Origin: a virus
DNA length: 36,511 nucleotides
Direction: 5' to 3' (one strand)
IMG/VR virus record: IMGVR_UViG_3300017613_003519
Span: 1 to 36,511 of that record
This document shows positions 1 through 36,511 of this stretch, piece by piece. Numbering within the stretch: the first letter of the stretch is position 1; each line of letters opens with the position of its first letter. Position numbers and translations under genes: made by a program. The notes beneath the pieces were generated by a model. It made no database searches. It worked only from the letters and a program-made list of their open reading frames with translations, and was not told where the DNA came from.

Positions 1-121
1 AAAAAGGGCCAACAGCCTGACCGGGTTAGAGTCAATAAGGATGGAACTGTTATTGTATTGTTTGATTCGATGGTGGAAGCATACCAAGCTTTGCAATCAA
101 CCCAACTCGCCAAGGAGTTAC
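1..121. repeat. Left copy of 121-bp terminal direct repeat (circularisation overlap)
   Basis: The first 121 bases are identical to the last 121 bases of the window. A gene reads without interruption across the join when the two copies are merged, so this is best read as the end overlap of a circular assembly and not as two genomic copies. The overlap could also reflect a circularly permuted or terminally redundant phage chromosome. Confidence 0.95.
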
Positions 122-327
122 TTAATTTTAAAGAATTGTATAAAAAAGCAGTTGATGGCCGGTTTCATAAAATACTGGGGTGCACCGCTGAAGAATTAAA
201 ACAAGAAAACGCCCGACTCCGCCAAGCGTTGGAAGTTTATGCCGATTACGATAATTATGGAACAAACGCTGAAGGAAATGTGGGGACACCAAATCCAAGA
301 ATAGCCAAGGAAGCGTTGGAGAAATGA
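1..327 (+). CDS. Hypothetical protein, 3' part of a gene split by the window ends
   Basis: Read through the circular join, this gene starts with ATG at 36385 and has 110 codons; only its last 108 codons and stop lie here. A TTG at 58 would give a shorter 89-residue product but is not needed once the join is closed. The protein is small and soluble. A probable coiled coil (about residues 60-85, with LKQENARLRQALEVYA) is followed by a C-terminal stretch ending in RIAKEALEK. That ending resembles accessory phage proteins which end in a predicted helix after a Tyr/Asp/Asn-rich loop. It is the last gene but two of the early operon, and the next gene starts inside its stop codon. Function unknown. 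CG dinucleotides are far more frequent here than in most of the genome. Confidence 0.85.
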   Translation, partial: KKGQQPDRVRVNKDGTVIVLFDSMVEAYQALQSTQLAKELLNFKELYKKAVDGRFHKILGCTAEELKQENARLRQALEVYADYDNYGTNAEGNVGTPNPRIAKEALEK

Positions 328-452
328 AAGACAATTTTTTTGACATATTAATTATTGCCCTGATCCTGGTTCTGATTGCCACAGCCCTTTGTTTTATGAT
401 ACAGATGAACCTGGAAATGGTGAATGTCATTATTGATCCAAAAGGCTATTGA
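324..452 (+). CDS. Small single-pass membrane protein, 42 aa
   Basis: ATG at 324 overlaps the TGA stop of the upstream gene (ATGA), a typical coupled start. The 42-residue product has a short charged N-terminus (MKDNFFD), then about 20 hydrophobic residues rich in Ile, Leu and Ala (roughly residues 8-28), and a polar tail ending KGY. One transmembrane helix is predicted, with no signal-peptidase site. Its 3' end overlaps the start of the resolvase gene by 29 nt in another frame. The function is not recognised. Its position late in the early operon suggests an accessory inner-membrane role such as host modification or superinfection exclusion, but that is only inference. Confidence 0.6.
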   Translation: MKDNFFDILIIALILVLIATALCFMIQMNLEMVNVIIDPKGY

Positions 453-840
453 TGACTTTCTTGGGGTGAAAACCTATTGGTTCAAGCTGCCCATGCCCCC
501 ATCAGCCAACAGGCTTTGGCGAAACAGAAAGGGTCAAAACAAACCCCACCTGAACCCCAAGTATGTCAACTGGCAAAAGGAAGCCTTCCACATGATGCCC
601 AGGGTGAATGGGGAAAATGCAAACAGATGGGAAGTTGATGTCCGGTTCCATTGGTATTATGTCAATGAAACCAGCAATGCTGACCTGGACAACAGGCTGA
701 AACCCCTGGTGGATTTGATCAAAGCCAAGTCAGGAATTGATGACCGTTTTTTGACCAGGGCAAAGGTTGAAAAAATAAACCATAAGGTGCCCAAGCAAAG
801 AAAAGATCATTGGTGTGAAGTATTCCTGACCCTGATTTAA
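424..840 (+). CDS. rusA: RusA-family Holliday junction resolvase
   Basis: The 138-residue product matches RusA endonucleases in length and motifs. An N-terminal LPMPPSANRLWR segment (about residues 22-33) is followed by NADLDNRLKPLVD (86-97) and a GIDD pair (104-107). In E. coli RusA the catalytic aspartates are D70, D72 and D91; the equivalents here would be D87, D89 and D106 or D107. RusA dimers bind four-way junctions and cut them symmetrically, so this enzyme probably resolves recombination or replication intermediates before packaging. ATG at 424 is preceded by GGAAATGG, a weak ribosome site, and overlaps the small membrane gene. It is the last gene of the rightward arm, and its TAA shares TTAA with the stop of the converging gene. 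Confidence 0.9.
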   Translation: MSLLIQKAIDDFLGVKTYWFKLPMPPSANRLWRNRKGQNKPHLNPKYVNWQKEAFHMMPRVNGENANRWEVDVRFHWYYVNETSNADLDNRLKPLVDLIKAKSGIDDRFLTRAKVEKINHKVPKQRKDHWCEVFLTLI

Positions 841-1292
841 CGCCTTGACCTTCCACGCCAATACTTTGCCCTTTGCCTGTGAAGCCTGACCTGGTCCTTC
901 AATTCCAAGTTTCTATGAACCAAATGGGCTGAAACTTCATTCAAGCACTGCCAGGAAACATCCTTCCCCCCAGGTCCCCAGTGATTCAAATAATGAACTG
1001 ATTCATGTCGGATGTCTGATTTTCGGTAAGGGTTATAATGAATAATTATTCGGCGTTCTAGCCTGGGTCTTTTGGTTTTCCAGTCAATGGATTTGTCCGG
1101 GTTAAAAAATGGATAAGGGGCATCCAAGTTGTAACCACATTTTTCCTGGGTTTCCTTGGGCAAGTCATTTAAGGTCCAAACAACTTGGGTGTAGTAATGC
1201 CTTTCATGGTTATATCGAAGCCAATGACAACCAGAAACGGCCAAAGAACTAAGGACAAATAAGCAAATCATCCCCTTTTTCAAGGCATTCAT
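837..1292 (-). CDS. Lipoprotein with HExxH (gluzincin-like) motif
   Basis: The open frame extends to 1367, but ATG at 1292 is preferred because the 151-residue product then begins with a proper lipoprotein signal: basic MNALKKG, a hydrophobic core and the lipobox VSGC with Cys22. The mature part carries HESVH (His96, Glu97, His100) and, 19 residues on, Glu119 in NEVSAH. This is the HExxH plus downstream Glu arrangement of zinc gluzincins, with a basic Arg-rich C-terminus. It is the last gene of the late arm and overlaps the upstream membrane gene by 44 nt out of frame, an architecture like Rz/Rz1 spanins. It could be an outer-spanin analogue, a murein- or protein-cutting lysis factor, or a lysogenic-type surface protein. 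Catalysis is inferred from motif only. Confidence 0.7.
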   Translation of the reverse strand: MNALKKGMICLFVLSSLAVSGCHWLRYNHERHYYTQVVWTLNDLPKETQEKCGYNLDAPYPFFNPDKSIDWKTKRPRLERRIIIHYNPYRKSDIRHESVHYLNHWGPGGKDVSWQCLNEVSAHLVHRNLELKDQVRLHRQRAKYWRGRSRR

Positions 1293-1497
1293 CCAAATCA
1301 GCCTGGATATATTTTTTATCTTGAACACATTTAACATGATCTGCCTTGCATTGTTCATAAGCAGCATGATATAAAATTGCTTCCTTTTCCCCTAAATAAA
1401 CAGACCGGACACATCCACTGTAAACCATCATTAAAAGAATAATAACAAGGGCAATTAAAATGCCCATAATTCCATAAAAAATGCTGTTATTTTCCAT
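1249..1497 (-). CDS. Small inner-membrane protein, possible inner-spanin analogue
   Basis: The 82-residue protein has a short polar N-terminus, one long hydrophobic segment (about residues 8-27, rich in Ile, Leu and Met) and a C-terminal domain of about 50 residues. That domain has a helical, charged character and several cysteines (in QC, KC, EC and IC contexts). The layout of an N-terminal anchor plus periplasmic helix, partly overlapping an out-of-frame lipoprotein gene, recalls Rz (inner spanin). No sequence family is recognised, however, and the soluble part is shorter than in Rz. ATG at 1497 lies inside the end of the upstream mini-gene, so translation is probably coupled. Cysteines could form disulfides in the periplasm. 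Confidence 0.65.
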   Translation of the reverse strand: MENNSIFYGIMGILIALVIILLMMVYSGCVRSVYLGEKEAILYHAAYEQCKADHVKCVQDKKYIQADLDECLEKGDDLLICP

Positions 1498-1654
1498 TTT
1501 TTTCCCGTTTTTTTCTGTATCTTTTCACAAACTTCTTCCATTGCTTTTCCGAACTAATCCTGTCTTGTTCCCTTCTTTCCTTTGGCGTAATGGGCAGCTT
1601 CTTCCAAACTTCTTCCAGCAGACTAAATAAGGGGCCAAGAAATGTGATTGCCAT
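1487..1654 (-). CDS. Small basic protein with amphipathic N-terminus, 55 aa
   Basis: ATG at 1654 follows GGGGAATAAAA, a good ribosome-binding site, just 2 nt after the stop of the distal fibre gene; its stop overlaps the start of the next gene by 11 nt. The 55-residue product begins with a mostly hydrophobic stretch of about 15 residues (MAITFLGPLFSLLEE) and continues as a strongly charged, Lys/Arg-rich helix up to the end. It might be a membrane-active lysis accessory such as an antiholin or a pore-forming peptide, given the neighbouring membrane protein and lipoprotein. The hydrophobic stretch is too short for a confident transmembrane call. Family unknown. Confidence 0.6.
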   Translation of the reverse strand: MAITFLGPLFSLLEEVWKKLPITPKERREQDRISSEKQWKKFVKRYRKKREKNGK

Positions 1655-1656
1655 TT

Positions 1657-2577
1657 TTATTCCCCATACTGCATGTAAAATTCTGCTGCTGTGTCATCCC
1701 CACCAGGGGTGGCAATTTCAACTTCTGATGTGTAAGCAGAGTAATGGTCTGCCCCTTCCCAGGTGATTTTTGCCCTGGCCCTGTAAAAATAGGATGTGTT
1801 TTCTGTTAAGCCGGAATCGCTGTAAGCTTCATCCCCAATGGATGGGGTGGCGATTTCACTGAAGCCAGCACCACCCCCTGTTGCAGACCTTTCTAATGAT
1901 AAGTCATCTGAGTTGACAGAATTTATTGTTCCATCGGACCAGGTTAGGTCAATTTCGGTCTTGCTGATCCCTGATCCAGCCAGGGTTGTTGGAGCAGGTG
2001 GGGTAAAAGTTCCATCATCGGTGTAAGCGCAATCTGCAAGGGTTAAAACCTTTCCAGTGTCAGAATAACAAGAAGTTTGAAAATAAGCATCAATCCCTGT
2101 TGACCAGTCTGGTCCATTGTTATTTGAAGTTCCTAGGTCTGTCCATGCACCACCACCATCAACACGCCAACTTGCTGAAGCATTATCTGACCCAATAACA
2201 ACCTTTACGTTTTCCCAGATGCTTTCATTGTGTACCATATCACCATAACTCGGATTCCCCCAATGGTGGCCCTTTATTTTTGAGGAGCCGATGGTCCAAC
2301 CAAGATTTTTATCATAAGACCCCATCTGGGCGGCATCTGTGAACCCATTGGTTATGTTTGCCCAACCGGTAGTCCTAACACTAATAAAAAGCGTATGACC
2401 TGATCCACTTGCAATTCCTGAATTTGTATACCAACCAATGCCTGGCCAGGCTTCTGATGTGGTGTCAAGGAGAACGCATTTCTTCCCATCAACCGTTTGA
2501 TTGAACGTGACCGTGCCTGTTGTGGTAACTACAGTTAGGCCGGTTGCATCAGTAAAATCTGTTTTCCAAAGGATCAT
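1657..2577 (-). CDS. Fibre/adhesin-type protein with C-terminal fibronectin type III domain
   Basis: The 306-residue protein has two parts. Residues 1 to about 190 are rich in Gly, Thr, Trp and Asn with beta-strand patterning, resembling a LamG- or jelly-roll-type carbohydrate-binding fold. Residues about 193-292 look like a fibronectin type III domain: it starts PAPTTLAGSG, has the core Trp in IDLTW, and has an ENTSYFYRARAK strand like the conserved Tyr-x-Tyr strand of FnIII. Such domains occur in phage tail fibres and virion surface proteins that hold glycans. The gene follows a 108-residue unknown gene with a 4-nt overlap and precedes the lysis-like block. A receptor-binding or virion-decoration role is inferred. 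Confidence 0.7.
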   Translation of the reverse strand: MILWKTDFTDATGLTVVTTTGTVTFNQTVDGKKCVLLDTTSEAWPGIGWYTNSGIASGSGHTLFISVRTTGWANITNGFTDAAQMGSYDKNLGWTIGSSKIKGHHWGNPSYGDMVHNESIWENVKVVIGSDNASASWRVDGGGAWTDLGTSNNNGPDWSTGIDAYFQTSCYSDTGKVLTLADCAYTDDGTFTPPAPTTLAGSGISKTEIDLTWSDGTINSVNSDDLSLERSATGGGAGFSEIATPSIGDEAYSDSGLTENTSYFYRARAKITWEGADHYSAYTSEVEIATPGGDDTAAEFYMQYGE

Positions 2578-2900
2578 TGGTTTACCTGAAACATTTTAGG
2601 GTTATGAACTTCCATAATTGATTTCCATTGGCCCCAGGTTTGTCCAAACGATTTATCTGACTTTCTTGGGCCAGCAGCCTTATTCTTTTCTACATCTTCT
2701 AGGTCTTTTCCTTTTAGTTCCACAGTCGATAACAAACCATCCGTAAGGGCTGCGCCATTGGCTGGATTCTTAAACACATCTTTGCAGTACGCCTTTAGTT
2801 CCTTGTCGGGGATTGGTGTCGTGCGCCGCATTTCGACAAGGAGTATTTTATTCTGCGCTGCGGCTAGTGGATTGCTATAATAAACATGATAAACGTGCAT
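2574..2900 (-). CDS. Hypothetical protein, 108 aa
   Basis: This soluble, mildly basic protein starts MHVYHVYYSNPLAAAQNKI and has a central Lys/Asp-rich part with TWGQWKSIMEVHNP near the C-terminus. No signal peptide, membrane segment or known motif is visible. Its stop overlaps the start of the fibre-type gene by 4 nt, and it begins 8 nt after the membrane coiled-coil gene, so it belongs to the same distal late transcript. It could be a fibre assembly or attachment factor, judged only from its place directly before a fibre-like gene. Function unknown. Confidence 0.6.
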   Translation of the reverse strand: MHVYHVYYSNPLAAAQNKILLVEMRRTTPIPDKELKAYCKDVFKNPANGAALTDGLLSTVELKGKDLEDVEKNKAAGPRKSDKSFGQTWGQWKSIMEVHNPKMFQVNQ

Positions 2901-2908
2901 TTTGCCCC

Positions 2909-3526
2909 CTATGGCGTAGAAATTCCTGTTTTAACTTCAATCCGTTCAAGCCTGGCCCTGGTCCGGTCATTGGTCAAAGTCATTTCCCGTTTTATGGCTG
3001 CATCCAAAATTCTCATTTCTGTTTGAACTTTTTCATCCAACCCGGTAATTTTTTCAGTTTGCTCGGATAAAGCATCAAAAATTCTGGTGAATCTTTCTTC
3101 ATGCCTTGCATCATTTAAAACGCTGGTGTCATGGGAAGTGTCTTCAATATGATAAGCCAAGTTATGCCTGACATTTACAATTTCATTTTCCAAAGGACCC
3201 AGGGCCACCTTTTGTGACATTGTTACCAAAGCCCCCATGACCACAAAAAGGGAAACAATCAAAGCCCCAAACTGAAGCCATAACTTTTTATCCGGTCTTG
3301 TTGTATCAAAAATGGTTCTTATTTGTGCATCAAGGTGCTCTGTTAAACGGTCAATCTTCTTTGTTGTTGTCAGGGCCAGGGTTTCAATTTTACGGTCAGT
3401 TGCCTGGGCAAGTTCTTTAAGTTCCCTGCTAAAACCTTCCCTGTCTTTTCTGCTTTCTTCAGTCCAGGATTCAAAAAAATTCATCATATAAGCATCAGAT
3501 TTGCGCCGTTCTTTCTGTGGTGTCAT
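2909..3526 (-). CDS. Coiled-coil protein with central transmembrane helix
   Basis: The 205-residue protein has a charged N-terminal coiled coil (about residues 10-80, rich in Glu, Lys, Arg and Thr). One hydrophobic helix follows at about residues 83-103 (LWLQFGALIVSLFVVMGALV). A second long charged helical region (about 110-200) then carries DARHEERFTRIF and heptad-like spacing. The topology resembles phage membrane proteins that span the inner membrane and reach the periplasm, such as inner spanins or holin-associated proteins, but no family is recognised. It starts with ATG after AGGAT, directly downstream of an intrinsic terminator, so its expression may depend on read-through or a local promoter. 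Confidence 0.7.
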   Translation of the reverse strand: MTPQKERRKSDAYMMNFFESWTEESRKDREGFSRELKELAQATDRKIETLALTTTKKIDRLTEHLDAQIRTIFDTTRPDKKLWLQFGALIVSLFVVMGALVTMSQKVALGPLENEIVNVRHNLAYHIEDTSHDTSVLNDARHEERFTRIFDALSEQTEKITGLDEKVQTEMRILDAAIKREMTLTNDRTRARLERIEVKTGISTP

Positions 3527-3531
3527 ATCCT

Positions 3532-3554
3532 AAAAAACTGCAGGGGAACCCTGC
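3532..3554 (-). terminator. Intrinsic terminator after the holin-like mini-gene
   Basis: On the minus strand GCAGGG, loop TTC, CCCTGC is followed by AG and six T residues (3537-3532), the classic rho-independent form. A second, longer pairing is possible: CTGCAGGGG (3608-3600) with CCCCTGCAG (3546-3538), a perfect 9-bp inverted repeat that also ends at the T run. The two stems share the downstream arm and so exclude each other. The site lies between the holin-like mini-gene and the distal fibre/lysis block. Confidence 0.75.
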
Positions 3555-3613
3555 TTCCACAGAACCCCCAAAGAAAAGAAGAAACAGAATAGCAAGGAAC
3601 CCCTGCAGACCCC

Positions 3614-3790
3614 CTATTGCAATTTAGTCAGTTTATGTGCAACCCCAATTCCTGCCAGCATCAAGCAAAAATCAAAAGCCACCTTATAATAAACTTCCCC
3701 GGCAAATTCAGGAAAAACAGCCCCCAAACCGCCCAGGATAAACATTCCCGCAAAACCAAAATAACTTTTATATCCGTTTAATTTCTTCAT
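3614..3790 (-). CDS. Two-helix small membrane protein, holin candidate, 58 aa
   Basis: ATG at 3790 has a strong ribosome site (AAGGGGGA, about 4 nt upstream). The 58-residue product has a basic start (MKKLNGYKSY), a first hydrophobic helix at about residues 11-26, a short acidic turn with EFAGEVYYK, a second hydrophobic helix at about 36-51, and a basic end (HKLTKLQ). Two transmembrane helices with both ends basic and a size under 70 residues are typical of class II-like holins and related small phage membrane proteins. It lies directly upstream of an intrinsic terminator at the end of the structural run. The only murein-hydrolase-like gene is at the far end of the late arm. Holin function is inferred from topology, not homology. 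Confidence 0.6.
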   Translation of the reverse strand: MKKLNGYKSYFGFAGMFILGGLGAVFPEFAGEVYYKVAFDFCLMLAGIGVAHKLTKLQ

Positions 3791-3798
3791 AATCCCCC

Positions 3799-4344
3799 TT
3801 AAGCTTCAGTGACCGTAATGGAAACGCCGATCAAAGCAATATCGGTCGAAGCCGCAGTCGTCGCGGTCAGAAGCATATAATAAGTTGCATCAGCAGCAAC
3901 TGTGGTTGTCAGGCTTCCCTTGGTTGAATTGGCAGCAGTAATGGCTGTGTCAGCAGTGACTGAGATTTGTGTCATGGAAGCAATGCTGGCATCAGTTATG
4001 TCTGCAGCAGCAGCAGTTTGGCTTCTTAGATTGGCATCAAGGGTGGCCGTACCTCCTGCTGATTCAATCTGGCCGATTAAATAAAAACCTGTGATAATAT
4101 CGCCCACCTTTAAGCATTCCAATGGCACAACATAAGTGCCAGCAGTTTGACTTGCTGCAACTGTTCCAAGAAGTGCAGTATTGGCAGCTCCGCCCACCGC
4201 CCAACCTGCTCCTGCCCCAACCTTTCCACCCTGGGTGACAACCCTGGTGACAGATTTCCGGGTTTGTGCCCCTGTATAGGTTATGTCCCCTGTATAAGTA
4301 TGGTCATCATAATTAATCAATTCTCCATCAACAACATCACCCAT
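3799..4344 (-). CDS. Probable virion structural protein, Ala/Thr-rich
   Basis: The 181-residue protein is low in charged residues and rich in Ala, Thr and Gly, with regular beta-strand alternation over residues 60-181 (for example GTYVVPLECLKVGDIITGFYLIGQ split by turns). This composition is shared with the other fibre and decoration proteins of the genome. It begins MGDVVDG, similar to the start MGDQVNS of the upstream repeat fibre, and is probably co-translated with it after a 26-nt gap. A role as a fibre tip, trimerisation or decoration protein is likely but not proven. Its 3' end is unusually rich in CG: nine CG pairs between 3812 and 3867. Confidence 0.65.
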   Translation of the reverse strand: MGDVVDGELINYDDHTYTGDITYTGAQTRKSVTRVVTQGGKVGAGAGWAVGGAANTALLGTVAASQTAGTYVVPLECLKVGDIITGFYLIGQIESAGGTATLDANLRSQTAAAADITDASIASMTQISVTADTAITAANSTKGSLTTTVAADATYYMLLTATTAASTDIALIGVSITVTEA

Positions 4345-4370
4345 TTTATTTCCCCTTCTTTGTTAAAAGT

Positions 4371-6071
4371 TTAATCATTTCCAATGATGCAACCAATCAC
4401 TGTGATTGTTCCAGTGACATCAATGGTTCCATTTCCATCAATAGTTGCTGCTGTCCCTGACCAGTTCAAATTCAAATCAGTTGCAGTTCCAGTTCCATCA
4501 ACAACTGTTCCTGCCCCTGTAAATTCTGTGCCTGTGGTGGTTCCACCGGACAGGGTTTGATTGACATCCCCCCCAATGTCATCTTCAGTTGCACCCAGGA
4601 CACCATCAGCAGCAGCACTGATGGCTGTGGTGCCAATCCCAATTTCAAAAACTGCATCATTGGGCACCCCGGTTCCATCAGGGGAATAAGCAGTGTAATC
4701 CTGCCTGCAGCCTAAATAAGAAACCCCACCATCAACAAAATCAAAAATCTTGGTTGATCCATGGGAACCGGAACCCCCTGCATCAGTCACTGCAATCTGG
4801 GCTGCAGTTAGGGTAAAGGTCAGTTGAAAAAAGTTCCCAACCCTTTCAATGGTCACTGCAGTTGTTCCAGAAGGTGGGGCTGCAACTGCACCAATGGCTG
4901 CATCAGTTGCCCCTGCTGTTAAGACAGGGCTGGTTAATTCCTTGTTTGTCAGGGTTTGGCTTGCACCAATTCCACAAAAGGTGTCATCAGCATCTGGCAC
5001 TGTCCAGGTCCTGGTTGTGCTGGTTGTGATTCCAGAGCACTGCAAAGCAAAGATTTTGGTTTGATCCCCATCATCTGTGACTGTGAAATTATTATCATCC
5101 ACAGACAAAACCGCACAGTTATTCAAGGTTGGGGTGGTTAGTGTTTTATTAGTTAGGATGTCAGTTGTGTCCCTTCCAACCAAAACATCATCAGAATCTT
5201 GAATGGTCAGGGTTCTGGTTGTAGCAGTTGTTAGCCCTGACAATTGAAATTTCAAAGCCTTGGTATTGTCCCCTTCATCAACAAAGCTGCAAGTTGAATC
5301 AGAAAGTGACTTATTCGTGAAAACATCTGTGGTTGCCTTGCCAACAAAAGTGTCATTGGAATCTGGCACTGTCCAGGTTCTGGTGGTGGCTGTGGTAATC
5401 CCGGAACATAGCAAAGCAAAAATCTTGGTTTGATCCGTGTTGTCAGTCACAGTCAGGTTGTCAGCATCAACAGACAACACAGCACAATTGTTCAAGGTTG
5501 GGGCTGTCATGGTTTTGTTGGTCAAGGTGTCTGTGGTGTCCCGGCCAACCAGAACATCATCTGAATCCTGAATTGTGATTGTTCTAGTTGTGGCTGTGGT
5601 AATCCCAGAGCACTGGAATTTCAAAACCTTGGTATTATCCCCATCATCCACAAATCCACAGGTTGCATCATCCAGGGTTTTATTGGTCAGAAGTGAAGTT
5701 CCTGTGGTGCTCGCAAAAGTTCCATCAGAATCTGGAAATGTCCAGGTCCTGGTGGTTGCAGTTGTCAGCCCATCACATTCAAAGGCCACCTTCTTTGTTG
5801 CATCTGAACTGCCAACAAAAAATACAGTTGAATCCTGCAGTGTTTTGTTACTGACAGCAGCCTGAACCGTGGGGGTCAAGGCTGTGTAATCAATATCAGG
5901 AATTGTGATTTCTGAAACTGCCCCAGAAGTTATCCCGGAACAAATAAACTTAGCCTGCTTGGTTGAATCTGTGTCATCCACAACAACAAACTTGCTGGCC
6001 AGGAACCTATGGGTTCCACTATGATGAACATTATCAGAATCTGTTTTGGTAGAATTTACTTGATCACCCAT
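4371..6071 (-). CDS. Repeat-built tail fibre or appendage protein
   Basis: The 566-residue protein is dominated by six copies of a beta-rich unit with SGITTATTRT followed by T-T-x-x-D-S-D-D and then a TNKTL linker. Copies of the first part lie near residues 45, 101, 155, 223, 278 and 346, and NKTL-type linkers near 75, 130, 185, 253, 308 and 375. TNKTL linkers are common in phage fibre shafts. After residue 385 a different, Gly/Thr-rich domain follows, with a receptor-tip-like or capping beta fold ending VIGCIIGND. The ATG follows GGGGGATAAAAA. The ejection-protein genes lie upstream and a small structural gene downstream. A fibre shaft with a C-terminal head domain is the best reading. Confidence 0.8.
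   Translation of the reverse strand: MGDQVNSTKTDSDNVHHSGTHRFLASKFVVVDDTDSTKQAKFICSGITSGAVSEITIPDIDYTALTPTVQAAVSNKTLQDSTVFFVGSSDATKKVAFECDGLTTATTRTWTFPDSDGTFASTTGTSLLTNKTLDDATCGFVDDGDNTKVLKFQCSGITTATTRTITIQDSDDVLVGRDTTDTLTNKTMTAPTLNNCAVLSVDADNLTVTDNTDQTKIFALLCSGITTATTRTWTVPDSNDTFVGKATTDVFTNKSLSDSTCSFVDEGDNTKALKFQLSGLTTATTRTLTIQDSDDVLVGRDTTDILTNKTLTTPTLNNCAVLSVDDNNFTVTDDGDQTKIFALQCSGITTSTTRTWTVPDADDTFCGIGASQTLTNKELTSPVLTAGATDAAIGAVAAPPSGTTAVTIERVGNFFQLTFTLTAAQIAVTDAGGSGSHGSTKIFDFVDGGVSYLGCRQDYTAYSPDGTGVPNDAVFEIGIGTTAISAAADGVLGATEDDIGGDVNQTLSGGTTTGTEFTGAGTVVDGTGTATDLNLNWSGTAATIDGNGTIDVTGTITVIGCIIGND
4938..5939 (-). repeat. Six imperfect intragenic repeats in two alternating lengths
   Basis: Linker-to-linker distances along the encoded protein are about 55, 55, 68, 55 and 67 residues, so short and long units alternate. 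The long units carry NNCAVLSVD and DQTKIFAL, and the short units carry FVD-GDNTK and QDSDDVLVGRDTTD. The DNA is also similar between copies (for example 5160-5275 and 5527-5643), which would favour unit loss or gain by recombination. Confidence 0.85.
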
Positions 6072-6082
6072 TTTTTATCCCC

Positions 6083-8320
6083 CTAATTAGGTTCCTTTTG
6101 ATTGTTTCGTTTCCTTTGTAATTCCCTATAATTTGGATCATATTGGTTAAATAAATGGTTCACCACAGCAACTGCCTGTGAACCTGACTTTGCAGCATTT
6201 TGCAATGGGGTGGCATACTTCCCAAACTGTTCTGGGCTAGACATAACCAATTCCCGCAAATTTTCACCTAACCAACCCCCACCTTTTTGATATTTTAAAA
6301 GATCCTGCTCGTTTTTAAATAAATTGTAAAGAAGTTGCTGATTTTGATTTAAGGTTTTTTGTTGTTTCCCCAAAGCCCCAGTTATGGCCCTGGTTGCTGA
6401 TCCAAGCCCAGGGACCCTGGTTGCCCCTGCAGCTGCTGATGCCATCCCAGGAATTGGCCCCTGGCCCCCTGCTGCAGCATTTTGAACCCCTTTTTGCCAG
6501 GATAGTTTGGAAAATTGGTTGTGCAGTGTTTGATCATGCTTGAATAGGTTTTTTGTTGGTTCAAATGATTTTAGCATTCTGGTTGTGGGGAATTTATCTT
6601 TAATGCTGGACCCCAAAGGGGTGTCATCCAACACTTCACTAAATTCCTTGGCAGCACCCAGAAATTCTTCAAAAAACCGGGTTCTATCCATGCCCCTAAG
6701 TTCATCAACCTGAACCATGCTGGTTTGCATTTTGGAAGAACTTAAATAAGGTTCAACCCCCCTGGATGTTTTTTCATTTTCCATGAATTTTTTGGAAAGG
6801 TTTTCCATTTTGTTCAAATAGTTTGAATATGCCTTATTAATTTCTTTATGTCTTAGGGCTTGGGCACCAAAAGCACTTTCATCTTCCAAAATCCCAGAAA
6901 GCATTTTTTCAACCTGATGAATTTTATCAAGTGTTTCGCGCTCCATTGGTCCAATTTGTTTCCCATATTTCTGCAGGGATGCCATTTTTTGTTTTGCCAA
7001 ATTCAAGTTTTTGTAAATAGTCAGGGTGTCAGTTGATTTTTCCAGGTCATCTGACAACCTTTCTAACACTGCCTTTCCTTTAGCCAGCAAACTTTGGTCA
7101 AATTCCAGGTTTTTCCTTAATTCCCGATCAACTTTTTGAACTGCTTCAGAACTATAATCTTCAGCCAATTCCCCCATCAGAATTTTATTTGGGGTCAGGG
7201 CATCCAGTTCCATAAAAGCCTTATCCACTGTTTCACCAGTCATCTTTTTTGACTGATGGGATGGAAGCCCTTCAAGGTTTTTGGATGCTTCTTCCATTCT
7301 AATTTTGGAATCAAAGGATTCCTTCCTTTTCTTTAAAGACTTCCAAACCTTTTCCGTATTATCGAAAAACCTTTTTTGCATGGTTTGCCGATCAACTGGA
7401 CCCTTTAACACCCTTCTTCTTTTTTTCAAGCCTTGAAGGCTTCCAGGTTCTTCAGCCATTTCCTGCATAATCTTAGCTTCACCTTTTGCCCCAACCTTAA
7501 CCAGTTCTTCTGCCCTTTCCCCAATTTCTTCAGTTGCTTTTACAACTGCTTTTTCAGCTTTGGCTTCTTTTCTTAATTTTGGGAAAACCCGTTTAATAAC
7601 CCCTTTTCCTGCTTCAGGGGCACTTTTAACCAAACCCCCTGTCAATGCCCCTAAAACCCCACTAAACAAAACATCCCCAGAAGCAGGCAAAATTTCACCC
7701 TTGGTTACATCAGCTTCACTGGCCCCCAAACCATATAGCCCTGTAAATGGGGCTGCTTCAGCAGCACCAGAAGCAACCCTTTGACCCCATGGCCCCCAAC
7801 CCCTGCCTTTTGCAAAGGTTTGGCCAGCCTTTCCAAATCTTCCAGCACCACCAGCACCCCCTGTTGCAAGCCCTGAAGTAATACCACCAGCGACTTCACC
7901 AATTCCATAAGACCAGGGATTTTTTCTTTGTGCTTCCCGGTTTAATGATCGGGCATGGTCTCTGGCTTCCCTATAGGCTTGCATGGGGTCTTTTTTCTGA
8001 TAAGGCAGATCACTTGCCCCTTCAATCCCCAGGGCATGTTCACCCCATTTTTTGTTCAAGTAATCATAAACCCTGCCAATGCCTGGGGCAGTTTCTGCCA
8101 CAGCCCCAACAGTTCCAGCCAATTCATCCCCAAAACCAAAGGATGTGCCTTGACCAAAGCCTGCCCCTGCACTTTTAATTTTGGACCAGGATGAAGTTTC
8201 AGGGGCTTTCTGCTTTCCTGCTGGTTTGCTTTGTTCAATCTGATCCCATTTGGTTCCAGCAATAGCAGCCCCATCTTCTTCTTCTGGAATAGAATCCCAA
8301 AGGCTTTTTTGTTCTGCCAT
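6083..8320 (-). CDS. Large ejection (internal virion) protein
   Basis: The 745-residue protein begins with a polar, Ser/Lys/Glu-rich region and a Gly/Ala-rich segment (about residues 50-250) with GFGDELAGTVGAVAETAPG and several weakly hydrophobic stretches. From about 255 it becomes long, charged and helical, rich in Lys and Glu. The N-terminal FGDE-x-x-G and PWSYGIGEVAGGI pattern resembles internal virion or DNA-ejection proteins of short-tailed phages, which leave the capsid and form a channel through the cell envelope. No lysozyme or transglycosylase motif is seen. It overlaps the stop of the 505-residue gene by one nt (TAATG), and both belong to the ejection block. Confidence 0.75.
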   Translation of the reverse strand: MAEQKSLWDSIPEEEDGAAIAGTKWDQIEQSKPAGKQKAPETSSWSKIKSAGAGFGQGTSFGFGDELAGTVGAVAETAPGIGRVYDYLNKKWGEHALGIEGASDLPYQKKDPMQAYREARDHARSLNREAQRKNPWSYGIGEVAGGITSGLATGGAGGAGRFGKAGQTFAKGRGWGPWGQRVASGAAEAAPFTGLYGLGASEADVTKGEILPASGDVLFSGVLGALTGGLVKSAPEAGKGVIKRVFPKLRKEAKAEKAVVKATEEIGERAEELVKVGAKGEAKIMQEMAEEPGSLQGLKKRRRVLKGPVDRQTMQKRFFDNTEKVWKSLKKRKESFDSKIRMEEASKNLEGLPSHQSKKMTGETVDKAFMELDALTPNKILMGELAEDYSSEAVQKVDRELRKNLEFDQSLLAKGKAVLERLSDDLEKSTDTLTIYKNLNLAKQKMASLQKYGKQIGPMERETLDKIHQVEKMLSGILEDESAFGAQALRHKEINKAYSNYLNKMENLSKKFMENEKTSRGVEPYLSSSKMQTSMVQVDELRGMDRTRFFEEFLGAAKEFSEVLDDTPLGSSIKDKFPTTRMLKSFEPTKNLFKHDQTLHNQFSKLSWQKGVQNAAAGGQGPIPGMASAAAGATRVPGLGSATRAITGALGKQQKTLNQNQQLLYNLFKNEQDLLKYQKGGGWLGENLRELVMSSPEQFGKYATPLQNAAKSGSQAVAVVNHLFNQYDPNYRELQRKRNNQKEPN

Positions 8321-9837
8321 TATTCTTTATTCCCCCCAGGGCTTCCTTCAATAATATCAGCACTAATCAGTTCAGCCCCTTCAGCCTTTAATTGGTTGAC
8401 CATTTTCCCGGTTGTTTCAAATGTTTTTGTAACCCCATCTTTTATCATAGTTGCTTTATATTTTACATCCCCAAGAAATTCATCCCTTAAAGCATCCCCA
8501 ATTTCTTCTGGTCTGGGTCCCTTGTAACCCCTAAGTGATTTCCGGTTGTTTTCATAATAGGTGGCCATTTGTTCTTTTGCTGCCTTGATGTCCTTCAACC
8601 CCTTTTCCAATTGAGCAAAAACTTTGGCAGAATGTGCTCGGGACAGCCTTGGGTTGAAGTTTGAATCAATAATCAAGAAAATTTCCTTGGTGGCCATATT
8701 ACCACCAAGTTTTTCACGGAAAGAAGGGGAAACAGCCCTGATGACATCATTTCTAATTTCATTATCTTCTGGGTTCAGGTTTTCACCAATCCCCCAGGGC
8801 AATTGACCAATAGCACCCTTAAAGCCCCTGGATTCTTTGCTAAAATCTTTGGTTTTTGGATCACGCAACTTTTCCCTGGCTTGGTGCATTATTGCAATTT
8901 CTTGATTAGCATTTGATCTGCCAATGTTGGTCCATTTTAGGTAATCTGCTGCATAAGCAGTGTCTGCTGAAGTTTCCCCAGCTGTTGGTTTTGCTTCTGC
9001 TGCTGCTTTATCTGCTGCAATCTGCATTTCTTTTTGTTTCAGAAGGTTGGCACTTTCAAATCTTTTGGTTTTGGCTTCTTCAGCAATCTTCACATAATCC
9101 TTGGCAACCGTTTCAGTCATTCCTGTCTGGTTGATCATGGCCATCAGCACATCTGTTTTTTTATTTTCAACCAGCCTGTCAACAGCACCTGCCATGGGTC
9201 CATCTGCATAATCTGGTCTTAAAAGCTTCACCCATTCCCCAAGGAACTGGGCAGCATTTGGATTGCTGGCCATTTCCTTTGCTGTTGCGTATTTTTCCTG
9301 GGTTCTTCCTTCTTGGGCTTCCTTGATGTCAATTTCCCTTTTCTTGATTCCCAGGTTGTCATAGTGCTTGGTCATATCCATGTATTGGTCAAGTTCATGC
9401 TGTGCCCCTGCAGCCCTTTGGGCATTTCCAGCACCCATCATTTTTGCAGCCCCCTGAAGCCTGGGCATGAATGACATAATTTTTGCTGCTGTTGATGGCC
9501 CCTGGTTAGCCTGCTTTTGCAACTGCTTTATTTTCTCAGGGTTGAAATACTGCTGCATGAATTGGTTTTTGTCCTGTTGTGGGTTTGCAATTTCCTGCCC
9601 CCCACCAATTTCTGGAATCATTTGGGGCATGGCTGGATGTTCAGGCACCCCCATGGGTTGCCCTTCTGGCAGCACTTCAGGTGGGTTTTCATTCAATTCT
9701 TTTATAGCCAAAGAATCCTGCTGAAATTCTTCTTTGGTAGCCCCAGGCTTCACCTGGTTATAAAGTTGAAGCCCCTGATTTATTTCTTCATCAGTTGCAT
9801 CTGGAAACAGGCTTTTGGTTGCTTCATAAACACCCAT
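8320..9837 (-). CDS. Ejection-type internal virion protein, Gln/Lys/Ala-rich
   Basis: The 505-residue protein is predicted mostly helical. The N-terminus (MGVYEATKSLFPDATDEEI) is followed by a Gln/Pro-rich linker (about residues 55-110) and a long Ala/Lys/Glu/Gln-rich middle with strings such as KQKEMQIAADKAAAEAK. The C-terminal 60 residues are compact (KYKATMIKDGVTKTFET). Size, low complexity and its place between the S74-bearing gene and the large ejection protein fit the second of the three ejection proteins usual in P22-like phages. No enzymatic motif is visible. Coupled one-base overlap with the downstream gene suggests matched amounts. Confidence 0.7.
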   Translation of the reverse strand: MGVYEATKSLFPDATDEEINQGLQLYNQVKPGATKEEFQQDSLAIKELNENPPEVLPEGQPMGVPEHPAMPQMIPEIGGGQEIANPQQDKNQFMQQYFNPEKIKQLQKQANQGPSTAAKIMSFMPRLQGAAKMMGAGNAQRAAGAQHELDQYMDMTKHYDNLGIKKREIDIKEAQEGRTQEKYATAKEMASNPNAAQFLGEWVKLLRPDYADGPMAGAVDRLVENKKTDVLMAMINQTGMTETVAKDYVKIAEEAKTKRFESANLLKQKEMQIAADKAAAEAKPTAGETSADTAYAADYLKWTNIGRSNANQEIAIMHQAREKLRDPKTKDFSKESRGFKGAIGQLPWGIGENLNPEDNEIRNDVIRAVSPSFREKLGGNMATKEIFLIIDSNFNPRLSRAHSAKVFAQLEKGLKDIKAAKEQMATYYENNRKSLRGYKGPRPEEIGDALRDEFLGDVKYKATMIKDGVTKTFETTGKMVNQLKAEGAELISADIIEGSPGGNKE

Positions 9838-9839
9838 TT

Positions 9840-10967
9840 TTATTCCCCTTCCAATTCATCAACCCGTTCATTCAAAGATGCCAAAGCAGCCAGAACTGGC
9901 CCACCCAGTTTGGAGTAATCAACCTTTTTACCCCTGGGGGTGTTGATCACAGCCTGTGGTGCAACTTTTTCCAAATCCTGGGCCATAACCCCAACCTGGT
10001 CCCCTTCCCCAAATTCAGAATCTTTGAACTTGTATTTGTAACCTGTAAGCCCATCCATGAAAGCCTTGGTATCGACAGGTGAAATGTCTGTTTTAAGGTT
10101 TTCATCGGACCATTTGGCAGACATACCAGCCAATTCAGTTTGGTATGGGCTTGAAGAATAAACACCCAATTCCCCCTGGGCAGCACCCAGATTGGCATTG
10201 GAAAGGGATTGCCCCCTGGTTAAGGCATTGTTGTATTCCTGCTGATAAAGGTTCTTATTGTGCATTTCCTGCATGTTTTTAATGCCTGTATTTTGATCGG
10301 ATATGCGCTGTTTTTCAGCCTGGTTCTGCATTTCTGCAGTGTTGCGCCAATTCAATTTGTTGGCTGTGTTAAATTTATTGATGGTGTCCTGGGCTGAAGC
10401 TTCCTGGGCACCTTGACCCCAAAGCTGACCCCCTAACTGGCCCACCCCTTGAATGGCTTGCATTTTTCTTTGATTGGCATCTGCAGCAGCTTGAAACCCC
10501 TGGTTTGCCATGTTGGTTGCTGATCCCTGCTGGCCAGCCAGCTGGCTTGCAAGTTCCAACCCGGAACCCCCAACCCCCCTGGCTGCAGCATTTTCAAGTA
10601 TGGCTTCCCTGGACCCCCTTTCAGCTGCTTGGGTTTGCCCTTTCAGTTGATGAAGTGCTGCCCTAGCTTGGGCATCCATCCCATCCTGATCAACAATTCC
10701 TTCCAGTTCCCGCAAGGCCCCCATTTGGGATTCTTGATAAGCAGGGTCAATATTTGCCATCTGGGTTGATGCTTGCAAGTATTCTTCAGCCAGTTGCGGG
10801 TCAAGGACCCCTTGCTGCACCAATTCTTCCAATTGAATCCGCATTTGGGAAACTGAAGGAACATCAACATCCAGCAGGTTTTGAACAGCATAGAAGTTGT
10901 TCATCATGGCATGTTCTCGACCCATTTCCCCACTAGAAAGGTGATCTGCCATCATTGCGCCACCCAT
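9840..10967 (-). CDS. Gln/Ala-rich virion protein with C-terminal S74 autoprotease/chaperone domain
   Basis: Residues 1 to about 285 of this 375-residue protein are helical and Gln/Ala/Asn-rich, like the neighbouring ejection proteins. Residues 287-375 form a peptidase S74 (intramolecular chaperone) domain: SDENLKTDI at its start, then GYKYKFKD, GVMAQDLEKVAPQAV and a C-terminal LNERVDELEGE coiled coil. In endosialidase-type S74 domains, cleavage occurs just before a Ser with a Lys five residues on; here Ser287 and Lys292 match that spacing. The domain normally trimerises and folds tailspikes, then releases itself. Here it sits on a protein without visible beta-helix features, next to ejection genes. 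Start at 10967; ATG codons a few residues on are alternatives. Confidence 0.85.
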   Translation of the reverse strand: MGGAMMADHLSSGEMGREHAMMNNFYAVQNLLDVDVPSVSQMRIQLEELVQQGVLDPQLAEEYLQASTQMANIDPAYQESQMGALRELEGIVDQDGMDAQARAALHQLKGQTQAAERGSREAILENAAARGVGGSGLELASQLAGQQGSATNMANQGFQAAADANQRKMQAIQGVGQLGGQLWGQGAQEASAQDTINKFNTANKLNWRNTAEMQNQAEKQRISDQNTGIKNMQEMHNKNLYQQEYNNALTRGQSLSNANLGAAQGELGVYSSSPYQTELAGMSAKWSDENLKTDISPVDTKAFMDGLTGYKYKFKDSEFGEGDQVGVMAQDLEKVAPQAVINTPRGKKVDYSKLGGPVLAALASLNERVDELEGE

Positions 10968-10969
10968 AA

Positions 10970-12160
10970 CTATAGCCCCCCTTCAAAATTATAGTTCTGG
11001 CCCAAAAGCTGGTTCAGGGCATCCAGCTGCATTTGTTCTTCAGTGGTGGCTGAATAACCCTGCTGATCCCTTTTCCATCTGTTTCCCCTTTGGTTTTGAA
11101 AATCTTCAACAGCCTGAACATTTTGGTTGTATTGATTGAACAGATTTTGCAAAGCCCCACCTTCCCCAGTCAATGCAGCCTGGGCTGCATCAGCAGAACC
11201 CTGTGTTGCTGCCTGGGCAGATGCAACATCTGCAGCAGCATCCTGCTGTGCCTGACTAACAATGTCAGCAGATGTTGCATTGCCCTGGGCTGCCTTGGTT
11301 AAAATATCCTGGCCACCCCCAGAATTTAAAAGCATCTGATCCAGCATGGAAACCCCACCCCTTTGGGAATCCAAGCCATAAGTTTTTTGCAGTAAATCTT
11401 CCCTGCCTTGCATGGTTCCAGCCTGCTGTGATGCCAGCTGGGCTTGGGCCAATTCATTCATAACATTTTCAAAACCTGCATCTTTGGAAATGTCTGTTGG
11501 TCCCTGATAATTTGCATTTAGCATTTTTTGGATTTCACCAATTTCCCCTGGGTTCATGGCTGCCCCTTTTCCTGGGGCAAAAGCCTGTTCTGGGGGTTTG
11601 TAGGAAGGGGTGTATTTTGGGATTCCCCTTTGCCCTTTTTGTTTTTGGTATGGCCCAGGGGTTTGGCTCAAATAGTTAGCCCAATCAGGAGCAGCCTGCT
11701 TTTCCCATGGCTTTCTTCCCCTGCCCTTTTCATCCCTGTTCCATGGGGTCCATCCCCCTTCAAAATCCATGGGCTGTTGCTTGGGTGGGGCTTTTTCGTA
11801 ACCAAAAAACTGGGTTGGGTCCTTTTTGGCTTTATTCAAAAGCCCCTGGTTTGCATCAATCCTGTTGGCAGCAACCTGGGAACCAAACTGATTTTGGACC
11901 CCCCGCATAGCAGCCCCAACATCAGCCCCTTCCTGAACTATGCCCTGACCAACCTTTGCAGCCATTCTTTTTCCCTGGTTTGCATTGGCTGACAGATATT
12001 GGGAAACATCTGGAAACTGGCTTCCACCCTGTTCAATAAAGGCAGGCTGTGCCCCACCCCCTGGGGTTGCACCACCAGCACCAATGGTTCCAGAAGATGG
12101 GGTGCCAGTTCCTGGCTGATTTTCATCTTCTTCCAGTTGTTTATTGACAACATAAGCCAT
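10970..12160 (-). CDS. Gln/Gly/Asn-rich virion protein, probably ejection-related
   Basis: The 396-residue protein has a low-complexity Pro/Gly start (about residues 10-45), a middle with Trp/Pro/Lys-rich segments (about 115-195) and a C-terminal half rich in Ala, Gln and Asn (DAAADVASAQAATQ). It ends near QLLGQNYNFEGGL. The C-terminal third has the same Gln/Ala helical style as the neighbouring S74-bearing and 505-residue proteins. It lies 2 nt from the S74 gene and directly follows the Gly/Ala-rich gene, so all are co-expressed. An internal virion component is likely; there is no recognised family. Confidence 0.6.
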   Translation of the reverse strand: MAYVVNKQLEEDENQPGTGTPSSGTIGAGGATPGGGAQPAFIEQGGSQFPDVSQYLSANANQGKRMAAKVGQGIVQEGADVGAAMRGVQNQFGSQVAANRIDANQGLLNKAKKDPTQFFGYEKAPPKQQPMDFEGGWTPWNRDEKGRGRKPWEKQAAPDWANYLSQTPGPYQKQKGQRGIPKYTPSYKPPEQAFAPGKGAAMNPGEIGEIQKMLNANYQGPTDISKDAGFENVMNELAQAQLASQQAGTMQGREDLLQKTYGLDSQRGGVSMLDQMLLNSGGGQDILTKAAQGNATSADIVSQAQQDAAADVASAQAATQGSADAAQAALTGEGGALQNLFNQYNQNVQAVEDFQNQRGNRWKRDQQGYSATTEEQMQLDALNQLLGQNYNFEGGL

Positions 12161-12817
12161 TTATTGTGCCCCTATGCCTTGAAGGTATTTCACCAGTTCT
12201 GCATATTGTTGATCACCACCCCCACCACTATCAGGCTGTGACAAGGGAACCTGGGGGCCAGAACTATAATTTGGTGAAGAATAAGAAGTGCCACCACCCC
12301 CACCACCCCTAAGCCCTTGCATGGTTTTCAGCATGTCACTGTCCAAAAAACTTTTTCCGGGTGGTGGCTTAGAAAGATCACTGATCCCATGGTTTGGCCC
12401 TGGTTGTGGTTTCACATTTTCTGAAGATGACATCATTGGTCTGGCATAACCACCACCAGGACCTGGGGTGAAACCATCTGTTCCTGTGGTGGAAAGTGCC
12501 CCATTCCCAGGAAGTGACCCAATTGAAGTGTCAATTTCTGCCCCTGTCATTGGAACTGCACCACCCAAACTATCTGCACCCAGGGCAGAAGATGTTCCTG
12601 ACAAACCAGCACCAATGCCATTGCCACCCAAAGCACTGCCAACCCCTGTGGCCCCTGCACCAATTCCAGCACCCAAAGCTGGGGCAGCAGCCCCTGCTGC
12701 ACCTGCAGTTCCCAAGGCAGTTCCTGCAGCACTGGCTGCACTTCCAGCAGCCCCTGCACCACCCAGGGCACTTGTTGCCCCACCAGCAGCCCCTGCACCC
12801 CCTAATATTCCACCCAT
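12161..12817 (-). CDS. Gly/Ala-rich low-complexity protein
   Basis: The 218-residue product is almost entirely Gly, Ala, Ser, Thr and Pro up to about residue 100 (GGAGAAGGATSALGGAGAAG and similar). A Pro/Gly-rich linker follows, then a short C-terminal part with Gln, Tyr and Lys (QQYAELVKYLQGIGAQ) that may form a helix. The strong SD (GGGGGTC) and the regular codon use on this strand support a real gene. The antisense strand is also open because CG-poor, Ala/Gly-rich coding produces few stops. Its place among virion genes suggests a flexible internal or tail-associated component. Function unknown. Only one CG pair occurs between 12181 and 12840. Confidence 0.6.
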   Translation of the reverse strand: MGGILGGAGAAGGATSALGGAGAAGSAASAAGTALGTAGAAGAAAPALGAGIGAGATGVGSALGGNGIGAGLSGTSSALGADSLGGAVPMTGAEIDTSIGSLPGNGALSTTGTDGFTPGPGGGYARPMMSSSENVKPQPGPNHGISDLSKPPPGKSFLDSDMLKTMQGLRGGGGGGTSYSSPNYSSGPQVPLSQPDSGGGGDQQYAELVKYLQGIGAQ

Positions 12818-12826
12818 AGTGACCCC

Positions 12827-13240
12827 CTAAATGATTAGAACGCTCAATTTGTAAAGTGTTGAATTTTCAAGCCCTGTAACAAATTTAATGACAACTTCCC
12901 CACCAATTTCCAGCCAGTCAATAGAAACCCCTGATGTCATGGGTTCATGGTAGGAAGAATCTTTTACAATCTGCATCAGCAAAACCCCTTGGACCCTTCC
13001 AGGGATGGTTTTTTGCACTTTAATATCTGTCCAGGCATCTGATGTGTAAGTGCCCAGTGTCCTAAATTCCACCACCTTGCTTTGTGCAGTAACATTTTCA
13101 CCAAAGGTCAAGGTTCCATTTACAGCATTGTAAACTGCATCAAAAAAGGTGTTGACTGGACTAAGCAACTTATCAATCCAGTCAGGTGCATCCTGCAAAT
13201 CTTCCCTTCTGATCCTTTTGGTTGTTGGCAGCCTGGCCAT
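12827..13240 (-). CDS. Probable virion structural protein, 137 aa
   Basis: Residues 1-50 are basic and start MARLPTTKRIRREDLQDAPD. The rest is beta-rich with alternating hydrophobic residues (GTLTFGENVTAQSKVVEFRT, WLEIGGEVVIKFV). This suggests a small beta-sandwich attached through a positively charged arm. ATG follows directly after the stop of the 990-residue hub-like gene (TAAATGG), so the two are translationally coupled and probably act in the same sub-assembly. No named family is recognised; fibre-base or hub-accessory roles are possible. Confidence 0.6.
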   Translation of the reverse strand: MARLPTTKRIRREDLQDAPDWIDKLLSPVNTFFDAVYNAVNGTLTFGENVTAQSKVVEFRTLGTYTSDAWTDIKVQKTIPGRVQGVLLMQIVKDSSYHEPMTSGVSIDWLEIGGEVVIKFVTGLENSTLYKLSVLII

Positions 13241-16213
13241 TTACCGGAACCTTTCTGACATCTGATCAAACTGGGCTGAAATCCCTGAAACAGAAAATGA
13301 AGAATAGGCTTCCCTGTTTTTCACCCGGAACTTCAACCAGGATGACCTTGATTTCTCCAATGGAACATAAGTTCTTAAAGGAACAGCCCTTCCCCCTGCT
13401 ATTGACCAGGGATTTTCACCCCATGGAAACTGACCCCATCCACTTCCCCCTGGGGCAGTCATGGTGGTGTATTCATAATTTTCATCCAAAGAACTGACAA
13501 AACCAAAGTCAATGGTTTTAAAGGAAGCATTTTGGAAAAAAACAGTGCATTCTGAAAAGTGTTTTAACACCCCAGGGTTGTCAGCAGTATTCTCAACCCA
13601 TTCAATGTCCGGGTTTATGGCTTCATAAACTGTGGCTGCAGCAGCTGACCAGCTCTGGGTTTCATCCACAGTCAAGGCTGTGGCACTGTCCACTGAAGAA
13701 ATGATGGCTTCCAAAGCCCCCTGCTTCAGCAAATCCCCTGCTTCCAAATTGGTTGTTGAATTGACATTGACAGTGGTGCCAGAAGAACTGCTGATGGTGA
13801 TGGAAAATTCCCGATCAGCATAATCGGTTCTATTAAGATTTTTTCTTTCTTTGTAAACTGCTGTGCCTGTGGGTTCCCCCATATAAATTTTGTCATCCAA
13901 TTTATTTAGAATGCCACAGGTCCTGTCCATTATCCATCTGGACCAGGTATTGGTGACTGTGTTGAAAACAAAGGCTTGGGTGGCATAAGTGTCTTCAACA
14001 TTGGTCACTGTGAAAAGCATATATTTTCTGTCGGATTCATAAGCCACCCCAAAAGATGCTGTTTCAAAATGCTGATAACTTTCCCCGGAAATTTCCAGCA
14101 GGGTGGTTTCAATGGGTCTGGAAATGATCTGCACCCCAGTTTCACTAACAACAATCACCCCCTGGTCAGAAAAGCAAAAGATTTGGTTATTCAAGACAGC
14201 AGCAGTTTCAGCCCCCTTGATTTGGGCTGAAGAATCAAAGATTGACACTGTGAAGTTGTTGGTTGTGGTTCCTGTTATTCGGAAAATGCCTTCCCCAGGC
14301 TTAAAAACAAAAATGCTGTCCCTGAGAGCTATTCCCCTGGTGATCGGATAATTTTCACTTCCAATGGTTAGGTATTGAAGCAAAGGAACTGCTTCAGGTT
14401 GGTTGGGTTTGGAAATCATAGCCCTGTTTTGCTTTTCATCATTGTCAGAAATATTTCCAGAACCAGTGTTGTCAAGTGTTGGGCTAAAGGACACCCCATT
14501 GGTTGAAGTTAGGGTAAAAGCATTTCCCCCCAAACTTCTTTCTTCCAAATAAATTTTCCCAGGAAGTTCATTGGATTCACTGGAATAGTAAGCATAAAGG
14601 GTTGTTTGGCTGGTATCTTTATTAATGGCCCCAACCAGATTTAATGCAGTTGTTTCAATGTTTGTTGCTGCTGTTCCCGATAGGGCAACTAAAAATTCAT
14701 TGTTGGCAAAATCATTGGCTGTGGTGCCATAATAGGAATATTCAGCACCCCCTGCAGAAAAACGAAACACATCCTGAAATTCCAGGGGATTGGTTGCAGT
14801 TGCTGTTGCAGCATTGGTGATTTCAACTGTGTCTGCATCTGTTATGCTGGCAATATAAGTGTCAGCAGGAATGCCTGTTCCTTCCACCCGCATTCCAACA
14901 TTTAGGGTGGTGGTGTCAAAGCCATCATCAAGGAAAGTTTGGGCCACAATATTTTGGGCATTGGCCCCAACCCCTGAAACTGTAATATCCACCAGGGCTG
15001 CAGCAGCAGGCACAGCATCAATGGCTGTTTTCACCTGGGTGGCTGTGGAAACCCCATCTTCAATCTGGCATGAAATGTCATTTGTGCTGACAGCAACAAC
15101 TTCACTGCCTGCAGTTGCCCCCCCTGTATAGGTGATGTTGATGTCATTTCCCCCAACACCTGTGGTGTCTGCATCATAGGTCAAATCTTGAATCACCACC
15201 TGTGCTTTTTTGGTTAAGGCATCCACAGTGGTGGAAGTGTTGACAATATCCCCATCATTGGTTTGGTAGCCAAACTGGCCCCCAGTTGAATTGTCCCCAA
15301 CACTGACCAGGGTGATTGAATATCGGTGCTTTGATCGGGTGTTAAAATAAAAAGAACTATCCCTGAAAAGGGTCATATCCTGGCAATAAGGGGGGGGTTC
15401 ATTGGATTGCAAAATACCTTCCTGGCTTGGATTGGTGTAAAGATAAGCCCCCCTTAAAGCATCAGGCACATTGTCTGTGAAGGAAAAGGTGCCAGCAGTG
15501 ATTTCTGCTGCAGTGACAAAATCTTCCTTGACCTTTTGCACTTCATCATCAGGTTCATAAGAAACCCCTGCACTTTCCCCTGATCTGTATATTCTATAAA
15601 AATAGGAAGTTGTGATTTCAGCAGGGATGTTCCAGGTTGTCACCACATCCACTGTCACCCCTGAAGAATTGGTAACCACTAACCTTTGGGAAGGTGCCCC
15701 TATGATTTCATTGTCATTGGCATCCCGATAGCCCCAAACCATCCGATAAGCCACCTGCACATTATTGGACATAAACCCAGGGCTTTGGGTGGTGGCTGTT
15801 CCATAAAGGGCTTTAATTCCCCCGGAAGATTGCCAAGTGCCTGTTGGGCTATCCAGCTTTTTGACCCCTTCAACAGTTGCCAAATAAAAATTTTGATTTG
15901 ATTCTAATGACTTTATTTTTATCCCTGACCCAGGGGGGTCAAAGGTTCCAGAATAGTCCGTGAAAGTGCCTGACCCATCAAAATCATATGAAAGGGTGGA
16001 ACCATAAAGTGCCAAAAGGTATTCACTATAATAGAACAGCTTTTCTGGGGCTTCACCAAGGGTGGCATATAAAGCCTGGCCCCTTCTGCTGGCTGCAACA
16101 CTATCCCGATCAATGACCACATCATTGGCCCGATACAAAGCCCCTGGGGGGATTTCAGAAAATTGGTTAGGGTTTGTGTAAAGCCCTGCTATTTTCAAAT
16201 TCAGTGTCTGCAC
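13241..16213 (-). CDS. Tail hub / packaged-DNA stabilisation-like protein
   Basis: This 990-residue protein starts with an NPNQFSEIPPGALYRANDVVIDRD segment (described from about residue 15), as in P22 gp10-like tail hub/nozzle proteins. Repeated strand-turn units with propeller-like character follow (for example IFRITGTTTNNF, FCFSDQGVIVVSETG, TYATQAFVFNTVTNTWSRW). Inserted beta domains around 350-580 have ATQVKTAID and ATNIETTAL elements, like those in phage decoration proteins. The chosen start is GTG at 16213: AGGTGGGG lies just upstream and the preceding gene stops 1 nt before. It follows the adaptor gene, as expected for a hub that closes the portal-tail channel after DNA packaging. The exact family match is inferred from layout and partial motifs. 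Confidence 0.7.
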   Translation of the reverse strand: MQTLNLKIAGLYTNPNQFSEIPPGALYRANDVVIDRDSVAASRRGQALYATLGEAPEKLFYYSEYLLALYGSTLSYDFDGSGTFTDYSGTFDPPGSGIKIKSLESNQNFYLATVEGVKKLDSPTGTWQSSGGIKALYGTATTQSPGFMSNNVQVAYRMVWGYRDANDNEIIGAPSQRLVVTNSSGVTVDVVTTWNIPAEITTSYFYRIYRSGESAGVSYEPDDEVQKVKEDFVTAAEITAGTFSFTDNVPDALRGAYLYTNPSQEGILQSNEPPPYCQDMTLFRDSSFYFNTRSKHRYSITLVSVGDNSTGGQFGYQTNDGDIVNTSTTVDALTKKAQVVIQDLTYDADTTGVGGNDINITYTGGATAGSEVVAVSTNDISCQIEDGVSTATQVKTAIDAVPAAAALVDITVSGVGANAQNIVAQTFLDDGFDTTTLNVGMRVEGTGIPADTYIASITDADTVEITNAATATATNPLEFQDVFRFSAGGAEYSYYGTTANDFANNEFLVALSGTAATNIETTALNLVGAINKDTSQTTLYAYYSSESNELPGKIYLEERSLGGNAFTLTSTNGVSFSPTLDNTGSGNISDNDEKQNRAMISKPNQPEAVPLLQYLTIGSENYPITRGIALRDSIFVFKPGEGIFRITGTTTNNFTVSIFDSSAQIKGAETAAVLNNQIFCFSDQGVIVVSETGVQIISRPIETTLLEISGESYQHFETASFGVAYESDRKYMLFTVTNVEDTYATQAFVFNTVTNTWSRWIMDRTCGILNKLDDKIYMGEPTGTAVYKERKNLNRTDYADREFSITISSSSGTTVNVNSTTNLEAGDLLKQGALEAIISSVDSATALTVDETQSWSAAAATVYEAINPDIEWVENTADNPGVLKHFSECTVFFQNASFKTIDFGFVSSLDENYEYTTMTAPGGSGWGQFPWGENPWSIAGGRAVPLRTYVPLEKSRSSWLKFRVKNREAYSSFSVSGISAQFDQMSERFR

Positions 16214-17125
16214 TTAACCCCACCTGTTAATCTTTGGCCATGCCAGGGTCCCCGATCTTTGGATAATCTTTTTCACTTGCCCATCTGCCCTGGGGGCCAC
16301 CATATCAATGAAGTTTGTCTTAATCTGTTCAAACTTGCCCTGGGCCACCAGCATTTTTGGGTCCCCAAGGGATTCAAGACATTTCACAGCAACTGATTGG
16401 GCCAAAAGGCTGTGTGCTTCAGGGGTTATTTGGGGAATAGTGGTTTCACCAGCCATGCAAACCCAATCCCCGACAGCTAAATTGGTGACATCATCAAAAG
16501 TCATCTGGGTTGTTGTGATGGCACTGATGGTCAAGTCAGAATCCTGGGTTTCAAAGCCAGGGTTTTGGTCAATAGCATCAAAAGTGTCTGTGATGGCCCA
16601 GGCTGTTGGAATATTATCCACATCCACAACACCTGAACCCGTATTAATGGCAGTAATCTGACCCCCTTCATCATTGGGAACCATTTTGCTGGCCCTTCTA
16701 TAATATTTTAGCCTTAAAGTGTCCCCATCCTTGGAATTTGGGGTCAAAATGACACTGTTTTTTTGAAGATAATAGCCAATTCCAAGCCAGCCCCGAATAA
16801 CTTCCCCTGTAACATCAGCCAAATTCACTGATGGAATTTGATGTTCTTCCCCATCAGCATCCAGCCAATAGGCATCTTTCAATTTTAGCCCAATAGCATC
16901 ATTTGGAATGGCATAAGATGTGGCTGTGGTCATGGTGGTGTCAGAATTGTTCACAAAGTAATCCCCTTTAATGGACATAATCACAGGGAAAATTACAGTT
17001 TGCATTTCTTCATCAGCCAAAGCCAGAAGGTCTGCAACTGTGAACAAAGATTGGGATGTGGGCATTGAAGCCCTTCTTTTGATGGAAGTCACCAAGCCAT
17101 CACAGGTCCAGTCAAACCCAGACAT
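16214..17125 (-). CDS. Head-to-tail adaptor (P22 gp4-like connector)
   Basis: The 303-residue protein has the pattern usual for connector proteins of short-tailed phages. A helical N-terminus carries SLFTVADLLALADEEMQTVI (about 25-44) and EYF-type continuation DYFVNNSDTTMT. This is followed by IPNDAIGLKLKDAYWLD and a beta-rich centre with LRLKYYRRASKMV. The C-terminal helical part (about 235-290) has SLLAQSVAVKCLESLGD and basic ends. Such adaptors bind the portal ring under the capsid and seat the tail hub. The position between the head-decoration genes and the hub-like gene fits. Confidence 0.75.
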   Translation of the reverse strand: MSGFDWTCDGLVTSIKRRASMPTSQSLFTVADLLALADEEMQTVIFPVIMSIKGDYFVNNSDTTMTTATSYAIPNDAIGLKLKDAYWLDADGEEHQIPSVNLADVTGEVIRGWLGIGYYLQKNSVILTPNSKDGDTLRLKYYRRASKMVPNDEGGQITAINTGSGVVDVDNIPTAWAITDTFDAIDQNPGFETQDSDLTISAITTTQMTFDDVTNLAVGDWVCMAGETTIPQITPEAHSLLAQSVAVKCLESLGDPKMLVAQGKFEQIKTNFIDMVAPRADGQVKKIIQRSGTLAWPKINRWG

Positions 17126-17128
17126 TTT

Positions 17129-17428
17129 TTAGCCCCTTCTTACAAAATTTGACCAGTTTGGCTTTCCAGTTTCATCTTCTTCTTCTTCAAGTTCTTCTTC
17201 AGCACCCAGGGCAGCTTCATCAATTTTGTCCACAACTTCTTCTTTGGCTTCATCCAATGGCATGGCTGTTTTTTCTTCAATCACTGCCATGGGTTCACCT
17301 TCTGGTGAAGTCACTTCTTCTGGAACATCTGGCATTTTATTTTCTTCAATGGCAAAGTCATCCATTTCATCAACCAGCTGGGCCAGAAGTTCCATAAGCA
17401 TTTCTTTTTTCTTTTCATCCAATGGCAT
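17129..17428 (-). CDS. Small, very acidic protein with internal repeat
   Basis: The 99-residue product is Glu/Asp-rich throughout, predicted helical, with MPLDEKKKE at the N-terminus repeated as MPLDEAKEE near residue 56, and a run of Glu near residue 80. The C-terminus is basic and aromatic (KPNWSNFVRRG), possibly a docking peptide. It is encoded with 10-nt spacing after a structural gene and just before the adaptor gene. Acidic proteins of this size in a head gene cluster can be assembly aids or DNA mimics, but no family is recognised. Function unknown. Confidence 0.6.
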   Translation of the reverse strand: MPLDEKKKEMLMELLAQLVDEMDDFAIEENKMPDVPEEVTSPEGEPMAVIEEKTAMPLDEAKEEVVDKIDEAALGAEEELEEEEDETGKPNWSNFVRRG

Positions 17429-17439
17429 TTTTGTTCCCC

Positions 17440-18081
17440 TTAATTAATATAGCCCCTTGAAATCACATAATGGTTCACAGTCATCTGCCCTGCTGTCATT
17501 ACCATCCTGACCCTAAGCCACCTATATGGGGGGCCAATTTTTTCATACCAGTTTGTTGCATCAGCACTGACAGCAGTTGCAGTGTCATAATCTGTCCAGT
17601 CAGCATCAGCTGTGCTGGCCAACCCAGTTGAAGCTGTGGTTTTGTTTGTTTTTTGAACAGCCCAGGTTCCCCCTGCAATGCTGGTTGGGGTGAAGGTATG
17701 GGTTCCGGTTCCCTGGTCAGTAATATCCACAACTGTTCCAGCATTGGCCAAAGCCAAACTTGATGCAACAGAATAGGTGTTAGCATCAACAGGGATCACA
17801 AAGTAATCAGTTGTCAGTGACAGCCCTGCTGGCAAAGTTGTTGTGGTAGAAAATTGCCCTTTCAATCCCAGTGCATAACCATGGGCGGTTTCAGTTATGG
17901 TGTCAGCAGCAACTGTGACATCAGTTGTGGCAAAGGCTTTGGCTGCAGGGGTATTCACATCAATCACGGATTGAATGGAAATATTTGCAACCCCAGTCAG
18001 ATCAATGGCTTCAGTTGATGTGGTCTGTGCAATGCTGGTTTGCGTGATTGTCTTTTGGTCATGGATTGTTTTTAAAGGCAT
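17440..18081 (-). CDS. Probable virion structural protein, 213 aa
   Basis: The protein is Thr/Ala/Val-rich with regular beta-strand patterning. It starts MPLKTIHDQKTITQTS and includes ADTITETAHGYALGLKGQF, DYFVIPVDANTYSVASS and ends WLRVRMVMTAGQMTVNHYVISRGYIN. The HGYALG and D-T-Y-S-V segments are like repeated Ig-like or beta-sandwich elements in phage decoration and tail proteins. It lies between the fibre-like gene and the acidic gene in the head/connector cluster. A decoration or connector-accessory role is likely. Confidence 0.65.
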   Translation of the reverse strand: MPLKTIHDQKTITQTSIAQTTSTEAIDLTGVANISIQSVIDVNTPAAKAFATTDVTVAADTITETAHGYALGLKGQFSTTTTLPAGLSLTTDYFVIPVDANTYSVASSLALANAGTVVDITDQGTGTHTFTPTSIAGGTWAVQKTNKTTASTGLASTADADWTDYDTATAVSADATNWYEKIGPPYRWLRVRMVMTAGQMTVNHYVISRGYIN

Positions 18082-18093
18082 TTTTCTTCCTTC

Positions 18094-19962
18094 CTATTGT
18101 CTAACCCGTTCAATTGTTAAGTGATAAAGGGAAGGTAATTCCCCACCAATATTGTCATCAGCCCAAACTGTAACAGCACCACCCCCATTGGAAACTAGTT
18201 GAAGTTCAAAATCTTTGGCTTTATCGGCAACATTAATCCAAAATTCAAACACCATCTGGGAAGCCCCGTTTGTGTCAATATTACAAGCAGGACAAATGGC
18301 ATCAGTTGTGCCATCAGTTGTGTTTCTTAATCGGCATGACACCCTTCTGGAATAATAACTGCTGACAGCCCTGCCCATAACCAGTTTGACTTTATGCCTG
18401 CCTGTAAAAGCAAAGTTTATGACATCACTGGTCCTGGTCACAGGGGTTCCAACACTATCAGTTACAGCAACCAAGGTCAGTGCTGTGAATGTGGAAAGGT
18501 TTATGGTGTAATTTGTTGCTGTGGATTGAAAAAAAGTATGGGAAATTTTTTGGTCTGTCCAGGTTGGCACCCCTGATGCTGACTGTAAAATATAGGTGTC
18601 ACTTCCAGCAGCAAGCCTGGCAGGAACCCCTGCAGCCCGATAAAGCATATCATTGTTGGTTGTTAAGGTGGCTGCAGCAACTTTGGCATCCAATTGGGTT
18701 TGCACAGCAGATGTCAGACCATTCACATAGCCAATTTCTGTGGCTGTGGTGGTGGCTGCAGATGCAAAGCCTGATCCATCGGTAATCATAGCCCGATCTG
18801 CTGTTAAAGCTGCCATTTTAGAAACGGCAATGCCTGCTGAAGCATCCACTTCAGTGTTGGTAACACCCCCTGCCCCAACCTTAATCCCGGAAGCCCCCTG
18901 GGTCAGTGTTGTTCCATCAATATCAATGGAGAACTGGGTTCCAACCAAAACCAGCCCATTTTCATCTGCTGTATAGGTTCCAGGGGAATTGTATTGAACA
19001 AAGGTGACTGCTGTGGTTTCCAAAACCCCACCAGCAGCAATGGTGCAGGTCCAATTGGTATCTGCATTGGCTGTTCCCCCGGTAACAAATACAAAAGCAG
19101 ACAAAAGCTCTGCCCAGGTGTCAGCATCTGTTGCCCTAACAGGTGCCCCTGAAGCCTGAACAATATAAAGCCCATTTTCTTCTGCTGCAGATTGATCCTT
19201 AATCAATAGCCTGTCATTGGTGGCCAAAACCACCCCATCAACTGTGGACCCATTATCAAAAGCAGTTGCCCAGGTTCCGTTTGTGGTGGTTGCAGCCACA
19301 ACTGATGCCTTATAGGAAAGGCCGGCTCCAACCAAATCAACATAAGCCTTTGTAGCAGCCTGAAGTGTTCCTGTTGGGTCAGCATCCAGGGTCAGGGTCC
19401 CTGTCATGGTTCCCCCTGCTTTGGCAAGTTTGGCATCAATTTGTGTCTGTGCTGAAGATGTCAAACCATTGCAATAGCCAATCTCAGTTGCTGTAGTGGT
19501 GGCTGCAGTAATTAATCCAGCCCCATCTGAAACCAAAGCCCTTGAAGCAGTCACCACAGCCAGTTTGGAAAGGGCAATTGCAGCAGCAGCATCCACATCA
19601 GCATTTACAATTGACCCTGCAACTATGGTTTCACTGTTAAACTGCAGCACATCCCCAGAAGTCACAGTTAAGGGCAGATCAGCCCCATCAGCATTGTCAC
19701 GCCAAACAATTTCTTCTGCATTTCCTAATCGCATGACCCCAGATTGGGCCATTGCTGCATTTCTTGTCTTATAATATGCAGTTTGCAGCCCATAGGTTGC
19801 GCCAAAGTCAACATCAGCAGTTAAGGTGAAGGTCCCCCCTGCCTTTTGCAGCATTCCTGTGGTGACAGCACTTGCCCAATTTGTTGCTTGCACCCCCCAG
19901 GTTGAATCCCCCGTTTCTGGATAGTTGTAACTGGTTCCATTTACAGTCAGTGCAACTGTCAT
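18094..19962 (-). CDS. Fibre-like protein with repeats and C-terminal jelly-roll-like domain
   Basis: The 622-residue protein contains two copies of a roughly 50-residue segment (about residues 126-177 and 374-425) with ATTTATEIGY-NGLTS-QTQ-DAK and an ALSKLA/AVSKMA lead. Between them lies KAGGTMTGTLTL with TKAYVDL, a common phage fibre linker. A domain with TNDRLLIKDQSAAEENGLYIV and ATDADTWAELLSAFVFV, often found in phage tail fibres, follows. The last 150 residues are beta-rich and resemble a C1q/TNF-like jelly roll (FTGRHKVKLVMG, MVFEFWINVADKA). It sits in the head gene cluster, unusually far from the other fibre genes, and could be a head fibre or a side fibre. Its stop overlaps nothing downstream; its start lies one base after the upstream stop. 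Confidence 0.75.
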   Translation of the reverse strand: MTVALTVNGTSYNYPETGDSTWGVQATNWASAVTTGMLQKAGGTFTLTADVDFGATYGLQTAYYKTRNAAMAQSGVMRLGNAEEIVWRDNADGADLPLTVTSGDVLQFNSETIVAGSIVNADVDAAAAIALSKLAVVTASRALVSDGAGLITAATTTATEIGYCNGLTSSAQTQIDAKLAKAGGTMTGTLTLDADPTGTLQAATKAYVDLVGAGLSYKASVVAATTTNGTWATAFDNGSTVDGVVLATNDRLLIKDQSAAEENGLYIVQASGAPVRATDADTWAELLSAFVFVTGGTANADTNWTCTIAAGGVLETTAVTFVQYNSPGTYTADENGLVLVGTQFSIDIDGTTLTQGASGIKVGAGGVTNTEVDASAGIAVSKMAALTADRAMITDGSGFASAATTTATEIGYVNGLTSAVQTQLDAKVAAATLTTNNDMLYRAAGVPARLAAGSDTYILQSASGVPTWTDQKISHTFFQSTATNYTINLSTFTALTLVAVTDSVGTPVTRTSDVINFAFTGRHKVKLVMGRAVSSYYSRRVSCRLRNTTDGTTDAICPACNIDTNGASQMVFEFWINVADKAKDFELQLVSNGGGAVTVWADDNIGGELPSLYHLTIERVRQ

Positions 19963-20747
19963 TAGTAATCATCCTTAAAAGTGTTTGTAGCAACTGTGGC
20001 AGAAAAACCTGCATAACAAACTGTGTTGTTTGTGTTGGTTGTCACCTGCATTTTTACAATACAAGGGCCAGCATATCTTTTTGGGAACATAAAATTTCTA
20101 AGATAAGATTCAGTGACTGCCATTTCCCCCAAATCTTTTGAAACCCAACCTGCATCAGCCTGGTCAGCATTTTCCATCAAAAAAAGCCTTATATCTGCTT
20201 CAGGGGTCCCTGTTTTTCGGGTGATTTCTGCATAAGCCTGATAAATTCTCAATTCCTGCTCATGGGGAACCCCATAAATGGCCATCAGGGTTTGACCTTC
20301 ACCAGCCTGGATGGCAGCAGTAACAGTTGCATCTGTTGCTGCAGTTGCAGTGATTATGCCTGCATTTTGCTGCCCAGAGCCAAAGGTTAAGCACTTCATT
20401 CTATGAATGATCACATAAGAATTGGCTGTGGCCACATTGGATGCACCATTTAAGGTGACAATTTCACTTGACTCTGGGGTTTCCCAGGTTTTTAGGCCAT
20501 AAACCTGAATTGTCCTGGCCCCTGTGCCTGCTGCTGCATCAGCTGCCTGGGTGGAAACTAAATTGTGAACCCTGGCTTGGGTTGGGGGCACCCAAATTAT
20601 GGTGGAAGTTGTTCCATCAGCCCCATCCCAGACATCTGTTGGCTTTGTGCTGTCACAATCAAGGGCAGCCCCAAACTTATTGACTGACTTAACCCCAATA
20701 ATATTCCCAGAAGCAACAGCTGTCATATAATCTTCTTCAACAGCCAT
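19962..20747 (-). CDS. Conserved phage virion protein, 261 aa
   Basis: The protein includes DVWDGADGTTSTIIWVPPTQARVHNLVST (from about residue 38), AGTGARTIQVYGLKTW, SYVIIHRMKCLTFG and a GQTLMAIYGVP segment. This set is familiar from structural proteins of many tailed phages, often next to capsid genes. The fold appears beta-rich with an N-terminal charged segment. It lies between the decoration-like gene and the fibre-like gene and shares one base with the latter (TAATG). A decoration or head-fibre-base role is the best guess; I have no firm function. Confidence 0.65.
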   Translation of the reverse strand: MAVEEDYMTAVASGNIIGVKSVNKFGAALDCDSTKPTDVWDGADGTTSTIIWVPPTQARVHNLVSTQAADAAAGTGARTIQVYGLKTWETPESSEIVTLNGASNVATANSYVIIHRMKCLTFGSGQQNAGIITATAATDATVTAAIQAGEGQTLMAIYGVPHEQELRIYQAYAEITRKTGTPEADIRLFLMENADQADAGWVSKDLGEMAVTESYLRNFMFPKRYAGPCIVKMQVTTNTNNTVCYAGFSATVATNTFKDDY

Positions 20748-20761
20748 CTGCTGCCCCCTAT

Positions 20762-21298
20762 TTAATACAAATCAACAGAATATTCAGTTGTATCTGCCCC
20801 TGTATCTTCAGTGACAAAATCACTTAAAGCAACATTGGTTAAAGATTCCGTAATTTCCAGCCCATTTCCAATTGCACCCGGAACTGCAGAAGTGATTGTT
20901 GTGACCCCCAGGGCAGATGAAGCTGTGCAAACCCCAGTCAGATCAGTTGAAGCATTTACAGCAGCAGCAATATTTGCAGCCTGGGTGGCAGGGGTGGCAG
21001 AAACATTAAATTCATTCCCGGTTGCACCAGAAGCCCTGGCAGTAAATGTGATTGCACAAATGGTGCAGGTTTCAGTTGCAGTTGCAGCCCCAGTTGATGT
21101 CAAGGTTGCGGTTCCGTAACTTGCCCCGGTTGTGAAATCAAAATCACAACCAAACCTGCCCCCAATAACCCCTTGCAGCCAATTAACAAAAGCTTTCAAT
21201 TCATTTCTGGCATCACTGCCATCCAGATTGACCCAGGATTCCCATGAAGCTGTGGTATCTGGAATACGCATAAGAACCCGTTGATAAGTGTCAGCCAT
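20762..21298 (-). CDS. Probable head decoration or minor structural protein
   Basis: The 178-residue protein has an N-terminal charged part (MADTYQRVLMRIPDTTASWES), then an Ala/Thr-rich domain with ITFTARASGATGNEFNV, ANIAAAVNAS and PGAIGNGLEIT. This pattern recurs in phage structural proteins as a beta-rich domain. Its ATG follows AAGGGG. It is the first gene after the major capsid gene, separated by a 60-nt spacer containing a strong RNA hairpin, which may lower its expression relative to the capsid. Two cysteine pairs near residue 80 are an odd feature for a cytoplasm-assembled protein. Confidence 0.65.
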   Translation of the reverse strand: MADTYQRVLMRIPDTTASWESWVNLDGSDARNELKAFVNWLQGVIGGRFGCDFDFTTGASYGTATLTSTGAATATETCTICAITFTARASGATGNEFNVSATPATQAANIAAAVNASTDLTGVCTASSALGVTTITSAVPGAIGNGLEITESLTNVALSDFVTEDTGADTTEYSVDLY

Positions 21299-21321
21299 AA
21301 AAAATTTCCCCTTATGGAAGA

Positions 21322-21347
21322 AGGGCTGCCCTTTTCAGGACAGCCCT
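21322..21347 (-). promoter_or_regulatory. 11-bp RNA hairpin with GAAA loop after the major capsid gene
   Basis: On the minus-strand RNA, AGGGCUGUCCU, loop GAAA, AGGGCAGCCCU forms an uninterrupted 11-bp stem that includes one U-G wobble pair; as DNA or on the plus strand this position is a C/A mismatch. That points to function in the leftward transcript. The downstream sequence is UCUUCC, not a U run, so it may be a partial terminator, a 3'-end stabiliser for capsid mRNA or an RNase processing stop. Confidence 0.7.
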
Positions 21348-21358
21348 AATTCAAAAAC

Positions 21359-22651
21359 TTAGGCAGTTGCGTTTGTGAACCCAGTATAATGCACCAAGGT
21401 TGCTGGCTTCTTGGAATAAACACACTGGTCACTGTAACTTCTAAATTCATAACCAGCATAAGCAGGAATATCAAAGAAGATTCTTCCACCCCTGCCAGGT
21501 TGTTCATAAGTGACATCCACAGACCCAATCCGATCAAGCTGACCTGGAACAAAAAACAAGGCTTCCCCTGCTTTCATGTAAAGATAGGGTTCAATTTCAA
21601 CTTTTCCATTTTGGCCATAATAGGTGATTGATGTGCTGCCCGATTCAGATTCAGATTTCTTCCAGGAAGAATCATAAACCCGTAAAGCAGCTTCATTGGT
21701 GTTCAAGTCATTCCAGGTGGCAGGGCTTACAAGCAAGCATCCATCTTCATCCAAACCCCTACCAACAGCATTGACCAATCCACCAAGAAACTTGCCCATA
21801 GTTGGCGCACCAGAAAGGGTCACAGTGTTTCCCTTCCAAAGGTCATAAGTGCCACCAGCAATGCCAAACAAGGTGCCTGTGTTTTTGGCAATTTCAATCA
21901 TGCCAACACATTCTTCACCATAGGCACCATGAAAGAAGATTTTGACCTGAGTTGGATCAGCAACAATGGCCGAATCCAGAGCCGTGATTCCGGTCGATGT
22001 TCCTGTGATTAACAGGTTCCGGTCTGCGCTGGTTACGGATGTGATGGAGAAAATGCTATCAGCCCCAGTGCTAACTAAAACCCCATTGTCATAGAAATTC
22101 AGTTTGGTGCCAACCAATCCAGCCCAAATACCAGCAGCCCAGGTGGCAACCGTGATCACCACATTAGTGGTGGTGGCAGAAGCATTGGATGAACTGGCCG
22201 TTGTCCCAAGCCCACCATCTGTGGAAGCCCCCTGGCCCCCATGAATCAGGCTTAGTTCCACCCGTTTTTTACAACTTTTCAGGTTGTTCTTAACTTGCAA
22301 TTCGGTGGCAGAAGTAAAAGCAGCCTGCCCACCTGTGGTGGCCCTGGCAGCTTGTTGGTAACTTAACCAGGAGCGCATAACAATTTCACTGGAAGTGACC
22401 GTTGCATTTTGCTCAATGCCCCCCACAGCATCATTTAAGGCAAAAGCAGCACTGGAAGCAACCGTTTGGGTGTTATAGGTAGCCCCCGCTTCATCTGAGA
22501 GAATCACGGGTTGATTGAAATCTTTTCCAATCCGTTCTTCAGATCGGAAGGGAACCTTTTGCTGGATCAGCATAGGTCTGGGGATTAAATCTTCAATTTT
22601 GTTGGAATAAACGGACTTAAAAAGCCCATCAAGTGTTGGTTCCAAAGCCAT
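21359..22651 (-). CDS. Major capsid protein
   Basis: The 430-residue protein has the size and layout of an HK97-fold major capsid protein. The N-terminal arm (MALEPTLDGLFKSVYSNKIE) is followed by a basic loop region (VPFRSEERIGKDFNQPVIL) and a long helix region (ELQVKNNLKSCKKRVELSLIHGG, the spine helix type). A beta-rich inserted domain (about 165-240) and a C-terminal domain with CLLVSPATWNDLN and GRIFFDIPAYAGYEFR complete it. It has the strongest ribosome site of the late arm (AGGAG at 22665-22661, 9 nt upstream of ATG) and follows the scaffold gene. About codons 205-230 (roughly 21965-22040) are unusually rich in CG pairs. Confidence 0.85.
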   Translation of the reverse strand: MALEPTLDGLFKSVYSNKIEDLIPRPMLIQQKVPFRSEERIGKDFNQPVILSDEAGATYNTQTVASSAAFALNDAVGGIEQNATVTSSEIVMRSWLSYQQAARATTGGQAAFTSATELQVKNNLKSCKKRVELSLIHGGQGASTDGGLGTTASSSNASATTTNVVITVATWAAGIWAGLVGTKLNFYDNGVLVSTGADSIFSITSVTSADRNLLITGTSTGITALDSAIVADPTQVKIFFHGAYGEECVGMIEIAKNTGTLFGIAGGTYDLWKGNTVTLSGAPTMGKFLGGLVNAVGRGLDEDGCLLVSPATWNDLNTNEAALRVYDSSWKKSESESGSTSITYYGQNGKVEIEPYLYMKAGEALFFVPGQLDRIGSVDVTYEQPGRGGRIFFDIPAYAGYEFRSYSDQCVYSKKPATLVHYTGFTNATA

Positions 22652-22862
22652 GGCAAAGTTCTCCTATTGAATGGTTCAGGTTCAGGTTACGTTTCCCTGT
22701 TTGGCCCCAAATCCAGTTAGGATAACTTGGAAAGTGTCCTAGTTTTTGACTAGAACCGCCCAGGCTATGTCAATACAGGTTGCCTTGATCAGGTTAGCCA
22801 GTTTGGCTTCTGAAAATGGTCCTGTGTATTCTCATTACCATAAAATATAAATGCGCTGCAAC
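22652..22862 (-). promoter_or_regulatory. 211-nt leader before the capsid gene: possible promoter and hairpins
   Basis: This is one of the few long gaps in the late arm. On the minus strand it holds a perfect TTGACA (22773-22768) but no clear -10 box at the right distance. It also holds a 5-bp stem AGCCA/TGGCT (22796-22808), a palindrome CTAGT/ACTAG with a 5-nt centre (22739-22753), and the strong AGGAG site of the capsid gene. The layout fits an extra promoter or an RNA leader that boosts capsid expression. Promoter identity is weakly supported. Confidence 0.35.
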
Positions 22863-23891
22863 CTATTTCTTGGTTGATTTCATTCTTGCTAAGTGTTTTT
22901 CAAAATCTTTTTCATCAAGATAGCCCTTTTGGGGCAACTTTTCTTTTTGCTGAACTGGGGGCATTCCCTTGGTTTGAATAGGGTTTTTAATCTTTGCCAA
23001 ATCCCTTTGGCGTAATTTTTTACCAACATCTGGACCAAGGATGTCATCCAGTTTTTCCGGGGGCAACTTCCCAGTCAGATCCTTAATCTGCCTTCTTAAA
23101 TCCCTTTCCACATATTTTGCTGCTTCTGCTGCAGTGATGGATATGCCCCTTTTGACATTTCTGGACATTTCATTTGCCATCCGTTTAACACTGTCAGCAG
23201 TTTGGGGCAGGTTGCTGGTTTTCAAGGCATCAATAATTTGGCCCTGGATTTCCTGCACCATGGCTTGGGATTGCACTGATTTTTCCTGGGCATCATATTG
23301 TTGCTGCCTTTGCTGATCAATAGCATCCCTTCTTTGCAGTTCCCTTTGCATTTCCAAGCCCCTTCTTTGCTCTGGGGTCAGGGCTTCATATTGAAGTTGC
23401 TGGTACAAAAACTGCTCTGCCAATTGCCTAACATCATAACCCATGGCTTCCAGCACCTGGGGCAGTTGATTGGGGTCTTTCATCCGGTCAATGGCTTCAA
23501 AAACCTGCTTTCTGCCCTGGGCAGCTTCTTCAAATCTTTTGTCTGCAGCCATCATTTTCTGATAATTTCGCTTAACATCATCCTGGGTCAGTTCAACTTC
23601 TTCTTCTTCCCCATCAATTTTGCAGGTGAATTGGAATGTTTTTACTGTGGTGTCCGGTTCTTCAGGCATCCCATCTGCAATTTCTTTGTCCCCTTCCACC
23701 CCTTCCAAGGGGTCAGCAGACAGTTTTTCTATTTCAGGATCTGTGGTTTTTCCCTGTTCAGGAAATTCAGTTTCAGGGCTTGGGGTCCCAGTATTGTCTA
23801 AGGTTGAAGGGGTATCCACAGTTGTCTGATCCCCTTCCTGTGCTTCCGGGGCTGGTGTCTGGGGGGTTGTCTGTGGGGCTGCTTCTTCCAT
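22863..23891 (-). CDS. Head scaffolding protein
   Basis: The 342-residue protein has a disordered, acidic and Pro/Thr-rich N-terminus (about 1-85). A helical, Gln/Arg-rich middle (LQYEALTPEQRRGLEMQRELQRRD, DAIDQQRQQQYDAQEKSV) follows, and the C-terminus is strongly basic (KGYLDEKDFEKHLARMKSTKK). This charge layout, with a basic C-terminus that can bind capsid protein, is typical of phage scaffolds. It lies between portal and capsid genes, as expected. ATG at 23891 follows AAGGGAAAG, a good ribosome site. Its first 119 nt lie inside the end of the upstream acetyltransferase-like gene in another frame. Confidence 0.8.
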   Translation of the reverse strand: MEEAAPQTTPQTPAPEAQEGDQTTVDTPSTLDNTGTPSPETEFPEQGKTTDPEIEKLSADPLEGVEGDKEIADGMPEEPDTTVKTFQFTCKIDGEEEEVELTQDDVKRNYQKMMAADKRFEEAAQGRKQVFEAIDRMKDPNQLPQVLEAMGYDVRQLAEQFLYQQLQYEALTPEQRRGLEMQRELQRRDAIDQQRQQQYDAQEKSVQSQAMVQEIQGQIIDALKTSNLPQTADSVKRMANEMSRNVKRGISITAAEAAKYVERDLRRQIKDLTGKLPPEKLDDILGPDVGKKLRQRDLAKIKNPIQTKGMPPVQQKEKLPQKGYLDEKDFEKHLARMKSTKK

Positions 23892-24279
23892 TTTCTTTCC
23901 CTTTCAAGGTTTTTCTAAAAAAATAATAAGGCCGTTTGTCAAAACCAAAACCATATCTTTCACCCAGGAAACCAACCTTGGGAAGGCAGGTGTAACCTGT
24001 AATCACTTCAAGCCCCAAGGTGTTGGCTTCTTTAAAGGCTTCTTTTATGATCAAATCACAGGCTTTTAGCCTGCTTTCTTCATTGGTTTTGGGGTTTGTG
24101 CAGAAAAATTCCAGGATTCCAACAGGGCAATCAGGCACCATCAGGTAAATGTCAGCCACCCCATCAACAATCCAGCCCCTTTCCGGGAACTGACTTGCAG
24201 GGGGGCAGGGCATTTTCCTAAGATCCATCCAGGTTTTTACTTGAAACCAATCCTGGGGTGTTGTCCTTCTGACCTTCAT
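23773..24279 (-). CDS. GNAT-like N-acetyltransferase, C-terminus overprinted on scaffold
   Basis: The 168-residue product has GNAT-type features over its first 128 residues. A start MKVRRTTPQDWFQVKTWM is followed by a beta segment WIVDGVADIYLMVPDCPVGILEFF and by LIIKEAFKEANTLGLEVITGYTCLPKVGFLGERYGF. This is reminiscent of the GNAT helix and of the GN-x-x-S-x-x-L-x-E-x-x-GF end. The classic R/Q-x-x-G-x-G/A acetyl-CoA loop is not clearly seen. Residues about 130-168 are polar and lie in the 119-nt overlap with the scaffold gene. It starts 4 nt inside the end of the portal gene. A role in modifying a virion or host protein is possible; some phages carry similar genes near the portal. Confidence 0.6.
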   Translation of the reverse strand: MKVRRTTPQDWFQVKTWMDLRKMPCPPASQFPERGWIVDGVADIYLMVPDCPVGILEFFCTNPKTNEESRLKACDLIIKEAFKEANTLGLEVITGYTCLPKVGFLGERYGFGFDKRPYYFFRKTLKGKENGRSSPTDNPPDTSPGSTGRGSDNCGYPFNLRQYWDPKP

Positions 24280-26348
24280 TGGGGGCCCTTTAGGCTTGCA
24301 GTTTGGGCATCAGTGCCTGGGGGAAGGTTGGGCATGTTGGGCATATTGACATCAGCAGCCCCTGCTGTTTGTGGGTTGTTGGCATTGGTCAACTGCCCTG
24401 GCCCTGGTCCAGGACCTTCAGGCATGGGTTGCCCATCTGGGGAAGGTTCCTGACCCTGGGGATTTTCCTGGGGCTGTTCCTGCCCTGGGGGCATGGCCCC
24501 TGGTGGCATCATCCCTGGCATCATTTGTTGTGGTGGGGGTGGTAATCCCAACATCCCTGCAAGGTCTGGGTCCATAGTTCGCCATTTGTCAATGTGATCC
24601 TGAACATGGGCCACATAAGATTGCATGATTTGCGGATTGGCCCTGGCTTCAGGGCTGTTTCCCACAATGGAATGCTCTTTTATGTGCAGCAAAGGGTTGT
24701 CAGTCACCAAAACCGGGGGCACCTGACCGTTTGAAATCTGTTCATTTTCCCCCTTAATCAGCATCAATTCAGATTGCAGATTTTCATATAAGGGTTCCAA
24801 ATCCCCAGTTGTAAAAACTTGAATATATTGTTCCGGGGTTTTTAATAACCCTGTGGACAGCAACTGATTTGCCATTTCCATTTTCCCTGCTGTGGTGGAC
24901 ATGATTGGATTCCCAACATTTACCAGCACCCGGTTCACATCTTTGATGTCATCGCCTTTAAATTCCTGCATCAGGTGTTTGTTTGATTTGCCAACTATGG
25001 CAGCCACCCTGGGCACAGTTGCAAAGGTTTTCAATCGGTCAAGGGTGGCAGTGCCAACATCTTCAAAAATCACCACATAGGAACTTTGCAGATCCATGCT
25101 GAATTGAATGGACATGGATTGAAGAAGGGCCATTGCACTGCCTGACATTTCCCTTTCAGGATTCCCCCTGGCCACAGCATTGATTCCACTTAAGGTTTCC
25201 ATGACCATATTCAAGGCTTCCAGGTATTTGTAAGTTTCAGGGGCTGTTGCCATCAGTTGCAAGGCTTCAGGCTTTTCATCTGATTCCAGGTGTCGTAACC
25301 CACCCGATAGGCTTGAAACTTCCAACCCAGATCCTTTTTTGGTCCAGATGTTTTGAACCCCAAACGCATTTTGATTGGTGCAGATGGTGGAATGAAGGCT
25401 GTCACTCATTTCCTGAACAGGAAGAAGATCATAACCTGTGCTGTAACCAAATGGGGTGCCTAACCATTCACTACAAGCCACCCTGTAAACTGGAACATCT
25501 GGATAGGGAATGGGTTCATCAATTAGCACAGTGCCATCTGATAAGAATTGCACCTGCCTGCCTTCTGGCAGGGCATCAGATGGGGCATGATAAAACACAA
25601 AGAAGGGGATTTCATCAGTGTCATAGGTTCCATACATTTCCCTTCTGGATTCCCGGAATGAATCAATGCCATCATAAAAGTCATCATTGTCTGTGATATT
25701 GATAATGGTATCTTCAAATTCAGGAAACCTTGCTGCCAGTTCATATTTATTGACCCAATCAATGGGAATGCCCCAAAGGTGATCAAAAGGGCTTATCTTT
25801 GAGAAATCGCGGATATAATCCAGGGGGCCAAAAGACCGATATTCAATATCCCCTTCATATATGACAATGCCAGATTCCTGATCCACCCCGTATTGTTTGC
25901 CAAGTTTGGCATCCCAGATGCAGGAAATAAACCCTTCAGCATAAATCAGGGCATATTCCACTGCTGATTTGAGAAACACTTCCAGCTTCTTTTCTCTCAG
26001 GTAATATTCCAGCAAGCCCTGGGCCAGTTGACACTGTGCCTGACTTTTGTGGTCCGTGTTGATGGCCCTGGTTTCAAAGGCTGGTCTTTGGCTGGTGGTC
26101 AAGGTGTGCAAGTGCTTCAGCAGATTTCTGTAATTGTTCACAGAAATGCTGACCAGTTCACCCTGTTCCCCAGTGGATTCAGCCTGGCACCCCCTTAAAG
26201 CAGGGTTGAAATAGGCTTTGTAAGATTTCCGATATACTTCCATTTTCCCGGAGTGATCCAAGTATTGAAAATAAGCCTTCACCTTTTCAATCAGTTTGTT
26301 CCCAATATCATTGGGTGGTTCTGTTGCCCAATACGTTTGATTTCTCAT
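24276..26348 (-). CDS. Portal protein
   Basis: The 690-residue protein follows the large terminase and one small gene, and its size and order fit P22-like portals. It has an N-terminal helical, Lys/Tyr-rich part, an Asp/Tyr-rich wing region (about 170-250, with GPLDYIRDFSKISPFDHLWG) and a crown/stem part with NAVARGNPEREMSGSAMALLQSMS and a long helix. The C-terminal 110 residues are Pro/Met/Gln/Gly-rich (LPPPPQQMMPGMMPPGAMPP) and probably flexible, as a barrel or scaffold-contact tail. Portals form a dodecameric ring where DNA enters and leaves the capsid. It overlaps the acetyltransferase-like gene by 4 nt. Confidence 0.85.
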   Translation of the reverse strand: MRNQTYWATEPPNDIGNKLIEKVKAYFQYLDHSGKMEVYRKSYKAYFNPALRGCQAESTGEQGELVSISVNNYRNLLKHLHTLTTSQRPAFETRAINTDHKSQAQCQLAQGLLEYYLREKKLEVFLKSAVEYALIYAEGFISCIWDAKLGKQYGVDQESGIVIYEGDIEYRSFGPLDYIRDFSKISPFDHLWGIPIDWVNKYELAARFPEFEDTIINITDNDDFYDGIDSFRESRREMYGTYDTDEIPFFVFYHAPSDALPEGRQVQFLSDGTVLIDEPIPYPDVPVYRVACSEWLGTPFGYSTGYDLLPVQEMSDSLHSTICTNQNAFGVQNIWTKKGSGLEVSSLSGGLRHLESDEKPEALQLMATAPETYKYLEALNMVMETLSGINAVARGNPEREMSGSAMALLQSMSIQFSMDLQSSYVVIFEDVGTATLDRLKTFATVPRVAAIVGKSNKHLMQEFKGDDIKDVNRVLVNVGNPIMSTTAGKMEMANQLLSTGLLKTPEQYIQVFTTGDLEPLYENLQSELMLIKGENEQISNGQVPPVLVTDNPLLHIKEHSIVGNSPEARANPQIMQSYVAHVQDHIDKWRTMDPDLAGMLGLPPPPQQMMPGMMPPGAMPPGQEQPQENPQGQEPSPDGQPMPEGPGPGPGQLTNANNPQTAGAADVNMPNMPNLPPGTDAQTASLKGPQ

Positions 26349-26639
26349 TTACTCAGTTCCTTCTGATTCTTCTTTCACTGAATTTCTCACAACTTCATCA
26401 ATAAATTCTTCATCATCTGGGTCCATGATTTCTGGGCCAGACTCATTGGGCACTTCAACTGGTTCATAGGTTTCAACAAAGATGTCATTTTTGCAGGGAT
26501 ATTGTTCCCCTTTGATTCCAGTGATAATCCAATCCCCTGGTAAAGCCCTGACCCTTCCTTGATCCATGGTCAGCACATTGGTTGGTTCTTCCACCTGGGT
26601 GGCTTCTACAATAATGGGTTTCTTTTTAAATTTCGGCAT
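26349..26639 (-). CDS. Conserved phage protein with PGDWIITGIKGEQYPCK motif
   Basis: The 96-residue protein starts with FKKKPIIVEATQV and contains LPGDWIITGIKGEQYPCKNDIF and then TYEPVE. These motifs are very common in small proteins of many phages and prophages, where they are annotated as hypothetical. The C-terminal 40 residues are acidic (DPDDEEFIDEVV). It lies between the large terminase and the portal gene, 3 nt after the terminase stop, and ends directly before the portal ATG. Function unknown; an accessory packaging or early role is only suggested by context. Confidence 0.75.
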   Translation of the reverse strand: MPKFKKKPIIVEATQVEEPTNVLTMDQGRVRALPGDWIITGIKGEQYPCKNDIFVETYEPVEVPNESGPEIMDPDDEEFIDEVVRNSVKEESEGTE

Positions 26640-26642
26640 TTT

Positions 26643-28097
26643 TTAATTCCTTTCTGTTATAAAAGTTTTTCCAAGTATTTCTTCAACAGCCTGCTTTTCC
26701 TTCTTTGCATAAACTGACTTATGATGGGTGTGACTTGCTGTGCCATAATCGGTGGGGATGGGGTTTGTGAATTCATCCAGGTTTCTGACCAGGTAAATAC
26801 CTGCTGCCAGGTGGTCATAATGCCCAAAGGTTTTGGACCTGGCAAATTCCCTTTTAATCTTCTTTGAATTGTAAATGCCATTTCTAAGGCACCCAATAGT
26901 CATTTTGCACCTGGGGTGGACCAGAAACCTGCCCTGCTTCACCAGAAGCCTGAAGTCATTCACCATGGCAGGTAGTTCATCTTTATTAGTTGGTCGAAAA
27001 TGAATGCCATGCAAAACCCCAAGGTCATTAACCAAAATGGGATTGTTATTATCACTAATGCGCCGATAAACTTTCTTAGCATTCCAATCTTCATCTTCAT
27101 CATGCCAAAGTTCCTTTTCCTTTTCCCTGACCATAAGAGCAATGTTGTCAGTTGTTGACTGGGGACCCCTGATGCAGGTTTCATCTTCACAAATAAATGC
27201 AGCCCTTTTAAAATCATAGTAACCATAAATGTGGGCTGTAAAATCTGCAGTCACTTTGGTTCCACCAATGTCCTGGCCCACATATCGGTGATAATATTTA
27301 TAGAAGTCATCCCTGGGCACATCCTGAATGAACTTCTGATCCCATTCAGGAATGATGGCCAGATCACTGTCAACCACCAGTTCACACATACATTCCCGCC
27401 GATAGGTGGTTGAATCCTTCCCCCCGCATTCTTCTGCAATCCTGTCCTTCACTTCTTCAGGACAAGTTTCATCATCATCAATGGTGGCTTCAAATAGAAT
27501 TTCTTCATGCCTGGCCCTTTCCAGGAAGGGAACAAATTCATGATCAGGGGTTTCAGGGGCAGAAGATGACATAACCACCCTAAGTTCAGGCCGATGTCTA
27601 AGCATAAAGATGATAATGGAAAAGACATATTCCAATTTATCCACAAAGCCTGCTTCATCAATTATGACCAAATCCAGGGCATTTCCCCGAATACCATCAG
27701 GATGAAGGTCAAGGCCGATCAACTTAATTTCACTCCCATTGGGAAAAACCCATTTTGCCGCCTGAACCTTGTAAGATGGTTTCACATCAGCAGGGCAATC
27801 TTCCAGAATGATTCTAAAGATGGGCAGGATGAATTCTTCCAGGTCAGATTGAAATGCTGTGCCATATCGTATTCTGGCATTGGGTTTCTGAAGGGCTGTT
27901 TCAATAGCAAGGCAGGTCCAGTGAAATGACTTGCCAGTTTGTCTGGCCACCAGGGAAACAAACAGGAATGAAGCAACAGCATGATAAGCCTGGTATAACC
28001 TTTTTTGAATAGGTTTGAATTTCCAATGAAGAATGCCCCTACGCCACAGGGCAATATGCTTTTCTGATCGGGATAGTTTTTTCTTTTCTGTTTTCAA
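26643..28097 (-). CDS. terL: Terminase large subunit
   Basis: The 484-residue protein has an N-terminal ATPase with a Walker A variant VARQTGKS (50-57), Walker B LVIIDEAG with D147/E148 and a coupling-type SSSAPETP (177-184). The C-terminal RNase H-like nuclease shows GQDIGGTKVTADF with D276, D349 or D358, and HYDHLAAG with D428. It translocates DNA into the procapsid and cuts concatemers. The only in-frame start is TTG at 28097, which overlaps the stop of the small terminase and has no good ribosome site, so coupling to the upstream gene is likely. Subunit order and neighbours are standard. Confidence 0.9.
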   Translation of the reverse strand: MKTEKKKLSRSEKHIALWRRGILHWKFKPIQKRLYQAYHAVASFLFVSLVARQTGKSFHWTCLAIETALQKPNARIRYGTAFQSDLEEFILPIFRIILEDCPADVKPSYKVQAAKWVFPNGSEIKLIGLDLHPDGIRGNALDLVIIDEAGFVDKLEYVFSIIIFMLRHRPELRVVMSSSAPETPDHEFVPFLERARHEEILFEATIDDDETCPEEVKDRIAEECGGKDSTTYRRECMCELVVDSDLAIIPEWDQKFIQDVPRDDFYKYYHRYVGQDIGGTKVTADFTAHIYGYYDFKRAAFICEDETCIRGPQSTTDNIALMVREKEKELWHDEDEDWNAKKVYRRISDNNNPILVNDLGVLHGIHFRPTNKDELPAMVNDFRLLVKQGRFLVHPRCKMTIGCLRNGIYNSKKIKREFARSKTFGHYDHLAAGIYLVRNLDEFTNPIPTDYGTASHTHHKSVYAKKEKQAVEEILGKTFITERN

Positions 28098-28558
28098 TTT
28101 GTCAGCAAACCAGCCCCTTCTTCCATTGCATCTTCAAGCAATTCATCATCAGAATATTCTTCATATTTTTCAACATTCAAATTGATGTTGATCTTGGTAA
28201 GTCCAGTTAAGTCAGCAATGGTTTTTAGCATCTGCCTTTGTTCTGCTTTATCGAGAGTTTCAACTGATAAATGATAAGCAGCCCATAATCCTGCTAAAAT
28301 CTTTTTTCTATTTGTTTCATAAGTTGCATTGGCAGCATCTTCCATTTCATCTGTTGCCATTCTCAGATATTTATCAACTTGGTTTTCACCAATATCCCAA
28401 TTTTCTTTAGCAAATTGTATAATGGCTGGTCTTCTTTTTCCCATGATCAGCATGTGTTTTACTTTTGCAACCCTTTGCATTGATTCAGCTTTGGTTGCTT
28501 TCCTGGGTTTGCCGATTTGCTTGGGCTTCTTTTCCCCAGGCTTTTTCATAATGGTCAT
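28094..28558 (-). CDS. Probable terminase small subunit
   Basis: ATG at 28558 is preferred over the upstream starts of the frame because AGGGAAATCA lies just before it; the product then has 154 residues. The N-terminus is basic (KKPGEKKPKQIGKPRK), followed by a probable helix-turn-helix (about 28-65, with VKHMLIMGKRRPAIIQFAKENWDIGENQVDKYL). A helical centre follows (KILAGLWAAYHLSVETLDKAEQRQMLKTIADL), then an acidic end (EDAMEEGAGLLTN). DNA-binding N-terminus, oligomerisation centre and acidic tail, directly before terL, are typical of phage small terminases, which recognise the packaging start. It overlaps the upstream gene by 74 nt out of frame. Confidence 0.75.
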   Translation of the reverse strand: MTIMKKPGEKKPKQIGKPRKATKAESMQRVAKVKHMLIMGKRRPAIIQFAKENWDIGENQVDKYLRMATDEMEDAANATYETNRKKILAGLWAAYHLSVETLDKAEQRQMLKTIADLTGLTKININLNVEKYEEYSDDELLEDAMEEGAGLLTN

Positions 28559-28736
28559 TGATTTCCCTTGTAAATGGTTCCCATTGTTCATCAATCACAG
28601 TCATAGCAACCAGTTTTTTTAAAATCTGCCTGCACCTGTATTTGTCTAATTGCTTCCATTGGTTTGATCTCACAAAACGTAGAAGGGCTTTATTTGCTTT
28701 CCTTTCCGTTTCCATTACTTTTTGAAATGCGAGCAT
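28485..28736 (-). CDS. Small basic protein of unknown function, 83 aa
   Basis: ATG at 28736 has CGGGAAAC just upstream and is preferred over TTG at 28754. The protein is Lys/Arg/Gln-rich and helical (METERKANKALLRFVRSNQW, KYRCRQILKKLV), ending in polar AQANRQTQESNQS. Its last part lies in the region overlapping the small terminase start. A nucleic-acid-binding accessory is plausible given charge and place upstream of the packaging genes, but nothing specific is recognised. Confidence 0.6.
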   Translation of the reverse strand: MLAFQKVMETERKANKALLRFVRSNQWKQLDKYRCRQILKKLVAMTVIDEQWEPFTREINDHYEKAWGKEAQANRQTQESNQS

Positions 28737-28754
28737 GTTTCCCGTGAATCCCAA

Positions 28755-28967
28755 TCAGTTGGTCATAGTCATTTCAGTTAGAATGTTGGTTGCAATTTCC
28801 GATAGGTTATAGCTGGATTTTCCATAAAGCATTTCATCTTCCATAATCTTGAAGCAGGATTGTTTGAATGCCTGGGTGCCTAAGATTCTTTTAATCAGGA
28901 CATCAGCCAACATAATTCTCTTTTCATCCAGGGCATCCAGAGCTTCTTTTTTTTCTTCAGGTTTCAT
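28755..28967 (-). CDS. Hypothetical helical protein, 70 aa
   Basis: ATG at 28967 forms an ATGA overlap with the upstream stop and has GGGGAA before it, so it is preferred over TTG at 28976. The product is helical, with KPEEKKEALDALDEKRIML, a basic VLIKRILGTQAFKQ and a C-terminal NLSEIATNILTEMTMTN. No signal peptide, membrane segment or known motif. It belongs to a tight run of overlapping small genes upstream of terminase. Function unknown. Confidence 0.6.
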   Translation of the reverse strand: MKPEEKKEALDALDEKRIMLADVLIKRILGTQAFKQSCFKIMEDEMLYGKSSYNLSEIATNILTEMTMTN

Positions 28968-29173
28968 TTTCCCCAATCCAATTTAAGTTTAATCTTTTCA
29001 ACAATTTCTTTCAGCCTGGCCAGTTCTGCTTCGATGGCTTTAAATCTTTTTTCTGTTGGATCAAACCCGGTAAGATCAAATTCAAACCCATTAAATTTAA
29101 CAGATTTCAGCCTTTGCTTTTTAGCAAAGGTGATTAAGCCTTTGAAGGTTTTTAATTCATCAGATTGCTGCAA
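28964..29173 (-). CDS. Hypothetical protein, 69 aa, TTG start
   Basis: The open frame has no ATG. TTG at 29173 follows AAGGACACCCAAG, a good ribosome site, whereas TTG at 29206 has none, so 29173 is chosen. The protein combines a short basic N-terminus, a segment KFNGFEFDLTGFDP and a C-terminal helix with heptad-like Leu/Ile (FKAIEAELARLKEIVEKIKLKL), a likely coiled coil. It overlaps the upstream gene by 14 nt. Function unknown. Confidence 0.6.
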   Translation of the reverse strand: MQQSDELKTFKGLITFAKKQRLKSVKFNGFEFDLTGFDPTEKRFKAIEAELARLKEIVEKIKLKLDWGK

Positions 29174-29519
29174 CTTGGGTGTCCTTATGGGGGATTTGGT
29201 CTTCAAAATAGAGCTTATAAGAAAGGAACCGCATTCTGGATAGGGTGTTTCCCTTCATATCGGGTTCAGTCAGGTCCACCCTGGAAATGACCTTTTCCCC
29301 TTGGATATTTAGAAAAACCAATTTGTAAAGGGTCATTCCCTGGTGGGCAACCGGTTCAATTAAGAAACAGTGCTCAATTTTGGGTGGTTTTGTTTCGTGA
29401 TCGGGTTTGGGAAGGGCCATGCCCTGGGCGTGACAGTGCCTTTTAAGGCTTTTTCCCTTGTAGGGTCTTTTCTGCTTCTTTCTGGGCTTCCGGGTTGGTT
29501 TCTCTGGATTGGTCTGCAT
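29160..29519 (-). CDS. Hypothetical basic protein, 119 aa
   Basis: ATG at 29519 is preceded by GGGGGAAC. Residues 1-35 are strongly basic (KPTRKPRKKQKRPYKGKSLKR), followed by a compact part with beta character (HCFLIEPVAHQGMTLYKLVFLNI) and VDLTEPDMKGNTLSRMRFLS. This may be a nucleic-acid-binding arm plus small domain. The first 77 nt overlap the upstream gene in another frame. Not recognised. Confidence 0.6.
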   Translation of the reverse strand: MQTNPEKPTRKPRKKQKRPYKGKSLKRHCHAQGMALPKPDHETKPPKIEHCFLIEPVAHQGMTLYKLVFLNIQGEKVISRVDLTEPDMKGNTLSRMRFLSYKLYFEDQIPHKDTQVAAI

Positions 29520-29670
29520 GTTCCCCCTTTTCCTTGAACTGATCCAGAAGGGATTGCATGAATTTCATGCAAACAGTCACCACATTATGTGGTGCATCTG
29601 AACCTTCCAAAATGGTTAGGATGTCAGTCATAATAAGAACCTGGGGGGGTGTTTGGTTGGTTTTTTCCAT
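29443..29670 (-). CDS. Hypothetical protein, 75 aa
   Basis: The product has an N-terminal MEKTNQTPPQVLIMTDILTIL, a helical middle (VVTVCMKFMQSLLDQFKEKGE) and a polar Glu/Lys/Gln-rich C-terminus whose end lies in the overlap with the next gene. No clear ribosome site is seen at the chosen ATG; an internal ATG at 29631 is an alternative. No family is recognised. The long overlap (77 nt) means that the C-terminal 25 residues are constrained by the downstream frame. Confidence 0.5.
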   Translation of the reverse strand: MEKTNQTPPQVLIMTDILTILEGSDAPHNVVTVCMKFMQSLLDQFKEKGEHADQSRETNPEAQKEAEKTLQGKKP

Positions 29671-29719
29671 AACTGCCCAAATACCACAAAAAAGGGCTAA
29701 AAAGCAACCAAAAAGGACC

Positions 29720-30184
29720 TTAAAGTGTTATAAATGCACAATTCGGCATTTTGACTAACACTTCGCCAAGATGTTTCTTTGATGGAAGGCTGATATGAAC
29801 AAAAGATGGGGTGTCATCATCTGCATAATATAAAATCAACTGCCCAAAGGTTTTGGGTCTTTTATCTTTGATCCAGTCAAAAGCATCCCGGGTCAGGAAT
29901 TTATGGCCAATCACCTTGAAGTCACAGGCTGCACTCTCCTGCTTAAACAGGTGGTCACTGGTCCTGGCTCCCCCCACCAGCTTGTTCAAGGGTCTGGATC
30001 TTTTTCCCGATGTGATCAGAACTGGCCAATTAAGCTTGGTTCTTAGGGGTTGGAGAAACAACCTGCAAAGGTAGAAGATTTTAATACAATCTGTTTTGGA
30101 AAAGGTGATTTCCCTGGCCAGATTGGGAAATTCATCAGAAACCCCGAATTCAGTCAGGTCAAAATTTTCGGTAATATCGCCCAA
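29720..30184 (-). CDS. Peptidase M15-like murein hydrolase, endolysin candidate
   Basis: The 154-residue protein has the signature of M15 zinc D,D-/L,D-peptidases. SGKRSRPLNKLVGGARTSDH (about 58-77) continues to ACDF, matching S-x-H plus a zinc Asp, here with a three-residue insertion between His and Asp. FGQLILYY follows, then FVHISL with the third zinc His. The enzyme should cut peptide crosslinks or stems in peptidoglycan and is the only murein-hydrolase candidate seen. No signal peptide is visible, so export would need a holin or entry with the virion. The start must be TTG at 30184: an in-frame stop lies two codons upstream, and AAGAGAA precedes it. It overlaps the upstream gene by 26 nt. 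Confidence 0.8.
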   Translation of the reverse strand: MGDITENFDLTEFGVSDEFPNLAREITFSKTDCIKIFYLCRLFLQPLRTKLNWPVLITSGKRSRPLNKLVGGARTSDHLFKQESAACDFKVIGHKFLTRDAFDWIKDKRPKTFGQLILYYADDDTPSFVHISLPSKKHLGEVLVKMPNCAFITL

Positions 30185-30347
30185 ATTTTAATTCTCTTAG
30201 CCTGTTAATTTCTCTCAGGTGCCAATCACGGTCTTTGTAGTGCCATTTCCCACCAGGTTTCCCCTTGGGTTCTGGCCCTGGGGGATAAACTTTGACCATG
30301 ACCTTCTGCCCATTTATTTCCACTTCTTTTTCTTCATAAGCCAACAT
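30159..30347 (-). CDS. Hypothetical protein, first gene of the late arm, 62 aa
   Basis: The frame is open from GTG at 30356, but ATG at 30347 gives a natural product. It begins MLAYEEKEVEINGQKVMVKV, a likely beta hairpin, followed by a basic Pro/Gly loop (PGPEPKGKPGGKWHYKDRD) and a helix (LREINRLRELKFGRYYRKF). The choice between the two starts is not decided by a clear ribosome site. It is the first gene leftward from the divergent control region. Function unknown; the KWHYKDRDW aromatic-basic stretch suggests nucleic-acid or membrane contact. Confidence 0.6.
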   Translation of the reverse strand: MLAYEEKEVEINGQKVMVKVYPPGPEPKGKPGGKWHYKDRDWHLREINRLRELKFGRYYRKF

Positions 30348-30627
30348 ATTGATCACTTCATCAAGCTTGTTACTTAATAGCTATACAGCTTGAAATACGT
30401 TATCTTATAAATGAAACCAAACTGAATAGTTGTTATGTGATTAAATAAATTTAACTTGAAAAGAATTATTTTTCTTTTTTTTGGAAGGGATTCTCAAGGG
30501 AAACCTTTTTTTTCTTTTTGTCAAGCAAAATACTTTTTTTTTCTTCTGCTGCCCTTAAAACCAGCGCACAACTTGGCATTTTGCAACTTTATATTGCACT
30601 ATCAGTTGAAAAAGAGTAGAAAATGAC
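30348..30627. promoter_or_regulatory. Divergent control region with three T tracts
   Basis: This gap, bounded by the starts of the two oppositely directed arms, is very AT-rich and holds no convincing gene. It contains three long T tracts on the plus strand (30469-30482, 30506-30519 and 30534-30545, each T5 to T9 with a single C), which suggests bent or easily melted DNA. TATATT occurs at 30590-30595, 33 nt before the PP-loop gene. No good -35 is found for it, so exact promoters are not assigned. It is the natural site for early and late promoters and is also a candidate replication origin. Confidence 0.5.
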
Positions 30628-31428
30628 ATGGCTGAAGTTGTAAATGTTCTTTCTTTGGGGGCTGGTGTTCAGTCATCTGCCCTGCTTTTGATGTTCCATC
30701 ATGGGGAAATCACCCCACCCCTTGACTTTGCGGTTTTTGCCGATACCCAATGTGAACCAGCCTACGTTTATGAATGGCTTGCCAACCTAAAGGCAATTGT
30801 TGAACCCAAAATCCCCATCCTAATTGGAACTAGGGGAAACCTGGCTGATGACTTCCTAAATTCACCCACTAAGACAAACTACCTTCCAATCCCTTTATGG
30901 GGGGTCAAAGATGATGATGGGGGCAAAGGCTTGGGCCATAGACAATGCACAAAGGAATATAAGATTGAAGTTGTGCAAAAAGTTATCCGACAAAAACTTG
31001 GCTATAAGCCTGGGCAATGGATGAAGCATGAAATTCATCTGAATATCGGCATATCCATTGATGAAGCCACCAGAATGCGCATGAGCAGGTTCCACAACCA
31101 AATGAATGTCTACCCATTGATTGAAGCCAGCACATCCAGGCATGGCTGCAGGGAATACATTAAAAGCCTAAATATCGGCACCCCACCCCGATCAGCCTGC
31201 TGGCTTTGCCCATTTAGGTCCAATCAGGAATGGCTGGATATGAAACAAAATGATCCTGAATCTTTTCAAAAGGCTGTTAAATGGGATGAAAGAATAAGGC
31301 ACCATCAAAAGGGGGTGACAAAATTTGTCCATTCTGAATATGTCCCCCTGTCAGATGCCAACCTTGAAGATGATTCCAGCCAATTAGACCTATTCCAAAA
31401 CGATTGCCAGGGAATGTGCGGGGTATAA
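30628..31428 (+). CDS. PP-loop ATPase, PAPS-reductase-like
   Basis: The 266-residue protein has the PP-loop LSLGAGVQSSALLL (about 8-21), a variant of the SGGxDS loop of nucleotide alpha-hydrolases, and DFAVFADTQCEPAYVYEWL (33-51). It also has RQCTKEYKIEVV (105-116) and a C-terminal CWLCPFRSNQEW (191-202). Its cysteines (C42, C107, C174, C191, C194, C260, C264) could bind an iron-sulfur cluster, as in some PAPS-reductase and tRNA-thiolation enzymes. The family activates a substrate with ATP or uses PAPS. In a phage it may change nucleotides or tRNA, reduce sulfur, or counter host defence; the substrate is unknown. It is the first gene of the rightward arm and is sealed by its own terminator. 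Confidence 0.75.
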   Translation: MAEVVNVLSLGAGVQSSALLLMFHHGEITPPLDFAVFADTQCEPAYVYEWLANLKAIVEPKIPILIGTRGNLADDFLNSPTKTNYLPIPLWGVKDDDGGKGLGHRQCTKEYKIEVVQKVIRQKLGYKPGQWMKHEIHLNIGISIDEATRMRMSRFHNQMNVYPLIEASTSRHGCREYIKSLNIGTPPRSACWLCPFRSNQEWLDMKQNDPESFQKAVKWDERIRHHQKGVTKFVHSEYVPLSDANLEDDSSQLDLFQNDCQGMCGV

Positions 31429-31471
31429 AAAACCCCCCAGAACTAGTCCATAGAACCTTCCGGGGGGCTTT
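31429..31471 (+). terminator. Probable intrinsic terminator after the PP-loop gene
   Basis: Directly after the stop, AAA-CCCCCC (31433-31438) pairs with GGGGGG (31462-31467) and then TTT, across a 23-nt loop and one mismatch. The flanking A and T runs make it usable on both strands, although the T stretch is short (CTTTGAATTTG). It separates the single PP-loop gene from the rest of the rightward operon. Confidence 0.6.
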
Positions 31472-31477
31472 GAATTT

Positions 31478-31513
31478 GCTTATTATAGGCTAGGCCGTGA
31501 ACCTATAATAAGC
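31478..31513. promoter_or_regulatory. Perfect 12-bp inverted repeat, operator or hairpin
   Basis: GCTTATTATAGG (31478-31489) and CCTATAATAAGC (31502-31513) are exact reverse complements around a 12-nt centre. Each arm, read on its own strand, contains TATAAT. The symmetry and lack of a following T run point to a protein-binding site or a stabilising RNA hairpin. The two helix-turn-helix genes downstream are candidate binders. Confidence 0.7.
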
Positions 31514-31551
31514 CCTATCACCATGGCTGCTTGCCAACCTTTTAACAATAA

Positions 31552-31566
31552 TGACACAGGGTGTCA
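31552..31566. promoter_or_regulatory. Operator-like palindrome TGACAC-AGG-GTGTCA
   Basis: Two perfect 6-bp arms with a 3-nt centre form a 15-bp dyad typical in size of Cro/CI-class operators. It lies about 60 nt upstream of a TATAAT element and 104 nt before the next gene. Binding by the XRE-like protein is inferred only from context. Confidence 0.45.
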
Positions 31567-31598
31567 ACAAATAATCCACAACCCTGACAACTTTCCCC

Positions 31599-31633
31599 TT
31601 GACTGGTCCGATAAATAAGATTAGTCCTATAAT
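31599..31633 (+). promoter_or_regulatory. Candidate promoter of the second rightward operon
   Basis: A consensus TATAAT (31628-31633) lies 36 nt before the next gene. The nearest TTGACT (31599-31604) is 23 nt upstream, too far for a standard sigma-70 spacer, so it may need an activator or use another -35. TAGTC repeats flank the -10 box (31622-31626 and 31635-31639). Confidence 0.4.
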
Positions 31634-31669
31634 ATAGTCTATTAAAACAAACCAAGAAAGGGACAAATT

Positions 31670-32431
31670 ATGGGAAATTTAAAGATGACAGAATTTAAGG
31701 GTTTTAAAATTGGTGAAATTGTGCGGTATAAATCCAACAGTTGTTGGGATGACTTTTTTGGGGTCATCACCAATTTCACTGACATGAACAAAATTCAACT
31801 CCGAGTAACCCATGAAGTTTGTTGGGATCGAATTGGGGCTGAAGAAGGGCTTGATGTTTATGATGAAGCCAAATGGGAAGCAGGGCTTTGGCTGAAGGCT
31901 GTCCCTGGAAACGGATTCAAAATGTCCTATGTCCCCCATCTGATTCATAAGGTTGACTTTGATGCCATCATGGATGACTTTTCCAAATCAAACACCCCCA
32001 AAAAAAGAAATGCTGCCCTGGGCTACAAGGTGGCCGATTGCAAAAGAAGGGTCTGGGTTGGCCCTGGCCCAAAACACAAAATGATGCCTGGCAAAAAATT
32101 TAAGCCCCTTTTTTTGATTGTTCTGCTTTGTCTTAGCCTGGGCTGTGCCCATGCAGACTGGATGATTCGGGAACATACCACCCCCCCATCAGGTGGGGTC
32201 ATCAGGTGGGGTCATGGCCCCAAGGGCTGGATCAGAAGAAGGGATGCCCACAGAGAAATGGGCAAATACTGCAAGCCAGCCAAAGCCCAAATCTTGGCTG
32301 AATACATGCTTGATGGCCCAACCCAGATGGCAAAGCCTTTGTATTATACCACCCCAAGGGGAATCACCATTCCCATGGGGGGTGGCCAAAGCAGGGTGAA
32401 ATATACCTATTTTGAATTTGTTTGCCGATAG
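31670..32431 (+). CDS. Hypothetical protein with internal signal-peptide-like segment, 253 aa
   Basis: ATG follows AAAGGGA. Residues 1 to about 135 look cytoplasmic (FKGFKIGEIVRYKSNSCWDD, then VPHLIHKVDFDAIMDDFSKS). At 138-162 there is an MMPGKKFKPLFLIVLLCLSLG stretch followed by CAHA, a clear signal-peptide pattern with an AHA-D cleavage site. The rest is basic and Gly/Pro-rich, ending RVKYTYFEFVCR. The frame could encode one protein with a central membrane helix or two products, the second starting at ATG 32081 or 32084 and secreted; no ribosome site is visible there. A 13-bp tandem duplication lies in the C-terminal half. No family recognised. Confidence 0.65.
   Translation: MGNLKMTEFKGFKIGEIVRYKSNSCWDDFFGVITNFTDMNKIQLRVTHEVCWDRIGAEEGLDVYDEAKWEAGLWLKAVPGNGFKMSYVPHLIHKVDFDAIMDDFSKSNTPKKRNAALGYKVADCKRRVWVGPGPKHKMMPGKKFKPLFLIVLLCLSLGCAHADWMIREHTTPPSGGVIRWGHGPKGWIRRRDAHREMGKYCKPAKAQILAEYMLDGPTQMAKPLYYTTPRGITIPMGGGQSRVKYTYFEFVCR
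32187..32212 (+). repeat. 13-bp perfect tandem duplication inside a coding frame
   Basis: CATCAGGTGGGGT occurs twice in a row (32187-32199 and 32200-32212), directly after a run of seven C residues. Because 13 is not a multiple of three, loss of one copy would shift the frame of the secreted-like domain. Confidence 0.9.
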
Positions 32432-32462
32432 TCTCTTTTTTTGTTGCAATCTATTTAATCAG

Positions 32463-32693
32463 ATGTTAGGCAATGGGTTCATGGAATTTAGAAGAAGAAA
32501 CACAGTTCTTCAGGATTGCCACAGGAAAAAGGCCATCCAGCTTTGGGTTGATTATGCCTTGACCGGGGAACAAATTGGAATGCGCCTTGGGATTAGCAAA
32601 TTCCATGCAAATACGATTATTCGGGAATACAAGAAAGGATTGATCGATAAAAATGGATGTGCAAAAAAAATTAAGAAAAATAGTAAACCGTAA
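32463..32693 (+). CDS. Small helix-turn-helix DNA-binding protein
   Basis: The frame is open from TTG at 32412, but that start overlaps the upstream gene; ATG at 32463 (76 aa) or ATG at 32481 (70 aa, with GGCAATGGG in front) is more natural. The core HRKKAIQLWVDYALTGEQIG and then MRLGISKFHANTIIREY is a helix-turn-helix of the sigma-4/homeodomain-like type, followed by a Lys-rich end. It probably regulates transcription in the early arm. Its 3' end overlaps the XRE-like gene by 41 nt. Confidence 0.65.
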   Translation: MLGNGFMEFRRRNTVLQDCHRKKAIQLWVDYALTGEQIGMRLGISKFHANTIIREYKKGLIDKNGCAKKIKKNSKP

Positions 32694-32853
32694 ATCAGGC
32701 AGCCTTTATGCCTTTTGCAAACAAACTGGAATGCGCCTTTCCACCGTTGCTTCTATTAAAAATCCCAACCTTTCCACCATCTGCAAACTAGCCCAGGGCC
32801 TATCCATGCACCCCTGGAAACTGGTGCAGCTATTATTGAAAGGGGATAAATGA
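32653..32853 (+). CDS. XRE/Cro-like transcriptional regulator
   Basis: The 66-residue product is basic at its N-terminus (MDVQKKLRKIVNRK). It carries a lambda-repressor-type helix-turn-helix: SLYAFCKQTGMRLSTVASIK as the two helices, then NPNLSTICKLAQGLSMHPWKLV as the conserved following helices. The size fits Cro-like proteins without a dimerisation/cleavage domain. It may bind the inverted repeats at 31478-31513 or 31552-31566. A following gene begins inside its stop codon (ATGA). Confidence 0.8.
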   Translation: MDVQKKLRKIVNRKSGSLYAFCKQTGMRLSTVASIKNPNLSTICKLAQGLSMHPWKLVQLLLKGDK

Positions 32854-33038
32854 CTGAACAGGATGCAATAAAAGAACTTCTGGCCATACTTATTGCCCAC
32901 AACCCATCCACCTGGTTTGACAAAAATGTTCAGTTTTTAATGGAAAAACTGGGTTATGAAGTTGCTGGCCGTTTAACCAAAAAACCCAAAAAGGAAATTG
33001 ATGATGAAAAAATATACGCTGAACTTAAACCTTGGTAG
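32850..33038 (+). CDS. Hypothetical small protein, 62 aa
   Basis: ATG overlaps the XRE stop by 4 nt with GAAAGGGG upstream. The helical product starts MTEQDAIKELLAILIAHNP and has a basic middle (GRLTKKPKKEIDDEK) and AELKPW at the end. No known motif. Translation with the regulator suggests an accessory role in the same switch or a small inhibitor, which is inference only. Confidence 0.6.
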   Translation: MTEQDAIKELLAILIAHNPSTWFDKNVQFLMEKLGYEVAGRLTKKPKKEIDDEKIYAELKPW

Positions 33039-33051
33039 GCATGGAAGAATC

Positions 33052-33150
33052 ATGCAAACCATAGTTAAGGCAGATTATTATTCCACCCTGGTGGAAATTG
33101 GTTTGCTTGGAATTTTTGTGTTGATTATCGTTTTAGCCCTTAACCTATAG
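33052..33150 (+). CDS. Tiny single-pass membrane protein, 32 aa
   Basis: ATG at 33052 lies 6 nt after GGAAG. The product has a short polar start (MQTIVKADYYSTLVE) and one hydrophobic helix of about 16 residues (IGLLGIFVLIIVLALN) to the end. It fills the gap between two clear genes on the same strand and is too short for standard gene callers. Function unknown; small phage membrane proteins often act in lysis timing or exclusion. Confidence 0.45.
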   Translation: MQTIVKADYYSTLVEIGLLGIFVLIIVLALNL

Positions 33151-33162
33151 GAGACACCCCCC

Positions 33163-33387
33163 ATGTTTTCTGAACCCCAACCCATTGCCCTGAAGAAAGT
33201 TTATTACATGGATATTGTTGACCCTGTTAGGCTGCAGGAACTGCACAAACAAGCCCTGAAAAATTTGCGCCAAACGGAAGAAGCCCTGATGAACAAAAGG
33301 GATGAAAATCTAAGGCTAAAAGATGAAAAAATGCAGATGGTTTCTTATGTGGAAGATTTGCTTCAGATGCTGAAGAATCTTCTTTGA
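33163..33387 (+). CDS. Coiled-coil protein, 74 aa
   Basis: The ATG follows GGAGACACCCCCC. The first 20 residues are mixed (MFSEPQPIALKKVYYMDIVD); the rest is a charged helix with heptad pattern (LHKQALKNLRQTEEALMNKR, DENLRLKDEKMQM), probably dimerising. Just before and just after this gene the same GACACCCCCCATGT string surrounds an ATG. Function unknown; it sits directly before the candidate annealing protein. Confidence 0.65.
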   Translation: MFSEPQPIALKKVYYMDIVDPVRLQELHKQALKNLRQTEEALMNKRDENLRLKDEKMQMVSYVEDLLQMLKNLL

Positions 33388-33419
33388 CCCAAAACCCCCA
33401 AAACGAAAGGACACCCCCC

Positions 33420-34619
33420 ATGTCAAAAGAAAAACCCCAAGCACTGGAAAGAAGGGAATTCCCCCGAGAAATCCAAACCACTGACCAGGGCAGGCAAACC
33501 CTGGAACAAGCCAAAAGACAACAGATTGAACTAAGACAATACTGCTTTGAAATCCTGCAGCCAGGGACAGACTTTGGCATCATCCCTGGGACAGAACGCA
33601 AAATAAAAGACAAGGATGGAAAGGAAACCATAAAAGCCAAAAAGGTTCTGCTAAAACCAGGGGCTGAAAGGTTGTGTCAGTTCCTGAAACTATACCCCAG
33701 GTTTCAACCCATGACCAAAATTGAAATTTTTGATCCTGCCAAACCCCTTTTCCATTATCAATATGAATGCCAATTGTTTCACATGCAATCAGGTCATATT
33801 GTTGGCACAGGCATTGGGTCCTGCAATTCCATGGAATCCAAATACAGGTGGCGAGCTGCCAAGCAGAAATGTCCATCCTGTGGAGCTGAGTGCCTTAAAA
33901 TAAGCAAATTCCCGGATAAGAAGACCAATGACAAGGGTTTTTATTGTTATGCCAAAATTGGGGGTTGTGGGGCACAGTTTCACAGCACTGATGAAAGAAT
34001 CACATCCCAAGAAACTGGCAAAGTTCCCAATCCAGATCCCTTTGATCAGATCAATACCATTGATAAGATGGCCCAGAAAAGATCCCTTTTGGCTGCAGTT
34101 CTAATCACTGCAGGGGTCAGTGAATATTTTACCCAGGACATGGAAGATTTTGGGGATGTGGACACATCAACAGGTGAAGTAAAGGATGGGCAGGTGGATA
34201 AGGCGGATCAGGGCAAAGGGGGTGCCCCTTCTGAACCAGGGACACCTGCCCATCCTGTTTCTGGACCCCCGGAAGATGACATTCCAACAGATTGGCCAGA
34301 AGAAGAAATTCAGGACAGGGCTGGCATGGAAAAGGCTGCAAAAGAAGCCAAATCCAAGCCCAAAAAGCAGGGGAAATACACCAAATTCCAGGCTGAAAAC
34401 ATCAAATCAGGGTGCAGAAGGACAGCACAGCAGCTTGGGGTCCTGGATAAAAAACTGGGCAAGGATGGGGCTTTCAAATCCATGATGCAAAATTCAGATG
34501 TTCTTTTTCACCATATTGATCTGGCTGAAACGGATGAACAGATTGCCAAATTGGAAAAAGCCACAGCCTTTGGGGAAAAAATGATCCAAAAAATCAGCAT
34601 CAAAAAGGGGGATGGATAA
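33420..34619 (+). CDS. Zinc-ribbon protein, candidate single-strand annealing recombinase
   Basis: ATG at 33420 follows AAAGGACACCCCCC and is preferred over TTG at 33384, giving 399 residues. The first 240 are conserved in style with a phage and mobile-element family: LQPGTDFGIIPGT (46-58), LLKPGAERLC, GTGIGSCNSMESKYRWR (129-145) and a zinc ribbon with C151/C154 and C176/C183. MAQKRSLLAAVLITAGVSEYFTQD (217-240) ends the core. A polar linker and a Lys-rich C-terminus follow. I believe this family may be Rad52/ERF-like annealing proteins, but the link is from memory of the motifs and context with RusA and a nuclease, not a proof. Confidence 0.6.
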   Translation: MSKEKPQALERREFPREIQTTDQGRQTLEQAKRQQIELRQYCFEILQPGTDFGIIPGTERKIKDKDGKETIKAKKVLLKPGAERLCQFLKLYPRFQPMTKIEIFDPAKPLFHYQYECQLFHMQSGHIVGTGIGSCNSMESKYRWRAAKQKCPSCGAECLKISKFPDKKTNDKGFYCYAKIGGCGAQFHSTDERITSQETGKVPNPDPFDQINTIDKMAQKRSLLAAVLITAGVSEYFTQDMEDFGDVDTSTGEVKDGQVDKADQGKGGAPSEPGTPAHPVSGPPEDDIPTDWPEEEIQDRAGMEKAAKEAKSKPKKQGKYTKFQAENIKSGCRRTAQQLGVLDKKLGKDGAFKSMMQNSDVLFHHIDLAETDEQIAKLEKATAFGEKMIQKISIKKGDG

Positions 34620-34852
34620 TGGCAAAAAAAGTATTCGATTATTCCACCCAGGGGGACATCATCATTGAAGAACCCCGGTGCTGGTTCCACCCAGTCACCC
34701 CTGTTGAAGTTGCGATTGCCCAAAAAGAATCCCCCTATATGTCTTATGATGAAATTTTGGATGAAGAAGCATTTGATGAAGCCTGGGCCAATAAACCAAT
34801 CACCAAAGGGAAAAAGGATGTGCCCCTTTGGAAATTAAGGGAAAAAGAATGA
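34619..34852 (+). CDS. Hypothetical acidic protein, 77 aa
   Basis: ATG shares one base with the preceding stop (TAATG), so translation is coupled to the zinc-ribbon protein. The protein has DIIIEEPRCWFHPVTPVEVA, then an acidic SYDEILDEEAFDEAWANKP and a basic tail. A partner or regulator of the upstream protein is possible. No known motif. Confidence 0.6.
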   Translation: MAKKVFDYSTQGDIIIEEPRCWFHPVTPVEVAIAQKESPYMSYDEILDEEAFDEAWANKPITKGKKDVPLWKLREKE

Positions 34853-35397
34853 CCATTCAAGAATCAATTGAACAAGCAAAGAAACTGATTAAAACAGTCA
34901 ACGGGGATGGGCTTTGGGATCAGCACCTAGCCTTCCTGCCCCATGTTCGGTTCAAGCTGAAAAGGAAGTTCTTTGACTTCTTCCCCACCCATACCACCAC
35001 CTGGGCACCAGACAGGATTGATCTTTCCCATAATTGGCTTGACTGGAAATATGAAAAACGCCCAGGGCAATGGGAACCCAATGTTTCAGGACATGGAAGT
35101 GTCCTGCTGCATGAATTACGCCATGCCATTCAAAGGGCTGGCTTCCCCAACAAACTTTATTCCACTAAATATGTGTTTCACCATTCCTTCAGGTTTTGGC
35201 TTGAACAGGAAGCATACAGAGAAAATTTGGTTTTCAGAATCCGATTAGGCCAAGTTAAAATGCACAACCTTTTTAATTATATTCAGGTTCTTTGTGCCAG
35301 AAATATTGATGGCCATTTTCTGCCCAAGAAATACTGGCAGACCTGCCATGATGACCTTCTGGTTGTGGCTAACAAGGAAATGAAAAATGATCACTGA
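34849..35397 (+). CDS. HExxH (gluzincin-like) protein, 182 aa
   Basis: ATG at 34849 overlaps the upstream stop (ATGA) with AAGGGAAAAAG before it, and is preferred over TTG at 34828. The protein has HGSVLLHELRHAIQRAGF with H88, E89 and H92, then FWLEQEAYRENL with E119 or E121, a zinc gluzincin pattern. The N-terminal WDQHLAFLPHVRFKLKRKFF and IDLSHNWLDW segments are otherwise unfamiliar. No signal peptide is present, so it acts in the cytoplasm, on a host or phage target. It is unlike the HExxH lipoprotein at 837-1292 in the rest of its sequence. Confidence 0.65.
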   Translation: MTIQESIEQAKKLIKTVNGDGLWDQHLAFLPHVRFKLKRKFFDFFPTHTTTWAPDRIDLSHNWLDWKYEKRPGQWEPNVSGHGSVLLHELRHAIQRAGFPNKLYSTKYVFHHSFRFWLEQEAYRENLVFRIRLGQVKMHNLFNYIQVLCARNIDGHFLPKKYWQTCHDDLLVVANKEMKNDH

Positions 35398-35635
35398 TGC
35401 AATTTGCGATATTTGCCAGGATAAAAAGGTGCATATTGTTGTCTGGGCGGATGAAGGGGCTTATCTTCTTTGCAAAAGATGTGCAAAAGATCAGCCTGAC
35501 ATCATAGCCAGGGGGCTGGACAATGCAGCCCCTGCACCTTCCCAGACCCTGCTTAATAAAACATTGGATGAAACTTCCATTAAAATTGCTGCCCTTTGTG
35601 GGCATAAATTTGAACCAAGGGGTGGTGAAAATTAA
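35387..35635 (+). CDS. Small zinc-binding protein, 82 aa
   Basis: CDIC at residues 7-10 and CKRC about 20 residues later form a likely four-cysteine zinc site. The middle is acidic and Pro/Ala-rich, and the C-terminus has ALCGHKFEPRGG, possibly a fifth ligand. It overlaps the upstream HExxH gene by 11 nt. A DNA- or protein-binding adaptor is plausible; family unknown. Confidence 0.65.
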   Translation: MITDAICDICQDKKVHIVVWADEGAYLLCKRCAKDQPDIIARGLDNAAPAPSQTLLNKTLDETSIKIAALCGHKFEPRGGEN

Positions 35636-36163
35636 ATGCTGATTTATTTAAGCCAGCACCAAAGAAACAAGGCCGAACTTGCAGGGGAAAATCTAGAAAA
35701 ACATTTCCGGGAAACTGGCAGGGATAAAATCAGGATTGACAACAGGAAGCCCAGGTTTGAACAAAGCATCCTGGCTGAAATGGCCATTGCCCACCTGCTT
35801 GGGGTCCCCTATTCACCCCCCCAGGGGGTGGTGCCAGATGAAGGGTTTGACCTGATTTATAATGATTTTAAAATTGAAGTGAAATCCACTGAATATCCCA
35901 GGGGCTTCCTGATTATGACCAACCCATTCACAGCAGATTTTGCCACCATGGTGCATGTTGAAATGGGCAAACCCTATGTCAAATTTGTTGGCTGGATCAC
36001 CAGGGAAGATTTCAAAAAAAGAAAAAGACCATTTACCAAAGGCACCACTGTGAACCCATCAGTGCCAGCCATTGCCCTAAGCCACCCAAGAAAATTCAAA
36101 GCAGAATTGGACAGCCAAAAAATCAACGTGCAGCAAACTTTTGAAAGGTTAGCCCATGCCTAA
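35636..36163 (+). CDS. PD-(D/E)XK-type nuclease
   Basis: The 175-residue protein shows the catalytic layout of the superfamily. A helix has AEMAIAHLLG with E48, DEGFDLIYNDFK has D72, and IEVKST has E81 and K83, with a following beta strand (GFLIMTNPF). The KFVGWITREDFKKRK end is basic and could bind DNA. Such proteins include restriction-like, repair and phage exonuclease enzymes; the substrate cannot be assigned. ATG follows the upstream TAA directly. Context with RusA and the candidate annealing protein points to recombination or genome processing. Confidence 0.75.
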   Translation: MLIYLSQHQRNKAELAGENLEKHFRETGRDKIRIDNRKPRFEQSILAEMAIAHLLGVPYSPPQGVVPDEGFDLIYNDFKIEVKSTEYPRGFLIMTNPFTADFATMVHVEMGKPYVKFVGWITREDFKKRKRPFTKGTTVNPSVPAIALSHPRKFKAELDSQKINVQQTFERLAHA

Positions 36164-36392
36164 AAATAATGAAGAACTGAAAAAGATGGGGTTTTATATT
36201 ATCAATGATAAGGCAAGAATTATGTTGCCAACAGGGTTCTTTGCTACAGGACCAGACCGCCTACGCGCCGGGGTGGAAGCAGCTAAGTATTTTATAAACC
36301 GCCCACCGCAAACAGAGATAGCAGAAGCACTAAAAGATTACCACGAAGCAATCTCAAACCTGAAAATTTTCCTGGGGGTGGTGGATGAGTAA
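36156..36392 (+). CDS. Hypothetical protein, 78 aa
   Basis: The product begins MPKNNEELKKMGFYIINDKAR and has a short LPTGFFATGPDRLRAGVEAAKYFI part and a helical end (EIAEALKDYHEAISNLKIFL). It overlaps the nuclease by 8 nt and the next gene by 8 nt, so all are coupled. Its DNA has many CG pairs compared with the rest of the genome, as has the gene that spans the join. Function unknown. Confidence 0.65.
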   Translation: MPKNNEELKKMGFYIINDKARIMLPTGFFATGPDRLRAGVEAAKYFINRPPQTEIAEALKDYHEAISNLKIFLGVVDE

Positions 36393-36511
36393 AAAGGGCC
36401 AACAGCCTGACCGGGTTAGAGTCAATAAGGATGGAACTGTTATTGTATTGTTTGATTCGATGGTGGAAGCATACCAAGCTTTGCAATCAACCCAACTCGC
36501 CAAGGAGTTAC
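36385..36511 (+). CDS. 5' part of the junction-spanning gene
   Basis: ATG at 36385 (GGATGAG) starts a protein with MSKKGQQPDRVRVNKDG that continues in frame into the left end (from base 1 after 36390) and stops at 327. Together the product has 110 residues. The part beyond 36390 is repeated sequence. See the entry for 1-327. Confidence 0.85.
   Translation, partial: MSKKGQQPDRVRVNKDGTVIVLFDSMVEAYQALQSTQLAKEL
36391..36511. repeat. Right copy of the 121-bp terminal direct repeat
   Basis: Identical to bases 1-121. Removing one copy gives a 36,390-bp circle in which the gene starting at 36385 is intact. Confidence 0.95.

Follow-up and report, generated by a model that had tools for sequence, protein, structure and literature searches.

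Does the gene trio at the end of this phage's late operon encode a spanin-like lysis complex, and could the outer-membrane lipoprotein of that complex also be a zinc peptidase? The question was raised by a sequence-only reading of the DNA, in which the last two of three successively overlapping genes were likened to an Rz/Rz1 pair and the lipoprotein was seen to carry HESVH and a downstream Glu, as in gluzincins. The window, by which we mean the whole stretch of DNA that was analysed (36,511 nt), bears the same 121-bp repeat at both ends and is thus a complete, circularly permuted assembly of a genome of 36,390 bp; the completeness entry is absent from its database row despite this repeat. TerL, portal, and M15 endolysin genes are present, and the late operon begins with the endolysin gene and ends with the trio, which lies behind tail-fibre-like genes, leaving about 28 kb between the endolysin gene and the lipoprotein pair within the operon. 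A weak holin candidate, a 58-aa hydrophobic protein that returned no match in the family search, is encoded upstream of the trio, and the complementary early strand holds a PAPS-reductase-like gene (30628-31428, +; phrog_424). Relatives of the phage include a Silvanigrella phage (portal identity about 28%) and a Proteobacteria MAG contig, which point to a host that is probably Gram-negative.

Table 1. Coordinates of the features discussed, in the window unless a related locus is named
Feature	Location	Strand	Basis or remark
Source genome	IMGVR_UViG_3300017613_003519, 1-36,511		virus record in IMG/VR
Direct terminal repeat, 121 bp	1..121	+	exact match to 36391-36511
55-aa basic protein P0003	1487..1654	-	ORF
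82-aa membrane protein P0002, candidate i-spanin	1249..1497	-	ORF, coding score 0.32
151-aa lipoprotein P0001, candidate o-spanin with gluzincin-like motif	837..1292	-	signal, lipobox, motif
P0002/P0001 out-of-frame overlap, 44 nt	1249..1292	-	+1 frame
Lipobox V19-S-G-C22 of P0001	1227..1238	-	sequence
HESVH of P0001 (H96, E97, H100; residues 96-100), putative zinc-binding/catalytic motif	993..1007	-	sequence
E119 of P0001, candidate third zinc ligand, in NEVSAH	936..938	-	sequence
Peptidase M15 endolysin	29720..30184	-	family match; late operon start
58-aa hydrophobic protein, weak holin candidate	3614..3790	-	sequence only; upstream, same late operon
Members of alignment A6 in related phages	L042:4692-5132; L021:4967-5410; L036:5131-5580; L073:3728-4168		plus 19 others

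The successive out-of-frame overlaps described in the earlier reading are present on the minus strand, with 11 nt shared by P0003 and P0002 (1487-1497) and 44 nt shared by P0002 and P0001, whose start is offset by 205 nt from that of P0002 (205 mod 3 = 1) and which is thereby read in the +1 frame. Only two bases separate the start of P0003 from the end of the preceding gene at 1657, and the end of P0001 abuts a convergent RusA gene at 840, so that there is no spare room around the trio. The longest open reading frame containing P0001 starts at 1367; the KK n-region and the lipobox arise from the start at 1292, which the earlier reading had used. Codon usage was good for P0002 (0.32) and neutral for P0001 (0.02, compared with 0.04 for the neighbouring RusA gene).

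P0001 combines the KK n-region with the lipobox VSGC22, found at the place given for it previously, and a basic mature part of 130 aa. Under the Lol +2 rule the residue after the lipoprotein Cys governs sorting, and the His directly after Cys22 leads us to expect that P0001 is sorted to the outer membrane. Whether the search rules were strict or relaxed, it was the sole credible lipoprotein of the complete genome, the other candidates being antisense to larger genes or poor, and hence it is also the sole o-spanin candidate. P0002 has a strong N-terminal hydrophobic segment (residues 6-25) and a short, Cys-rich outer part of about 54 residues with an acidic tail; its N-terminus is acidic with no basic residue before the anchor, and an N-in topology is not assured. 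Together the two proteins comprise 233 aa, about 184 residues of which (about 54 + 130) would be periplasmic, inside the published range of 62-300 for the combined periplasmic length of two-component spanins (PMC6139136). Because a survey of 677 phages with Gram-negative hosts found a spanin in 586 of them (PMC6139136) and P0001 is the only credible lipoprotein, the pair is the best spanin candidate by elimination. The part of the proposed Rz/Rz1 likeness that holds up is anatomical, and it is strengthened by the sole credible lipoprotein of a complete genome, the +1 overlap, and the protein lengths; the N-terminus and outer part of P0002 fit it less well.

The closest architectural parallels are the overlapped two-component spanins of P2 (LysB/LysC), T5, and Jersey (PMC6139136), in which, as here, late genes encode an N-terminally anchored membrane protein and then an outer-membrane lipoprotein that overlaps it out of frame, with total and periplasmic lengths in a range that accommodates P0002 and P0001. 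The position of the pair behind the tail-fibre region also recalls T7, where the spanin genes lie behind the tail fibre. Unlike those systems, P0001 has a zinc-peptidase motif in its mature part, the pair has no sequence match to them, the endolysin gene of the window is not adjacent, and P0002 is short and Cys-rich. Pairs of overlapping transmembrane and lipobox genes are rare: a scan of the window together with 1.9 Mb of DNA from related phages returned four matches, namely this pair, one plausible pair (L120), and two without a convincing lipoprotein; the simple rule used recovers lambda Rz/Rz1 and misses those of T7 and P2, and its sensitivity is accordingly limited. A 205-aa protein of the late operon (2909-3526, -), in which a central transmembrane segment separates two halves resembling coiled coils, presents itself as an alternative partner for the lipoprotein.

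This anatomy, and the standing of P0001 as the only credible lipoprotein, would also be accounted for by the main rival to a peptidase, an ordinary overlapped two-component spanin with P0002 as i-spanin and P0001 as o-spanin, in which HESVH and E119 are coincidental and non-catalytic. The composition of P0001 lends itself to such a coincidence, as the protein contains 10 His and HExxH arose in 2.7% of 400,000 shuffles of its sequence. The full motif is harder to obtain by chance. HESVH and E119 are present at the residues named earlier, and E119 lies exactly 18 residues past H100, which is the HExxH-x18-E spacing of M1 gluzincins (PMC2241622); this arrangement appeared in 0.1% of the shuffles and HExxH-x(15-25)-ExxA in 0.034%. 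Across all 51 proteins of the window, HExxH-x18-E was expected 0.0125 times and observed once, and HExxH-x(15-26)-ExxA was expected 0.01 times and observed twice. The likeness to gluzincins claimed for the motif thus extends to its exact spacing and, judged from the sequence, is more than chance would give. The second protein matching the looser pattern is an unrelated early protein (34828-35397, +), a peptidase-like protein of 189 aa with HELRH-x26-ExxA, no visible signal peptide, and no family match; it was considered as a relative of P0001 and rejected, comparison having revealed no similarity.

Small gluzincins of the minigluzincin type are known (e.g., jannalysin/selecase). P0001, a candidate gluzincin by its sequence, resembles them in having its Glu at exactly 18 residues, within NExxA, and differs in being a lipid-anchored protein of only about 130 aa that lacks a family or structure match. 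Metzincins place a third His six or seven residues past HExxH (HExxHxxGxxH or HExxHx6H); P0001 has none at that position, the residues following H100 being YLNHWGP. An AlphaFold model from the single sequence had a pLDDT of 43 and was uninformative on the zinc site; it had no match among PDB structures at Z >= 2, and at this low confidence it placed a strand before HESVH and E119 on a helix. That no usable model predicts a zincin fold favours the ordinary spanin, against which stand the rarity of the x18-spaced Glu followed by xxA and the mature part of P0001, which at 130 aa is long and, compared with lambda Rz1, not proline-rich. On balance we consider it somewhat unlikely that the pair is an ordinary spanin and its HExxH a coincidence.

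Homologues of P0001 were sought widely. The three proteins of the trio gave no usable match in Pfam, PHROGs, or NCBIfam, and P0001 had no Pfam match at E values up to 10, PhageMetallopep (PF18894) included. A sequence search of the PDB returned solely a chance match to neuropilin, and tblastn against 50,697 phage records and 72,556 plasmids returned nothing at E values up to 1 and one chance match at E 7. Four scans of IMG/VR, which need exact short matches or spacing and which diverged relatives would escape, yielded no viral contig for the peptide pattern of P0001, one antisense chance match for a degenerate DNA version of the zinc motif, ImmA/IrrE-like and other peptidase-like proteins that all lacked an export signal, and antisense chance matches wherever the encoded frame was readable, respectively. 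P0001 had no match in the 80 portal-related phage records, in searches run without a positive control, and in 398 bacterial genomes from the phylum of the related MAG the best E value was about 0.001 per genome, with no convincing HExxH homologue in the ten loci that were fetched.

Many of the relatives gathered by portal alignment (79 viral loci plus a single MAG contig, about 40% identity) carry exported metallopeptidases of another kind. Among them, 53 loci extend 4.5 kb or more beyond the portal gene on its upstream side, and 25 of these, about half, encode an exported HExxH protein of 143-172 aa, mostly near a convergent M15 endolysin gene. An alignment of 23 sequences (A6) shows HExxHCx5H, an invariant Met, and four invariant Cys, and 18 of the 23 match PhageMetallopep PF18894 weakly. 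The AlphaFold model of A6 (pLDDT 94) superposes on matrix metalloproteinases (MMP-11; Z 10.9, 3.4 A over 118 residues) and on snapalysin (Z 9.7), and the A6 proteins are accordingly predicted, from this model, to be membrane-anchored MMP-like metzincins; they are possibly a lysis-associated exported metalloprotease family. Two related large phages also encode exported proteins with the look, by eye, of trypsin-like serine proteases (TNxHVC, GGTG; L019:2113-2835 and L101:17124-18035), adding further secreted proteases to the group.

No A6-type gene was seen in the window, where the HExxH proteins are P0001 and the early 189-aa protein. P0001 and the A6 or PhageMetallopep proteins are alike in being small exported metallopeptidase-like proteins of related phages near lysis genes, but the latter have HExxHx6H with a Met-turn, as in metzincins, and four conserved Cys. 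P0001 was also considered as a diverged A6 metzincin and rejected as such on an hhalign probability of 0.2% and a different third ligand. The comparison suggests that an exported metallopeptidase recurs in this phage group and that P0001 takes its place with a zinc motif of another class. A precedent exists in Listeria, where a phage-derived pair of a secreted metzincin (Mtz) and a lipoprotein (Tim) raises phage lysis and virion release (PMC8235301). Mtz/Tim resembles the present case as a lysis-promoting, phage-derived exported metalloprotease with a lipoprotein, but there the host is Gram-positive, the metzincin is secreted, and the TIMP-like lipoprotein is cleaved by it, whereas in the window the motif is borne by the lipoprotein P0001 itself.

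The gluzincin-like motif, the exported peptidases near the endolysin gene in related phages, and the Mtz/Tim precedent would also suit an outer-membrane-anchored metallopeptidase that is no spanin and trims proteins of the host surface or periplasm at a late stage of infection, with P0002 either unrelated or a partner. Such trimming would remove receptors, exclude superinfecting phages, or weaken the wall, and the weak i-spanin features of P0002 agree with it. It would, however, leave a complete genome without a recognised o-spanin, although 91 of the 677 surveyed phages do lack a spanin (PMC6139136), and we regard it as distinctly unlikely.

The remaining member of the trio was also weighed as the agent of outer-membrane attack. 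P0003 (55 aa, net charge +10) has amphipathic segments and no strong transmembrane segment, and it is near in size and charge to phiKT gp28 (56 aa, +7), which we take to be a disruptin. In the family searches it matched phrog_7329 (E 0.0075), which has no assigned function. Disruptins form a further class of agents that attack the outer membrane (PMC9239132), and were P0003 one of them, the pair would have another role. Small basic phage proteins are common, though, and P0003 had no match in phage records above chance level, which makes this explanation highly improbable.

We therefore favour, tentatively and at somewhat less than an even chance, the reading in which P0001 is an outer-membrane-anchored zinc-peptidase-like lipoprotein that acts during lysis and is probably the outer partner in a spanin-like pair. 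It is supported by the complete genome with its sole credible lipoprotein, the +1 overlap, the lengths, the rare motif, the relatives' exported metallopeptidase near the M15 endolysin gene, and the Listeria precedent. It is weakened by the lack of any homologue found for P0001 and its poor model, the missing positive N-terminus and short Cys-rich outer part of P0002, the distance of the endolysin gene, the neutral codon usage of P0001, and the absence of sequence similarity between P0001 and the exported peptidase of the relatives. The mechanism that we infer, from fold and activity to complex formation, timing, and target, would run as follows. P0001 would be expressed late and lipid-anchored in the inner leaflet of the outer membrane, its periplasmic part forming a small single-domain gluzincin-type zinc peptidase in which H96, H100, and E119 would bind zinc and E97 would activate water, while P0002 would sit in the inner membrane. 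Once the M15 endolysin had opened the wall, P0002 and P0001 would disrupt the outer membrane, in doing which they would probably bridge the two membranes in the manner of a spanin, and the peptidase would cut envelope proteins or the tethers between wall and outer membrane.

No description of a spanin with a protease domain was found in the open-access literature, and the spanins known so far are considered to work non-enzymatically, by fusing membranes. The stronger proposal, that the outer-membrane subunit of this spanin is a zinc endopeptidase coupling proteolysis to membrane disruption and that phages of this group have repeatedly and independently acquired exported metalloproteases as a means of lysis, we consider unlikely. 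If true, a lipid-anchored peptidase at the spanin position would represent a third route through the outer membrane, in addition to those of spanins and disruptins, and host proteins would exist whose cleavage lysis requires, possibly where the host envelope is rich in protein or strongly tethered. With the predicted membrane-anchored MMP-like metzincins of the relatives, phage lysis by exported metalloproteases becomes a testable question.
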